Under the pieces are notes generated by a model. That model saw only the letters and a list, made by a program, of their open reading frames with translations. It had not been told where the DNA came from and searched no databases. The position numbers and the translations under genes were made by a program. Source: Synechococcus sp. AG-679-A04 (GTDB lineage: Bacteria; Cyanobacteriota; Cyanobacteriia; PCC-6307; Cyanobiaceae). From it: a DNA stretch of 64,000 nt. The stretch covers positions 1 to 64,000 of the forward strand of contig QCUI01000005.1 of assembly GCA_003210775.1 (NCBI GenBank), read 5' to 3'. Positions 1-64,000 of the stretch are shown here, one piece after another; positions within the stretch are counted from its first letter, which is position 1, and the number at the start of each line of letters is the position of its first letter.

Positions 1-18
1 GGTTTCTACCGGCGCTGG

Positions 19-1140
19 TTGGGGCCTGTGCTGGCTAAAGACGAAGGCGTGGATGCTGAACAGCTCAGCCATGCAGCCCTGCAGGCTCTGGGTCAGCTCA
101 GTCTTCGCCGTCAGTGGCCGGGTCTCTCCGGCGTCCTTGATGGTGTGGCGGCTGAACTGACTCGCCGGGACGTGCGCTTGGAGCAGGTGTTATTTGGATG
201 CCGTTTCAGCAATCCCCTGGGGCTGGCGGCTGGTTTTGATAAAAACGGTGTTGCCGCTGGGGTCTGGGATCGTTTTGGGTTCGGGTTTGCCGAAGTCGGC
301 ACCGTCACCTGGCATGGTCAGCCTGGCAATCCGCGGCCGCGGCTGTTTCGTCTGGCTCAGGAGCGCGCGGCACTGAACCGCATGGGTTTCAACAACAAAG
401 GTGCGGAGGAGCTGCGTCGCACCCTTGAGCGACAGGCGCTTCCGCCTCGCGGCCAGCGACCTGCCGTGCTGGGGATCAATCTCGGTAAATCGAAGGTGAC
501 GACGCTGGAGCTGGCGGCTGATGACTACGCCTCTTCGCTGGAAATGCTGGCGCCACTGGCCGACTATGCGGTGATTAATGTCAGTTCGCCGAACACGCCC
601 GGTCTTCGCGACCTGCAGGATGCCACTCAGTTACGACGGCTGGTGGAACGTTTGCGCAGGCTTCCGGGCTGTCCGCCACTGCTGGTGAAGATCGCACCGG
701 ATCTCGAAGATGAAGCTATCGATGGCATCGCCCGTTTGGCTTATGAGGAGGGGCTTGCCGGTGTGATCGCCGTCAACACAAGTCTCGATCGCCTTGGGCT
801 CGGTCAGCGGGTGCTGACTCAGACCGGCCGCAGCCTTGGCGAGGAGGCTGGGGGCCTCAGCGGTGATCCGTTGCGCCAGCGGGCTTTGGAGGTGACCAGG
901 CGGTTGCGTGCCACCGCTGGTCCGGCACTGCCGCTGGTGGGGGTCGGAGGGATCAGTACGCCCGAGGCCGCCTGGGAGCGGATCGCCGCTGGAGCCTCCT
1001 TGGTCCAGCTCTACACCGGTTGGATTTATGAAGGTCCGGATCTGGTGCCCCGGGTGTTGGAGGGGCTGATGGACCAGCTGGATCGTCACGGGATCCGTCA
1101 CATCAGTGAAGCGGTGGGAAGCGGCGCTCCCTGGCAGTAG
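19..1140 (+). CDS. pyrD: Dihydroorotate dehydrogenase (quinone)
   Basis: Translated motifs [45 protein letters not shown] typical of class 2 PyrD. Confidence 0.95.
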
Positions 1141-1145
1141 CCGAT

Positions 1146-1161
1146 ACCCTTCCGGAAGGGT
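1146..1161. repeat. 16-bp perfect palindrome ACCCTTCCGGAAGGGT between pyrD and the pilus locus
   Basis: Sequence equals its own reverse complement. Confidence 0.8.
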
Positions 1162-1187
1162 CGCAGCACCCACTGGCTTGGAGTTTC

Positions 1188-2078
1188 ATGGTGGTGCTTG
1201 CTGAACTGCGTGATCGTTTCCCCGCCCTGGATGTTTGGTGGATGCAGGTGCAGGGTCTGCTGGATCCGCGCAGGGTGCTCCTGGTTCCGGAGGATGAAGC
1301 GCTCCATTTGGCCTGGCGGTCGCAGGATGGCTGGGAGACGTCGAATGTTGTGCTTCCGCCTGATTTATGCAGCTCTGGTCAGCCGCTGAATTCCGATGTT
1401 CTGGGGGAAACGATTGCTGATCTGTTGCTTGAACAGGGGCTGAGCCCACCCCAGGTAGAGATTGAGCTGTTGTTGCCTGTGGCCAGTTGTCAGTGGCGTT
1501 TGCTTGAGGGGCCTGCCGCGGTTGGGTTGACCTGTGGTGCTGATCTGCGAGTGCTGCAGCCCGAGCTGGGCTGGTCGCTGGCCTTACAGGACAGTTATTT
1601 GGATGTGATCCCTCAGACGCGAGAAGATCTCGCTCTCGTCGTGGGGACGGATCGTTTGTTGTTGCAGGCCTGGGTGAGCACCCTGGAGGCGGCGGATCTT
1701 TGCTTGCGGAGGGTTGAATGGCTGCTTTCGGCCGCCTGGCGTGGACTTTGTGATGCCCAGGCCGGTGCTGACGAGCCACTGGTCTGGTTGGTGGAGCACG
1801 GGGGCCACTGGCGACTGTTGTTGTCGAGTCATGGCTGTCCGGAGATTGATCTCAGCCTGCAGGCTTCGGAACACCCGGCGCTCAGGGCTGAGGTGCTGGG
1901 GCTGGTTGAAGCCTGGGCCCCATCCGGTTTGCCGGGATGGTGGGTCAGCGCCGCACCTCAGTGGCAGGGCTGCTGGGCTGCAGAGCATGATTCCCGCCAG
2001 GGTCCTCTGTGGTCGGATGCCGAAATGTCGTTGCTTGATTTGGCGTTGATGGCGTCTCGGGGGGCTGGCGATGTCTGA
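1188..2078 (+). CDS. PilM/GspL-like type IV pilus assembly protein (divergent)
   Basis: Position directly upstream of PilN-PilO-secretin genes; overlaps the PilN-like start (2071); weak sequence recognition only. Confidence 0.55.
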   Translation: MVVLAELRDRFPALDVWWMQVQGLLDPRRVLLVPEDEALHLAWRSQDGWETSNVVLPPDLCSSGQPLNSDVLGETIADLLLEQGLSPPQVEIELLLPVASCQWRLLEGPAAVGLTCGADLRVLQPELGWSLALQDSYLDVIPQTREDLALVVGTDRLLLQAWVSTLEAADLCLRRVEWLLSAAWRGLCDAQAGADEPLVWLVEHGGHWRLLLSSHGCPEIDLSLQASEHPALRAEVLGLVEAWAPSGLPGWWVSAAPQWQGCWAAEHDSRQGPLWSDAEMSLLDLALMASRGAGDV

Positions 2079-2769
2079 CCGATCCGATCAGCAGCAACTG
2101 CCTGATCTCCTGCGGGAGCGCCGACTCGAGCTCGGGGTGCCGGATCATGCAAGCCCATGGCAACCCATTCGCCCGCTGCTGTTGCGTGGGGCCTTGTTCG
2201 GCGGTGTGGCGTTGCTCCTGTCTGTTGGTTCGATCGTTGTGATCGGGCGGATTGAAAGCGAGCAGCAGCAGCAGTTGCAGCTGCTTTCGCCTTTTGAGCA
2301 GCGGGTGAGATCGGCTGAAGGCCGCTTTCGCACTGCCAAGCAACAACTGGTCACTGTGCGTCAGGACAATCAGCAAATCACCGAACAGTTGTTGTCTGTC
2401 CCGGCCGGCTCACCTCTGTTGGAGCAGTTGCGCCGTGTCACGCCGGTGGGTATTCAGTTGGAGGATGTTTCGGTGCAGAACGACCAGATCAAAGTGTCTG
2501 GGAGGGTTGGTCTTGGTAGCACACCAGGCCCGCTCGAGCGGATCAATGCCCTCGTTCTCACCTTGCAGGGATTGCCTATCTCCCGTCCCAACGGCGTCAA
2601 GGTGCTGAAGGTCAACCGTGATGACGGCGAGGAGACATCGGTGAGCTTCAGCCTCGACTGGTCACTCGATCACAAGGCCCAACCCTCCATTCAGCAGCTT
2701 CAGCAGCTCGGTGCGACGGGCCTCGTGCAGCGCTATCGCTTGCTGGAGCAGCAGGGGGTCGCCCCTTGA
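2071..2769 (+). CDS. PilN-like pilus alignment subcomplex protein (copy 1)
   Basis: Single N-terminal TM followed by coiled coil; ends LGATGLVQRYRLLEQQGVAP, resembling the second copy at 8043. Confidence 0.7.
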   Translation: MSDRSDQQQLPDLLRERRLELGVPDHASPWQPIRPLLLRGALFGGVALLLSVGSIVVIGRIESEQQQQLQLLSPFEQRVRSAEGRFRTAKQQLVTVRQDNQQITEQLLSVPAGSPLLEQLRRVTPVGIQLEDVSVQNDQIKVSGRVGLGSTPGPLERINALVLTLQGLPISRPNGVKVLKVNRDDGEETSVSFSLDWSLDHKAQPSIQQLQQLGATGLVQRYRLLEQQGVAP

Positions 2770-3527
2770 CCAATCTCAGTCCTGGTCGTCCAGCCTGGCG
2801 GCATCAAATCACTAGAGAGCGGGCGCTGGTCATCGTTCCCGCCGTGCTTGGTCTGACGCTGGCGGCAGGGGTGTTCGCTGCAGTGGGTTGGCCGGCATTT
2901 GATCGGGTCGATCAGCAGCGGCAGCGGATCGCGGTACTCGAGAGCAAGAGAGACTCTCTGCCTCTCATGGAGGCTCAGCTCAAGCGGAGTGAAACAAGCC
3001 TCAGTGAAGCGATGCAGCAGCAAGCTTTGATAGTGGATCTGGTGGCAGGTCGCGGCCAGATTCAGACATTTCTGGCTCAGCTCAGCCGCATCTCCGCTGC
3101 AAGCGGGGTGCTGATCAACCTGTATGAACCGGTACCGGTGAGTTCATCCGAAGCCTCGAATCGCAGTGGCACCAAGGATCGGCGGAAAAAGCGTGCGGTC
3201 ACTGCCCAAGCCAGCAACGATCCTTTCCAGACACTGGGCTACCGGAAAAGCTCCGTGTTGCTGCAGGTGGAGGGTCCTTATCAGGGATTGCTGAAGTTCC
3301 TGAGAGAGATGGAGCAGCTAAAGCTGTTGGTTCAACCCAGTGAACTTGAGCTCACTGCTTTGGAGAATCCTGCCAACACTTCGGACCAGGGAGTGACCAG
3401 TGGGTCGCCTCGGACGCGATTGAAGCTGAAGCTGACCTTTTTTGATCAAGCTTCGAAGCCTGTCAACGGTGCTACCAGTTCTTCGGGGTCTACTGAGATG
3501 AAGGCCAAAGCAGACCCACCCTCGTAA
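2766..3527 (+). CDS. PilO-like pilus alignment subcomplex protein (copy 1)
   Basis: N-terminal TM plus coiled coil; follows PilN; similar to the 8744 ORF. Confidence 0.7.
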   Translation: MTNLSPGRPAWRHQITRERALVIVPAVLGLTLAAGVFAAVGWPAFDRVDQQRQRIAVLESKRDSLPLMEAQLKRSETSLSEAMQQQALIVDLVAGRGQIQTFLAQLSRISAASGVLINLYEPVPVSSSEASNRSGTKDRRKKRAVTAQASNDPFQTLGYRKSSVLLQVEGPYQGLLKFLREMEQLKLLVQPSELELTALENPANTSDQGVTSGSPRTRLKLKLTFFDQASKPVNGATSSSGSTEMKAKADPPS

Positions 3528-3629
3528 GGCGCAGTTCGGATTGGTTGATGGCTGCTGTTTCTCCAGGGCTGGCCCTGGTCTAATCCGATCGATACCATCC
3601 GCCCATGTTCACGGGGTTCAGACCCGGGT

Positions 3630-5975
3630 ATGCAGCTCACCCCTTCCCGATTCTCAGCACTCTTGCTCGTCGCTGGTCTCAGCGTTGTTGAGTTGGGCCT
3701 GCTGGATGCTGCTGTCCGATCAGGTTCTCGTGCGGCACTGGCTCAAGGGGCGATCTCCCTAGGTATTCGTCGCGCTGATGGCGGTGTGGAAGTGGTGGTT
3801 CAGGGCGTTGGTCCACAGCCTGTCTTGCAGCAACGTCTCAATGGCCAGGTGTGGGAAGCGAGGTTGCAAACGAATGACACTCTTGGGTTGAGCAATGGTC
3901 GTAATCAGTTGTCTGATCCCGCTTCAGGTTTGCAGCGTGTGGCCATCAGGGGGTCGGGTAATTCCTATCAGCTTGAGGTGGTTCCCCAACCGGGGATGAC
4001 CTTGCAAGAGCCTGTGGTGAGTGCCGATGGGCGCAACTTGATCCTGCAGTTTCCAGGTCTTGTTGCCGGCCCCGTGTTGCAGACCGGACGCTTGGATTTG
4101 AATACGCCTGGAGTCGTTCCCCAGGCTCGGTATGCCCCACCCCTTCGTCCAAGGGCTGTGGCACCACCGCTCGGCGATATGGCTGTGGGAACGATGGTGT
4201 TGCAAAACCGCAGCTTTGTGAATGTGAACGGGCCGCCGGTAACGCTCACACTCAACAATGCACCAGCCAAAGATGCATTAATGGCTTTGGCGAGATTGGG
4301 TGGCTATGGCTTCGTGTTCGTCGCTGACTCCTCCGCTAGCGGAACGTCTGGTGCGCCAGGCGTTGAGGAGGATCCTCAAGGAGGCACCGTTTCAATGGCC
4401 TTCCAGGGCGAAAGTTACGCGAGAGCTCTGAATGGTGTGTTGCTGGCATCGGGGCTGCAAGGCAAGCTCGACGGCCGCACAATTTTGGTCGGCAAGACAG
4501 CCGCTTCCAAAACTTTTGGACCTCAGATGTCCAAGGTGATCAGGCTGAATCAGGTCAGTGCGAGGGCAGCTGCGGAATATCTCGGCAACCTTGGCGCCAA
4601 CTTCAACCTCACCAACACGATCACGACAACGTCGGGTGAGATGTCACAGGCTGGCACTGCTCAGCTCAGTGACCAAACATCCCAATCGACGTCGACCACT
4701 CTCTACAGCGAAAGCTTTGGAGCATCGACCGGTCCGCTGCGAGGTTTGGTTGTGACGACAGATTCACGCTTGCAGACGCTCACACTGGTGGGTGATTCCA
4801 AGCTTGTATCAGTTGCCGAGGGCTACTTAAGGCAAGTCGACCTGCGACAGAGGCAAGTGGCATTGAGTGTTCGGATTCTTGATATTCAGTTGGATAATGA
4901 TTCCCAGATGAGTAACAGCTTTGCCTTCCGTTCCGGAAATGCATTCATTGTGAATGATGATGGAAGTCTGCTTGCAAATTTTGGCGCCTATAAGCCTCCT
5001 GGCAGTGAGGCTGGAGGACTGCCTGGGCGTTACAGCGCAGGTGAAAATTCAACCCCTCTGTTGGGTAGTGGCAGCCTCCCTGAATCTGGGAGTCCATTCT
5101 TTGATGTTCCTAATTCTTCCTATCCATACCCGGGAAGTGGTGCAAGTGTTCCAGGTTTCCCTAATGCCAATCAAGTGCGGCCTGACTATGGAACTTATTC
5201 GAACCCACTCCAGCCAGGCATTACAGATATCAGCGTGGATGATGAAGGCGGTGCTGTTGAGTATGAATATACTCAGCCAACAAAGTTTCAGTATCCTGCC
5301 AATCAGTTTTTTGACTTCTTAAGTGCACAAATTCAGTCTAGTTCAGCGAAGTTGCTTGCCAACCCGACTTTGATCATTCAAGAAGGTGGTGGCAAAATGT
5401 TGGGAAGTGATGGATCTCCTATTGCTTCTGACGGCAAGGTTGGCCGCGAGCGTGCCAATGAGGCTTTGGTGACTGTTGGTACTCGTCTGATTACTAAGTA
5501 TAAAGTTCGAGAGGGGGAAAATGGCAGTATTTTTTGCGAGCCCGAGCTGGAAACAGCAGGCCTCACATTCGGAGCCAGAGTTGACAAGATTGATGACAAC
5601 GGATTTGTCACATTTTCACTCTCTCCGCAAGTATCTGCCGAAGTGGGTCAGCAATTTATAGAGCGATGTGGCAACATCAGTATTATCAATAGCCGAGCTC
5701 TTGATACGGGAAAAATTCGCGTTCGTGATGGTCAGACTCTTGTGCTTACGGGTGTTATCTCTGATAGCGATGTGCAAGCTGTTACTAAGTGGCCCATTCT
5801 TGGAGATATCCCATTAATCGGTCAATTTTTTAGGTCATCGAATGGGAGTCGTGCGAAAAGAGAGTTAGTGATTCTTGTTACGCCTCGAGTTATTGATGAT
5901 ACTCAGGGTGGAACTTTTGGCTATGGTTATCGCCCCAGTCTCCCGGCAGCGCGACAGATCATGAGTGGATCTTGA
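3630..5975 (+). CDS. pilQ: Type IV pilus/type II secretion secretin (PilQ/GspD family)
   Basis: Signal-like N-terminus, AMIN-like region, C-terminal secretin motifs (VRDGQTLVLTGVISDSDVQAVTKWPILGDIPLIGQFFRS, ELVILVTPRVI). Confidence 0.92.
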   Translation: MQLTPSRFSALLLVAGLSVVELGLLDAAVRSGSRAALAQGAISLGIRRADGGVEVVVQGVGPQPVLQQRLNGQVWEARLQTNDTLGLSNGRNQLSDPASGLQRVAIRGSGNSYQLEVVPQPGMTLQEPVVSADGRNLILQFPGLVAGPVLQTGRLDLNTPGVVPQARYAPPLRPRAVAPPLGDMAVGTMVLQNRSFVNVNGPPVTLTLNNAPAKDALMALARLGGYGFVFVADSSASGTSGAPGVEEDPQGGTVSMAFQGESYARALNGVLLASGLQGKLDGRTILVGKTAASKTFGPQMSKVIRLNQVSARAAAEYLGNLGANFNLTNTITTTSGEMSQAGTAQLSDQTSQSTSTTLYSESFGASTGPLRGLVVTTDSRLQTLTLVGDSKLVSVAEGYLRQVDLRQRQVALSVRILDIQLDNDSQMSNSFAFRSGNAFIVNDDGSLLANFGAYKPPGSEAGGLPGRYSAGENSTPLLGSGSLPESGSPFFDVPNSSYPYPGSGASVPGFPNANQVRPDYGTYSNPLQPGITDISVDDEGGAVEYEYTQPTKFQYPANQFFDFLSAQIQSSSAKLLANPTLIIQEGGGKMLGSDGSPIASDGKVGRERANEALVTVGTRLITKYKVREGENGSIFCEPELETAGLTFGARVDKIDDNGFVTFSLSPQVSAEVGQQFIERCGNISIINSRALDTGKIRVRDGQTLVLTGVISDSDVQAVTKWPILGDIPLIGQFFRSSNGSRAKRELVILVTPRVIDDTQGGTFGYGYRPSLPAARQIMSGS

Positions 5976-5987
5976 TCGATTTCTGAT

Positions 5988-6797
5988 TTAAAAGCCAAGG
6001 CCAAAGGGGATTAAGGCTTTGGCAGCGATCGGAGCAATCATTCGCAGCCCTGTGATTGTGCTCTGTAGCAATTGTCCGCCAATTCCTTTGCCTTCTTGGG
6101 GCGATACATTTTCAAGTCGGCGTTGACTGATTAACTTGGCTGCCTGATTGAGCTGTTCGGCCCATTCTGTTGACCCTTGGGTGTTGTAGAGAGACGCTGC
6201 GTAGAGGAAATCTGCTGCTGCGAGTTCATCCTTTGCCTGCTCGCTGCGGCTGATGCCTCTGGCGACCCAGCTCAGCGGCTCTTGAGGTTGGCTTTGAATC
6301 GCATCGCCAAATAACTGCTCAGCCACCAACCATTGGCCAGTCTGGAATGCTTCGACGCCAGCGTTGTGTAGTTGCGCGTGACTTCGGATTCCTTGTGCAA
6401 TGCCCCGAGCCCCACGCCAGTGCGCCTCAGTGAGAGCATCAGTATCAAGTTGTGCACCTGTGAGGTCCGCGTCCCGCAGATCCGTGCCATACAAGCGACT
6501 CCCAGTGAGATCGGCACCCCGCAGAGAAGCTCCGCGCAAGCTTGTGAAACTGAGATCAGCATCTCTGAGGTTGGCTCCATCCAGTTGAGCCTGACCGAGA
6601 TTGGCTCTCATTAATTGAGCTTCACTGAGATCAGCATCACGCAGGTCAGCGTGGACAAGGTCGGCGTCTGCAAGCCTGCAGCCGGGACAACTGCGCTCTT
6701 GCAGAACCTTGAGTAAAGCCTCATTGGCTTGTACAGGGGTTGCAATCAGCCCATTGCTGATCAAGAGCAGCACTATGGGCAGTTTTCGTCCAACCAT
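5988..6797 (-). CDS. Pentapeptide-repeat protein with TPR-like C-terminal region
   Basis: Tandem A(D/N)LxxAxL repeats (ADLVHADLRDADLSEAQLMRANLGQAQLDGANLRDADL); signal-like N-terminus. Confidence 0.88.
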   Translation of the reverse strand: MVGRKLPIVLLLISNGLIATPVQANEALLKVLQERSCPGCRLADADLVHADLRDADLSEAQLMRANLGQAQLDGANLRDADLSFTSLRGASLRGADLTGSRLYGTDLRDADLTGAQLDTDALTEAHWRGARGIAQGIRSHAQLHNAGVEAFQTGQWLVAEQLFGDAIQSQPQEPLSWVARGISRSEQAKDELAAADFLYAASLYNTQGSTEWAEQLNQAAKLISQRRLENVSPQEGKGIGGQLLQSTITGLRMIAPIAAKALIPFGLGF

Positions 6798-6863
6798 GAC
6801 TAAGCCCTAGGTGTCTGCTTTGTATCAACCTTCGGAGTACCTGTCGATGCCATGGCTTGATGA

Positions 6864-7247
6864 TCAGGCTGCATCCCAACCACAGCTCATTGCTTCAGCC
6901 ATTAAGGCCTGGTCTAGGAGTTCCGAAGCGACTTCCTGAATGAGTTCCTCTCGTGCCTTGACCCGCTGATCGGCGCGATGAAGGGGGATTGTTTGCATCC
7001 TCAGCCTGAGACGTGTTCCATCTTCGCTGGCATTGCAATCTCGCAGTAGCTGAAGGATGTCAACAACCGCTACCCAGCTGAGGCGCACCCTATCCGTTGT
7101 GCAGAAGCTTGGTACAAACACCGGAGCCTGCTGGCTTTGGGCAATCAGCGTCGCAAATTCTTCAGCGTGCTGCCTGCGAAAACGCACAATCGCGAAGGGA
7201 TCCCTATCGAACCAGAGGCGATCGTTGATCAGAATATCTCTGGTCAT
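6864..7247 (-). CDS. Conserved hypothetical protein
   Basis: 127-aa ORF abutting the DsbA-like gene on the same strand (overlap at 7244-7247). Confidence 0.6.
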   Translation of the reverse strand: MTRDILINDRLWFDRDPFAIVRFRRQHAEEFATLIAQSQQAPVFVPSFCTTDRVRLSWVAVVDILQLLRDCNASEDGTRLRLRMQTIPLHRADQRVKAREELIQEVASELLDQALMAEAMSCGWDAA

Positions 7248-7990
7248 GGTCGACTGCTTGCTTGGATTTGGTGCAATTCGTCTTCAATGATGCGGCGAAA
7301 TTGTGGCCAAGGCAATGCTCCTTCCACAACAAGGCCGCGATGTCGCTCTGGGGCGATGGTTGGTCCGATCACAAAGGTTGGCGTGGCATTGATGTTGTGT
7401 AAACCAGCTTCAGATTGGTTGCTGCGAACGACATTGGGAATTGCTGGGTCTTGCAGGCACTGGTCAAGCTCTTGCTCACTGAGCCCTGCCTCTACAGCGA
7501 TGGATCTTGGTCCTTTGCATGCAAGACAGTTTTGTTGGTCGTATAGCGCCTGATGGGTGATCCAGAAAGCATTTTGACGCTGCGCGCAGCGTGCAACCGC
7601 AGCACTCTCTTCGGCTTGATTGTGGAAAGGTAGTGGAAGGTCCTTATGGATGAATCGAACCAGTCCCTGATCAATGAACTCTTGCTTCAGCTTTGGGAAG
7701 ATACTGTTCTGGAATTGACTGCAATATGGGCATTGGTAATCACTGAATTCCACGATCGTCAATGGTGCGCTGCTTTGTCCAAGCACAGGTTCCTCTTTCA
7801 CCATTAGGTCAAATGTCAAACGTGTCGGATTGCTTGGCTCCGTTTGGGTGATTCGTTCTTGTTTGACATGGTCTAGGTTTTGAAAAAAAGCGATTCCGCC
7901 CCCTCCAATCACCGAACCGAGAGCAATTAGTGCCAAATCCCTGAGGTATGAGGCCTTCAGTAAGAAAAGGAGGGGTTGCGGCAGTTTCAA
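7244..7990 (-). CDS. DsbA-family thioredoxin-fold oxidoreductase, membrane anchored
   Basis: N-terminal TM; VEFSDYQCPYCSQFQNSIFPKL with a CPYC active site; TPTFVIG cis-Pro motif. Confidence 0.9.
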   Translation of the reverse strand: MKLPQPLLFLLKASYLRDLALIALGSVIGGGGIAFFQNLDHVKQERITQTEPSNPTRLTFDLMVKEEPVLGQSSAPLTIVEFSDYQCPYCSQFQNSIFPKLKQEFIDQGLVRFIHKDLPLPFHNQAEESAAVARCAQRQNAFWITHQALYDQQNCLACKGPRSIAVEAGLSEQELDQCLQDPAIPNVVRSNQSEAGLHNINATPTFVIGPTIAPERHRGLVVEGALPWPQFRRIIEDELHQIQASSRP

Positions 7991-8042
7991 GATTGCATCT
8001 GCATCTGTTCTTAATGGACCTGACCCGGTTAAATGGAACTAA

Positions 8043-8747
8043 GTGATTGCTGTGTTTGTGGGAGCCGGTGCAGGTGCCTGGTTAGATCTTGATCTGCTCC
8101 GACAGCGTCGCAAAGTTTATGGGCAGATACGGCCGCAGGTTGTCCCTACTCGTAGCTTGCTTCGTCGTGGCGCCTTGTTAGGGGCAGTGGTGCCCTCGGT
8201 GGTTTTGCTAATAGGGGGCTGGTTGGTTTTGAACGATCGTTTGCTCGCCAATGAGCTCAATGCTCTGCAGTCAGCCGCAGAGGAGCACCGGCAAACTGAT
8301 ACCTCACTGCGTGCCGTGCGCGCTGAGATTGAGCGAGTGTCGAGCGAAAACAGTGATGTCGCGAAGGCGATGGCTGATGTTCGATCGAGCTCTGCCTTTC
8401 TGACTGAGTTGCAGCGCGTCATTCCCAGCCAGGTGAAATTGAACAGCGTGGAGGTCAGTAGTGACTCCTTGATGCTGCAAGGAGAAGCAGAGCCTTTGAC
8501 TGGGTTCAAGGCTCTGAACGCTTTTCTCCTCAAACTTCAGGGCTCGTCATTTCTTGTATCGGGTTCTGTTGGCTTGGTGCAAGGTCTTCTGGAAGAGAGT
8601 GATGACATCACTCGCGTTAACTTCGACATCGAGGGTCGATTTGCTGATGACGCAGCAATGATCAGTTCATCACGCTTGATCTCCTTGGGAGCGAGGGGCA
8701 TGGCAATGCGTTTGGACGCGATGCGTCAGATCGGGGTCTTGCCGTGA
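8043..8747 (+). CDS. PilN-like protein (copy 2)
   Basis: TM plus coiled coil; C-terminus SLGARGMAMRLDAMRQIGVLP aligns with copy 1. Confidence 0.65.
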   Translation: MIAVFVGAGAGAWLDLDLLRQRRKVYGQIRPQVVPTRSLLRRGALLGAVVPSVVLLIGGWLVLNDRLLANELNALQSAAEEHRQTDTSLRAVRAEIERVSSENSDVAKAMADVRSSSAFLTELQRVIPSQVKLNSVEVSSDSLMLQGEAEPLTGFKALNAFLLKLQGSSFLVSGSVGLVQGLLEESDDITRVNFDIEGRFADDAAMISSSRLISLGARGMAMRLDAMRQIGVLP

Positions 8748-9469
8748 CCAACTTTCAAGCCAAGCCTGATTCATCCAGGTTTCGATGGCTGACGCCTGAG
8801 CGAGCAGTGTTGGTGTTGCCGATTGCTGCTGGTTTGGTGGCAGCAGTCGCTCTGTCTTCATTGGTGCTGGCGCCTTTGTCGTTGAGTGTGCAACAGAAGC
8901 GCCAGCAGGTTTCAGGGCTGCGCATACTGCGTGATGAGTTGCCGCTTTTGAAGGCCCAGCTTCTGTCTTCGAGCAGACAGCTGGAGCAGCGTCGTCAACA
9001 ACAGACGTCTTTGTTGCAGTTGGTGGCTGGTGTCGCTGAGTTGGACACACTTCTGGCAGAGCTCAATGATCTTGCTGATCGGGTCGGTGTGACTCTCACA
9101 AAGGCGGTGCCTGGTGAGGTGCAGATATACCAAGTTCCAGTTGAAGCTGTAGATGCTGAGGAGTCACCCCCACCTCCGGCTGCAGGGGGAGACGGCGCAG
9201 AGCCATTGGATCCTTTGTTGAGAGAGGGACTTGAACGCCGTTCGGCTGAGATCGGAGTTTCAGGTTCGTTCAATCAGCTTTTAGCCTTCATGCGTGCCGT
9301 GGAAAGTCTGCAGGTCTTTGTGGAGATCAGCGATCTTGTTTTGACTCAGCCTTCTCAGAGCAGCTCGAAGGATGAGGTTGTGCCTAATCCTATTTTAGAG
9401 CTGGCGCTCACACTCAGTGCCTATGGTCGTCAGGCTGAAGAACCAAGCAACGCAGCTAACGTTGAATAA
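8744..9469 (+). CDS. PilO-like protein (copy 2)
   Basis: TPERAVLVLPIAAGL...VQQKRQQVSGLRILRDELPLLKAQLLSSSRQLEQRRQQQTSLLQLVAG aligns by eye with copy 1 (RERALVIVP...LESKRDSLPLMEAQLKRSETSLSEAMQQQALIVDLVAG). Confidence 0.68.
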   Translation: MTNFQAKPDSSRFRWLTPERAVLVLPIAAGLVAAVALSSLVLAPLSLSVQQKRQQVSGLRILRDELPLLKAQLLSSSRQLEQRRQQQTSLLQLVAGVAELDTLLAELNDLADRVGVTLTKAVPGEVQIYQVPVEAVDAEESPPPPAAGGDGAEPLDPLLREGLERRSAEIGVSGSFNQLLAFMRAVESLQVFVEISDLVLTQPSQSSSKDEVVPNPILELALTLSAYGRQAEEPSNAANVE

Positions 9470-9508
9470 GCTGATAAAGCAAAGGTTCTGGCTTATCTTT
9501 ACGCAGGC

Positions 9509-9976
9509 TTGGGTGTCGCCATGTTGGCTGCAACCATGGCGATGTTTGAATTCGGTGTTTCATTGACGGGGCAGCAGGGTCAGATGAGCCCCCCTCGCAG
9601 TTTGTATACCGGTGGAACGTCTGAGCAATATTCAGATCAGCTTTGGCTGAAACTTCTTAACGATACTCAATTCATTGATGTCATCGGTAGCGACCTCGCG
9701 TCGCAGTCATTGTGTGACCAGTTGATGTGTCGTATTAATGGGCTCGATCGTTCACGTTGCATTGGTAAGAATGCTTATCAGGAAGGATTTGATGAGCTTT
9801 CTGAATTTCAAGACACCTTGGTTGATGATTTAAGTCATCCCTTCCCGTCCGCATGTGTACTCAATAAGGGAGATCATCGTGTTCTAGTGGTGCCCAATCA
9901 AGATGAGCCGGCATCTCCCTATGGGCTTTATTCTTGCTTGACAACGAAAGGGCCTCTCTGTTCATTTGAGCAATGA
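9509..9976 (+). CDS. Small membrane-anchored hypothetical protein of the pilus locus
   Basis: N-terminal hydrophobic segment, Cys-containing C-terminal domain; start codon uncertain (TTG). Confidence 0.5.
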   Translation: MGVAMLAATMAMFEFGVSLTGQQGQMSPPRSLYTGGTSEQYSDQLWLKLLNDTQFIDVIGSDLASQSLCDQLMCRINGLDRSRCIGKNAYQEGFDELSEFQDTLVDDLSHPFPSACVLNKGDHRVLVVPNQDEPASPYGLYSCLTTKGPLCSFEQ

Positions 9977-9991
9977 CTGGTAATTTGAATC

Positions 9992-10210
9992 ATGCTTGAT
10001 GCTGTGGTGGGTGCTGTTATTGCTGTTACTGCAACGACAGCATTGTTGTTGGCTCTTCAAGTCTCGGAGGAATCCTTGCAGCAAGCTGGGCGTCTGCCAT
10101 TGAATGCTGGAGAAATTGGTATCCTTCGCGATGCCGGTTATAACGTCGATGTGGATTCAGAAGATCGACTTGTGTTGGATTCTGATCTACGACAATTGCC
10201 TTCACAGTGA
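9992..10210 (+). CDS. Short pseudopilin-like protein
   Basis: MLDAVVGAVIAVTATTALLLALQ resembles a pilin hydrophobic helix; 4-nt overlap with the next gene. Confidence 0.5.
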   Translation: MLDAVVGAVIAVTATTALLLALQVSEESLQQAGRLPLNAGEIGILRDAGYNVDVDSEDRLVLDSDLRQLPSQ

Positions 10211-10788
10211 TGAAAAAGATGTCGACAATTTCAGTTTCATCCCAGGGAATGTCGCTGTTAGAGATGGTGGTAGCGATGTTGATGTTGGTGATGTTTACGG
10301 GTGTGGTTGTCGCAGTTTTAGGGGTCACTGCACGATTTGCTGGTGAAATAGAAAGTGGTGAGAAGGGATCCAATGGTGTTTTGATTAATCATCAGGAGAT
10401 TCAGATAGGCTTTGATCAACTCGCTCAAGTCCTGAGTCAGCCAGGTATCACGAAAGAGAGGTTGATGGGTATGAATCCAAAGAGTGGACAAAAACGGATT
10501 GCTTTCAGCTCTACTGCGGACCCTGATAATGCGTGTGCTCCTGCTGGTTCTGATCCACTCGCGTATTGGGGGTTGCCTGGACCTTCTTTGATATTCCCCT
10601 CTAATTACAGAATCTGTGTCTGGCAAACTGGATTGGTTGAGGCATCAATCAAGGATTTAGCGACTGATGGATGGCCTCAGAACAATGCAAAAGCTGGGAT
10701 TTATGTGCTTCAGGCCTTGCCCGAACGTTCCGATGCCGCCAATCTGCCTACAAGGCGTTTGTTTTGCCGACCGCGACCGTACTGCTGA
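10207..10788 (+). CDS. Type IV prepilin-like protein (PilW/PilV-like minor pilin)
   Basis: Prepilin peptidase site SSQG|MSLLEMVVAMLMLVMFTGVVVAVLG. Confidence 0.75.
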   Translation: MMKKMSTISVSSQGMSLLEMVVAMLMLVMFTGVVVAVLGVTARFAGEIESGEKGSNGVLINHQEIQIGFDQLAQVLSQPGITKERLMGMNPKSGQKRIAFSSTADPDNACAPAGSDPLAYWGLPGPSLIFPSNYRICVWQTGLVEASIKDLATDGWPQNNAKAGIYVLQALPERSDAANLPTRRLFCRPRPYC

Positions 10789-10791
10789 GCC

Positions 10792-12717
10792 ATGACGTCT
10801 GCATCTTTTGTTGGCAGTACTTTTTTCGGAATCGATCTCCGCAAGGTTTCAGAGCGCTTACAGGGAATGCGCCGTCAGGTCTCGAAGAGAGTGTTACTGC
10901 TTGAGTTTGATCGCTCTTCTCTCCGTCTGGCGGAAGCACGGTTTTTGGGCGGTGGTCTCCAGGTCGATCACCTGACCCGTTTTGATTTGCCCGAGGACGC
11001 ACTCGAACGAGGTGTTCCCCACGATCCAGTCAAGATGGGAGGCTTGATTAAGCAGCTATGTCGCGAGAAGCAGATCTCTGTGCATCGCTCTGCAGTTGTT
11101 CTACCCACGGAGGTGGCTTTTCAGCTTTTGATCGATTTACCAGCTGAATTACTTCCAGATCAAGCACGTGATTATTTGCTTGACCCTACGAATGGCCTGC
11201 AGATTCCTATTGCTTTAGGCCAGGCTGATTTTGATCTGCAGCCCACAATGTTGCCTGTTCTTCAGTCTGGCGATAAGCGGATGCAGACCTATCTGCTCAC
11301 TGCAATTCCCAGCAACCTTCTGGATCGGGTGATGGAGACTTTGCAGGTTGCTGAACTCGAACTTCAGGCTCTGGAAATTGGGGGAGTCAGTCAACTGCGC
11401 CTCATTGCAGCGGATTTACTGTTGATGAAGCAATCAGAAGTGCGGCTTGTCCTAGAGCTGAAGACCGAATGTACGCATTTCACCCTGGTGAGTTCTGCAG
11501 GCCCATTGTGTTTCGAACGACTTGCTGCAATCCGTGAGTTTCCTGATCCAGTCTTAACACAGGAACAGACCATTTCTGCTCTTGAAGAAGGTGTTCTTGC
11601 TGAGCAGATCAGTATCAATCAGGAGAACTATTTGGCAATCGGTGATCTTGATTTACGTGTTTTGGTTTCAGAGGTTAGTGATGCTTTGAAACGCTTCTCG
11701 AGTAATTGGTCAGGTTTTCGCTTGGTGGATATCATTCTTACTGGACGTAATAGTGCACACCCGTTTCTGCCAGCCTTATTGAAGGAAGAGTTTAATTGCT
11801 CAGTTCGTGCTTTGGAACCAAGTCTGTCTGCAGGGATTGAAGGCTTGCAATTTGACAATATTCTTGTCCAGAAAAGTTTGAATCGTCTTCTGGGCCTCGG
11901 CCTTGGTTTACTACCTTCTGATTACCTGCTGATGAGTCATGACTCTGAAGTCTCTGGAAATAGCGAATCAACTGAGGCTATTCCACTCGTTGATGTGACT
12001 CCAGGCTTAGTTAGTGTGCCTCGAGATCAGCAAACTGATGAGCACAAAATGTTTGATATTATGAAAGAAGAAATAGAGGATTCACACTTATCTAATTCTA
12101 GATTGGAAGGTGTTGTTGATGCAGGCCAGGAGCCTGATATGAGTCAGGCGATTACGAATGTTTCTCCAGCTGATGTTCCAGAGCAATGGTCCAATGTGAA
12201 TGTGAACTTATCCGCTGAATCAGCTTTGTCTGAGCCTTCTCAGGTTTTGCTAGATCCTGTGTTGATTCGGTCTTATTCTTTAGAGACTGACTCGGTTGAA
12301 TGGCCAACGATTCATGATTCTGATGCTGACGTGAGGGAGGAATCTCTGTCTCTAGTTCAAAGCTCAGAACACGATGATGCTTCTGACTCTGATGTATCGA
12401 GTGATGCTTTAGCCTCTTCCAGAACTAATCAATTAAATCTTAGTGCTCAGCAGTTACCCTCGAATGAAGCTTTAGAAAAAATCAGTCAGGACTCAATTGA
12501 TGTTCAAAATCCATTGAAACTTGAACAGGAGATGCAATGGCCCTCGATTGGCGATATTGGCATGAGTGATGATCTCCTCCAAGAGGCTCAACCGGTCAAT
12601 AGTCCTTCAGGGCCATTGCCTGGTCATGAAGAAGAAGCAAGTGAATCCCCCAATAGTAAGAAAGATGAAGGTAGAGAAACACTGCTAGGCGAATTGAAAT
12701 TTAGTGATGAAGCCTGA
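10792..12717 (+). CDS. PilM-like pilus assembly protein with a long acidic/Ser-rich C-terminal extension
   Basis: FGIDLRKV...LLEFDRSSLRLAEARFL and VVLPTEVAFQLLIDLPAEL consistent with a PilM/actin-like fold; neighbours PilN/PilO. Confidence 0.6.
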   Translation: MTSASFVGSTFFGIDLRKVSERLQGMRRQVSKRVLLLEFDRSSLRLAEARFLGGGLQVDHLTRFDLPEDALERGVPHDPVKMGGLIKQLCREKQISVHRSAVVLPTEVAFQLLIDLPAELLPDQARDYLLDPTNGLQIPIALGQADFDLQPTMLPVLQSGDKRMQTYLLTAIPSNLLDRVMETLQVAELELQALEIGGVSQLRLIAADLLLMKQSEVRLVLELKTECTHFTLVSSAGPLCFERLAAIREFPDPVLTQEQTISALEEGVLAEQISINQENYLAIGDLDLRVLVSEVSDALKRFSSNWSGFRLVDIILTGRNSAHPFLPALLKEEFNCSVRALEPSLSAGIEGLQFDNILVQKSLNRLLGLGLGLLPSDYLLMSHDSEVSGNSESTEAIPLVDVTPGLVSVPRDQQTDEHKMFDIMKEEIEDSHLSNSRLEGVVDAGQEPDMSQAITNVSPADVPEQWSNVNVNLSAESALSEPSQVLLDPVLIRSYSLETDSVEWPTIHDSDADVREESLSLVQSSEHDDASDSDVSSDALASSRTNQLNLSAQQLPSNEALEKISQDSIDVQNPLKLEQEMQWPSIGDIGMSDDLLQEAQPVNSPSGPLPGHEEEASESPNSKKDEGRETLLGELKFSDEA

Positions 12718-12733
12718 CAGGTTGGCAATTCAT

Positions 12734-13909
12734 TTATTTCCCGAAATTTTTAATGAGACCGAACATCGGCAAGTAGAGAGAGATAACGATCGTCCCAACA
12801 ATACCTGCAACCACAAAAATAACAGCAGGCTCCATAGCTTTGGTTAGTGAGCTAACCGTTGATTCGACCTCTCTCTTGTAGAAAATTGCCAGCTTTTCAA
12901 GCATGAAACTGAGCTGCCCAGTCTCCTCGCCAATTTTGATCATTGAAATGACAAGTTTTGGGAAGACCTGACTTTGTGCTAATGAATAATTGAGTTCTTG
13001 TCCTTGGATCACAAGGTTAATGCCACGACGAATTGTTGTACGAATGCGTTCGTTGGAGCTGGCTGAGATACATCGCTCTAAGCCATCTACAACAGGAATT
13101 CCTGAATTCACTAGAGTAGCTAAAGTGTCGCACATTCCTGCCATTTCTGAGCGCAGAATTAGATCACCGAAGAGCGGAACTTTAAAGACTGCTGTATCGA
13201 TCCATAGCCGCCCAGCTTTGCTGGAATAAATACTGCGAAAGCCAAAGAAAAGAGCCATCAGAACTACAGGAGCTCCAATGGCAAACTGTATTGAGGTCAC
13301 CAATTGAGACAGGTTGAGCATGAATGAGGTTAATGCCGGAAGATCCGCTCCCATGCCATCAAACATATTCTTGAATCTCGGCACGACGAAGATCAGCAGA
13401 GCAAGACTGACTGAACTGGCCAGCAGGAAGACCAAGCCTGGATAAACCAGTGCACCGATGATCTGACCACGAATCTTTGCTTGCTCTTCCATGAGCAGAG
13501 CGATTCTTTCCAGCACTTGATCAAGGATTCCCCCTGTCTCGCCTGCTTCAATCAGGCCTACGGTGATTGGTGCGAAGACTTTCGGGTATTGGCGAAGTGA
13601 GAGTGATAGTTCTTCACCAGCACTGAGTCTTGCGGAAATACGCATCACACAATTCGCAAGTTTTTTGTTGCTCATGTTTTCAGCGATGAGCGTCATGCCT
13701 TGGGCAAGTGAGACTCCACTTTGGAGAATCACAGCCAGTTGGCGAAAAAAAACAAGCAGGTCCTTTTGTGGAACTTTCAGGTTTTGTGGTGCTGGTTGTC
13801 CCCCAAGCAGATTGTTGAGTAATCCTTCCTTTCCAGGATTTTTCGTCGTTTTGGTAATGCTTTTCTCTTGTGTAGAGATCTTCGCTGGATGGTCTCCGTA
13901 GCTTGCCAT
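12734..13909 (-). CDS. pilC: Type IV pilus inner membrane platform protein (PilC/GspF)
   Basis: FFRQLAVILQSGVSLAQGM, LIEAGETGGILDQVLERIA, IGEETGQLSFMLEKLAIFY motifs. Confidence 0.93.
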   Translation of the reverse strand: MASYGDHPAKISTQEKSITKTTKNPGKEGLLNNLLGGQPAPQNLKVPQKDLLVFFRQLAVILQSGVSLAQGMTLIAENMSNKKLANCVMRISARLSAGEELSLSLRQYPKVFAPITVGLIEAGETGGILDQVLERIALLMEEQAKIRGQIIGALVYPGLVFLLASSVSLALLIFVVPRFKNMFDGMGADLPALTSFMLNLSQLVTSIQFAIGAPVVLMALFFGFRSIYSSKAGRLWIDTAVFKVPLFGDLILRSEMAGMCDTLATLVNSGIPVVDGLERCISASSNERIRTTIRRGINLVIQGQELNYSLAQSQVFPKLVISMIKIGEETGQLSFMLEKLAIFYKREVESTVSSLTKAMEPAVIFVVAGIVGTIVISLYLPMFGLIKNFGK

Positions 13910-13912
13910 CGA

Positions 13913-14977
13913 TTATTGCTCTGCTTGAAGTAGTGCCTTGGGGTTGGATGCCTTGCTGATGGCTTCCTGTTGAGTAATCGTTTCATTCTCTACGAGTTTC
14001 TGTAAGCATTGTTCCAGTGTGTTCATTCCTTCCTTGCTCCCCGTTTGAAGTTGGGAATAGATCTGACTGACTTTTCGCTCTCTGATCAAATTTGCGATGG
14101 CCGGTGTATTAATCAGGAGTTCATAGGCAAGTGAACGTTTGCCTGAGGTGTTTTTACACAGTGTTTGAGACATGATTCCCACAAGTGATGTGGAAACCTG
14201 AAGCCGTGCTTGCTCCTGTTGTTCACCTGGGAATACATCAACGATTCGTTCAACTGTTTTTGCTGCTGATGCTGTGTGCAACGTGCCAAGCACTAGGTGA
14301 CCTGTCTCAGCTGCAGTGATGGCAAGCTGGATCGTCTCCAGATCTCTCATCTCACCGATGTAGATAACATCAGGGTCTTCTCGTAGTGCTGCTCGTAACG
14401 CTGAAGCAAAGGATTGCGTATCGCGCTTGACCTCGCGCTGGTGAATAATTGAATGCTTGGAGTGGGTAAATTCAAATTCAATTGGATCTTCAATCGTGAG
14501 GATATGGCGTTTCTGTGTTTCGAGGATGCAGTTGATGAATGCTGCCAAGGTGGTCGATTTCCCTGATCCAGTTGGTCCAGTGCAAAGCACCAGACCTCTG
14601 TTTTTGCTCGTCAGGTCAATCAATGGTTGAGGTAGTCCAAGATCTTCCCACCGCGGCAAGTCGTCTGGAAGAATACGGAGTGTCAGGCAGCGCTTGTTGT
14701 TCGCTACATAGACATTGATGCGGATTCTTGATAACCCCTCCAGTCCTATTGATGTGTCGAGATCACCGCTTTTCTTGTAGGCCTCAAGTTTTTCGTCACT
14801 GAGAAGTTCGCTCAGGAGTTGATCCATCGCCTGCTGGCTGAGCACATTGTCCAGAATGCGAATATCGGAGTTCACCCGGATCGCAATTGGCGATCCTTCT
14901 TCCAGGTGAATATCGGACGAGCCCGCCTGGATGGCAAATTGAACAATCTGTCGTGCCAGTTGCATAATAATTCTCAA
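13913..14977 (-). CDS. pilT: Type IV pilus retraction ATPase
   Basis: GLVLCTGPTGSGKSTTLAAFI, ALREDPDVIYIGEMRDLETIQLAITAAETGHLVLGTLHTASA. Confidence 0.95.
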   Translation of the reverse strand: MRIIMQLARQIVQFAIQAGSSDIHLEEGSPIAIRVNSDIRILDNVLSQQAMDQLLSELLSDEKLEAYKKSGDLDTSIGLEGLSRIRINVYVANNKRCLTLRILPDDLPRWEDLGLPQPLIDLTSKNRGLVLCTGPTGSGKSTTLAAFINCILETQKRHILTIEDPIEFEFTHSKHSIIHQREVKRDTQSFASALRAALREDPDVIYIGEMRDLETIQLAITAAETGHLVLGTLHTASAAKTVERIVDVFPGEQQEQARLQVSTSLVGIMSQTLCKNTSGKRSLAYELLINTPAIANLIRERKVSQIYSQLQTGSKEGMNTLEQCLQKLVENETITQQEAISKASNPKALLQAEQ

Positions 14978-14979
14978 TA

Positions 14980-16620
14980 CTATTTCTTGTTTTCAGTATT
15001 GCATATTTTTTTCAATTCAGAAACAGTTGTGAGTTCTTTTTTGATCAAATCAACTGCATATGCTTTAAGAGTTATCATTCCGTTTAGTACCGCTATTTCT
15101 TCGATTTCTCTAGTGGTTTTGCCTTTCTTGATGGCGTCTTGTACATAGTCGCCTACATGCATTAATTCATAAGTGCCAATTCGGCCTTTGTAGCCACTGC
15201 CCTCGCAACGCGTGCAGAGTGATCCATCTTCTTTCCGTTTCTGTTTTTCATCACTGTTCAGCACTGTGGCTTCACGAACAGTAGTCCCTTGTCTGATGCC
15301 TGTGAACAGACTCTCAGACTCATTAATCGGGCGATTTGTGCTGCACTCGGGACAGACTTTTCTTAGTAATCGTTGTGCTAAAACCCCTCGAAGTGAGGAA
15401 TTGAGTTTATAGCTGGGAACTTCCATATCCATCAATCGCGTCAGTGAACTTGAAGCCGTGTTTGCGTGTAATGTCGTGAAAACAAGGTGACCGGTTTCAG
15501 CTGCATCCATTGATGCATCTGCAGTCTCAGGGTCTCGTGTTTCGCCAATCAATATTACATCAGGGTCCGAACGAAGAAAAGTCCTCAAGAGTGTGGCGAA
15601 AGTCTGCCCCTTTGCGCGTACAACCTCGGTTTGTTGAATATTACCGCCCAAATCATATTCAATTGGATCTTCTGCGGTTAATATTTTTGCCTCGCCTGTA
15701 TCTTTTTCACGCAACGCTGATGCAATAGTTGTTGATTTCCCTGACCCAGTCGGGCCCGATACAATAACGATGCCATTCGGTTCGTTAATTATTTTGCGAA
15801 GACCATCTCGTACGTTCTCATTATTTATTAAGTAGTCAAGGCTGAGCATGTCTGTGCTGCTATTCAATATTCTCATGACCATCATTTCTCCATACTTGCC
15901 GGGCACTGTTACGCAGCGGAATTCCATTGCCTGTCCCTCAAAGCGTCGTTTGATTTTTCCATCCTGTGAAGCGCGTCGTTCTGCAATATCCATGCGCGCC
16001 ATGTTCTTGAGGCAAGCTATTAATTTCTTTCCTGCAGATCGCTGTATCGTCACGTATTTCTGCATAACTCCATCCCGTCTGAGCCGAATGTTGTAATTAT
16101 CCTGTCTCGGTTCAATGTGGATGTCCGACACGTCAGATCGGCAGGAGTGAATCAGTATTTTGGCCGCTGCCTGTTGAATTTTGCTGCCTAGCATTTCAGT
16201 CGATAAGTCTTCTGTTTGCTCTTCAGCGATCTCTTCTTCACTATCATCAAAGTCAAAGTTAAACCCGTTGCCGTCTTCGTCGGCTTTGTTGAGTGCATCT
16301 AAAATCTCATCATCGCTGAAATCCGTTGTTGAAATGCTGTCGCCGCTAATCAGCCGTTCTTGAGCCGCTTGGTCGAGCAGTGCCTGGATTTCATCTGCAG
16401 GTTTTTCAACAAGCTGGCATTCAAATCCATTCTCGGAAACACGCTTTTTGATGAAATCTCCAATGGTTGCCAGATATCTGAAGCTGCCGATTGCGATAAT
16501 TAGCTTTGTAGGGCTCGGCGGAAGACTTGCTTCTGTTTGTATAGGTACAACAAGATTTTCTCTACACCACTGAAGAGAAAAAATTTGATCAACGAGTTGT
16601 CTGGTTTGGCTTGAGTTCAT
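14980..16620 (-). CDS. pilB: Type IV pilus extension ATPase (PilB/GspE)
   Basis: GIVIVSGPTGSGKSTTIASAL, LRSDPDVILIGETRDPETADASMDAAETGHLVFTTLHAN, zinc-binding CPEC...CTRCEGSGYKGR. Confidence 0.95.
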   Translation of the reverse strand: MNSSQTRQLVDQIFSLQWCRENLVVPIQTEASLPPSPTKLIIAIGSFRYLATIGDFIKKRVSENGFECQLVEKPADEIQALLDQAAQERLISGDSISTTDFSDDEILDALNKADEDGNGFNFDFDDSEEEIAEEQTEDLSTEMLGSKIQQAAAKILIHSCRSDVSDIHIEPRQDNYNIRLRRDGVMQKYVTIQRSAGKKLIACLKNMARMDIAERRASQDGKIKRRFEGQAMEFRCVTVPGKYGEMMVMRILNSSTDMLSLDYLINNENVRDGLRKIINEPNGIVIVSGPTGSGKSTTIASALREKDTGEAKILTAEDPIEYDLGGNIQQTEVVRAKGQTFATLLRTFLRSDPDVILIGETRDPETADASMDAAETGHLVFTTLHANTASSSLTRLMDMEVPSYKLNSSLRGVLAQRLLRKVCPECSTNRPINESESLFTGIRQGTTVREATVLNSDEKQKRKEDGSLCTRCEGSGYKGRIGTYELMHVGDYVQDAIKKGKTTREIEEIAVLNGMITLKAYAVDLIKKELTTVSELKKICNTENKK

Positions 16621-16634
16621 TTTGAGTTAATCCA

Positions 16635-17900
16635 TCAAACGCATTCGCACCAAAAGTCTGTTCCGCTGGAATCGCAAAGATTCTTACTCCTCGGTCTGCA
16701 TGGAGGCGTCCCGCAGTCAGTGCCTTGATAATCAGCTTCCGAAGTAAGAATTTTTTGACTGCACATCCAAACTGTTTCCCCACATTTTCCGGGTCCAGCA
16801 ACCCCAGAATATTCCCCTTTGTGATTGTTTTTTCTAGCATTTTCCCTGTCGGCCAAGCACCTTGCCTCTGCATTATTGGCGACACAAGTATCCCAATTGT
16901 CCTGCGAGAGTTGATCTTTGCCTCCGCAGAAATAGTGATTTTTGTCGCCGCAGTAAGGCAGCTTTGTGACTTTCACCTCGTTAATACTTTTATTGACTTC
17001 GTCGCTGCACATCAGCCCTCGCCATTCGGTGGCTGATGCAACTTCTGTTCCTTTATGGAACCAGAATTCTTGAGACCCACATTCTGTGAAGGTGATTGGG
17101 CTTTCCTCTGGATTGGTGAAGGGCGGTGACTGTTGTCTCAAGCCCTCAACCTTTTCGGTGCAGATCCTTCCGTATTTCGCTTCCAGTGCTTTGTTGTAAT
17201 CCTCTTTTGTGTAGCCAACAATCGTGCCGTCGAGGGCGTAGACCTTGCGACTGCAGCCGTTGGTTGTACATGTTGAACTCACCACCTTTGGCGGCCTAGA
17301 GGGGCACGCGCTGTCAGCCGATGGATTCCATCGGTTGACGGGACCATTGCCGTTGGAATTCATCCATTTGCTGTAATCATCCTCGCATTTTGTTTTGGCA
17401 TCCTGAATTTTCTTGTTATAAGCAACAAGTTCTTTTAGCTCTTCGTCTTGTTTGCAATTATCACCTGCCCAATTTTCGCAGGAATTAAGGCTGCCTTCGT
17501 CACTTGTGGTTGGCGTTGCGATTTTGGTCACCCGACCTTTTGTAATAGCGAAGCCAATTGGAAAACGAAGTTCGTCTTTTCCGTTTGTGGGGGTTAGCTG
17601 CAAATAGGAGCAATTTTTTGCGCCTGGATCAATCTTGTAGCCAATTGAACTGAGTTTTTTGTCAGAAAGGATATTGGTGTCGATCTCGTCTTTGTTTGAG
17701 CTCTCCAGCCTACTTTTTTGCAGGCAGTCTGCCGCGGCTGTATTCAATAGCGCCTTGACCTCATCAATATTGTTGAAGTCAAAAATTCTCATCACATTGG
17801 GAATGGCCAGGCTTGAGAGAATGCTCAGCCCGGCCAGGACAACGATCAATTCAAGTATTGTGAATCCGTCGGTTGATTTTCTCGTTGAAGGACTCACCAA
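16635..17900 (-). CDS. Large Cys-rich type IV prepilin
   Basis: Prepilin motif DG|FTILELIVVLAGLSILSSLAIPN followed by ~380 aa with 22 Cys in the ORF; start is TTG 17900 or GTG 17897, overlapping the pilA stop. Confidence 0.8.
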   Translation of the reverse strand: MVSPSTRKSTDGFTILELIVVLAGLSILSSLAIPNVMRIFDFNNIDEVKALLNTAAADCLQKSRLESSNKDEIDTNILSDKKLSSIGYKIDPGAKNCSYLQLTPTNGKDELRFPIGFAITKGRVTKIATPTTSDEGSLNSCENWAGDNCKQDEELKELVAYNKKIQDAKTKCEDDYSKWMNSNGNGPVNRWNPSADSACPSRPPKVVSSTCTTNGCSRKVYALDGTIVGYTKEDYNKALEAKYGRICTEKVEGLRQQSPPFTNPEESPITFTECGSQEFWFHKGTEVASATEWRGLMCSDEVNKSINEVKVTKLPYCGDKNHYFCGGKDQLSQDNWDTCVANNAEARCLADRENARKNNHKGEYSGVAGPGKCGETVWMCSQKILTSEADYQGTDCGTPPCRPRSKNLCDSSGTDFWCECV

Positions 17901-18349
17901 ACAGAGCCTTTGCAGCCGTATTCGCCGTCATTTGCTTTGCGCTTATCACAGGTTTTTTCTCCTGAATAAGTATCAATCGTGTATGTGGGAATGGTGTCTG
18001 CGGCTGGTGTGAACTTTAAAAGTAGAGAGCCTGATGTGGTCGGGCAAGTTTGTTTGCTTGTTTTATCAAAAACCCCACCATTAATGTTGGGAGGTGTGAA
18101 TTCGCCCGTTTTCCCACGTGTCCTGGCGACCGCGCATTCTGTGGTCGCGTCCACTAAGTACTTTTTACCCGCTCCAGCTGCGGCATCATCTGTCACACCT
18201 TGGAAATTCGGCAGCGCTACAACGATCAAAACAGCAAGAACTGCAACCACAACGACCAGCTCGATCAGCGAGAACCCTTTTTCGCCTAGTTTGCGGCTAA
18301 GGGCTCGCTGGGTGCGGGGTTTGCGGAGGTAGGCCTGAAGGAGGCTCAT
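17894..18349 (-). CDS. pilA: Type IV major pilin-like protein
   Basis: EKG|FSLIELVVVVAVLAVLIVVALPNF prepilin motif; pilin-sized C-terminal domain. Confidence 0.88.
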   Translation of the reverse strand: MSLLQAYLRKPRTQRALSRKLGEKGFSLIELVVVVAVLAVLIVVALPNFQGVTDDAAAGAGKKYLVDATTECAVARTRGKTGEFTPPNINGGVFDKTSKQTCPTTSGSLLLKFTPAADTIPTYTIDTYSGEKTCDKRKANDGEYGCKGSVW

Positions 18350-18439
18350 AGCAAAAAAATCGTTACCTCGTCATTTTGATGTGCTAACGCTCTTTCAAGC
18401 AACCATCTCGGTTGTTTTCGCGTAACTATTTGTCGAACG

Positions 18440-19498
18440 ATGCAATCGGTGCATGGGGGCGACCTTGCTAGGGCAGCTAAGCGCTTAGGCGTTCCTCCGG
18501 GCCAACTGTTGGACGCCAGCGCGTCTCTTGTGCCTTTCATGCCGCGCCTGTCTTGGCGCAATCTTCAGCGTGGATTACGCGACTACCCCGATCGCTCTCA
18601 ATCCAGCGTTCGTAAGGGTTTGGCGGCGATTCATCAATTGGATCCGCAATCGCTTTTGCCTGGTAATGGTGCTGCTGAGCTATTCACTTGGGCGGCGCGT
18701 GATGCTTCTGCCCTTGGCTTAAACGTTTCTGCATCGCCCTGTTTTGCCGACTATCAGCGTGCGCTTGCTTGCTGGGATGCATCGTTGAACGGGTTCCCTT
18801 TGCGCTTGAGCTGGGATGAGGTCTTTCCCCAGCGTTTCGCCCCACCTCAACAAGGTTCCGTTCTCTGGATCTGTAACCCCCACAACCCCACGGGTCAGCT
18901 CTGGAGTCGTGAGTCGCTGGAGCCATTACTGCATCAATTTGAGCTGGTGATTTGTGATGAGGCGTTTCTTTCGCTTGTGCCGCATGGAGAGTCTCAGTCC
19001 TTGATCCCTTTGGTGGCGGACCACTCCAATCTGGTGGTGGTGCGCAGCCTCACCAAGCTCTATGCGATTGCTGGTTTGAGGCTGGGCTATGCCGTGGCTC
19101 ATCCCGATCGGCTGGCTCGTTGGGCTGCCTGGCGTGATCCCTGGCCTGTGAATGGGATCGCGTTGGCTGCTGCTGATCAGTTGCTAAGCAGTTCAGAGCG
19201 TTACCAGAAGTGGTGTCAGCGTGTGCACCACTGGCTGGAGCGAGAGGGGGCCTGGATGCAACAACGTGTTTCGGAGCTGCCGGGGATCACCCCAATGCCG
19301 TCTGCGGTCAATTTTTTCTTGATTCGCGGACAACAAAGCCTGGTCTCTTTGCGAGAGCGGGTTGAACGTCATCACGGTGTGCTTTTGCGTGATTGCCGTT
19401 CGTTTGAAGGCTTGGGGGAAAACTGGCTGCGCATCGGACTGCAGGATCGACGCGGCAACCGGCGCATCCTCAAAGCTTTGAAGCAGGAGCTGCACTGA
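18440..19498 (+). CDS. PLP-dependent aminotransferase, CobC/CobD-like (threonine-phosphate decarboxylase)
   Basis: HGGDLARAAKRLGVPPGQLLDASASLVP; NPHNPTG; VVVRSLTKLYAIAGLRLGY. Confidence 0.85.
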   Translation: MQSVHGGDLARAAKRLGVPPGQLLDASASLVPFMPRLSWRNLQRGLRDYPDRSQSSVRKGLAAIHQLDPQSLLPGNGAAELFTWAARDASALGLNVSASPCFADYQRALACWDASLNGFPLRLSWDEVFPQRFAPPQQGSVLWICNPHNPTGQLWSRESLEPLLHQFELVICDEAFLSLVPHGESQSLIPLVADHSNLVVVRSLTKLYAIAGLRLGYAVAHPDRLARWAAWRDPWPVNGIALAAADQLLSSSERYQKWCQRVHHWLEREGAWMQQRVSELPGITPMPSAVNFFLIRGQQSLVSLRERVERHHGVLLRDCRSFEGLGENWLRIGLQDRRGNRRILKALKQELH

Positions 19499-19507
19499 CG
19501 CTTTGCC

Positions 19508-20584
19508 TTATGGAACCAATACGATCAGCAGTTTTGCCAGTTGCTGATCAGCGTCGCGCACCGCCAGCTGCTGCATGGCTTGTTTCATCCCGGGCAGAGG
19601 GCTCTCAGTGGCTTCACTGCCGCCGAGTCTTGTACCGAGTAGACGCCAGAGCGTTTCGCGCAGGGTGGGATGGTTCGGGTCGTGCTGATGCACGATCACG
19701 GCGGCTCCTAGGGCTGCGGCACAGGCCGCATTGGCGTCTTGATGCTGATCGGCTGCCTGCGGAAAAGGCACCAGCACGCAGGGAGTCCCGCTCACGGCCA
19801 GTTCGCTGAGGCTGCCTGCCCCTGCCCTGCTGATTGCTAGATCAGCGTGTTGCAGCAGTCCTGGGATGTCGTCGCTGAAGGGCCGCTCCACCAGGGCGGC
19901 GTGCTCGATGCTGTTTACATCCGGGTCGTTGCTGCCGGTGAGGTGCACCACACGGCAGCCGTTGCTGAGCAGTTCCGGCAGCAGCACGCGCACCATTCGA
20001 TTCAGGCCAAGAGCGCCCTGGCTGCCGCCAATCACCACGAGCAAGGGACCCGGGCCCTCCGGGACCCAGTCCGGTAGTGGCTGGGGTCGAAGAAAAGCGT
20101 CCCGTACCGGTGTGCCCGTAACCACGGCCGTACATCCGGGGATGCGACTTGCTGCTGCATCAAGACCGACGGCAACGCGGGTGCTGAAGCGCCCCAGCAG
20201 CCTGGTCACTCGACCAGGAATGGCGTTGGATTCGTGCAAGACAACGGGAACTCCGCACCACCGGGCTCCGAGAATGGCCGGGGCGGCGATGTAACCACCG
20301 GTGGTGAACACCGCATCGATCTGCTCCCTGCGGATCAGCCGGCGCACATCGCGGCTGGCTCCCAGCAGCCGTAGCAACTGAATCAGTTTGCGCAGGCCTC
20401 GGCCCTGGAGACCTCCGGCTTTCACGGTGACCAGTCCGTACTGCTCAGGCACCAAAGTCGTTTCCAGGCGATCTGGAACACCCAGCCAGCGCACGCTCCA
20501 GTCGGCTGGAAGTGCTTCGGCTACCGACAGCGCAGGAAACAGATGGCCACCAGTGCCACTGGCGGCGATGAGAAGCCGGGGCAT
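19508..20584 (-). CDS. murG: UDP-N-acetylglucosamine--N-acetylmuramyl-(pentapeptide) pyrophosphoryl-undecaprenol N-acetylglucosamine transferase
   Basis: [47 protein letters not shown]. Confidence 0.95.
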
Positions 20585-20638
20585 GGGAGCGGACTACGAA
20601 AACGCGGCCTAACTTAGTTCGACTGCTGAGGCTGATTC

Positions 20639-21388
20639 ATGGTTCCGCTCCTGAGAGCCTCTTTGGCGACTGTGCTCTCGGGCGCGGCGGTTATCAGCGC
20701 CTTGCCGGCACTGGCGGCCAGTGGGGATGCCGTTGATCTCAGTGCCCGCTTGCAGCTGGCACTCAATGCGGAAGAGCGTGTTCAGGCCCTGTCCGCCTTG
20801 ATGGCACCGGACCAGGCAACGACCCTGATGGAGAGCTTTCGTCGCTTCAGCATGCGTTTTCCGGAAACTCGCTGGGCCGTCACGCCAGGTCAGCCTCTCG
20901 CCGATGGTCGCTCCACAGTGAAGCTGGCCGTGAGCGGTACCCGCCAGCAGGACGGTCTCAGCTATTCCTTCAAAGCCAACCAGCGGCTTGCCTTTTCCAC
21001 TGAAGCAGGCCTGATTACTGCTCAGGAAGTTCTCAGTGATCAATCGGTGCTGACCAGCGCTCGCAAGTCATTGCCGATCTCGCTGCTGATTCCCGACACG
21101 GTGCTCACCGGTAGCCGTTACGACGTGGATGTGGTGGTGGATCAACCCCTGGGCAAGGCCATGCTGGCCGGAGGTCTCACCCCGGTGACTGCCCAGCAGG
21201 TTCTTCTGCAGGAGAGCCCGGATGTTCAGCTCGAGCCGCTCGGTGGTGGCGGGTTGTTCAAGTCGGTTCAGGCTCCCTTTCAGCCTGGGATTCAGACCTG
21301 GGCAGCCCTGCTGGTGCATCCCGATGGGGTGATCACGGTGAGTAAACGCGTTCAGGTTGTCAACGATCAGGCCAAGCTCAATCCTTGA
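20639..21388 (+). CDS. Conserved hypothetical exported protein
   Basis: Signal-peptide-like N-terminus (LLRASLATVLSGAAVISALPALAA). Confidence 0.7.
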   Translation: MVPLLRASLATVLSGAAVISALPALAASGDAVDLSARLQLALNAEERVQALSALMAPDQATTLMESFRRFSMRFPETRWAVTPGQPLADGRSTVKLAVSGTRQQDGLSYSFKANQRLAFSTEAGLITAQEVLSDQSVLTSARKSLPISLLIPDTVLTGSRYDVDVVVDQPLGKAMLAGGLTPVTAQQVLLQESPDVQLEPLGGGGLFKSVQAPFQPGIQTWAALLVHPDGVITVSKRVQVVNDQAKLNP

Positions 21389-22295
21389 GCTGCTGAGCTC
21401 GGTGGGGGTTCGCAGGCAGACTTCGGCGCAGTGCTGACACATCCGCATTCCCGAGCCCAGCGTCCATCAGGGCCTGCTCTTGGTCGTGCACAGCCTTGGT
21501 AATCGGCAGCTTCAGTCCTGTCTGACGCGCTGCATCGAGTGCAATGCCGAGATCCTTGTGATGCAGTGCCAGCTTGAAGCCGAGTGGGTAGTCGTCGTTG
21601 AGCATGGCCTGGGACCGATGCTCTAGTGCCCAGGAGCCGGCAGCTCCCTGGCGCAATGCATCCACCACCTGCTGCATCGGCAGCTGCAGGTGCTGTCCCA
21701 GGGTGATGGCTTCCGCCACTGCGGCGTAACTACCGGCCACCAGCACCTGGTTGATCGCTTTGACCTGCTGTCCGCTGCCCACGTCGCCGAAATGGTGGAT
21801 TGAGCCGCCGATGACCTCCAGCAGCGGTCGCGCCTTGTCCACTGCAGCGGTCTCTCCACCGCAAAGCACGGTAAGTGTGCCGGCCTTCGCGCCTTCCGTA
21901 CCGCCGGTCACGGGAGCATCGATATAGGCAATGTCTCGTTTGGCGAGACGTTCAGCCATGGCTTTGGCGGTGGATGGGCTGATGGTCGAGCAGTCGATCA
22001 CGAGGCTGCCCTTCTCCAGAGCGTGCCCTGCACCCTGTTCGCCCCAAAGCACTGACTCCACGGCAGCGTCGTCGCTGACGCAGAGCAGCAGTGCAGAACA
22101 GTCACTCACTGCTGCGGCTGGGCTTGCTGCGGGCATGGCTCCGGCCAGCCCGGGGTCAGATTCCGCCAGCCGACTGCGGGTGTGAACCTGAAGTGGATAG
22201 CCGGCGGCCTGAAGGTTCACCGCCATCGGTAATCCCAGGGCTCCCAGGCCGATGAAGGCCAGTCGGCTCTTGGGCATGAGATCACATCCGGTCAT
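21378..22295 (-). CDS. NAD(P)-dependent 3-hydroxyisobutyrate dehydrogenase family oxidoreductase
   Basis: FIGLGALGLPMAVNL; DAPVTGGTEGAKAGTLTVLCGG; GSGQQVKAINQVLVAG. Confidence 0.9.
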   Translation of the reverse strand: MTGCDLMPKSRLAFIGLGALGLPMAVNLQAAGYPLQVHTRSRLAESDPGLAGAMPAASPAAAVSDCSALLLCVSDDAAVESVLWGEQGAGHALEKGSLVIDCSTISPSTAKAMAERLAKRDIAYIDAPVTGGTEGAKAGTLTVLCGGETAAVDKARPLLEVIGGSIHHFGDVGSGQQVKAINQVLVAGSYAAVAEAITLGQHLQLPMQQVVDALRQGAAGSWALEHRSQAMLNDDYPLGFKLALHHKDLGIALDAARQTGLKLPITKAVHDQEQALMDAGLGNADVSALRRSLPANPHRAQQLKD

Positions 22296-22370
22296 GGTTG
22301 CAGGCCATTTGAGTCAGATCCTGGCCCGGCACTCGCAGCAACCTGAGTGCGTTCATTGTTGATGGTCTTC

Positions 22371-22769
22371 ATGGCGTTCACCAACCGCTGGCGACGAGCA
22401 CTCCTGATTCCCTGCGTTGCCCTCACTGCTGCTGCTCTGCAGCAGTCCGGCGGGCTGGCGGAAGCGGCTCCAGGCCGAAGGATGCCTGAGCCTCAGCTCA
22501 CGCAAAGCCAGATGCAGCAGCTGTTCCAGGCTCGCCGCAACTGGGGTCTGAGCAGCTATGACCAACGGCTTGCGCTGCTCAAGTCCGGCCAGAGCTGCCT
22601 TCAGCGTGCTCAGACCCCTGAGGCTGGCAAGACGTGCATGAAGCAACAGAAGCAGGCTCGCCGGCGTCTGATGCAGCAGGGGCGAGAGGTCGTGAATGCC
22701 GAGCGTCGCCGCTTGGGTCTTACGCCTTTGCGCGAGTTTCGCGGGCAAGGCCGGGGGAGGAGGGGCTGA
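22371..22769 (+). CDS. Hypothetical small basic exported protein
   Basis: Signal-like N-terminus, Arg-rich C-terminus; start could also be 22347. Confidence 0.55.
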   Translation: MAFTNRWRRALLIPCVALTAAALQQSGGLAEAAPGRRMPEPQLTQSQMQQLFQARRNWGLSSYDQRLALLKSGQSCLQRAQTPEAGKTCMKQQKQARRRLMQQGREVVNAERRRLGLTPLREFRGQGRGRRG

Positions 22770-22798
22770 GGCTCCTCCCGTTGTTCGGATTTTGTGAA

Positions 22799-24004
22799 TC
22801 AGGCAGCGTCGAGGGCGGAGACGCCTGGCAGCACCTTGCCTTCCAGCAGTTCCAGGCTGGCGCCACCGCCGGTGGAGATGTGCGACATCTTCTCGGCCAG
22901 ACCAGCCTTCTCCACAGCAGCCACGGAGTCGCCGCCGCCAATGATCGTGCAGCAGCCTTTGCCGCTCAGTTCAGCCAGCGTGGTGGCAATGGCGTTGGTA
23001 CCGGCTGCGAACTTGTCGAACTCGAACACGCCCATGGGGCCATTCCAGATCACGGTCTTGCAGTCGGCGAGTGCGTCCTGGAACACCTTGATGGAGTCAG
23101 GACCGATGTCCAGACCCATCCAGCCGTCGGGGATGGCGTTGATGTCAGCGATCTGACTGTTGGCGTCGGGAGCGAAGTTGTCGGCCAGCAGCACATCCGT
23201 GGGCAGCAGCAGCTGAACCCCCTTGGCCTTGGCTTTGGCTTCCAGCTCCTTGGCCAGTTCGAGCTTGTCTTCTTCCACCAGGCTCTTGCCCACCGACAGA
23301 CCGCGCGCTTTGTAGAAGGTGAAGATCATGCCGCCGCCGATCAGCACCTTGTCGCACTTGTCAATCAGGGCCTCGAGCACGCCGATCTTGGAGCTCACCT
23401 TGGAGCCACCCACGATGGCGGCGAGGGGGCGCTTGGGGTCGTCAACAGCACCCTGCAAGTACTGAAGCTCCTTCTCCATCAGGAAGCCCGCCACGGAGGG
23501 CTTGAGGAATTTGGTCACGCCTTCGGTGGAAGCGTGAGCACGGTGGGCGGCGCCGAAGGCGTCGTTCACGTACACCTCAGCCAGTCCGGCCAGCTTTTCG
23601 GCGAAACCAGCCTCATTCTTCTCTTCTTCCGCGAAGAAACGCACGTTCTCCAGCAGAACCACATCGCCGTCAGCCATGGCGTTCACCTTGGCTTCGGCGT
23701 CAGGTCCGATGCAGCTGTCGGTCTTGGAGACAGGCTTGCCGAGCAGTTCGCTCAGACGGGCGGCAACGGGGGTGAGACGCATGGCGTCATTCACCTGACC
23801 CTTGGGCCGTCCGAAGTGGGCGGACAGGATCACCTTGGCGCCCTTGTCGATCAGGTCCTTCACGGTGGGCAGCGCGGCACGGATGCGGGTGTCATCGGTG
23901 ATCGCACCGGCATCGTTCAGGGGTACGTTGAAATCGACCCGCACGAGAACACGTTTTCCGCTGAGGTCGGCGCCGGAGAGGCTGGCCAGGGAACGCTTCG
24001 CCAT
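22799..24004 (-). CDS. pgk: Phosphoglycerate kinase
   Basis: [58 protein letters not shown]. Confidence 0.97.
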
Positions 24005-24102
24005 GGGGGTTGTGTGGTGCGGTAAGAAAACGGGGAGAGATTAACCCGAGTTCTGTAGGCCCAGCGCTAAGACTGGCTTAATGGGGGGCGGAGGCCCTCT
24101 GA

Positions 24103-24486
24103 ATGTTCGAGACCGTGCTGTTCCCGATCGATCTGAGCGTTGAGGCCCTGGAGCCTTCGGGCAAGGCCCTGGAGCTCGCTTGTCGTGATGGCAGTCGTCT
24201 AGTGCTGCTGTCGGTTCTGCCGCCTATGAGTGGCGAGAAGCATGACCACGAAGCAGTGGCAGGGGTGCTCAGCCAGGCCCGCAAATGTTGTGAACTGTCC
24301 GGTGTCATCTGTCAGGAGGTCGAGCGCAGTGGCAAGCCGGCCTCGGTGATCTGTGATGTGGCTGATGAGTTGAATGTGGATGTGATCGTGATGGGAACCA
24401 GGGGTGTGAATTTGGAATCCGACAGCGGCAGCACCGCCGCACAGGTGCTCCAGCTGGCTCCCTGTCCTGTGTTGGTGGTGCCGTGA
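24103..24486 (+). CDS. Universal stress protein family (UspA)
   Basis: FETVLFPIDLSVEALE; VIVMGTRG...STAAQVLQLAPCPVLVVP. Confidence 0.9.
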   Translation: MFETVLFPIDLSVEALEPSGKALELACRDGSRLVLLSVLPPMSGEKHDHEAVAGVLSQARKCCELSGVICQEVERSGKPASVICDVADELNVDVIVMGTRGVNLESDSGSTAAQVLQLAPCPVLVVP

Positions 24487-25349
24487 GTTCACCACCGATT
24501 CAGTGGTATCCAGGCCACATTGCTAAGGCGGAGCAGCAACTCCGGCGCAATCTCGACAAGGTTGATCTGGTGATCGAGGTGCGTGACGCACGCATCCCTC
24601 TGGCTACAGGTCATCCCCACCTCAGCCGTTGGATCAAGGGTAAGCAGCACTTGCTGGTGATCAACCGCCGAGACATGGTCACTGCTGAGGCGCGAACCGC
24701 CTGGGAGGCGTGGTTCAAGGGCCAGGGGCAGCGCACGGTTTGGTGTGATGCCAAGGCTGGTACTGGGGTCAAGCAAGTGCAGCAGGCGGCTATTCGCGCC
24801 GGCGATCAGCTGAATGAACGCAGGCGTAATAGGGATATGCGCCCTAGGCCCGTACGAGCACTCACACTGGGATTTCCCAACGTGGGTAAATCAGCACTGA
24901 TCAACAGGCTGGTGAGGCAGAAGGTCGTGGCCAGTGCCCGTCGGGCTGGCGTCACTCGCACCCTGCGTTGGGTGCGCCTTGGCCAAGACATTGACCTGTT
25001 GGATGCGCCGGGAGTACTGCCGCCACGACTGGACGACCAGCAGGCTGCGTTGCATCTGGCCCTTTGTGATGACATCGGTCAGGCCGCTTATGACGGTGAA
25101 CTTGTTGCTCAGGCGTTTTTGCGGTTGCTGATGGGTTTGCAGCAGCAACAGTTCTCCGGCGTGTCGCTTGCTGTACTGGAAGGGCGTTATGGAACGCCTC
25201 TGTCTGGTGAGACCGAAGACCCGGCCCTGTGGCTTCAGGCAGTTGCACAGCGCCATACCTCTTCAGACACGGCGCGTATGGCCCAGCGCTTACTGGACGA
25301 TTTTCGTAAGTCAGCGCTGGGCAGCATCGCTTTGGAGTTGCCGGCATGA
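24483..25349 (+). CDS. rbgA: Ribosome biogenesis GTPase (RbgA/YlqF, circularly permuted)
   Basis: IQWYPGHIAKAEQQLR; GFPNVGKSALINRL; DAPGVLPPR. Confidence 0.93.
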   Translation: MSSPPIQWYPGHIAKAEQQLRRNLDKVDLVIEVRDARIPLATGHPHLSRWIKGKQHLLVINRRDMVTAEARTAWEAWFKGQGQRTVWCDAKAGTGVKQVQQAAIRAGDQLNERRRNRDMRPRPVRALTLGFPNVGKSALINRLVRQKVVASARRAGVTRTLRWVRLGQDIDLLDAPGVLPPRLDDQQAALHLALCDDIGQAAYDGELVAQAFLRLLMGLQQQQFSGVSLAVLEGRYGTPLSGETEDPALWLQAVAQRHTSSDTARMAQRLLDDFRKSALGSIALELPA

Positions 25350-26338
25350 GTCGTGCCTGGAGTCGCCCTCCGCTGCCGGAAGAAACGTTCACCGTCGGGT
25401 TCGGCGAGGGCGAGGGGGAGTTGCTGTCGCTCACCTATCCCAAGCCGTTGCCGATGCGGCTGGACCGTTGGCTGGTGAGTCAGCGCACCGAGCAGAGTCG
25501 TGCCCGCATTCAGAAGTTCATTGATGCTGGGTATGTGCGTGTGAACGGCAAGACCGGCAAGGCCAAGACACCCCTGCGCGAGGGCGATGAGGTCCAGCTC
25601 TGGATGCCACCGCCGGAGCCGCTTCCCTATCTCAAGCCGCAGCCGATGGATCTCGATGTGCTCTTTGAGGATGAGCATCTGATCGTGATCAACAAACCTG
25701 CAGGTCTCACAGTGCATCCGGCGCCTGGCAACAAAGACGGAACTCTTGTGAACGGTTTGCTGCATCACTGCCCCGATCTGCCCGGCATCAGCGGCAAGCT
25801 GCGGCCTGGAATCGTGCACCGGCTTGATAAGGACACCACCGGTTGCATCGTGATTGCCAAAAGCCAGGAGGCTCTGGTGCGCCTCCAGACCCAAATCCAG
25901 AAACGCATCGCCTCACGGGAATATCTGGCGGTGGTGCATGGTGTGCCCGCTGGAGACAGCGGCACGATTGTGGGAGCGATCGGCCGTCACCCGGTGGATC
26001 GCAAGAAATATGCGGTTGTCAGTGGAGATAATGGCCGTCATGCCCGCACGCATTGGAGCCTGGAGGAGCGACTCGGTGATTATTCGCTGCTCCGTTTCAA
26101 GCTTGATACCGGCCGCACCCATCAGATCCGAGTGCACTGCGCGCACATGAATCACCCGGTCGTAGGCGATCCCACCTACAGCCGCTGCCGCAAATTGCCG
26201 ATTGAACTGCCGGGCCAGGCCCTGCATGCCTTTCAGCTGGGTTTGGATCACCCGATCAGCTGCGAGCGGATGGTGTTTGAATCTCCACTTCCGCCGGTGA
26301 TGGAGAAGTTATTGACGTTGCTCAGGAGACGCGTCTGA
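25346..26338 (+). CDS. rluD: 23S rRNA pseudouridine synthase, RluD family
   Basis: S4 domain, PGIVHRLDKDTTGCIVIAK motif. Confidence 0.92.
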   Translation: MSRAWSRPPLPEETFTVGFGEGEGELLSLTYPKPLPMRLDRWLVSQRTEQSRARIQKFIDAGYVRVNGKTGKAKTPLREGDEVQLWMPPPEPLPYLKPQPMDLDVLFEDEHLIVINKPAGLTVHPAPGNKDGTLVNGLLHHCPDLPGISGKLRPGIVHRLDKDTTGCIVIAKSQEALVRLQTQIQKRIASREYLAVVHGVPAGDSGTIVGAIGRHPVDRKKYAVVSGDNGRHARTHWSLEERLGDYSLLRFKLDTGRTHQIRVHCAHMNHPVVGDPTYSRCRKLPIELPGQALHAFQLGLDHPISCERMVFESPLPPVMEKLLTLLRRRV

Positions 26339-26510
26339 TTGAAGGTTCTTCGCCAAAGTAACAGTTTTGTCGCTAAATAAGTGAACTTTATTGCTGTCAA
26401 TTGAGATGAATAAGCTATGGGTTTGAGAGTTTATTGAGAGGATTTTGACTGCTTCTGGTTGAGCGTGAGATGGTGCATCGGCACTGCCCTGAGTGGCTCA
26501 ATGGATCGGG

Positions 26511-27635
26511 CTATTCCAGTAGCCAGATTCGGCTGAGTTTGGCGTGGCTTCCGTCGTAATAGCTGCGCGCAATACCATCGTTGATCTCACGGGATCGTGG
26601 ATCCTTGCCGAATTGATCGGAGATGGCGAAGGCCATGAATAGGGTCATCAGTTTTTCTGATGCCGCTGTCACCTTCGGCTCTGCAGGCATGGTTTTCAAG
26701 ACTGAACGCATCGTCAACATGTCGTCAAGAATGGCATCGGCCTTCCCAGACTGCAGAAGCTTGATGCAGGTTTCCGCAACGTCGCAATCCACTGTTTTTG
26801 CACCACTGCTTTTCAGGATTGACGTCTGGATGTATCCAGGGATGGCAGCAAATGTGTTGTTCTTCAGGATCTCGAGGTTCAGGTCTTCCATCTGATCTCC
26901 GCTGTTGGCATTCGTTTCGTTGGTGGCGACTTTGAGGATGAATGACGTGAAATAGGCCGTGAGCAGAACTCTTGCGAACAGGGAGCCGATAGAGATCAAG
27001 CGGGTGCGGGTATGTCGTGTGTGATCAGTTGATAGCAGCAGGGTCTTTTGAAGGATGAAGATCAGTTGGTGTCGCTTGCGCTTATCCGCAAGATCAGGTC
27101 TTTTCCGCTCTACGAACCAAACCGGTAGGGCGAAGATGCAGGCGATTAGTGCTAGTCCCAGGAAGATCAACAGCACCTGTTGTGATAACAAAATGCGCAA
27201 CATTTTGATGGCGGTTGGCTCCTGGTTATCCAGGGTGTAGATCTTCAGGTCGCTGCTGGCAGTGGGAAAGGAAAACCGAAATTGTTTGCTGCGATTTTCG
27301 TTAATCAGTACACCGGAAATGGCCAGATCGGCTTGGTTGGTTTGGATGGCTGTCAGCAGTTCTTCAAAGCTGTCTGCCTTGCGAATGCGGTAGGGAATCT
27401 GGCGTGTTTCGGCGATCATGCGCCAAAGATCAATCTCAAACCCTGCAGGAACGCCTTTGCGGTTGACGGCATAGGGAGGATTGGGAAACCAGATCACGTC
27501 CACAGGATCCTGAGCATCCGTGATCTCGTTGTTGGCGTGGGACGGGTGCTGCAGACCGCCCATCGCACAACCCCAGAGAGTACCCAGGCTCAGTATCAGG
27601 ACGGTTCTTAGTCGTCTCGACATCAAAGGCCACAT
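26511..27635 (-). CDS. Ionotropic-glutamate-receptor-like / solute-binding family 3 protein with internal TM segments
   Basis: PYAVNRKGVPAGFEIDLWRMIAET (SBP3-type S1), TM VLLIFLGLALIACIFALPVWFVERKR, second TM ISIGSLFARVLLTAYFTSFILKVAT, then the S2 half. Confidence 0.75.
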   Translation of the reverse strand: MWPLMSRRLRTVLILSLGTLWGCAMGGLQHPSHANNEITDAQDPVDVIWFPNPPYAVNRKGVPAGFEIDLWRMIAETRQIPYRIRKADSFEELLTAIQTNQADLAISGVLINENRSKQFRFSFPTASSDLKIYTLDNQEPTAIKMLRILLSQQVLLIFLGLALIACIFALPVWFVERKRPDLADKRKRHQLIFILQKTLLLSTDHTRHTRTRLISIGSLFARVLLTAYFTSFILKVATNETNANSGDQMEDLNLEILKNNTFAAIPGYIQTSILKSSGAKTVDCDVAETCIKLLQSGKADAILDDMLTMRSVLKTMPAEPKVTAASEKLMTLFMAFAISDQFGKDPRSREINDGIARSYYDGSHAKLSRIWLLE

Positions 27636-27696
27636 TGCACTGGTGACTAGTCAAAACCACGATGCGCTTTTTGCTCTGTTTGCCTTTGCCCAGTGG

Positions 27697-27735
27697 TCTG
27701 AATCATCCATTAGGCACGGCCAAGGATGATTCAGA
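27697..27735. repeat. Inverted repeat with 12-bp perfect arms (TCTGAATCATCC / GGATGATTCAGA) and 15-nt loop
   Basis: Arms at 27697-27708 and 27724-27735 are exact reverse complements. Confidence 0.85.
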
Positions 27736-27766
27736 CGCCCGACTCTTTGCCGTTTGGCCGTCTTGC

Positions 27767-29389
27767 TCAGATCTGTGTGATTTCGCTACCTGCAGCCAGC
27801 AGCATGGCTTCGTTGAGCGCTCCGTCACGTCCCAGCTCCGTGCCTGCGAGGGCATTGAATCCAACGGTCATGGACTGGCCTGCACCAATGGACGAGCCCC
27901 AATCCGCTCCGGACAGTTCGTAGCGATAGAGCTCTCCATCCAACTGCTCAGTTGCCACGTCGACTCCCCAGGATTCGCCATAGAACCTGTGGTTGCTGTT
28001 GAAATTCACCGACCAGTTATCAAGTTGCTGCTCGCTCGGATTCGTCACCGTGAGGGAGGCTGTGAATCCACCCCACCAAAGATCGCCACTCACTTCAACA
28101 CCGAGAGCTTTGCCTGTTAAAAGATCGGTCTCTTCTGGTTGTATTTCGGGGAGAATTGGTCCTTGGGAAGGAACGGGTTGTGGCTCTGTGCTGATGACAC
28201 CAGGGCTGGACAACGCTTCGAGATTCTGCGCTAGTGGATCACCTAGAGAGACAATTCCCTGGTAGTAGTTGATCACCGTGGGGTCAGAAACATCCAGTGC
28301 TGGCCATTGCGGCCAATCAAAGGTGTCATTCATGAAGGGTTGGTCCTGATCCCATCCCAGAACAGTGAGGTGATTGATGTCGTGGGCAATCGCCACACCT
28401 TCAATGTCTAAAAATCCATGGGTGCGGCCATGCATCCATCCCCCGTAATGGGGCTCCATTTTTAAGGTACTGATGAAAGCTTCCTTCAGCCCGGTCTGCT
28501 CGATGTAGTCGGCAAATCCCTCGTGGCCAAACTCACGAACCATTCCCATGACGTCGTCTTGGGATCCCAGTCGTGCTGTTCGTTGGATGTCCGCGAGGAT
28601 CTGAGGGTTATAGGCCTGATCTGCAATCCAGCCCACCTTGGCTCCCTGCATGGCATACCAAAGGCCGACCCCCTTGGTGTCATTGCCCCAGGCCTGAGAA
28701 TTGTTGGTCAGGCCGTTGGCAAAAGCCCATTCGCCAACGGCTTCAATCTCCACAGATTCAAGTCCTGCGAAAGCACGTAAGCCGTTGTAGGCCTCCAAGG
28801 CTTCGGTCGTGATGGCTGTGCGGCCTCCGACCAGTTCGTTGTGCTCGGAATTGTGATTGGAGCCGTGGAAGTTTCCCCAGCTGTTGATATCGGTGTAATT
28901 CCCTGCTGTGGTGGCGTGCTTATGCATGGAGTGATCGTGGCCGGCCTGGTCGTCCATTCCGGCCGCGTTCATCGACATTTCGCTCATCGACATTCCGTCC
29001 ATGGTCATGGAGGAGTCGGGATTGGAGTCTGCGCTGGTGCTGGAGTTCAAGCCAGCCTCTGAAACCAGCATCTGTTCGGTCAGGCTGCCATCGCTTCCAA
29101 GGTCAATGCCCTGCGTTCCGTTGAAGCCAACATTGATGGTTCCGCCTGCTGGAATGCCACTGCCCCAATCCGCTCCTGTGAGGGTGTAGCGGGTCAGTCC
29201 ATTCTCCAAGGTTTCGCTTTCGAGAGCGACTCCCCAGGCATTGGGATCGAGTTGATGGCGACTGGTGAAGCTGATGGTCCAGTCTTCAAGAGCCTGATCG
29301 CTTGAATTGGTGATGGCCAGGTCGGCAGTGAAGCCGCCCCACCAAATGTCCCCACCGATTGATACCTGCAGTGACTCAGATGGTGTCAT
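27767..29389 (-). CDS. Protein with N- and C-terminal CBM2-like (cellulose/chitin-binding) domains, a Met/His-rich linker and an uncharacterised central domain
   Basis: Two WWGGFTA-L-(I/V)TN...LxxWxxxFxSxHxxxxxxWGVxxxxExLxxxxxRYxLxGADWGSxIxAGxxxxVGFNxxxGxxLGxDGxLxEAMLxxxA modules flanking a ~250-aa middle region. Confidence 0.8.
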   Translation of the reverse strand: MTPSESLQVSIGGDIWWGGFTADLAITNSSDQALEDWTISFTSRHQLDPNAWGVALESETLENGLTRYTLTGADWGSGIPAGGTINVGFNGTQGIDLGSDGSLTEQMLVSEAGLNSSTSADSNPDSSMTMDGMSMSEMSMNAAGMDDQAGHDHSMHKHATTAGNYTDINSWGNFHGSNHNSEHNELVGGRTAITTEALEAYNGLRAFAGLESVEIEAVGEWAFANGLTNNSQAWGNDTKGVGLWYAMQGAKVGWIADQAYNPQILADIQRTARLGSQDDVMGMVREFGHEGFADYIEQTGLKEAFISTLKMEPHYGGWMHGRTHGFLDIEGVAIAHDINHLTVLGWDQDQPFMNDTFDWPQWPALDVSDPTVINYYQGIVSLGDPLAQNLEALSSPGVISTEPQPVPSQGPILPEIQPEETDLLTGKALGVEVSGDLWWGGFTASLTVTNPSEQQLDNWSVNFNSNHRFYGESWGVDVATEQLDGELYRYELSGADWGSSIGAGQSMTVGFNALAGTELGRDGALNEAMLLAAGSEITQI

Positions 29390-29579
29390 GTCATGAATGA
29401 GAGGTACAGATCCAGTGCAGCGACGAGATGTGATTCAGATCTGTCTCACGAAAGTCGGGATATGTCCGAATCATTTCGTGTTGAGGGAAAGCAGGTCGGT
29501 CGCTGCCTTGGTTGTTCCATTCACGGCTGAAACCGTATGCACGCCAATCCTGCAAATGGGGGGTTTTCCGGAGCGCGGG

Positions 29580-30275
29580 TTAGGAAATGAGCCCGAGCCT
29601 TAATGCTGCGGAGACGGCACTGGCTCTGTTGCTGACTTCCAGGCGCGTGAGGATCTCACTGAAGTGATCGCGAGCAGTGTTGACGGAGATGTTGAGCTGA
29701 TCAGCGATTTGACGATTGCTCAGCCCTTCGGCGACCAAGGCGAGAATTTCAAGCTGGCGTTCTGAAAGCACTTTGGCCTTCTCCCGGGCAAGAATTCCTT
29801 CCCCCTTAAGGAGACTTGGATCCTCATAATGTTTGCCTTGTTTCATGGAAGTCAGAGCGTTTATCAACGCTCCGGAGCGTTGTTCCACACTCCGTTCATT
29901 CAGGATTGCATCCACGTTCAGTCCTCGGGCAATTCGCAAGCTGCTTTTGCCTTGACGGTTGATGAGGAGCAGTGTGCGATGGCTGATATGGAAGCGTTTG
30001 CAGTCACGCAGCAAGTCCAGTCCGCTTCCGTCACTGAGTTGTTCGGACACGAGAAGCCAGTGAGGGGACTTGACGTTCTTCAGATAAATCATCGCTTCAG
30101 CTCTGGAGTTATAAAAGCGCCTGATTTTTTTGCTTTGCATCCCTGAAAGTCGCAGCATTTGCTCAACTGCAAAAAGATGTGGGTAGAGGCAGATGAGTAA
30201 ATCTTGATCGTGGATCAGTGAACGAATCCTGCGTGCTTTTTCAAGATCACTGGTTTCACTTCCGTTTTGGGGCAT
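29580..30275 (-). CDS. LuxR-family response regulator-like transcriptional regulator
   Basis: C-terminal LSERQLEILALVAEGLSNRQIADQLNISVNTARDHFSEILTRLEVSNRASAV HTH. Confidence 0.9.
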   Translation of the reverse strand: MPQNGSETSDLEKARRIRSLIHDQDLLICLYPHLFAVEQMLRLSGMQSKKIRRFYNSRAEAMIYLKNVKSPHWLLVSEQLSDGSGLDLLRDCKRFHISHRTLLLINRQGKSSLRIARGLNVDAILNERSVEQRSGALINALTSMKQGKHYEDPSLLKGEGILAREKAKVLSERQLEILALVAEGLSNRQIADQLNISVNTARDHFSEILTRLEVSNRASAVSAALRLGLIS

Positions 30276-30279
30276 AACA

Positions 30280-31908
30280 TCAACTTGGCAATCGAGGACA
30301 GGCTTCAACGAGTGTTCGCGTGATCTCGGCCTGCGGTTGATGCAGCAGTTGGTCACCGGGCCCTTCTTCCACGACGTGCCCCTTGTTGAGCACGATCAGT
30401 CGATGGCAGAAGCCACTGGCCACTGAAAGGTCATGGGTGATGAAAATCATGGCCAGCCCGAGTTCATGCTGCAGCTGGCGAAGCAGTGCCAGAACCTCAG
30501 CTTGGATTTCGGCATCAAGCATGCTCACGCTTTCATCACAGATCAGCACCTTCGGTTTCAGCGCCAGAGCGCGGGCAATGGCCACCCGTTGCTGCTGGCC
30601 TCCGGAAAGCTGTCGGGGAAGACGGTTTTGGTAACGATCTGCTGGTCCAAGACCGACTCGCTCCATCAGCTGACGGCCCTGTTCACGAGCTGCTGCTGGT
30701 GAGGCCAGATTGTGGATAAGCAGTGGATCGACGATGGCATCCAGCACCGACATGGCTGGATTCAGGCAGGCCAGGGGGTCTTGGAACACCATCTGAATGG
30801 TTCGTCGCACTTGACGAGCCTCACGTCCCCGCAGCTTCAGTAGGTCCTTACCGAGTAGCTGTACCCTGCCGCCACGTATCGGCGTGAGTCCCATCAGGGC
30901 TCGGCAAAGGGTGCTTTTGCCACAGCCAGAACCTCCCACCACTCCCAGGGTTTCGCCAGCTCGCAACTGGAAGCTGATGCCATCAACCGCCTTCAGCCAG
31001 GTTGGATTCCAGGGTGGACCACCCAGGTTGTGCCAGCAGCGCAGTTCCTGCACAGCCAGCACCGTGTCGGCGTCGGGTGCTTCAGGTGTGCTGCCCCCCT
31101 CTCTTGCTCGTGCAGCCGCAAGCAGCCGTTGTCCCACTCTGGAGCTGGGATAGGTCAGAACCACATCGCTGCGGTTGATCTCCACGACGCGACCGCCGTC
31201 CAGCACAGCCATGCGTTCGCACCAGCGATGGGCCATGGCCAGATCGTGGGTGATCAGCAACAAAGCGCTGCCAAGTTCCTCGCACAGCGTTCTTAGAGCA
31301 GCCATCACCTGACCTGCCACGGCCACATCCAGGCTTGTGGTGGGTTCGTCAGCGATCACCAGCGGAGGGCTGAGGGCGATGGCCAGTGCGATGGCCAGGC
31401 GCTGGCGCATGCCGCCGCTGAACTCGTGTGGGTAGGCGCGGAAGCGAGTGGCGCCGATGCCCACCTGCTCCAGCAACTCTTCGGCTCGCTGGAGACGTTC
31501 TGCATCGTTCATGTCTGGCCTGTGGGCACGCAGGGTGTCCAGTAGGTGACCTCCCACGGTCATCAGTGGATTCAGGCGTGTCATCGGATCCTGAAACACC
31601 AGTCCCACCGATTCACCGCGCAATCTCCTCAGATCGGCAAGGGTCAGGCTGCGGGGATCGTGACCGTTCAGGGTGAGTCCTCCTTCGCAACTGCTGCCTG
31701 GGGGCAGCAGTTGCAGCGCTGCCCTGGCCACCGTGCTCTTGCCGCAGCCGGAGGGCCCCACCAAGGCCAGGCGTTCGCCCGGGCGCAAACGCAGGTCAAG
31801 CCCATCAAGAGTCCACACCTGGCTGCCGGGGTAACGCAGCCGGAACTGGTCGAGTTCCAGCACAGTCCCTGGCGCAGTTGTCATGGCAATCGAAGCGCAG
31901 GCGCTCAT
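30280..31908 (-). CDS. ABC transporter, duplicated ATP-binding protein (dipeptide/oligopeptide DppD-DppF fusion)
   Basis: Two Walker A (GPSGCGKST, GGSGCGKST) and two signature motifs (FSGGMRQRLAIALAIA, LSGGQQQRVAIARALA); start chosen at MSACASIAM (31908) or 31884. Confidence 0.93.
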   Translation of the reverse strand: MSACASIAMTTAPGTVLELDQFRLRYPGSQVWTLDGLDLRLRPGERLALVGPSGCGKSTVARAALQLLPPGSSCEGGLTLNGHDPRSLTLADLRRLRGESVGLVFQDPMTRLNPLMTVGGHLLDTLRAHRPDMNDAERLQRAEELLEQVGIGATRFRAYPHEFSGGMRQRLAIALAIALSPPLVIADEPTTSLDVAVAGQVMAALRTLCEELGSALLLITHDLAMAHRWCERMAVLDGGRVVEINRSDVVLTYPSSRVGQRLLAAARAREGGSTPEAPDADTVLAVQELRCWHNLGGPPWNPTWLKAVDGISFQLRAGETLGVVGGSGCGKSTLCRALMGLTPIRGGRVQLLGKDLLKLRGREARQVRRTIQMVFQDPLACLNPAMSVLDAIVDPLLIHNLASPAAAREQGRQLMERVGLGPADRYQNRLPRQLSGGQQQRVAIARALALKPKVLICDESVSMLDAEIQAEVLALLRQLQHELGLAMIFITHDLSVASGFCHRLIVLNKGHVVEEGPGDQLLHQPQAEITRTLVEACPRLPS

Positions 31909-31941
31909 GGCTACATACCATGGATTCACCTGTTGGGTCGG

Positions 31942-34272
31942 ATGCTCAACGCCACCTCCGAGACGGTTGCAGTGCAGATCCGGAACGGATCTGCTGCACC
32001 GGCTTGTGGTCTTGTGGCTTTGAGGGACCGTCCCATCCGCACAGCGGACGACTACGGCATTGATCTGCCTCCCTGGTTGCGTGAGTGCATCGATCACGTG
32101 CCACCAGGGATCGGTCACAGCTGCCCCACCGATTCAGAGGCTCTGCTGGCGGCGGCGTTTGATTTCGCTTTTCAGCTGCACGAGGGCCAGTTCCGAGCCA
32201 GCGGGGACCCCTACATCGTCCATCCGGTGGCGGTGGCCGATCTGCTCAGGGATATTGGTGCCAGCGCCAGTGTGATCGCTGCCGGATTCCTCCACGACGT
32301 GGTGGAGGACACGGATGTCACCCCAGAGCAGCTGGAGAGTCATTTCGGACCGGAGGTCCGGGAACTGGTGGAGGGGGTCACCAAGCTTGGGGGTCTTCAC
32401 TTCACTAATCGCACCGAGGCTCAGGCTGAAAACCTGCGCAAGATGTTTCTGGCGATGGCCAGTGATATCCGAGTCGTGCTGGTGAAGCTTGCGGATCGGT
32501 TGCACAACATGCGCACGCTTGGGGCGTTGCGGGAGGAAAAGCGTCAGCGCATTGCCCGGGAAACGCGGGAGATTTATGCACCTTTGGCCAATCGGCTTGG
32601 CATCGGCCGCTTCAAATGGGAGCTGGAGGATCTGTCCTTCAAATTGCTCGAGCCGGATGCCTTCAGGGAGATTCAGCAGGAAGTTGCGACCAAGCGCAGC
32701 GAGCGTGAGGATCGTTTAGGGGTCACCGTTCAGTTGCTCAGTGATCGACTGGCGGCTGTCGGGCTTGAGAACTGTGAGGTCAGCGGCCGGCCCAAGCATC
32801 TCTTTGGCATCTGGACCAAGATGCAGCGACAGCAAAAAGCCTTCCACGAGATCTACGACGTGGCGGCCCTGAGAATCCTTACCCCCAGCGTTGAGGCCTG
32901 CTACAGGGCTCTTGCGGTTGTCCACGACACCTTCCGTCCCATTCCCGGTCGCTTTAAGGACTACATCGGCCTGCCCAAGCCCAATGGCTATCAGTCGTTG
33001 CATACGGCTGTGATCGGACGCCATCGTCCGATCGAAGTGCAGATCCGAACGCTTGAAATGCACCGGGTGGCGGAGTTCGGAATTGCCGCGCATTGGAAAT
33101 ACAAGGAGGGTGGCTCCCCAGCCGCCGGTGGAGATATGGAACGCTTCAACTGGTTGCGGCAGCTTGTTGACTGGCAGCAGGAGGGGGGAGCTGACGACCA
33201 CAATGACTACCTCGCCTCAATCAAGGAAGATCTCTTCGATGAAGAGGTGTTCGTCTTCACCCCCAAAGGCGACGTACTGGGTTTGCGCAAGGGTTCGACG
33301 GCCGTGGATTTTGCCTATCGCATCCACTCGGAAGTGGGTAATCACTGCCATGGCGTGCGCATTAACGATCGGCTCTCTCCTCTGTCGACGCCGCTCCAGA
33401 ACGGTGACTTTGTGAATGTGCTCATGAGCAAGACGGCACACCCCAGCCTTGATTGGCTCAATTTTGTGGCGACACCCACGGCGCGCAATCGCATCCGCCA
33501 GTGGTACAAACGCAGCCATCGGGATGAAACGATCGAGCGCGGCAAGGATCTGCTCGAACGGGAGCTGGGCCGCAGCGGTTTTGATGCTCTGCTCAGCAGT
33601 GATGCGATGACGCGTGTGGCCGAGCGTTGCAATCTGCTCAGCACCGAGGATCTGCTCGCGGCCCTCGGCTTCGGAGCTGTCACCCTGCATCAGGTGCTCA
33701 ACCGGCTGCGAGAGGAGATTCGTCTGCAGGCCACCATCACGGAGCCACCGCTCAGTAACGAAGACGTCGCCCGCCAGCTTGTGCAGCAGGCGGAAACCGG
33801 CACTCCACGTCCTAGCCATGATCAGCAGGATCCAATCCTTGGTGTGGAGGGCCTCGACTACCGCCTTGGTGGTTGTTGCAGCCCTCTCCCCGGTGAGGCG
33901 ATTCTGGGTACGGTTGCCCTCGGCAACCATGGCATCACCGTGCATCGCCAGGACTGCTCCAATGTGGAGGCGATTCCAAGTGAACGGCGATTGCCTGTGC
34001 GCTGGAATCCGGCCTTGGCGACCAGAAGCCAACGCTTCCCCGCTCAGCTGCGTATTGAGGTCATCGATCGTGTCGGGATTCTCAAGGACATCCTGATGCG
34101 GCTTTCCGATGGACGCATCAATGTCAGTGATGCCCGCGTCAAAACTAGCTATGGAAAGCCGGCACGCATTGATCTGCTTCTGGAGCTGGCCAGTGCCGAG
34201 CAGTTGCAGCGCACCATGCACCAGATCCGTTCGATGGCGGATGTGATCGACATTGCACGAACCGGTCAGTGA
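31942..34272 (+). CDS. spoT: Bifunctional (p)ppGpp synthetase/hydrolase (RelA/SpoT)
   Basis: HD motif FLHDVVEDTDVTPE; RelA/SpoT catalytic region YIGLPKPNGYQSLHT; TGS and ACT domains. Confidence 0.95.
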   Translation: MLNATSETVAVQIRNGSAAPACGLVALRDRPIRTADDYGIDLPPWLRECIDHVPPGIGHSCPTDSEALLAAAFDFAFQLHEGQFRASGDPYIVHPVAVADLLRDIGASASVIAAGFLHDVVEDTDVTPEQLESHFGPEVRELVEGVTKLGGLHFTNRTEAQAENLRKMFLAMASDIRVVLVKLADRLHNMRTLGALREEKRQRIARETREIYAPLANRLGIGRFKWELEDLSFKLLEPDAFREIQQEVATKRSEREDRLGVTVQLLSDRLAAVGLENCEVSGRPKHLFGIWTKMQRQQKAFHEIYDVAALRILTPSVEACYRALAVVHDTFRPIPGRFKDYIGLPKPNGYQSLHTAVIGRHRPIEVQIRTLEMHRVAEFGIAAHWKYKEGGSPAAGGDMERFNWLRQLVDWQQEGGADDHNDYLASIKEDLFDEEVFVFTPKGDVLGLRKGSTAVDFAYRIHSEVGNHCHGVRINDRLSPLSTPLQNGDFVNVLMSKTAHPSLDWLNFVATPTARNRIRQWYKRSHRDETIERGKDLLERELGRSGFDALLSSDAMTRVAERCNLLSTEDLLAALGFGAVTLHQVLNRLREEIRLQATITEPPLSNEDVARQLVQQAETGTPRPSHDQQDPILGVEGLDYRLGGCCSPLPGEAILGTVALGNHGITVHRQDCSNVEAIPSERRLPVRWNPALATRSQRFPAQLRIEVIDRVGILKDILMRLSDGRINVSDARVKTSYGKPARIDLLLELASAEQLQRTMHQIRSMADVIDIARTGQ

Positions 34273-34285
34273 AGACCGCGAGGCC

Positions 34286-35455
34286 ATGAACGACCCTGGG
34301 AAGGTCCGTGTCGTGTTGGCGCAGTCTCAGGAGGAGCGGGAAGAGATTTTCGCGTTGCGATATGAAATTTATGTGGAGGAGATGGGAAAGTCTCCGCCGG
34401 AAGCGGATCATTGCCATCGCTTGATTCGCGATTCTCTCGATCCAGCGGCTCGCTTGTATGGCCTTCGCAATTCTGAGGGCAAGTTGGTTGGCACGCTGCG
34501 GCTGAATCTGCTTGGTGATCTCGATGATCCCGACAGTCAGCTTGGAGTGATGGCCAAGGCTTTGCTGCCTGTGCTCGAGCATGTCTCTTGGAAGTCGATC
34601 TCCTACACCTCGAGATTGATGCTTCAGGCGGCATGTCGGGGTGGAACGGCGCTGGGATTGCTCTTCAATCGCTGTTATGGAGATGCCATCCAGGAGGGAA
34701 TCCGTTTGGATGCCTGTCACGCCAATCCAGGCTTGGTGGAGTTGTATGAGCAATTGGGGTACCGGCGTTTCTGCTCAGGGGCTGATTGGCCAGGGATTGG
34801 CTATCAGGTGCCGATGTTGCTGGCTCTCAACGATGTCTCACACCTGAAGATCAGTCGCTCTCCTCTGATGCGTCATCCCCATGCTCGAGTTGCTGATGAT
34901 CGCTGGGGTGATGGGGTCTTCTTATCGAGGCTTTGTGCGACGTATCCGGGGTTGAATCACCGGTTGGTGGAGCCGAAGCAATTCTGGGGTGATGTGGGCG
35001 CCGCTCTGTGCGATCAGAACCAGGAGATTGCTCTTTTTCAGGGTATGCAGGATGAACAGGTCAGAGCCCTGTTGAAAACGGGCACTGTTTTGTCATGCCA
35101 GGCCGGTGATCATTTAGTGAGGCAGGGAGATCCCCATCAGGATTTATTCGTTGTGTTGGATGGGGTCGCTGAGGTCTGGCGTCAGAAGGACAACGGGGAG
35201 CGCCTTTCACTTGCTCTGATTCGGACCGGTTCAGTCTTTGGGGAGATGGGTTTTCTCGGCCGTCAGCGTCGCAGTGCTGATGTCGTGGCAGTCACTTCAC
35301 TGCGGGTCTTGGTGCTGACTCAGCCCTTTCTGCGTCGTGCAATCAGATCACATCCCGAGACGGCAGCGTTGATGCTGCGTAATTTGTCGATAGTGCTTTC
35401 AGAGCGTCTGTCGACAACGACAGATCGTTTATGGCAGCTCAGTCAATCCCTCTGA
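34286..35455 (+). CDS. GNAT/N-acyl-amino-acid-synthase-like domain fused to a cyclic nucleotide-binding domain
   Basis: N-terminal EIFALRYEIYVEEMGKS...GTLRLNLL...SRLMLQAACRGG; C-terminal AGDHLVRQGDPHQDLFVVLDGVAEVW...LIRTGSVFGEMGFLGRQRRSADVVAVTSLRVLVL cNMP fold. Confidence 0.8.
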   Translation: MNDPGKVRVVLAQSQEEREEIFALRYEIYVEEMGKSPPEADHCHRLIRDSLDPAARLYGLRNSEGKLVGTLRLNLLGDLDDPDSQLGVMAKALLPVLEHVSWKSISYTSRLMLQAACRGGTALGLLFNRCYGDAIQEGIRLDACHANPGLVELYEQLGYRRFCSGADWPGIGYQVPMLLALNDVSHLKISRSPLMRHPHARVADDRWGDGVFLSRLCATYPGLNHRLVEPKQFWGDVGAALCDQNQEIALFQGMQDEQVRALLKTGTVLSCQAGDHLVRQGDPHQDLFVVLDGVAEVWRQKDNGERLSLALIRTGSVFGEMGFLGRQRRSADVVAVTSLRVLVLTQPFLRRAIRSHPETAALMLRNLSIVLSERLSTTTDRLWQLSQSL

Positions 35456-35463
35456 GTTCATGT

Positions 35464-36288
35464 ATGGCGATGAGTTCTGATTCCTCCGCTGGTTCCTACG
35501 ACTTCGCTTCACTGGGAGTGGAAAGTGGAGAACTCGAGCGCTTGCAGTTGCAGGCTCGGCGATCGGCTGAGCTTGAGCTTCAGCTGCTTCGCCGCATGGG
35601 CTTAAAGGACGGTCTTGATGTGCTCGATCTTGCCTGTGGCCCTGGAGTGATTACGCGTTTGATCGCTGAGAGTCACCCATCCTGTCGTGTCACCGCCATG
35701 GATCTCAATGAGGCACTGCTGGAACAAGCCAAGACTGAAGCAGCTGCCGTTGGCTTGAAGGCCATTGATTTTGTGCGGGGTGATGTCTATCAACCTCCGC
35801 TGCCAGCAGCCAGTTTCGATTTCATCTATGCCCGGCTGCTGTTTCAGCATCTTGATCAACCGATCAGGGCACTCGATCAGGTGCGGAGACTGCTGAAACC
35901 CGGGGGTCGCCTTTGCATCATGGATATCGATGATGATTGGCTCACTTTGGTCCCGGAACCTGACGGTTTTCCTGCTTTCACCCAAGCTGCCGCTCGAGCT
36001 CAGGCCGCACTGGGAGGGAACAGACGCATCGGCCGCGAGCTCGGATTGTTGATGGAGCAGTCTGGATTCGTCAATGTTCAACTGAATGTCGAGACGATCT
36101 CCTCGCGTCAGTTGGGGATGCGGGCATTCCTCGAGATCACTCTTGGTTTCAAGCGACTTCTCCTTCAAGGTGATGAACTCGATGCTGCTCTGAGAACACT
36201 CGCGAATGCTGATGCCCTCATTAATGATCCCGATGCCTGGGCGTTGGTTGGCGTGTTTCTCGCAACTGGTGAAGTCAGTTCTGAATGA
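35464..36288 (+). CDS. SAM-dependent methyltransferase
   Basis: LDVLDLACGPGVITRLIAE motif I; DFVRGDVYQPPLPAASFDFIYARLLFQHL. Confidence 0.88.
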   Translation: MAMSSDSSAGSYDFASLGVESGELERLQLQARRSAELELQLLRRMGLKDGLDVLDLACGPGVITRLIAESHPSCRVTAMDLNEALLEQAKTEAAAVGLKAIDFVRGDVYQPPLPAASFDFIYARLLFQHLDQPIRALDQVRRLLKPGGRLCIMDIDDDWLTLVPEPDGFPAFTQAAARAQAALGGNRRIGRELGLLMEQSGFVNVQLNVETISSRQLGMRAFLEITLGFKRLLLQGDELDAALRTLANADALINDPDAWALVGVFLATGEVSSE

Positions 36289-36422
36289 TTAGTTCTTTGA
36301 GCCGTTGACTTAGATGTTCGGAACCTGGGTATGACCCCAGTGATCGCGTCCACGAATTGGATGACCTTGAAACTGTTGCTGACCGGGCGTGATCGTGTTT
36401 TTGATGATTCAACGGACAAGAT

Positions 36423-36878
36423 TCAGGATTTGCGCTCTTGCTGTAGGAGCCAACTCAGGCTGAGCCACCAGCCCAGTGCCGCGCAGACCGCCCCCGTGAT
36501 GCTGGAGCCCAGCAGCAAACGGCTGATCACGCTCCAGCCCAACTGGCTGAAGCCATCGAGGTGAAGGGCATCGAAGCCTGGCCATTCGCGACCCGGGCCG
36601 AGCAGCAGTGCCCCGATCCGGTAGTTGAACCAGTAGAGCGGTAGATAGGTGAAGGGATTGCTGATCCAGGTGCCGGCGGCTGCCAGCAAATGGTTCCCGC
36701 GCACCACACTGGCCAGTGCGATTCCCACCAGTGTCTGCAAACCGAAGATTGGAAAGCAGCCACAGAAGATGCCGGCTGCAAGCCCACGGGCGCGCTGTCC
36801 TGGAGTGCCTTCCTGTTGCCAGATCCATTGCAGACTTCTCTGCAGGCGTCGATGTGCCTTCCTCAGCATCCGGCCCAT
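36423..36878 (-). CDS. DUF2062-type membrane protein
   Basis: GLAAGIFCGCFPIFGLQTLVGIALASVVRGNHLLAAAGTWISNPFTYLPLYWFNYRIG. Confidence 0.85.
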   Translation of the reverse strand: MGRMLRKAHRRLQRSLQWIWQQEGTPGQRARGLAAGIFCGCFPIFGLQTLVGIALASVVRGNHLLAAAGTWISNPFTYLPLYWFNYRIGALLLGPGREWPGFDALHLDGFSQLGWSVISRLLLGSSITGAVCAALGWWLSLSWLLQQERKS

Positions 36879-36954
36879 GGGAGTGTCGGCGGTTCTCGCA
36901 TGGCATTGAAGATGTGATCGTAGGGACTGGGGTAGGGGCTGTTGCAGCACTGCG

Positions 36955-38316
36955 ATGCAGGAGATCAACCTGGAGAGGCAAACGATTGCTGCCGTGGCCA
37001 CGGCAGTGGCACCCGGGCAGGGCGGCATCGCGGTGATCCGCCTGTCAGGCCCTGATGCGCAACAGGCTGTGCGTGAGGTCACCTGCTTTCCTGGTGAACA
37101 GCTGTGGGAGAGCCATCGAGTGCTCTACGGCCACGTGATGGCAGCCGATGGAGTGGAGCGCCTCGATGAAGTGCTGGTGCTGTTGATGTTGGCGCCGCGT
37201 AGTTTCACCGCTGAAGATGTGGTGGAAATCCATTGCCATGGCGGCGTGATGGCTGTGCAGCGGGTGATGGCCCGTGTGCTCGAGCAGCCTGGAATTCGCC
37301 GAGCATTGGCCGGTGAATTCAGTCAGAGAGCCGTCCTGAACGGGCGCCTCGATCTCACGCGTGCTGAGGCCATCGGTGATCTGGTGGCTGCTCGCAGTCA
37401 GCGTGCTGCCCAGCTGGCGATGACAGGGGTGGATGGTGGCATCCAGCGCCGAATCCAGCTGTTGCGCGAACGACTGCTGGATCAGCTCAGTGAGCTGGAG
37501 GCCCGGGTGGATTTCGAAGATGATCTCCCAGTTCTCGATGGCCCGGCCTTGCTGAAGGCTTTGCAGTCGGTTCGAGACGATCTGCTGCAACTTGTGGCGG
37601 ATGGGGAGCGCACTGTCGCCCTGCGTCAGGGGCTGCGGGTGGCGCTCGTCGGCAGGCCCAACGTCGGCAAGAGCTCACTTCTGAATCTGCTGAGTCGGCG
37701 GGAGCGAGCCATCGTCACCGATTTACCTGGCACCACAAGAGATCTGCTGGAAAGCGAAATCGTGCTGGAGGGTGTTCCGATCACCCTGCTCGACACCGCC
37801 GGCATCCGCAGCACCAATGATGCCGTGGAGCAGTTGGGCATCGCCCGAAGCCACGACGCTTTGGCCAGTGCCGACCTGGTCGTGCTGTTGTTTGATCTCG
37901 CTGATGGTTGGACCGCTGAGGATCAGCTGCTGCGTGAGCAGATCCCAGCTGATGTGCCCCATCTGCTGGTCGGAAATAAGGCTGATCTCAGCAATGCTGA
38001 GGCTCCCGCCGATGTGCATTTGTCGGCGGTCACTGGGGCTGGGGAAGCGCAGCTCGTCCAGGCTCTTCTGGAGCGTTGCGGCGCCGTTAGCGACGGCTCC
38101 CTGCTGCTGGCTCTCAATCAACGACAGGCTGACCTGGCACGGCTGGCGGCCGCTGCCCTTGATCGCAGTGAGCAGGTTGCCGCCGATGGATTGCCCTGGG
38201 ATTTTTGGACGATTGACCTGCGTGAGGCCATTCACAGCCTTGGCGAGATCACGGGAGAAGAGCTCACGGAATCGGTGCTGGATCGTATTTTTTCCCGCTT
38301 TTGCATTGGCAAATGA
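36955..38316 (+). CDS. mnmE: tRNA uridine-5-carboxymethylaminomethyl(34) synthesis GTPase
   Basis: TIAAVATAVAPGQGGIAVIRLSGP; GRPNVGKSSLLNLL; C-terminal FCIGK. Confidence 0.97.
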   Translation: MQEINLERQTIAAVATAVAPGQGGIAVIRLSGPDAQQAVREVTCFPGEQLWESHRVLYGHVMAADGVERLDEVLVLLMLAPRSFTAEDVVEIHCHGGVMAVQRVMARVLEQPGIRRALAGEFSQRAVLNGRLDLTRAEAIGDLVAARSQRAAQLAMTGVDGGIQRRIQLLRERLLDQLSELEARVDFEDDLPVLDGPALLKALQSVRDDLLQLVADGERTVALRQGLRVALVGRPNVGKSSLLNLLSRRERAIVTDLPGTTRDLLESEIVLEGVPITLLDTAGIRSTNDAVEQLGIARSHDALASADLVVLLFDLADGWTAEDQLLREQIPADVPHLLVGNKADLSNAEAPADVHLSAVTGAGEAQLVQALLERCGAVSDGSLLLALNQRQADLARLAAAALDRSEQVAADGLPWDFWTIDLREAIHSLGEITGEELTESVLDRIFSRFCIGK

Positions 38317-38400
38317 CGTTGGCAAATGAAGCGCTGTGGGTCTCGTCCGAACAGTCGTGCCCGCATGATGGATCTAGGCCTATGAGCGGGCGGTTCCGCA

Positions 38401-39282
38401 GTGATGAACGTTGAGCAGCCCCTAACGACCCCACGGCTTCAGGCGCAACTTCAGCACTGGCTGGCAGAGGATCTTGGCCGCGGCGATCTCACCGCACCGT
38501 CCCTCAGCGGACGGCGTGCTCAGGCGAGCTGGATCGCGAAGCAAGAGGGTGTGTTCTGTGGTGGCAGCCTTGCTCTGCAGTTATTTCGCCTGTTGGATCC
38601 CCAGCTCGAGGCGGAGTGTCTGATTGTCGATGGTGCTGTGGTGCAACCCGGTGACACCCTGTTACGTCTCGACGGTCAGGCCACTGCCCTGGTGGGTGCT
38701 GAACGGACGGCGCTGAATCTGGCGATGCGTCTCTCCGGTATCGCCACGGCCACAGCGGCCCTGGTGAGAGAACTGCAGGGAAGCGGAGTGCGCCTGGCCG
38801 ACACGCGCAAGACCACGCCAGGACTGCGTGAACTTGAGAAGTACGCCGTACGCATCGGTGGGGGCGTCAATCACCGACTCGGTCTGGATGATGCCGCCAT
38901 GCTCAAGGAAAACCATCTGGCCTGGGCGGGTGGCATTGAAGCGGCGATTGCTGCTGTGCGGGCTTCAGCTCCATGGCCGGCGAGGGTGATTGTGGAAGCG
39001 GAAACCGAGCAGGAAGCCTCGAAGGCCGTGATTGCCGGAGCTGATGCTGTGCTGCTGGATGAGTTCACGCCTGAGCAGCTCAGCAGCCTGGTGCCCAGGT
39101 TGCGCCAGCTGGCGGTGGAGCGGACTGCTTCCGGGGCTGTGATTCTGGAAGCCTCTGGAATCCAGCCCGGGGATTTGCGTGCCTATGCCACCACAGGCAT
39201 TGATTTGATCTCCACCAGCGCTCCGGTTACGCGGAGTCGCTGGCTGGATTTGAGTATGCGTTTCGCACCTGCCGGGAGATGA
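38401..39282 (+). CDS. nadC: Nicotinate-nucleotide pyrophosphorylase (carboxylating)
   Basis: LAEDLGRGDLTAPSL; DTRKTTPGLRELEKYAVRIGGGVNHRLGLDDAAMLKENHL. Confidence 0.96.
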   Translation: MMNVEQPLTTPRLQAQLQHWLAEDLGRGDLTAPSLSGRRAQASWIAKQEGVFCGGSLALQLFRLLDPQLEAECLIVDGAVVQPGDTLLRLDGQATALVGAERTALNLAMRLSGIATATAALVRELQGSGVRLADTRKTTPGLRELEKYAVRIGGGVNHRLGLDDAAMLKENHLAWAGGIEAAIAAVRASAPWPARVIVEAETEQEASKAVIAGADAVLLDEFTPEQLSSLVPRLRQLAVERTASGAVILEASGIQPGDLRAYATTGIDLISTSAPVTRSRWLDLSMRFAPAGR

Positions 39283-39312
39283 TCAGGGCTTGCCAAGCTC
39301 GTTGATCCGTCC

Positions 39313-41100
39313 ATGCTCCGCATTGCCAACGCCCTTGAAACACAGTTGCGCGGTGCGATGCAACGGGCGTTCCCCGAGGCCTGGACTGAAGCGGGGGAGG
39401 CTGGCTTGGATCCCCAGTTGGCGCCAGCGAGCAAGCCGGAATTCGGCGACTTTCAGGCCAACGGTGCTCTGCCACTGGCCAAGCCGCTGAAGCAGGCGCC
39501 GCGTCAGATCGCGACGGCCATCGTTGAGCAGCTGCAGAACGACCCTACTTTCACTGAGCTTTGCCTCGAGCCCCAGATTGCCGGTCCTGGTTTCATCAAC
39601 CTCACCATCCGAGCGGAGCGTCTTGCTGCTGAGGTGGCCTCCCGGCTGGGTGATGAGCGGCTTGGCGTTCCGCCCGTCAAGGATTCAGCGCCGGTGGTGG
39701 TGGACTTCTCCAGTCCCAACATCGCCAAGGAGATGCATGTGGGCCATCTGCGCTCCACGATCATCGGTGACTCGTTAGCGCGAGTGCTGGAGTTCCGTGG
39801 GCACCCGGTGCTACGGCTGAACCATGTAGGCGACTGGGGAACCCAGTTCGGGATGCTGATCACCCATCTCAAGCAGGTGGCCCCCGATGCTCTCGAGACC
39901 GCCGATGCCATCGACCTCGGTGATCTCGTTGCCTTCTACAGGGAGGCCAAAAAACGCTTTGATGATGACGAGGCGTTTCAGACCACATCCCGCGAGGAAG
40001 TGGTGAAGCTGCAGGGAGGCGATCCTCTGTCGCTCAAAGCCTGGGGGCTCCTGTGTGACCAGTCGCGGCGCGAGTTCCAGAAGATCTACGACCGGCTCGA
40101 CATCCGCCTCAGCGAACGAGGTGAGTCGTTCTACAACCCCTTCCTGCCTGCGGTGATCGATGGGCTGAAGCAGGTCGGTCTGCTGGTCACCGACGACGGG
40201 GCAGAGTGCGTCTTCCTGGAAGGGGTCAGCGGCAAGGACGGCAAGCCGCTGCCGGTGATTGTGCAAAAGAGTGATGGGGGCTTCAATTACGCCACCACCG
40301 ATCTCGCGGCGATTCGTTACCGGTTCGCGGCGGCTCCCGATGGTGATGCAGCCCGCCGGGTGATCTACGTGACCGATTCCGGTCAGGCCAATCACTTTGC
40401 GGGAGTGTTCCAGGTGGCCGAGCGGGCCGGTTGGATTCCCGACGGCTCTCGACTGGAGCATGTGCCCTTCGGGTTGGTGCAGGGAGAAGACGGCAAGAAG
40501 CTCAAGACCCGGGCCGGTGACACCGTGCGTCTTCGCGATCTGCTGGATGAGGCGGAAGAGCGCGCTGAAGCGGACCTGCGTTCGCGCCTCCAGGAGGAAG
40601 AGCGCAGTGAACCTGAAGACTTCATCAACCATGTGGCCAGCACCGTCGGCCTGGCAGCGGTGAAATATGCCGACCTCAGTCAGAACCGGATTACCAACTA
40701 CCAGTTCTCGTTTGATCGCATGCTGGCCCTCCAGGGCAACACAGCTCCCTACCTTCTCTATGCGCTGGTGCGGATTGCCGGCATCGCCCGCAAGGGTGGT
40801 GATCTGGATGTCTCAACGGCTCAGCTGCAGTTCAGTGAGCCTCAGGAGTGGGCGCTGGTGCGTGAACTCCTCAAGTTCGATGCTGTGATCGCCGAGGTGG
40901 AGGAGGAGTTGCTCCCCAATCGTCTCTGCAGCTATCTGTTTGAGCTCAGCCAGGTGTTCAATCGTTTTTATGACCAGGTGCCGGTGCTCAAGGCAGGCCC
41001 AGACGCTTTGCCGTCACGGCTGGCCCTCTGTCGCCTCACTGCCGACACTCTGAAAACAGGGCTCGGCCTGCTCGGGATTGCCACTCTGGAGCGGATGTGA
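39313..41100 (+). CDS. argS: Arginyl-tRNA synthetase
   Basis: [22 protein letters not shown]-terminal DALRB region. Confidence 0.97.
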
Positions 41101-42104
41101 GCGGATCTGGCTTACCCCGGTTGTTGCTGCTCGCCACCGGTGGCACCATCGCCGGACGTGCGAGTGACGTGACCTCCCTGAATCACTACTCAGCAGGCGT
41201 CATTGCTGCTGAGGACATGCTGCAGTCCGTTCCGCAGCTGCAGCAGCTTGCTGAGATTGAGGTGGAGCAGATCGCCAACGTCGACAGTGCTGATCTGACG
41301 TTCGATCACTGGCACCGATTGGTGGCGCGCATCCGCGAGGCGTTGACCGTCGATCCCGATCTGGCGGGGGTGGTGATCACCCATGGCACCAACACGCTGG
41401 AGGAAACAGCCTGGCTGTTGCAGCTGCTGATCGATGACCCGCGGCCGGTGGTGCTGGTGGGGGCGATGCGGCCTGCAACGGCGCTGAGTGCTGATGGTCC
41501 GCTCAATCTGTTTCAGGCCATGCAGGTGGCCAGAGCGCCGGAGTCCCGTGGGCACGGGGTGCTTGTGGTGATGGATGGCTGGATCCATGCAGCTCGCGAG
41601 GTCACAAAGGTCGCCACTCAGGGGGTTGGTGCCTTTGAAAGCCCTGGTTTTGGCCCCTTGGGTTGGGTGGATGATGCGGGCGTGCACTTGCCTCCAGCGC
41701 AGCCAGCACGTCCTGTTCCTTTCTCAGGCCTTCAGCTTGACGAGCCCTGGCCCCAGGTGGCGATCCTGCATGGTTGCGTCGAGCCTCCGTCGGCCCTGAT
41801 TCCTGCCCTGCTTTCGGCCGGAATACGGGGTCTGGTGTTCACGGGCACTGGGGCTGGCCAGCTGTCGGCGCTTGAACGCTGCGCTCTTGAAAACTGGCCA
41901 GGGCCGCTGCCGCTCATGCTCAGGGCGAATCGCTGTGGTTCTGGGCCCGTGCATCGTGATGAGCAATTTGCCCGCCTTGGCCTTTTGCCCGCCGGGCGGC
42001 TCAGCCCCCAGAAAGCGCGAGTGCTGTTATTGCTGGCTCTGATGGCTGGATTAGATCGCGCAGAGTTGGGAGCATTGATCTCACAACGCGAGCACGTCAG
42101 CTGA
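41097..42104 (+). CDS. L-asparaginase (type I/II family)
   Basis: [27 protein letters not shown]. Confidence 0.93.
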
Positions 42105-43126
42105 TGCCTGCAGCGTCTCCTGAGGCCTATCAAGCTTTCGGCATGCTGCTGTCGTCGTCGTTGGCATTGCCGGAGTTGATGCCAGCCGATGCAGTTCTCA
42201 CCGAACGTGAACCGCTGGTGGAACTGGTGGAAGCTGATCACCGGCAGTGGCCAGCTCTACAGCCCAGCCCTCACAGCACGCCAATGTTGCAGTTGGCGCC
42301 TCAGGAATGGCGTCTGGAATTTGAAGGGATTGGTTGGTTTCGTGCCACTGGCGGTGAGCGTTTGGAATGGCAGCGCTGGGACGACAGCGTCAGCGATCGC
42401 GACATCCGCACGTTTGCTGTCACCAGTGGTCTTGGCGCTTTAGCAATTCAGCGTGGTGGTTTGGTTTTGCATGGAACAGCGCTCGAGCGGGATGGTGAGG
42501 CAATCCTGCTTTTAGGCCATCCAGCTGCTGGTAAGTCCACCCTGGCCTGGTGCTTGCTTCAAGAAGGTTGGCGTTTACTTAGCAGTGAGCTCGTTGCCGT
42601 GAGCTCTGATGGGTTGGTTCAGCCAGGGATACATCAACTCAAGCTTTGGCATGACGCAGCTGTGGCTGTGGATTTGAATTGGGCGCAGTTACCACCTGTA
42701 CGAAAGGGACTCAAGCGATATGCATTAATGGCGCAAGATTTGACTTGCATGCCACAGCCAACACCATTAAGGCTGATCTATAGCTTAAATCGCGCCAAAG
42801 AGGATTCGGGTAAAGAAAATGATATTGAGGTAGGAGATGACAAGGAGAAAATCTCTCTCAAGGCTTCACGCAATTTTTCACAAACAAATGCCTTATTGCG
42901 CCTGCGCAACCAAGCCTTTCACGCCAGGATGTATCGAGGTATGGATGCAGAAGCGCAGATGTTTATGCAGGCAGCTGGACTGGCTCGAACGGTGCCGTTG
43001 CATGCCTTGATCGTTCCAGATGGAATCAGAGCGATGGCCGAAAGCCTGAAGAAGGTGAATCTGATGCAACCCGAATCAATGCAACAGCGCAAAGAAGCTA
43101 TAGAAGAGGACGCAAGCAATGACTGA
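42104..43126 (+). CDS. HPr kinase-like protein (HprK-related kinase A type)
   Basis: YQAFGMLLSSSLALPEL N-terminal motif; Walker A LLLGHPAAGKSTLAWCLL; SSELVAVSSDG; 1-nt start/stop overlap with the asparaginase gene. Confidence 0.75.
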   Translation: MPAASPEAYQAFGMLLSSSLALPELMPADAVLTEREPLVELVEADHRQWPALQPSPHSTPMLQLAPQEWRLEFEGIGWFRATGGERLEWQRWDDSVSDRDIRTFAVTSGLGALAIQRGGLVLHGTALERDGEAILLLGHPAAGKSTLAWCLLQEGWRLLSSELVAVSSDGLVQPGIHQLKLWHDAAVAVDLNWAQLPPVRKGLKRYALMAQDLTCMPQPTPLRLIYSLNRAKEDSGKENDIEVGDDKEKISLKASRNFSQTNALLRLRNQAFHARMYRGMDAEAQMFMQAAGLARTVPLHALIVPDGIRAMAESLKKVNLMQPESMQQRKEAIEEDASND

Positions 43127-44000
43127 AGATCACAGCTACTGGTATCTAGCCTCGTATCCAAAATCAGGCAACACCTGGTGTCGGGTTTTTATTACTGAAT
43201 TGATGAGGCTGGCAGGAGACAATCTTAGAGAAGAATTAAACCTTAATCAAGATATTGAAACTGGAGCGATTGCCTCATCCAGGCTCTGGCTGGATGATCA
43301 ATTAGGAGTTAACAGTTGTGATCTGAGTTTTTGCGAACTCGATCCCTTGCGCGGACGTGCTGGCGCCAGTGCATGGCTATTCGCAGAAGGGGAGCGCTTT
43401 CACAAAGTGCATGATGCATTCCAGTCTCGCGATTCCCGTGGACGTCCGGTGGTGAGTACGACAGGTTGCTCAGGAGTTGTTTATATCCTGCGCCACCCAG
43501 AGGATGTGGCCGTATCACTCGGCCACTTCTTCTCATGGCCTCTGGATCGATGTGTTGATTTTTTGCTGGATCCAAGTGCAGCGCTGATGCCAGGTGAACA
43601 CTTTGGCGGCCATCAAGTACGCCAGCACATGGGCCGCTGGGATCAACATGTGCGCTCATGGGTCGATCAAACTCAACTACCAGTTTTGATAATGCGCTAT
43701 GAGGATATGTTGGCAAAAGGGTCAGAAACATTTACAGAATTAGCAACCTTTCTGGGCCTGCCTAGCGAGGCTCATCTTATTGATCAAGCACTAGAAAACA
43801 CCTCTATTGAGAAACTCAAGAAACTTGAGGAAGATCTGGATGGCTTTGCAGAAAAGCCTGCCGGTTGTGAGCGTTTCTTTCGCTCAGGTCGGACAGGAGA
43901 AGGCGCAGATCGGCTTTCAAATGTGCAGCGACAACGACTCGTAAAGGGATTGTCTGAGGTGATGAAGCGCTTTCAATATGAGGGTCCAGAAGTTGACTAA
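43119..44000 (+). CDS. Sulfotransferase domain protein
   Basis: PAPS-binding LASYPKSGNTWCRVF; VVYILRHPEDVAVSLGHFF; MRYEDMLAKGSETFTELATFLGL. Confidence 0.9.
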   Translation: MTEDHSYWYLASYPKSGNTWCRVFITELMRLAGDNLREELNLNQDIETGAIASSRLWLDDQLGVNSCDLSFCELDPLRGRAGASAWLFAEGERFHKVHDAFQSRDSRGRPVVSTTGCSGVVYILRHPEDVAVSLGHFFSWPLDRCVDFLLDPSAALMPGEHFGGHQVRQHMGRWDQHVRSWVDQTQLPVLIMRYEDMLAKGSETFTELATFLGLPSEAHLIDQALENTSIEKLKKLEEDLDGFAEKPAGCERFFRSGRTGEGADRLSNVQRQRLVKGLSEVMKRFQYEGPEVD

Positions 44001-44544
44001 TCTTCGTATTGAATTTGTATTTGGAGAGGTGAATGATCAGCTAAGGCGCGAGTTGAGAGCTTTCTGGGGCCTGTATACTAATGCATATCAAGAAGAATTG
44101 AGTTCGTTCAGAGTTGCATCAAGAAACAGCCATGGCTTAAAGCAAATGGATCTATTTAAAAAGCCTATATCGCGTCAGCCAGCTGCACTTTCACGTGATC
44201 AATCAGGCGCGATTAATGGCATTGTGTTTGTTGTGTTAAGAGAGCTAGATGGCTCGCTAGAGCTCGGAACCCACGCCTACTTTCAACGCATGTATATCGT
44301 CCCAGAATCCAGGCAGCCACGTTTAGCGAATCAACTGTTTAGAGCGTTTCTTCACGGGTTTGATCGTGATGCAGGGAAACGTGATCATCGAGCAAAAGTA
44401 TTGCTGGCTGAAAACATTAATCCTGGCTTACAAAAGGCCTTCATGCGGCGTTATTTTGCACGCCTTGGGTTCCAAATGCTTGGAGGAAATCAACTCGGTG
44501 GTGAAATTTGGGTTAGAAAGCTCAAAACATACTTCTCATTTTAA
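43978..44544 (+). CDS. GNAT-like acyltransferase
   Basis: Central AYFQRMYIVPESRQPRLANQLFRAFLHG and C-terminal FARLGFQMLGG resemble GNAT motifs; start may be internal. Confidence 0.6.
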   Translation: MRVQKLTNLRIEFVFGEVNDQLRRELRAFWGLYTNAYQEELSSFRVASRNSHGLKQMDLFKKPISRQPAALSRDQSGAINGIVFVVLRELDGSLELGTHAYFQRMYIVPESRQPRLANQLFRAFLHGFDRDAGKRDHRAKVLLAENINPGLQKAFMRRYFARLGFQMLGGNQLGGEIWVRKLKTYFSF

Positions 44545-44822
44545 TCATCAACTACGGCAATCACTTTCTTTTCCAAGGCAGCTTCCAGCCATGCTTCAAC
44601 AGAGGTCTTGCATTCATCCGGAGTGACTTCATATTCACCCTCTAAATGCTTGCAGAGTTCAACCAGCGTTGGCTGAACTTTCAGTGCATTCCAAATGGCT
44701 GAACCTGTCTCGTTGAGAACAAGATACTCGCAGGTGTTGCTTTGAAATAAAGCCACTTCGCCATCAAGTTCAGTGCAGGCAGCTTGGTGATGCTGCTTAA
44801 AACGTCTGGTGTTACCAACCAT
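44541..44822 (-). CDS. PqqD-like (RiPP recognition element family) protein
   Basis: VALFQSNTCEYLVLNETGSAIWNALKVQPTLVELCKHLEGEYEVTPDECKTSVEAWLEAALEKKVIAV matches the PqqD-family pattern LNxTGxxIWxxL. Confidence 0.8.
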   Translation of the reverse strand: MVGNTRRFKQHHQAACTELDGEVALFQSNTCEYLVLNETGSAIWNALKVQPTLVELCKHLEGEYEVTPDECKTSVEAWLEAALEKKVIAVVDD

Positions 44823-45100
44823 CTAACTTTTAAATGCATCATTGGCGTCTAGTGCATGATCGCATAGACCCTTGGTCTAGGTATGGCATCTCAACCGCGC
44901 TATTTGCCAGCAGGCCATAACGATTCACTGGTGCTCAGCGTCCCGGTGGATCGGGCTGCCGCTGAACGAGTATTGGCCGGATCTGCCGTTTAATTGCAGG
45001 ATGGATTGAGAATTAAGTCCTGGCTGTCTCTGCTCAGCTTCGCTCAAACGTGCCAGGCATTGAAGGCTTATTTATGAGCTTTTAGGGGTGATTGAAGCAA

Positions 45101-45130
45101 TAAAAAGCCCCTGTCAATGCAGGGGCCTTG
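45101..45130 (-). terminator. Putative Rho-independent terminator for the minus-strand Nif11 gene
   Basis: Minus strand reads GGCCCCTGCATTGACAGGGGCTTTTTATT: stem GCCCCTG/CAGGGGC followed by a T-run. Confidence 0.75.
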
Positions 45131-45204
45131 AGCATGTCGCAAAACAGATATCAAGCCAAAAGATTATTCTGGGTGTTGGCTGCATCTAAGTTTTGAGTAA
45201 TAGT

Positions 45205-45450
45205 TTAGAGCGTACATTCGACATCCATTGAAGTCGTTTCGTTGCATATACCTTTTACGCCAACACCACCGGCTACACTTTCTAGATCCACCTCACTGAG
45301 ACTGTTGAACTTATCAGGAGTGAATTCATGGCCATGTTCTCTAGCAATGGCTATAACATCGTCAGGTGACTTAGCTGCTTTTAGTTTCTGCTGAAGACTG
45401 TTATTGCCTTGGATTTTGACAAGAAATGCCTTGAGTTGTTCTAGGGACAT
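45205..45450 (-). CDS. Nif11-leader (prochlorosin-like leader) peptide; candidate RiPP precursor
   Basis: MSLEQLKAFLVKIQGNNSLQQKLKAAKSPDDVIAIAREHGHEFTPDKF Nif11 region; LSEVDLESVAGG cleavage motif; core VGVKGICNETTSMDVECTL. Confidence 0.85.
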   Translation of the reverse strand: MSLEQLKAFLVKIQGNNSLQQKLKAAKSPDDVIAIAREHGHEFTPDKFNSLSEVDLESVAGGVGVKGICNETTSMDVECTL

Positions 45451-45610
45451 GGGTCTGAGGTCTGTTCAGCAGTCATAGCAATGGTAAGCAAGGCGCGCCA
45501 TATCAGTAGGGATGGCAATAAAAACCTGCACTTGGAAGGGCCAAGTAATAATCAGAGAAAGCAATTACGTGCGAGCCAGGAAAACAACTTCGAGTAAAAT
45601 ATTGATAAGC

Positions 45611-46648
45611 TTAACATGCTTGATCATCGCAAAATGGGACACACACAAAGAGGTTGCAGGCAAATGTTGGGCATCCGCATTGACCTAAATTCCTGCACTC
45701 CCCAGGCTGCATGTAGCATCCATCCGCAACTTTTATATCTCGATTAGCAATAGAACCTGTCAGTGATTGAATCACTGGTGTTTGCCAAGTTTTCTTCTCT
45801 ACTGTTGTTGCATTACCCGTACCAAAGCGATATTTAACATTGCCTGACACTCTGGTCTCAAAGATATCATCATGACTAGCCTGTAGCCCAAATATAAGAC
45901 TGTCAGATGCTTCGTATTCGAGTGCAACTTGCCCTCCTGATGAGCTCTCAGTTACGTAACAATCGGTATCTTGATAATAGTATCCAGCTTTTAACTTCAA
46001 GTTAGGTCTCAAGTAATAGCTTGCATCTAATCCATAAAGATCAAGCGCGCCGCCATTGTAGTTAGAATTTAGCCGTTGAAATGTATTTCCTACTGGAATG
46101 TTGGTATAAGCATTTAACCCAAGGCCACTTTCATGTACTGCTTCTGCATTGAAGGCAATTTGCTGGAAAAGGACTGTCCTCTTATCCCTAACACTCACTC
46201 CTGTATCTGCATTGCCTGAAGCGAGAGGACGGCTGTCATAACCAGCATTCAGCCCATACATCCAGGAGCGATCGTTATTCAGCCAGCGGTAGCCCAGTCT
46301 GGAGGAGGTGCTGATGGTGGTACCAGCAACATCGGTGTTGCTAATGCTGCTCTCGCCTGCTCGATCAGCGAAGTTCACATTCGCCAATGCATCAAAGAAG
46401 AAGACGCTGTTCTCGCCCACAGACAGCGGCAGGAACCCGCCAATACCGGCTTGGTTGGGTGTTCCTGCCCCTTGCAGTGCTCCCTGGAACCCCCAGTTGA
46501 AATTGATGGCGTCTTTGAGGTTGATCTCCATCACCCCGAGATCATCTGCACTGCCCTCTTGAGCAACGGCAGGCAGCAGAGCACTATTAGCGAGTGCCAG
46601 TGCAGCAACACCGCTCAGTGATAGCGACAGGTGCAGGGAACGCTGCAT
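45611..46648 (-). CDS. Outer membrane beta-barrel protein (inverse-autotransporter-like barrel) with Cys-rich C-terminal tail
   Basis: Signal peptide; alternating amphipathic strands (SSRLGYRWLNNDRSWMYGLNAGYDSRPL...LFQQIAFNAEAVHESGLGLNAYTNIPVG); tail DGCYMQPGECRNLGQCGCPTFACNLFVCVPFCDDQAC. Confidence 0.75.
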   Translation of the reverse strand: MQRSLHLSLSLSGVAALALANSALLPAVAQEGSADDLGVMEINLKDAINFNWGFQGALQGAGTPNQAGIGGFLPLSVGENSVFFFDALANVNFADRAGESSISNTDVAGTTISTSSRLGYRWLNNDRSWMYGLNAGYDSRPLASGNADTGVSVRDKRTVLFQQIAFNAEAVHESGLGLNAYTNIPVGNTFQRLNSNYNGGALDLYGLDASYYLRPNLKLKAGYYYQDTDCYVTESSSGGQVALEYEASDSLIFGLQASHDDIFETRVSGNVKYRFGTGNATTVEKKTWQTPVIQSLTGSIANRDIKVADGCYMQPGECRNLGQCGCPTFACNLFVCVPFCDDQAC

Positions 46649-46767
46649 TGAACTCGACAGTTAATTACTCAGTACATTGCTCTGCTTTTGCTGCTGCTGC
46701 GAGCTGCAGTAGGCAGTTTCAGCTTTGATTGATGTTAGTTTTTGATGACTATCTTCATCGGCCTGGC

Positions 46768-48477
46768 TTAAGACGAGCAGCTGTAGTGCGAGATGCCTCC
46801 GGCGCCGAAGAACTCCCGTGGTTTCAGTTGGTCGTAGCGAGCGGCGAGTTCGGGTGAGAGCGGTTCGTAGGGGTTGCGGAACACTGTCTGAAGTTCGTGC
46901 ACCAGGCTGTAGTCACCGCGAGCCGCCTGCTCATAGGCCGGTGCAATCAGCCATTCGCGCCAGGTGATGGCGGGATTGGTGCGTTGCATCGCAGCGGTGA
47001 TTTCTTCGGGCTCTCCGCTGCCGCTGAGCTGTTGGTGCCAACGCGTTAGCCAGGCGTTCCATTGCGCCTCAAGCTGTGCATCGCCGGGCACGTAGAAACC
47101 CCGCTTCAGCGGCGTGATCTCCTTCGGCAGTGATGCCAGTTCACGGAAAACAAGCGTGTAATCCGCCTTCGACGCCACCATCAGCTGCAGTAGATCGCCG
47201 ATCAGCTCCGCAGCAACGCTGGCCAGGCCGAGCTTGCGAGCCCACATGGCCTCCAGTTCGGCCTGCATGGCACCGCTGAACGACTCATGCAGCGCGTCGA
47301 GTTCGGCCGTTTCGGCTGGGTGATCCTTCAGCAGCGTTTTGAGCGCTGACCAGAACATCCTGTAGTTGGTTTCAGCAGCTTTGGGTTGATTTAAAAAGGA
47401 AAAATGAATCCCGCCGCCGGTCCAGGGTTGAAAGCGCGGGTCGAACAGTTCGCAGAAGCCGAATGGTCCGTAGTCGAGGGTGAAGCCGCCGGCGGCGCAG
47501 TTGTCGCTGTTGAAGTTGCCCTGGCAGTAGCCCACCCGCATCCAGTGGCACACCAGGTTGATTAAGCGCTCCCGGAACAGCCGCGCCAGCTGCACCACTT
47601 GTGCCGTGAATGGCAGGGAGTGATCAATGTCTTCGCGGTAATTCCGCTCGATCAGATGCTGCACGATCATCTGCAGCTCCTGATGGGCCTTAGGGTGAGC
47701 TTCGCGACGGGCGCGTCGTGCGAACAGCTCCAGCTGGCCCACTCGCAGAAAGGATGGCGCCACGCGCGTGGTGATCGCGGCTGGATTGTCGACCAGGATG
47801 TCGGGATCCATCGATGGCGAGGCGTCCGAATACCAGGGGCGACGCACGTTCTCTTCCTGGGAGACATAGAGCGTCAGCGAGCGAGACGTGGGAACCCCCA
47901 GGGCATGCATGAACTCTTGGGCCAGGAATTCCCGCACGCTGGAGCGCAGCACGGCCCGTCCATCGGCCCCTCGGCAATAGGGCGTCGGTCCACCGCCCTT
48001 CAGCTGCATCTCCCAGCGTTGCCCCTCGAAGAGGCCTTCGAAGATGGAGATCGCCCGACCGTCGCCGTAGCCGTTGCCGTTACCGAACGGACATTGCTGA
48101 TCGTATTCAGTGCCATAGATCGAGAGCGCATAACCAGTCGCCCAGCCATAGGGACGCATCGGTGCTCTGGCCACACTGATGTCGCCGGAGAACAGCCGCA
48201 GGAAGCTCTCATCCGCCACCAGCTCATGGCTGAGGCCAAGCTCGCTGAACAGGCTGTCGCTGTGCGCGACGTACTGCGGTTCCGCAAGAGGCGTTGGTGT
48301 GACCGGCACGTAATGGCCAGAGGTCACCTGGCGCGCCAGGTGATCATCCCCGGTGGCGGTGGACTCAGGATCGGGATGGAGAGTCTCAATCAGGGAGTAA
48401 TCGACGTGCCCCGCGAATTCGCAGAATGTCTGTGTTGAGGTGGATGCGCTCGAGCTGGCAGGCATCGGACCGGTCAT
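46768..48477 (-). CDS. selO: Protein adenylyltransferase SelO (YdiU/UPF0061 family)
   Basis: LRLFSGD, GWATGYALSIYGTEYDQQCPFGNGNGYGDGRAISIFEG, LKGGGPTPYCRGADGRAVLRSSVREFL, GNFNSDNCAAGGFTLDYGPFGF. Confidence 0.95.
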   Translation of the reverse strand: MTGPMPASSSASTSTQTFCEFAGHVDYSLIETLHPDPESTATGDDHLARQVTSGHYVPVTPTPLAEPQYVAHSDSLFSELGLSHELVADESFLRLFSGDISVARAPMRPYGWATGYALSIYGTEYDQQCPFGNGNGYGDGRAISIFEGLFEGQRWEMQLKGGGPTPYCRGADGRAVLRSSVREFLAQEFMHALGVPTSRSLTLYVSQEENVRRPWYSDASPSMDPDILVDNPAAITTRVAPSFLRVGQLELFARRARREAHPKAHQELQMIVQHLIERNYREDIDHSLPFTAQVVQLARLFRERLINLVCHWMRVGYCQGNFNSDNCAAGGFTLDYGPFGFCELFDPRFQPWTGGGIHFSFLNQPKAAETNYRMFWSALKTLLKDHPAETAELDALHESFSGAMQAELEAMWARKLGLASVAAELIGDLLQLMVASKADYTLVFRELASLPKEITPLKRGFYVPGDAQLEAQWNAWLTRWHQQLSGSGEPEEITAAMQRTNPAITWREWLIAPAYEQAARGDYSLVHELQTVFRNPYEPLSPELAARYDQLKPREFFGAGGISHYSCSS

Positions 48478-48543
48478 GGCAGTTCCCCCATCATCGGCGT
48501 GATCGACAGGACTGGTTGGGTTGTCAGGGATGTCGATAGCTTG

Positions 48544-49653
48544 ATGGCCATGACCGCACCCACTCCCTCGCCTTCAGCACGCCCTGACGTTGAGAGTCTC
48601 AGGGGTTACAGCGCGCCTCTGGAGGGGCGCCGTGGCCTGCTTCGTCTTGATTTCAACGAGAACACCCTTGGTCCCAGTCCGGCTGTTGCGGAGGCGATTC
48701 GCTCCTTTCCGGCTGATCAGATTGCGGTCTATCCCGAGTACGACGGACTGCGGGAGGCGCTGATCCGCAATCTGCAGGCTTCACCCGCTGGCTTGGCGCA
48801 TGAACTGTTGCCGCAGCAGGTGGGGCTGTTCAACGGGGTGGATGCTGCGATTCATGCGGTGATTCACGCCTATGGAGCAGCGGGCGACACCCTGCTCACC
48901 ACCAGTCCCACTTTTGGTTACTACGCCCCTTGCGCTGGGATGCAGGGGATGGTTGTCGAAGCAGTGCCCCATCTCCTGCCAGGTTTTCGCTTTCCGCTGG
49001 AGGCGATGCGCGCGGCCTTGCAGCGTGGGCCGAAGATCCTGATGCTCTGCAATCCCAACAACCCCACCGGTACGCGCTTGTCGGTGGAGCATGTGCTGCA
49101 GTTGGCTGCGTCCGCCCCCGACACGCTTGTGGTGGTGGATGAGCTCTATGAGGCCTTCACAGGAGACAGCGTGTTGCCGACGGTCGATTTCGGGCTGCAT
49201 TCCAATCTGTTGGTGCTGCGCTCCCTGGCCAAGACCGCCGGTCTGGCCGGTCTGCGCATGGGATTTGCGATCGGTTCGACGGAGGTGGTCGATCGGGTCT
49301 GCCGGGTGACCGGTCCTTACGACGTGAACAGCTTCGCGGTGACAGCGGCGTTCGCGGCTCTGAGCGATCAGGATTACACCGACAGCTATGTGGCTGAGGT
49401 GTTACGAGCGCGTGACTATTTGGTAGCGGAACTGACGCGATCCAGTGCCGTATTCCATTTCGACGGAGGGAACTATCTCCTGGTCTGGCCCCGTTCCCCC
49501 GCTCAGCAGGTGGAGCAGCAATTGAGGGATGCCGGGATCCTGGTGCGCTCCATGTCCGGCAAGCCACAGATCGACGGATCTCTGCGCGTGAGCATCGGCA
49601 CCCAGGCGCAGATGCAGAGGTTCTGGGAGTGTTATCGACAGCTTGAGTGCTGA
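48544..49653 (+). CDS. hisC: Histidinol-phosphate aminotransferase
   Basis: LDFNENTLGPSP; LCNPNNPTG; VLRSLAKTAGLAGLRMGFAIGS. Confidence 0.9.
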   Translation: MAMTAPTPSPSARPDVESLRGYSAPLEGRRGLLRLDFNENTLGPSPAVAEAIRSFPADQIAVYPEYDGLREALIRNLQASPAGLAHELLPQQVGLFNGVDAAIHAVIHAYGAAGDTLLTTSPTFGYYAPCAGMQGMVVEAVPHLLPGFRFPLEAMRAALQRGPKILMLCNPNNPTGTRLSVEHVLQLAASAPDTLVVVDELYEAFTGDSVLPTVDFGLHSNLLVLRSLAKTAGLAGLRMGFAIGSTEVVDRVCRVTGPYDVNSFAVTAAFAALSDQDYTDSYVAEVLRARDYLVAELTRSSAVFHFDGGNYLLVWPRSPAQQVEQQLRDAGILVRSMSGKPQIDGSLRVSIGTQAQMQRFWECYRQLEC

Positions 49654-49661
49654 GCGGACAC

Positions 49662-50405
49662 TCAGCGCATCACCTCGATCACTGTGCTGTCGTTCAGGCT
49701 GCCTGGCAGGGAGAGGGTGGGTCCAACCTTTCGAACCTGTGTACCGCTCATTGCATCCAGAAAGGGCTGAACCCCGCCTTGATCGCAGCCGCTCGGAGCC
49801 TCACCATTCACGTATTGCACAGGAATCACCCGGCGTGGATTGAGCTGCCTCACCACATCGGCGGCTTCTTCGCCGCTGTATACCTTTCCTCCGCCTCCAA
49901 CGCCGATGATCAACACGTCAGGGCGACCCAGCAGCACCCTGTCTTCACCGCTGAGCGGCGCAGCTGTTCCTCCCAGATGGGCGAAGTTCAGGCCTCCTTG
50001 CTGCCAGCGCCAGATCGTGGCGTTACCGAAACGACGTCCACCCATTCGGTCATGCGGAGCGGAAAATCCTTCCAGGTCCATGCCACCAACGCGATAGGCC
50101 CCCGGCTTGGAGAGGTAGGTCCCACCGCCAATCCGTGCTCCTTCATCCGGGAGTTCGGAGCTGGCCAGGGTCACGTTGGCGCTGACGCGTGGTTCGCTGA
50201 GCCCCGCGGCGCAGCCCACGGCCCGGAAGGGGTTCACCAGCACCGACTGGCCGCCGCCACGTATCAGCAGAGCACTGTGCCCGTAGCTGGTGATTGAGAC
50301 ACCTGCCGCCTGCACGCCGGTGCCGCTGAATCCGGCCAGCATCGTGGATGCGGCCAGGGAGAGGATGGCCCGCCCAGGAGCCTGGCGTTTCAGGAAGACT
50401 GTCAT
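49662..50405 (-). CDS. MBL-fold metallo-hydrolase-like exported protein
   Basis: ITSYGHSALLIRGGGQSVLVNPF; signal-like N-terminus; C-terminal VRQLNPRRVIPVQYVNG. Confidence 0.8.
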   Translation of the reverse strand: MTVFLKRQAPGRAILSLAASTMLAGFSGTGVQAAGVSITSYGHSALLIRGGGQSVLVNPFRAVGCAAGLSEPRVSANVTLASSELPDEGARIGGGTYLSKPGAYRVGGMDLEGFSAPHDRMGGRRFGNATIWRWQQGGLNFAHLGGTAAPLSGEDRVLLGRPDVLIIGVGGGGKVYSGEEAADVVRQLNPRRVIPVQYVNGEAPSGCDQGGVQPFLDAMSGTQVRKVGPTLSLPGSLNDSTVIEVMR

Positions 50406-50431
50406 GGGGGGATGCCTGCTGGCACAGGAAG

Positions 50432-51040
50432 CTAGCAGTGCTGAATGCGCCCTTCAGCCACTCGAAGGAAGTTGGCCAACAGGTTGTGCCCGGCTTCCGT
50501 CAGCACGCTTTCCGGGTGGAACTGCACGCCCTGGAGATGGTGATGCTCACGATGACGCAGTCCCATCACGGTGTCGTCCTCTAGCCATGCAGTGACTTCC
50601 AGGCAGTCCGGAAGACTGTTGCGATCAGCGATCAAGCTGTGATAGCGGGTGGCGGTGAGGGGCTGGGGCAGACCCGCGAAGACGCCTTCGCCGCGATGCA
50701 ACACCGGAGAGGTTTTGCCATGCATCAGTTGTGCGGCCCGCACGACTTTGCCTCCGTACGCCTGCGCCAGAGCCTGATGGCCCAGACAGACACCCAGGGT
50801 GGGAATATTTGGTGATAATTCCTTCAGTACCTCCAGGCAGACCCCCGCCTGATCGGGATCTCCGGGCCCAGGAGAGAGCAGGATGGCATCGGGGCTGAGG
50901 TCGCGGATCTGGGCAACGCTGAGCGAATCATTGCGCTCCACTCGCAGATCTTGGGCCAGAGGGTGCTGAGCGGCTAATTCCCCGAAGTACTGCACCAGGT
51001 TGAAGGTGAAGCTGTCGTAGTTGTCGATGACAAGCAGCAT
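50432..51040 (-). CDS. Anthranilate/aminodeoxychorismate synthase glutamine amidotransferase component
   Basis: [52 protein letters not shown]. Confidence 0.93.
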
Positions 51041-51043
51041 CGC

Positions 51044-51517
51044 TTAGAGGCCGAGGCGAAGAATCAAGGGCGGCAGCACCAGCAGCAGGGCAATGACCAG
51101 AGAACTGATGGCCGCCACCAGAACCGCTGCTGCTGCGCAGTCCTTGGCGACTTTGGCCAGAGGGTGAAAGCGCCGCCCGATGGCCAGATCCACCACAGAT
51201 TCAATGGCTGTATTGAGCAGCTCAAGCACCAGTACGGCCGCCACGGTCAAGACCAGCACGGCCAACTGAATCGCTGGCAGCCCGAGCCACAGACCCAGGA
51301 AGAACACGACGCTGCCGATCCCCAGGTGGATGCGGAAGTTGCGTTGGCTGATGAAGCCGTAACCCAGTCCCTGAGCTGCGTAGCGGAAGCTGGACGGCAG
51401 GTCGCCGGCGATTTTCCAGGCTCCTCGATGGGCAGCGTGGTGGGCACGTCGGGTACTGCGCTGGCTGATCTCCTCGGTCAACGGAGCTCCATCGTCAGGG
51501 TTCCTTAGTGATTTCAT
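51044..51517 (-). CDS. dgkA: Diacylglycerol kinase, prokaryotic type
   Basis: AAQGLGYGFISQRNFRIHLG; LELLNTAIESVVDLA; AKDCAAAAVLVAAI; likely start MKSLRNPDD. Confidence 0.9.
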   Translation of the reverse strand: MKSLRNPDDGAPLTEEISQRSTRRAHHAAHRGAWKIAGDLPSSFRYAAQGLGYGFISQRNFRIHLGIGSVVFFLGLWLGLPAIQLAVLVLTVAAVLVLELLNTAIESVVDLAIGRRFHPLAKVAKDCAAAAVLVAAISSLVIALLLVLPPLILRLGL

Positions 51518-52091
51518 CTGCTGATTCACAGTTGATCTCACCGTGGGATTGAACGATACCGGCCATGGCAACCAGTTGCTCCTGGCATTGCAGCATCGCT
51601 TCCAGCTTCGAATCATTGGGATGATCCCATCCCAGCAGATGCAGCAGCCCGTGGCTCACCAGCCAGCAGAGCTCTTGTTCAAGGCTGTGCTCCTGCTCGA
51701 GAGCCTGACGTTCAGCAGTCGGCACTGACACGATGATGTCTCCCAGCTCAACGCTGGGGCTGCTGTCCGGGGGCATGTCCGCTTCCAGTGCTGAAAAAGA
51801 CAACACATCCGTGGCCCTGGGCTTGTCTCTCCAGCGTTCGTTCAAAGCAGTGATCTGGGCATCATCCACAAACTGCAGGCCGAGACAAATTTCCTCGCAG
51901 TCCAATAGCTGTTTGGGAGTTGTGTCGCCGCCTGTGGTGATGAGGTGTTGCAACCAGAGATCCAGGGTCGCGGCCCAGGTGTCTCCTTGGCTGAGACGTC
52001 GATGGGCTTCCGTCCCTTCTGCGGCCTGGATCAGTTGTTGTTCCGCTGGGGTGAAAGCCAGATCAATGGCAAAAGCCCTTGCGCTGCTCAC
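51495..52091 (-). CDS. ybeY: Endoribonuclease YbeY
   Basis: LNERWRDKPRATDVLSF; LVSHGLLHLLGWDH; GTG start at 52091 overlaps the upstream stop (GTGA). Confidence 0.92.
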   Translation of the reverse strand: MSSARAFAIDLAFTPAEQQLIQAAEGTEAHRRLSQGDTWAATLDLWLQHLITTGGDTTPKQLLDCEEICLGLQFVDDAQITALNERWRDKPRATDVLSFSALEADMPPDSSPSVELGDIIVSVPTAERQALEQEHSLEQELCWLVSHGLLHLLGWDHPNDSKLEAMLQCQEQLVAMAGIVQSHGEINCESADEITKEP

Positions 52092-52288
52092 TGAGGCAGC
52101 GTTGGACGCCCTAGCCAGGCGACCACAAGGATGAAGCCGATGAACCCTGCGGCCGTGAGTCCGAGATGAAACAGGCTCTTGCTGCCCTTGCGGACCATGT
52201 TGCGCATGGCCTGCTTCACGAAGCTGGGCGGTGGTGTGGTCGGGGTGCTGTCGGTCGAAGTCTCGATGCCGTCGGCCTTTGAGCTCAT
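52088..52288 (-). CDS. Small membrane protein of conserved cyanobacterial type (DUF3285-like)
   Basis: PSFVKQAMRNMVRKGSKSLFHLGLTAAGFIGFILVVAWLGRP. Confidence 0.75.
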   Translation of the reverse strand: MSSKADGIETSTDSTPTTPPPSFVKQAMRNMVRKGSKSLFHLGLTAAGFIGFILVVAWLGRPTLPQ

Positions 52289-52290
52289 GG

Positions 52291-53419
52291 TCAGCTGTCC
52301 TCATCCTGTCCGGGGCTATCAACACCCTGGCGCAGCAGCGCCTGGATGAAGGGGTCGAGATCGCCGTTCATCACACCCTGCACATCGTTGGTTTCCTCCT
52401 GGGTGCGCAGGTCCTTGACCATCTGATACGGGTGAAAGACATAGTTGCGGATCTGATTGCCCCAGGCGGCCTCCACGATGTCGCCTCGAATGTCGGCGAT
52501 CTCTGCGGCCCGTTGTTCTTGGGCGATCACAAGCAGCTTGGCCTTGAGCTGGGCCATGGCCTTCTCTTTGTTCTGCAGCTGGGAGCGCTCCTGGGTGCAG
52601 CGCACAGCTAGTCCTGTGGGGACGTGCAGGATGCGTACCGCGGTTTCCACCTTGTTGACGTTCTGTCCACCGGCTCCGCCCGAGCGGCTGGTGGTTACTT
52701 CCAGGTCTTTCTCGGGAATATCGAGCTCAACTTCCTCCTCGAGTTTCGGCATTACCTCGATGCCTGTGAAACTGGTCTGGCGCTTGTCGTTGGCGTTGAA
52801 GGGAGAGATGCGCACTAGGCGATGGGTGCCTTTCTCATTGCGCAGGTACCCATACGCATAGCGCCCTTCGATTTCGATCGTGGCGCTCTTGATTCCTGCT
52901 TCCTCCCCCTCGCTGAGTTCATTCACCGTGACCTTCATGTCATGGTCTTCGGCCCAGCGGGTGTACATGCGCAGCAGCATCTGGGCCCAGTCCTGAGCAT
53001 CTGTTCCACCGGCTCCGGCATTGATCGAGAGCACAGCTCCTTCTTTGTCGTACTCACCGCTGAGCAGGCGCTCCAGCTCCCAGCGATCCAGTTCCTTGCG
53101 CAGTTGATCCAATCCGCCCTGGGCCTCGGCGAGCATGTCGTCGTCGGGTTCCAGGTCGTAAAGCTCGAGCGTGGCCTGGGCATCACCCACAGCTCCTTGC
53201 CAGGTCTTGAGCTGCAGCAGCTGTGCCTTCACCTCATCGAGGCGACGCATTTGCTTCTGGGCATTCTGTTGGTCGTTCCAGAAGTCAGGCTGGGCTGCGA
53301 GTTGTTCGAGGTCCTTCTGTCTGGCGTTTAGTGCAGGTACGTCAAAGACAGTCCTGGGCATTGCCCAGGCGATCAGTGAGCTCGGAGAGGTCGCGCTTGA
53401 AGTCGGTGAGGTCGAGCAA
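52291..53419 (-). CDS. prfB: Peptide chain release factor 2, expressed via +1 programmed frameshift
   Basis: [29 protein letters not shown] motifs; frame-0 N-terminus from TTG 53419 ([25 protein letters not shown]) ends at CTT-TGA-C (53347-53341), +1 frame continues [14 protein letters not shown]. Confidence 0.93.
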
Positions 53420-53550
53420 CGGTGGGCGTTGAACGGATTTCGCGACCTTATCAGTGCGGAATCTCCGTGCTGTTGGTCGGGATGCTCAGGTTGCCCACCG
53501 ATCGCAGGCTCAATGCCTGCATAAGATCAACGTCCCGTCATGAGGGATCC

Positions 53551-53805
53551 ATGCCGAGCGTCGAGATCTATACCTGGCGCACCTGCCCCTTCTGCATCCG
53601 AGCCAAACAGCTGTTGGATCGCAAAGGCGTCGCCTACACGGAGTTTTCCGTTGATGGCGATGAACCTGCTCGCGATGCCATGGCAGCCCGAGGTGATGGC
53701 CGCCGCAGCGTTCCTCAGATCTTCATCAACGACCAACACATCGGTGGTTGTGATGAATTGCACGCCCTCGAGCGCGGCGGTGAACTGGATGGGCTGCTCT
53801 CCTGA
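53551..53805 (+). CDS. grxC: Glutaredoxin 3
   Basis: [42 protein letters not shown]. Confidence 0.93.
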
Positions 53806-53828
53806 GTTCACTGACACGGCCGTTGCTC

Positions 53829-54752
53829 ATGCGTCATCTGTTCGTGCTGGATCCGCTGGATCGGATCAATCCAGCCAAGGATTCCACCGCTGCTCTGATG
53901 CAGGCTGCTGCCAGATCTGAACTGGAGGTCTGGGCGTGCACTCCGGCTGATCTGATCGCGCTTGGCGATGAACCTCTCGCGATGGCCATGCCGGTTCAGC
54001 CTGAGCCCTGGATCACCGCCGGTGAGCGTGAACGGCTGCCGCTTGCCACATTCCAGGTGATCTGGATGCGCAAGGACCCTCCAGTTGACGAGGCCTATCT
54101 CTATGCCACCCATCTTCTTGATGTCGCCGAACGGGCCGGTGTTCGTGTTCTGAATCGTCCCGATTCACTGCGCACCTGGAATGAAAAGCTCGGGGCATTG
54201 CGTTTCAGTCGATGGATGGCACCCACGCTCGTTTCCGGAAGGGTGAGTGAGCTGAAGTCCTTTGCCCAAGCGCATAGCGAGATCGTGCTTAAGCCTCTGG
54301 GAGGCCGTGCAGGGCTTGGAGTGATCCGTGTGTCATCTCAGGCACCTGGCCTCAAGGCGCTTCTGGAATTAGTCACAGAGCAGGAACGACTGCCCGTGAT
54401 GGCTCAGTGTTTCCTCCCTTCGGTGAGTGAGGGCGACAAGCGCATCCTGCTGGTGGATGGTGAGCCGCTGGGTGCCATCAACCGCCGGCCAGCCGCTGGA
54501 GAATTCCGCAGCAATCTGGCGGTTGGTGGTCAAGCGGAAGCAACGCAACTCAGTGAGCGGGAACGCCAGATCTGTGTGGCCCTGGCGCCTGCTCTGAGGG
54601 CCGAAGGCTTGTTTTTTGTCGGTATCGATGTGATCGGCGGCATGCTCAGCGAGATCAACGTCACCAGTCCCACCGGCATCCGTGAGGTGGAACGACTGAT
54701 GAATCAGCCCCTTGCTGACCAGGTGATCGCTCGTCTGCGTGATCTGCTCTGA
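53829..54752 (+). CDS. gshB: Glutathione synthetase
   Basis: [50 protein letters not shown]. Confidence 0.93.
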
Positions 54753-54773
54753 GCGATCACAATTGGAGGCTGA

Positions 54774-56798
54774 ATGCCGGTCCAGGTTGTGTTGATTCAA
54801 GGATTGCGCTGCGGGGCAGCTCTTCTGATTTGTCTTGCGGGAAGTTTGACGATCTCCGGGCGCCCGGTTCAGGGGAGCTCGTTACCGCCGCTCATTCCGC
54901 GTGAGGTGTTGTTCGGGAACCCGGAAATCGTCGGGGTTGATCTCAGCCCCGACGGCACTCGCATCTCTTACCTCGCTCCTTACCAAGGAGTCCTCAACCT
55001 CTGGGTCCGTGATCTGGCTGGGAGTGAAGAGCCCCGTCTGCTGACCCGGAAGACGGATCGGCCGCAACAGAGTGCTACCTGGACGCATGATGGCCGCTTT
55101 TTGATTTCTGGCCGAGATGCACAGGGGGATGAAAACACTGTGCTGGTCCGAATTGACCCGCAAACAGGGGAGACGGTTGATCTCACGCCACCATCTGGTG
55201 TCTTTGCGCGTGTCATTGCTTTAGATCGCGATGTGCCTGGCGAATGGGTGATTGGCCTCAATGATCGTGATCCTCGTTATTTCGATCTTTATGTGCTCGA
55301 TATTGCAAGTGGAGAGCGCAAACTCCTTCATCAAGTTGATGACGGTCGACCTGTTGGAGTGGATCGCCTCAATGGTGAGTGGCATCCCTATCTGCGTACC
55401 GAGGAATTGCCCGATGGCGGCGCGACCTATGAGCTTCGTTTGCCTGGTGAGAAGGAGTGGCGCCCCTTTCTTCAATTCGATTTCAAAGATGTTCGCTTGT
55501 CTGGGCTCGCAGGGTTCACCCGTGATGGTCAGTGGCTGTATGGGCAACTGAGCAAGGGGGAAGACAAACCTCGCCTTGTGCGTTGGAGTCGTGAGGAGCT
55601 GGAACGCTGCACGACCGACTGCCGTTTTGAAGTGGTGCACCGTGCAACGAGTGGAGCGTTGGGCATCGCAATGAGCACGATTGAGAATGGCGTGCCCTCG
55701 GTGCTGGTCGAAACGGATCTGCGCAGTCAGCGATTCATTTTAGATCCATCGCTGCGCTCCGATTACGACGCCTTAGAACGTTTGGTTGGCTCCAATGAGT
55801 TCACGGTCCTCGATCGCGACAGGAAAGATCGACTCTGGCTGGTTCTGGTCGGTTCCGATCGTCAGGGCGAGCAATTCTGGCTCTGGGATCGAGATCGCCG
55901 TCAGCATCAACGGCTGTTTTCAGTTCAGCCAAAACTGGACGATTACACCCTGGCGTCGATGGAAAGCCTCGACCTCAAGGCCCGGGATGGCCGTCGGATT
56001 CCTGCCTATCTAACGCGCACGCCCCTCGCCAGTGATGGGCCGCAGCCCCTTGTGCTGGTCGTGCATGGTGGCCCTCAGGCCAGAGACTATTGGGGTTTGA
56101 ACCGTACCCATCAATGGCTTGCTAATCGGGGCTATCACGTGATGAGTGTGAACTATCGCGGCAGCACTGGTTTCGGAAAGGCGCATCTGCTGGCAGGAGA
56201 AGGTGAGTGGTACGCCAAGATGCAGGATGATCTGGTCGACGCCGTTGGCTGGGCGGTGGATCAGGGCATTGCTGACCCTGACAAACTGGTGATCAAGGGC
56301 GCGTCCTATGGCGGCTATGCAGCTTTGGCAGGATTGACGCGCGATCCAACGCTGTTTGCCGCAGCGGTTTCAGAAGTTGGACCCTCTAATCTCCGCACAT
56401 TGTTGGCAGCGATTCCTCCTTATTGGGCATCAACTCGCATCAATTTCGATCGCATGATTGGTGTCGGCAATGTAGACCTCGATGCCATTTCTCCGATCAA
56501 TCATGTGGATCAGATTCAACGCCCTCTTTTATTGGGTCACGGTGCCAATGATCCGCGGGTCAGCTTGCAAGAGAGTGAATCCATCGCAGCTGCAATGACG
56601 GCTCGCAAACTGCCGATTGATTTTGTTGTGTTTCCTGATGAGGGGCATGGCTGGGCCAATCCCCGGAATGCGTTGGCCTGGGCAGCGTTAGAGGAGCACT
56701 TTCTTCATCAACACATCGGTGGGCGCGTGGAGCCATTCGGTGATGTGCTCAAGCAGTCATCAATGGATTGGCGACTGCGCTCCTCACCGACCCCCTGA
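54774..56798 (+). CDS. S9 family prolyl oligopeptidase
   Basis: C-terminal catalytic domain: VVHGGPQARDYWG, KGASYGGYAALAGL (GxSxGG nucleophile), HGANDPRV, DEGHGW; N-terminal beta-propeller repeats. Confidence 0.93.
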   Translation: MPVQVVLIQGLRCGAALLICLAGSLTISGRPVQGSSLPPLIPREVLFGNPEIVGVDLSPDGTRISYLAPYQGVLNLWVRDLAGSEEPRLLTRKTDRPQQSATWTHDGRFLISGRDAQGDENTVLVRIDPQTGETVDLTPPSGVFARVIALDRDVPGEWVIGLNDRDPRYFDLYVLDIASGERKLLHQVDDGRPVGVDRLNGEWHPYLRTEELPDGGATYELRLPGEKEWRPFLQFDFKDVRLSGLAGFTRDGQWLYGQLSKGEDKPRLVRWSREELERCTTDCRFEVVHRATSGALGIAMSTIENGVPSVLVETDLRSQRFILDPSLRSDYDALERLVGSNEFTVLDRDRKDRLWLVLVGSDRQGEQFWLWDRDRRQHQRLFSVQPKLDDYTLASMESLDLKARDGRRIPAYLTRTPLASDGPQPLVLVVHGGPQARDYWGLNRTHQWLANRGYHVMSVNYRGSTGFGKAHLLAGEGEWYAKMQDDLVDAVGWAVDQGIADPDKLVIKGASYGGYAALAGLTRDPTLFAAAVSEVGPSNLRTLLAAIPPYWASTRINFDRMIGVGNVDLDAISPINHVDQIQRPLLLGHGANDPRVSLQESESIAAAMTARKLPIDFVVFPDEGHGWANPRNALAWAALEEHFLHQHIGGRVEPFGDVLKQSSMDWRLRSSPTP

Positions 56799-58190
56799 CA
56801 CCAGATCCAGCTGATCGGCAAGGACGGTGAGCTTGAGCCCCACTTCCTGAAGTTCACGTTCGGCCACCGAGCCGCGCACCAGTCCAGCTCCGGCCGTGAG
56901 GTCGAGCTGGGTGCCGCGGGCGTGGCCGCAGCGAATGGCAACTCGCAGTTCCGAGTCGCCCGCGCTGTCGATCCAGCCGATTGGTGCTGCATAGCCATCG
57001 CGATCGAATGGCTCAAGACTGCGCAGCCAGCTCATCGCTTCTCGTCTGGGCAGCCCTGCCACTGCCGGAGTGGGATGGAGCACTCCAGCCAGCGCAAGGG
57101 GTGATTGGCCCGGAGCTGGAGTCGTGATCGGGGTATGCAGATGGATCAGTTGGCCGTGTCTGGCCAGTTGCGGACTGCGCGGCCGTCGTGGCTGCAGTCC
57201 CTGGGCACTGAGATGCTCGGTGATTGCCTGCACCACCAGTTCATGCTCGCGCCGATCTTTGTCGGAGTTGAGTAGAGAGGTGGCGTGGTCGTTGCGACCG
57301 GCAGTGCCGGCAAGCGCATCGCAACGCAGCTGCCCGTTACGCAAGCTCAGTAGTCGCTCAGGTGAAGCGCCGAAGAAGCTGTCCTGCTGGTTGCGCTGCC
57401 AGAGGAACCGGCAGCTGCCTGCTTGCTGATAGCGCAGGCGTTTCAGCAACAGCAATGGATCCAGAGGTGAGGTCAGGCTAACCGAGTGGCGCACAGCGAG
57501 AACCAGCTTGTGCAGTTCACCACCATTCACCAGTTCCAGGCCTCGCTGCAGCGCCGTGGTGTAACGCCGCTCCCAGTCGCCTGGTGTAATCCTGCCACTC
57601 AGATTGCCTGAGTTCTGGCCTGGCCAGCTCCTCCAAGACTGCAGCTTCTCCGCCATTAGCCAGAGCGACTCCGTCAGTGAGCGCACATCACTCGCCTGTT
57701 GCGCGATGCCGTGCAGACGCAGCCAGCCGTGGCGTCCATGACGACTGAGTTGCCAGCGAGGCAGAACGGCCTGGACCGAGGGCATGCTGCCCTGGGGTTG
57801 GAGTTCTCCGCTTGGCTCAAAGAAGGAGAAGGCCAGCAGGATCCGGGAGCGGGCCTGAGCCGGTGCTTCGGGTGTGCCCTCGAGGATGCGTCCGAGCGTG
57901 ATATCACTAAAACGCTGAGCCAGCTCGAAACGTCGGGGACCTGAAAGCTCCAGTTGATGGCAGCGGCCGGCTGCTGCAAGACAGAGTCCTGGGGCTCCAT
58001 CCCAGAGGAAACGGAATGGGTCGGCATCCTCAAGATCAGCGAGTTGAAGCAGTGGATCCAGGCCCTGCAGTGGCAGTGCCAAGCCGACAACGCCGTCGTC
58101 CATCTGGCGCTGATCCCAGACGCGCATTGCACGCTCCAGCAGATCGCTGAAGGGCACCGCAGGTGAACTGTCGTGGGGTGCGGCCGACAT
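56784..58190 (-). CDS. menF: Isochorismate synthase
   Basis: Chorismate-binding domain: KLVLAVRHSVSL, FLWQRNQQDSFFGASPERLLSL, LHPTPAVAGLPRREA. Confidence 0.9.
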   Translation of the reverse strand: MSAAPHDSSPAVPFSDLLERAMRVWDQRQMDDGVVGLALPLQGLDPLLQLADLEDADPFRFLWDGAPGLCLAAAGRCHQLELSGPRRFELAQRFSDITLGRILEGTPEAPAQARSRILLAFSFFEPSGELQPQGSMPSVQAVLPRWQLSRHGRHGWLRLHGIAQQASDVRSLTESLWLMAEKLQSWRSWPGQNSGNLSGRITPGDWERRYTTALQRGLELVNGGELHKLVLAVRHSVSLTSPLDPLLLLKRLRYQQAGSCRFLWQRNQQDSFFGASPERLLSLRNGQLRCDALAGTAGRNDHATSLLNSDKDRREHELVVQAITEHLSAQGLQPRRPRSPQLARHGQLIHLHTPITTPAPGQSPLALAGVLHPTPAVAGLPRREAMSWLRSLEPFDRDGYAAPIGWIDSAGDSELRVAIRCGHARGTQLDLTAGAGLVRGSVAERELQEVGLKLTVLADQLDLVSGGR

Positions 58191-58259
58191 CTTGACGGCA
58201 GGAGGAAGGATTACTGCTCAAATGTATGAGTCTTGAAGAGGGCTCCACGAGTCCAGTCC

Positions 58260-59225
58260 ATGCCAGATCAACAGGCTGTTGCAACCCTTCACTCCCACGG
58301 CGATGCTCGGCGGCGTCTCTGGAAGGCAGCGATCAAGTGGCCGATGTACTCCGTTGCGGTGATGCCCGTGCTGCTTGCGGCCGGATGGCGCCTTGGTTCA
58401 GGCTTGCCGGTGCGCTGGGTCCAGGGCTTCGTTTTTCTGCTGGCAGCGGTGCTGCTGCTGATCTGGGAGAACCTCAGCAACGACCTCTTTGATGCCGAGA
58501 CCGGCATCGATGACGAGGGCAAGCCCCATTCGGTCGTGGCGCTGGTCGGAAGGCCACGTCCTGTGCAGCAGCTGGCCACAATTGCTTTGCTGATGGGACT
58601 GATGCTGATGCTGTGGATTGCGCTCCGCAGCAGCCTTGCAGTCCTGCTGCTGGTGCTGGTGAGTTGTGGTCTCGGCTACCTCTACCAAGGACCTCCATTT
58701 CGACTTGGGTACCAGGGGCTGGGTGAACCGCTGTGTTGGCTCGCTTTTGGTCCTTTCGCCACCGCAGCTGCGTTGTTGGTTATCGCCCCTGCGACGGATG
58801 TCGTGCCTTGGGAGACCGCTCTGGTCCTTGGCTCCGGCCCTGCTCTGGCGACCACGCTGGTGTTGTTCTGTTCGCATTTTCATCAGGTTGAGCAGGATGC
58901 GGCGCATGGCAAGCGGTCTCCAGTGGTGCGCCTGGGTACTGCGCGGGCAGCGTCCTTGGTGCCGTGGTTCGTTGCAGGCACCCTCGCTCTGGAATGGGCA
59001 CCTGTGCTGCATGGCGACTGGCCACTCACCGCTTTTTTGGGAGCCTTGGGGTTACCTGCGGCCTCCTCGTTGATCCGCTTGCTTCGCATGCATCATCACG
59101 AGCCTGAACGCATCACAGGCAGCAAGTTCCTCGCATTGCGATTTCAGGCGCTGAATGGCCTCGGCCTGACCATCGGTCTAGGTCTGGGTCCATGGTTCGG
59201 CTCCCCTGATCTGTTGCCCGGCTGA
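58260..59225 (+). CDS. menA: 2-carboxy-1,4-naphthoquinone phytyltransferase (MenA-type UbiA prenyltransferase)
   Basis: NLSNDLFDAETGIDDEG; LYQGPPFRLGYQGLGEPLCWLAFGP; men-gene context. Confidence 0.9.
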   Translation: MPDQQAVATLHSHGDARRRLWKAAIKWPMYSVAVMPVLLAAGWRLGSGLPVRWVQGFVFLLAAVLLLIWENLSNDLFDAETGIDDEGKPHSVVALVGRPRPVQQLATIALLMGLMLMLWIALRSSLAVLLLVLVSCGLGYLYQGPPFRLGYQGLGEPLCWLAFGPFATAAALLVIAPATDVVPWETALVLGSGPALATTLVLFCSHFHQVEQDAAHGKRSPVVRLGTARAASLVPWFVAGTLALEWAPVLHGDWPLTAFLGALGLPAASSLIRLLRMHHHEPERITGSKFLALRFQALNGLGLTIGLGLGPWFGSPDLLPG

Positions 59226-59229
59226 GTCC

Positions 59230-60207
59230 ATGACGCTGCAACTGGCCATCCGCTCCTATGCCTATTCCCTCTCGCGTCCGCTACGGACTGCTTCAGGTGC
59301 GTGGCAGCAGCGTGAGGGGTGGTTGTTGCGTCTGACTTGTGCGATCTCCGGCCGGGTGGGCTGGGGCGAGGTGGCTCCGCTTGATCCAGAACACCGTCCT
59401 CCCTGTGAACAGGCTTTATCGCGATGGCAGAAGTCTGGGGGTGTGGAGTGCAAGCGAGACCAGCTCGAGGCACTGCTACCGAAGCTGCCGGCTGAAGTCG
59501 GCTTTGCGCTCGGTGCTTCGCTGGCGGAGCTGGATGGTGTGGTTCAGTCCTGGCTCCCTGCCCCGAGCTCGGCCTGTCTGCTGCCCGCTGGTCCGGCCAT
59601 GCTGCCAATGCTGGACCAACTGCTGGCGACTCATCCAGCGGGTGAGCCCATCACTGTGAAGTGGAAAGTTGCAGCGACGGACTTGGATCAGGAATGGACG
59701 TTGTTCTCCAGGCTTCTGGACCGGCTGCCGCCCGAGGTGCGTCTGCGTTTGGACGCCAATGCCGGCTGGGATCGGATCGAGGCGGATCGATGGGCTGGAG
59801 TCCTGGAGGGCGATCCCCGCTTGGATTGGCTGGAGCAGCCACTTGCAGTTGACGATCTGCAAGGCCTGCAAGATTTGGCGAAGCGGGTTCCTGTCGCCCT
59901 GGATGAGTCGCTGCTGAAGCATCCTGCTCTGCGGGAGCAGTGGCAGGGTTGGCAGGTGCGGCGCCCCCTGCTGGAGGGAGATCCGAGACTCCTACTGCGC
60001 CAGTTGCAGGAAGGCCGGCCGCGGCTGATGCTCAGCACCGTCTTCGAAACCGGTATCGGCTTTCGCTGGCTGGCGTTGATGGCAGGGCTTCAGCAGCGAG
60101 GCCCCACTCCAGTGGCTCCTGGACTGGCTCCAGGGTGGTGCCCTAAAGGTCGCCTGTTCAGCTCTGATCCTGCGCAGGTGTGGGCTGCCGCCGAGCGTGG
60201 CCACTGA
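59230..60207 (+). CDS. menC: o-succinylbenzoate synthase
   Basis: Enolase-superfamily VKWKVA, RLRLDANAGWD, LEQPLAVDDL, ALDES. Confidence 0.9.
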   Translation: MTLQLAIRSYAYSLSRPLRTASGAWQQREGWLLRLTCAISGRVGWGEVAPLDPEHRPPCEQALSRWQKSGGVECKRDQLEALLPKLPAEVGFALGASLAELDGVVQSWLPAPSSACLLPAGPAMLPMLDQLLATHPAGEPITVKWKVAATDLDQEWTLFSRLLDRLPPEVRLRLDANAGWDRIEADRWAGVLEGDPRLDWLEQPLAVDDLQGLQDLAKRVPVALDESLLKHPALREQWQGWQVRRPLLEGDPRLLLRQLQEGRPRLMLSTVFETGIGFRWLALMAGLQQRGPTPVAPGLAPGWCPKGRLFSSDPAQVWAAAERGH

Positions 60208-61454
60208 TGAGTCGCTTGAGGGATCTGCACTGTGACCCTGCTCTGCCTGGTCAGGCTGCTGCGACCCTCGAGTCGGATCTTGCCGATCGCGTTTGGGTGC
60301 GTCTGCTCGGTTCTGGAGTTCAGCCGGAGCGGCAAATCCTCGATGTTGATGGTCTGGATTGGCCTCCGGGACCAGGACTGGTGCTGTCAACAGGTGGCAG
60401 CAGTGGTGGCCGACAGCTCTGCCTCCATCCTTTGTCGAATCTGGATCGCTCTGCCCAGGCCTGCGGGTCGTGGCTGGAGACGATCGGCTTGGAGCCAGCC
60501 TCAACGCTGGTTTGGAATCCCCTGCCGTTTCAGCATGTGAGCGGTCTGATGCCTTGGTGGCGTGCCCGTCAGTGGGGCGCAGATCACGCCTGGATCTCCC
60601 CCGCTGTGATCAAACAGCCGGCTCTGCTTTTCGAACACAGCCTTCGCCATCCAGGCTGGCAGCGACGTCCGATGGTGCTCTCGCTGGTGCCCACCCAATT
60701 GCGGCGGCTTCTGGCCGATCCCTGTGGACGCTCCTGGTTGGGTGAGATGGCGGTGATCTGGGTTGGTGGTGCAGCATTGCCAGCCGATCTGGCCGATCAA
60801 TCCCGGGACCTGGGCCTCAGGCTTGCCCCCTGTTATGGCGCGACGGAGACTGCCGCCATGGTGACGGCCCAGGCGCCGCTTGATTTTCTGGCGGGGACGA
60901 GTGGTTGTGGACGATCCCTTGACGGTGTGCGTCTGCGACTGAATCAGCGGGGAGCTCTGGCGGTGCATTGCGACCGGTTGGCTGTGGCCAGGCTTGATGG
61001 CTCAGGAAGACTTTGCGCTCTGTCGGACGCGACTGGTTGGTGGCATTCAGCTGATCTGGCGGAATTAGAAGGCTCAGCAACGGATCCCCAGCTGCGTCTT
61101 GTGGGGCGAATCGACGACGCCATCCATTCAGGTGGAGTCACGGTGTTTCCTTCTCAACTGGAACAGCGGCTGCTGACGGAGGCCCGCAAGCAAGGGCTGC
61201 CGCTCGACGCCGTGCTGTTGCTGGGGTTGGTGAACCGTGAGTGGGGTGAACGACTGGTGGCTCTTGTTCGCTGGTCGTCGATTGACGTGTCCTCGGACGG
61301 TTTCGACCGCTTGCGCAGCTTGGTGTCCGACTGGCCCGCACCCGAACGCCCTCTGCATTGGGTTCAGTGTCAGGAACTGGAATGCTCTGCGGCAGGGAAG
61401 TGGGAGCGTGCGCGTTGGCAGAACTGGTTGGAAGCTCAACAACTAACTCGGTAA
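60207..61454 (+). CDS. menE: o-succinylbenzoate--CoA ligase-like AMP-binding protein
   Basis: LSTGGSSGGRQLCLH; CYGATETAAMVT; LVGRIDDAIHSGGVTVFPSQLE; overlaps menC (exact start uncertain). Confidence 0.88.
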   Translation: MSRLRDLHCDPALPGQAAATLESDLADRVWVRLLGSGVQPERQILDVDGLDWPPGPGLVLSTGGSSGGRQLCLHPLSNLDRSAQACGSWLETIGLEPASTLVWNPLPFQHVSGLMPWWRARQWGADHAWISPAVIKQPALLFEHSLRHPGWQRRPMVLSLVPTQLRRLLADPCGRSWLGEMAVIWVGGAALPADLADQSRDLGLRLAPCYGATETAAMVTAQAPLDFLAGTSGCGRSLDGVRLRLNQRGALAVHCDRLAVARLDGSGRLCALSDATGWWHSADLAELEGSATDPQLRLVGRIDDAIHSGGVTVFPSQLEQRLLTEARKQGLPLDAVLLLGLVNREWGERLVALVRWSSIDVSSDGFDRLRSLVSDWPAPERPLHWVQCQELECSAAGKWERARWQNWLEAQQLTR

Positions 61455-61990
61455 TCAGCTCAGTCATCAACTCAGCCGCTCTGAATCTTTGCTTCAGCCA
61501 TTGATCCCAGGTCCACCCAAAAGCTTCGCTTTGAGATGTATTGGCCTGTTCAATCGTTGTATTTTAAATATCAATCTTTGCTGAATCTGTTGCATTCCAT
61601 CCACTGGAAGCTGCCGCATTTGTGATCTGGTTTGAAGCGGCGTACTTATCCGAATAACTGACGGATCTGTCTGTTGAACCTTTTGAGGTTGTGGGGCAAA
61701 CGGCCTAGGTCTTGTCAGTGGTCTGGGCAATCACCATGTGCTGATGCCTTGGCCTTGTTCGCCAGGCCCCCGCTCAGCACGAAACCAGTAAAAGGGGCAC
61801 GTTCCCTTTGCCACGGAGTCGCGTATCAATTTAATTCCAATACCCTCAGTCAACGTCTGAATTGTGAATTAGTTTGCGGTTTGACCCCCGGTATATCGAC
61901 GAACTCTTAAGGTAATTCTCTGAGTCTTACTGGGTTTCTTCGTTGCCAGTTCCCCTTCGGTCCTTTCGGCCTGCCTCTCAAAACATACGT

Positions 61991-62677
61991 GTGAGCACGA
62001 TCGCTGCTCCCTCGATTGAAGGGGATGTTATTGATAATGCTGGTGATGTTATTAACCGTTGCTATCGACAGATCTATTTTCATGCGATGAGTAGCGATAA
62101 GGATCGCTATCTAGAGTCGCAGCTTAGAAATGGATCAATCACGGTAAGAGATTTTATTCGCGGTCTTTTGCTTTCAGACCGTTTTATGCGTGGTTATGTT
62201 GCTTGCAATAGTAATTATCGCCTTGTTGAGCAGGTGATCGGCAGGGCTTTGGGTCGTAAGGTGCGAGACAACTCCGAAAAATTAACTTACTCGATTGTTA
62301 TCGCTGAGAAAGGATTCGAGGCTTTTGTTGATCTGGTCCTCGACAGTGAGGAGTACATGCAGAGGTTTGGTTACGACACTGTGCCTCTAGAGATGTCAAG
62401 AGTATTGCCAGGCCGTGCGGTTGGTGAAGCTCCTGTGTATCAGGAATTCCCGCGATACTCTTACGATTGGCAAGAGAAGTTGATTTCAAAAGACATGATG
62501 ATGTCGATTGAAGATCACCTGAACTTCGGTCCTACCAAATCGTTCGCGGAGAAAGTTCTGTATGAACGTCCATCTGACAAAGCGTTCCGTTATATCATCC
62601 CCTCTTTTGTGATTCTTTCGGGATTAACTGTAGTTGGGATTGTGAAAGTCTTTACGAGTGTTTTTGTGGTGGGCTGA
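61991..62677 (+). CDS. Phycobilisome rod(-core) linker with C-terminal hydrophobic segment (CpcL/CpcG2-like)
   Basis: Linker domain VINRCYRQIYFHAMSSDKDRYLESQLRNGSITVRDFIRGLLLSDRF...RLVEQVIGRALGRKV; C-terminal IIPSFVILSGLTVVGIVKVFTSVFVVG; GTG start. Confidence 0.88.
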   Translation: MSTIAAPSIEGDVIDNAGDVINRCYRQIYFHAMSSDKDRYLESQLRNGSITVRDFIRGLLLSDRFMRGYVACNSNYRLVEQVIGRALGRKVRDNSEKLTYSIVIAEKGFEAFVDLVLDSEEYMQRFGYDTVPLEMSRVLPGRAVGEAPVYQEFPRYSYDWQEKLISKDMMMSIEDHLNFGPTKSFAEKVLYERPSDKAFRYIIPSFVILSGLTVVGIVKVFTSVFVVG

Positions 62678-62681
62678 CGCT

Positions 62682-63074
62682 TTAATAAGAGGCTCTCGCC
62701 ATTTCTTCCCTTTTCTTTGCAATCAATTCCTCGAAGCTAATCCAATGAATGCAGTCCACTGGGCAGGTGTCGATTGCTTCGTTGATCACCATTGTTGAAT
62801 CGCCGTCCTGGCGAATTGCCCGGCACTTGCCTGACGCTTGATCCATCAGGAAGGTGTTCGTTGCCACGTGGGCACAATATCGACATCCGACGCAGATTTT
62901 CTCATCCACCCAGATTGCTTGAAGTCTCAGTTCGCCGCCCAGGCAAGGTTCCAACCCTGACGGTGATGGGATGTCATGAGACGGTGCAGTAAAGGCGGCC
63001 GAGCTTTCAAAGCTCGTTTCAAACGTCGTTTCGGCGTCTGAAGGTGCTGTAAATGCCGCAGAAGTGTCGAACAT
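62682..63074 (-). CDS. Ferredoxin-like [4Fe-4S] protein
   Basis: ICVGCRYCAHVATNTFLMDQASGKCRAIRQDGDSTMVINEAIDTCPVDCIHWISFEEL. Confidence 0.88.
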   Translation of the reverse strand: MFDTSAAFTAPSDAETTFETSFESSAAFTAPSHDIPSPSGLEPCLGGELRLQAIWVDEKICVGCRYCAHVATNTFLMDQASGKCRAIRQDGDSTMVINEAIDTCPVDCIHWISFEELIAKKREEMARASY

Positions 63075-63221
63075 CGTGGTTGACTTGTATCACTTGCGAA
63101 ACGAGAATCTGCGCAATCTCTGCTCAATATTGAGGTTTGAGACTTTCAAAATGCTGCAGAAGAATTCCAATGGTTATAGAGGTGATGAATGGTTTGCTCG
63201 GACGCAGGAGTTAAATTCTTT

Positions 63222-63356
63222 TTAGGCGGTTTGATTGGTTTTGTATTGCTTGAGCGCAACCTGAAGCTGGCCAATCGCAGCTCTGCCAATGTTGTAGCCG
63301 GCCCAGCTCAGAGCAAGAAGAATCGGCAATGCAACAATCAGAATCCTCAAATCCAT
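63222..63356 (-). CDS. psbY: Photosystem II protein Y (44 aa; below the ORF-track length cutoff)
   Basis: Manual translation [44 protein letters not shown], matching PsbY's single-TM pattern. Confidence 0.85.
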
Positions 63357-63553
63357 CGGAATTTAGGAAATGAATTACAAATTAGCTTTGACGCAAATTT
63401 TTTCGGTGTTCTTTGATGGCTGCATGCGTTGTGAATGGAGGATTGGCGTGCAGGCTCTTGAACTAATCGATGTCACAATTGTGTCGCCGTCGGTCTGGGG
63501 ATCTGAGCTTGATCCGGAGCTGCGGCGGGCAGGAGGTTGAGTCGGTTGCTGGC

Positions 63554-64000
63554 TCAGAGTTCCCTGATTTGTCCGATCTGTGCAGCCTCGATCCAGCGTG
63601 AGATTGCATCTGGTAACGGGCAGCGTCGACGCGTTTGTGTACTGATGGCCAGCTGTCTGATCAAGCCACTGGCGACTTCCTGTTCTTTCAGCAGAAATTG
63701 ACTGCGAACCTCAAAACACCCCTGATCAATCCGTTGTGGCGTTAGTCGTACGACCAGTTGATCTCCCCCGTGCACCGCTTTGTTGAAGTTGGCGCTGCAA
63801 TGCACCACAGGCAGTGCAGTGTCAGGCCAGCGTTCCTGCTCACGACATCCAGGAAAAATCGTTTTGGCTTCAATGCCATAGAGATCCAGGCTCTCTTCCC
63901 ATGCCTCGTGGCACCAGCGCAACAGCTGATGAAAATGCATCACGCCAGCGGCATCCGTATCGCCGAAGCGCACGGTCCTGGTCAGGTTGAGCCATGGGAG
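63554..64000 (-). CDS. 4-hydroxybenzoyl-CoA/1,4-dihydroxy-2-naphthoyl-CoA thioesterase family, truncated at window edge
   Basis: LTRTVRFGDTDAAGVMHFHQLLRWCHEAWEESL hotdog-fold motif; frame open to the window end; near men genes. Confidence 0.85.
   Translation of the reverse strand, partial: LPWLNLTRTVRFGDTDAAGVMHFHQLLRWCHEAWEESLDLYGIEAKTIFPGCREQERWPDTALPVVHCSANFNKAVHGGDQLVVRLTPQRIDQGCFEVRSQFLLKEQEVASGLIRQLAISTQTRRRCPLPDAISRWIEAAQIGQIREL

Follow-up and report, generated by a model that had tools for sequence, protein, structure and literature searches.

A prochlorosin-type precursor gene of Synechococcus sp. AG-679-A04 and its constant–variable–constant gene anatomy

Introduction

A gene for an 81-residue peptide in the genome of Synechococcus sp. 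AG-679-A04 raises two questions: which enzymes would mature a Nif11-leader precursor that has no synthetase beside it, and by what route did it come to carry its particular core? The gene was found in a stretch of 64,000 nucleotides (the window), which is part of contig C5 of a 2.28 Mb assembly that has 107 contigs, is 74% complete and may lack further maturases. Prochlorosins, their LanM, their transporters and the presence of recombination genes nearby are already known (PMC10783134). Further, degraded transposases border paralogous nif11-domain genes in Prochlorococcus MIT9313, and insertion sequence (IS) elements were proposed to move or regulate these genes; the bordering elements had no identifiable ends, and no link to a variable segment was reported (Sullivan et al. 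2009, PMC2784084). The analysis presented here indicates that the peptide is probably one of dozens turned into ring-shaped compounds by a single distant enzyme. The comparison of ~190 genes of this kind suggests an exchange of their variable ends in the form of ready-made segments, which lie beside the tail of a transposon-like element.

The precursor peptide and its probable distant enzymes

The preliminary description, made from the window alone, had identified an intact Nif11-leader reading frame with a GG motif and a 19-residue Cys/Thr/Ser core, and this observation is confirmed. The same 81-residue sequence was recovered, and its matches to Pfam Nif11 (8e-19; 68.1 bits, cut-off 23.8; residues 1–46) and to the NCBIfam Nif11 leader TIGR03798 (6.5e-21; 74.4 bits, cut-off 32.3; residues 1–62) lie so far above the cut-offs that a chance ORF is ruled out. 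The VAGG motif ends at residue 62, and the core that follows, VGVKGICNETTSMDVECTL, contains two Cys (Cys7 and Cys17) and four Ser/Thr (Thr10, Thr11, Ser12 and Thr18) among its 19 residues. The leader is of the EHGHEF subtype; its TIGR03798 score and VAGG site agree with the prochlorosin-type leader that had been proposed, and the interpretation of the gene as a prochlorosin-type precursor is well supported. The gene had also been called solitary, which is correct locally but not genome-wide, as a profile search returned 43 Nif11 matches in the same genome. When 300 genomes of the family were searched with the core alone, no convincing relative was found, and the core of a paralogue on contig C2, with CNET, is weakly similar in DNA. 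With the whole peptide as query, a contig scan returned a single, distant match in Cyanobium. No match was found in PHROGs.

The lack of an adjacent synthetase had been taken to reflect a promiscuous LanM far away, and the genome is arranged in this manner. Profile searches detected no LanM in the window or elsewhere on contig C5, and one full LanM in the genome, on contig C24 (DUF4135 1.7e-95; TIGR03897 705 bits). The cyclase (LANC) domain of this enzyme carries WCHG and CCG motifs, the CCG zinc motif being a mark of ProcM-like LanM enzymes (PMC10783134). Beside it lies the one C39-ABC exporter found in the genome, a 734-residue ABC transporter (Peptidase_C39 2.1e-30), in a cluster that also holds a HlyD-like gene and a second, NHLM-type ABC gene. 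Both components that the preliminary description had proposed to look for, a ProcM-like LanM and a C39-ABC transporter, are therefore present, and the lack of any LanM or other Nif11 maturase by which it would have been refuted is not seen. Among 31 genomes of the same genus, the 12 with a full LanM hold between 3 and at least 150 Nif11 matches each, compared with 0–4 in each of the 19 without (Mann–Whitney p 4.6e-6); the exception among the former is G006, with a LanM and 3 matches.

Features of the window and related loci (positions are those of the window unless a locus is named)
Feature	Position	Strand	Basis
Nif11-leader precursor gene (prochlorosin/synechococsin-type), 81 aa	45205..45450	-	Profile matches and sequence
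Leader, 62 aa; VAGG end is the predicted C39 cleavage site	45265..45450	-	TIGR03798 residues 1-62; constant block in ~190 loci
Variable core VGVKGICNETTSMDVECTL and stop	45205..45264	-	No similar core in 300 family genomes
Conserved upstream segment, start of block A	45451..45485	-	DNA shared with dozens of Nif11 genes from ~45485
3'UTR, unconserved, part of the variable segment	45133..45204	-	Locus comparison
Constant 3' block B: terminator and AATCAGCCTTCAATACCTGGCAC-like element	45036..45132	-	Locus comparison, iterated HMMs
Intrinsic terminator, 10-pair stem and T-run (TTTTTATT after the stem)	45104..45129	-	Scan; kept in block B
RAYT/IS200-like transposase gene remnant (MASQPRYLPAGH...)	44883..44990	+	Full-length here in relatives
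RAYT/IS200-like transposase genes in relatives	L162:8923-9711; L164:660-1478
HprK-like kinase, sulfotransferase, GNAT-like protein and PqqD set	42104-44822
Intimin-like barrel protein with hypervariable Cys-rich tail; family carries block B elsewhere	45611..46648	-	Predicted model and profiles

A variable segment between constant blocks

A comparison of the gene and its flanking DNA with procA-type loci from its own genome and from two others (G025 and G008) revealed two sharply bounded blocks of similarity. Block A (~45485–45264) comprises 35 nt of upstream DNA and the leader, and block B (45132–45038, 94 nt) comprises the terminator and ~65 nt more. The core and 3'UTR of the window gene match almost nothing at the loci compared. 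Within the upstream part of block A, a -10-like TATGAC (45477–45472) with TGC ahead of it may serve as a promoter. The stem-loop and T-run terminator previously noted downstream on the same strand is real, and turned out to be one half of the larger block B. Its stem begins 75 nt beyond the stop codon. Although the terminator scan alone is unremarkable (3 sites found against 2.1 expected), the terminator is counted as real because it belongs to a block conserved at ~190 related loci. A search of Rfam with block B gave no match, and RNAalifold gave 3 pairs, hence no conserved RNA fold is claimed beyond the terminator.

In the loci of three genomes, iterated HMMs gave 194 matches to block B, and in 168 cases a Nif11 ORF lies ahead of it. 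Across 192 genes the mean pairwise identity is 0.67 for block A and 0.67 for block B, and that of the core (0.475; shuffled 0.467) and the 3'UTR (0.410; shuffled 0.395) is at the level of shuffled sequence. Distances in the leader and in block B correlate weakly (Mantel r 0.07, p 0.04). The idea that cores are more conserved in genes lacking block B (31/77 against 38/195) was dropped as confounded by age and contig ends.

Mosaic genes and the proposed exchange of segments

Gene pairs that share at least 86% identity in block A and have unrelated cores stop matching at the GG codons (median -4 nt); the match resumes at block B (median 1 nt). The complementary set consists of 15 cross-species pairs with the same core, not all of them independent. 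Here the identity rises from 0.82 in the 5' half of the leader to 0.96 in its 3' half, stays at 0.96 in the core and 0.95 in the non-coding 3'UTR, and is 0.89 and 0.83 in the two halves of block B (Wilcoxon p 3e-5 for the 3' over the 5' half of the leader, 2e-4 for the UTR over the 5' half). The rise towards the 3' half of the leader is not general conservation, because pairs with unrelated cores do not have it (0.64 in the 3' half, 0.71 in the 5' half). The breakpoints of the 15 mosaic pairs fall inside both constant blocks, which suggests that a core-plus-UTR segment is exchanged by recombination. For the window gene, the core of which has no same-core partner, we infer such an exchange by kinship, since its siblings show it.

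A different process could produce equally sharp junctions. If gene conversion among paralogues, confined to the homologous blocks, kept these blocks alike, the cores would stay put and nothing would be swapped. However, pairs with unrelated cores are as similar between genomes as within them (0.685 and 0.688 for the leader, 0.704 and 0.706 for block B), which argues against homogenisation inside genomes. Further, the same-core pairs are closest in the core, the 3'UTR and the adjoining half of the leader, and their divergence grows outwards. Conversion without exchange is hence considered unlikely.

It is also quite unlikely that the genes arose by ordinary tandem duplication, their cores drifting fast through mutation and indels and block B being a mere conserved terminator. 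Indel-driven core diversification has been proposed in the literature (PMC10783134), and procA genes frequently occur in arrays. However, one pair is 99% identical in block A, upstream segment and leader together, and yet unrelated both in the core and in the non-coding 3'UTR. Further, the conservation continues ~65 nt beyond the terminator and is also found behind barrel genes that have no leader homology. Exchange of the segment between the constant blocks remains the preferred reading.

Block B and a RAYT/IS200-like transposase

A covariance model of block B matched 60 of the 400 genomes of the family that were searched. In the loci read out, which represent a mixed sampling, the gene ahead of block B is a Nif11 gene in 66 cases, an intimin-like barrel gene in 38 and another gene in 17. 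In other genera, a GG-leader or barrel gene precedes 29 of 31 sites picked by their block B score, HMM and motif calls being combined. Further gene types ahead of block B were seen at loci L294, L315, L325 and L299; these types include a family of 213–232 aa with a variable Gly-rich stretch at its end, a different leader with a TSVSGG end and a short ELTIEQLECVAGG leader. The distance from ORF end to block B is ~40–50 nt at L294 and L315 and 58 nt at L325.

Convergent to the genes that carry block B lies a Y1 (HUH) transposase gene with a Y1_Tnp domain (Pfam 4.6e-14), which scores 65.8 bits against NF047646 (REP-associated tyrosine transposase, RAYT), under the cut-off of 80 and hence short of an equivalog-level match. 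In 41 of the 44 cases examined its 3' end lies 133–158 nt from block B (median 137), and in the loci found through the RAYT gene (L331–L360), a gene of the barrel or GG-leader kind lies on the far side of block B in 22 of 25 cases. Given this fixed distance, the simplest explanation of block B is that a RAYT-type element has its 3' end there. Many copies of block B occur in G000, G013 and G025, none of which has a RAYT homologue, and the block thus persists without this RAYT. Near genes with variable C-termini the RAYT gene is often truncated from its N-terminal side, the 3' end and block B being kept.

Block B and the RAYT/IS200-like transposase could form a dedicated system for replacing the 3' ends of genes, by exchanging the stretch that separates the transposon end from a constant coding part on the 5' side. 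Such a system would serve at least two unrelated families, the secreted Nif11 lanthipeptide precursors and the surface intimin-like barrels with disulfide tails. This proposal is tentative and, at present, somewhat doubtful, and any causal role of the RAYT in the exchange is hypothetical. The state of the element in the window, where the RAYT gene is cut down to its N-terminus, might instead mean that the precursor gene is an unexpressed relic carried by a decayed transposon, and several sibling Nif11 genes are indeed truncated or interrupted by stops. That the window gene is such a relic is very unlikely, however, as its ORF and GG site are intact, and so are the upstream block and the terminator.

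The neighbouring barrel and PqqD genes

The AlphaFold2 model of the barrel protein next to the precursor gene (pLDDT 65, pTM 0.64) has its best matches in intimin (4e1s; E 8.3e-10, TM 0.76 on target) and invasin translocators, the Pfam IAT_beta match being under the cut-off. The predicted barrel therefore resembles inverse autotransporters of the intimin/invasin type, but it would carry a short (~10–100 aa), even-Cys hypervariable tail rather than Ig-like domains. Genomes hold up to 21 matches to this family, with members at L137–L170 and L288–L329. The proteins, which have an NRDVRVHD-like linker, are conserved to about residue 310 and then pass into a hypervariable tail, in which the number of Cys is even in 55 of 58 cases. 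The family looks like a surface display of disulfide-looped variable tails. Variable segments common to Nif11 and barrel genes were also sought; four weak matches were judged to be 3' flank, and no tail was shared.

In relatives, the order at this locus is barrel, (usually) block B, RAYT and PqqD, followed by GNAT-like, sulfotransferase and HprK-like genes that face the other way; in the window, the Nif11 gene sits between the barrel and block B. Judged by PqqD, 8 of 31 genomes of the genus hold the conserved HprK-like/sulfotransferase/GNAT-like/PqqD set, as a rule beside barrel genes, and the best matches of its PqqD are to lasso and HPr-rel-A families, under the cut-off. These four genes lie within 3.4 kb of the precursor and PqqD is a RiPP recognition domain, which makes them candidates for the peptide's own maturases. 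Yet relatives keep the set together with no Nif11 gene between it and the barrel, and most Nif11 genes lack such neighbours. The set thus appears to belong with the barrels, it could modify barrel tails or another peptide, and that it acts on the precursor is highly improbable. Between SelO and asparaginase, the barrel and HprK genes are reduced to fragments in G013 (L171:4516-4982) and nothing is present in G023 (L172), so the insert of the window comes and goes among close relatives.

Thioether rings or a disulfide

The preliminary description had allowed for lanthionine-type rings or a disulfide. The composition of 251 GG-containing precursors from nine genomes fits the rings: Cys occurs together with Ser/Thr in 233 of the 251 cores, and makes up 10.7% of core residues against 0.13% of leader residues. 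Disulfide pairing would favour even Cys counts. The Cys-containing Nif11 cores have 112 even and 123 odd counts (p 0.51). In the barrel family next door, 50 tails have an even and 3 an odd count (p 6e-12; Fisher p 3e-11 between the two families). As the even-Cys bias is present in the barrel tails and absent from the cores, thioethers fit the Nif11 family better, and the disulfide half of the earlier suggestion is disfavoured. It is accordingly most improbable that the peptide is no lanthipeptide and leaves the cell unmodified or with one Cys7–Cys17 disulfide: exactly two Cys and no adjacent maturase would suit such a product, but a ProcM-type LanM is present and tracks the number of Nif11 genes, and the parity of the cores is not that of the barrel tails.

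In prochlorosin 1.1 the rings join Cys3 to Thr7 and Thr12 to Cys16, and in prochlorosin 2.8 Cys3 to Ser9 and Ser13 to Cys19 (PMC10306099). The core of the window peptide has no Ser/Thr ahead of Cys7, so the first ring is predicted to have its Cys on the N-terminal side. By analogy, our guess at the pattern would be Cys7–Thr11 and Ser12–Cys17, a layout as in prochlorosins 1.1 and 2.8.

Proposed mechanism and comparison with known systems

Taken together, a prochlorosin-type precursor with a distant LanM, C39-ABC export, two rings and cassette exchange is a likely account of the gene. The Nif11 leader would recruit the one promiscuous LanM, of ProcM type, whose gene lies on another contig. By dehydrating Thr10, Thr11 or Ser12 and adding Cys7 and Cys17, the enzyme would form two thioether rings. 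The C39-ABC transporter would then cleave after GG and export the product. The gene itself may be viewed as a constant 5' block (promoter-like region and leader), a variable core with its 3'UTR, and a constant 3' block B (terminator and putative RAYT-transposon end). Recombination inside the constant blocks would exchange the variable segments between loci and species and, with the leader left as it is, could give rise to new cores behind it.

Much of this arrangement is shared with the prochlorosins and synechococsins (ProcA/SyncA, ProcM/SyncM), namely the Nif11 leader, the GG site, the short variable Cys/Ser/Thr core, the C39-ABC and HlyD genes beside LanM, and the many precursors per genome with diverse cores and one CCG-type LanM elsewhere (PMC10783134). 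Unlike those described, the window peptide has a new core sequence and the EHGHEF leader subtype. Compared with the IS elements near nif11 genes in MIT9313, the block found here is defined and conserved, keeps a constant spacing from the RAYT stop and immediately follows the variable segment; it also follows a second gene family. Similarly, REP/RAYT systems combine a Y1 transposase with a short, hairpin-bearing extragenic repeat dispersed in the genome, but the repeat of 94 nt seen here lies mostly behind genes with variable C-termini. No description of a shared block B, of block B behind barrel genes or of the mosaics was found in the literature compared, PNAS 2017 (doi 10.1073/pnas.1700990114) lying outside the comparison.

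Implications

The findings bear on the origin and maintenance of the great diversity of prochlorosin cores in picocyanobacteria. What they add lies in the cassette structure, its link to the RAYT end and the second family with variable tails. The mosaics and the shared 3' block lead to the testable claim that cores travel as segments between constant flanks. These segments would adjoin the end of a single-strand transposase element, and variable surface proteins would use the same block. If the claim is true, one shared mechanism in these genomes would renew the variable ends of secreted and of surface-exposed products alike.
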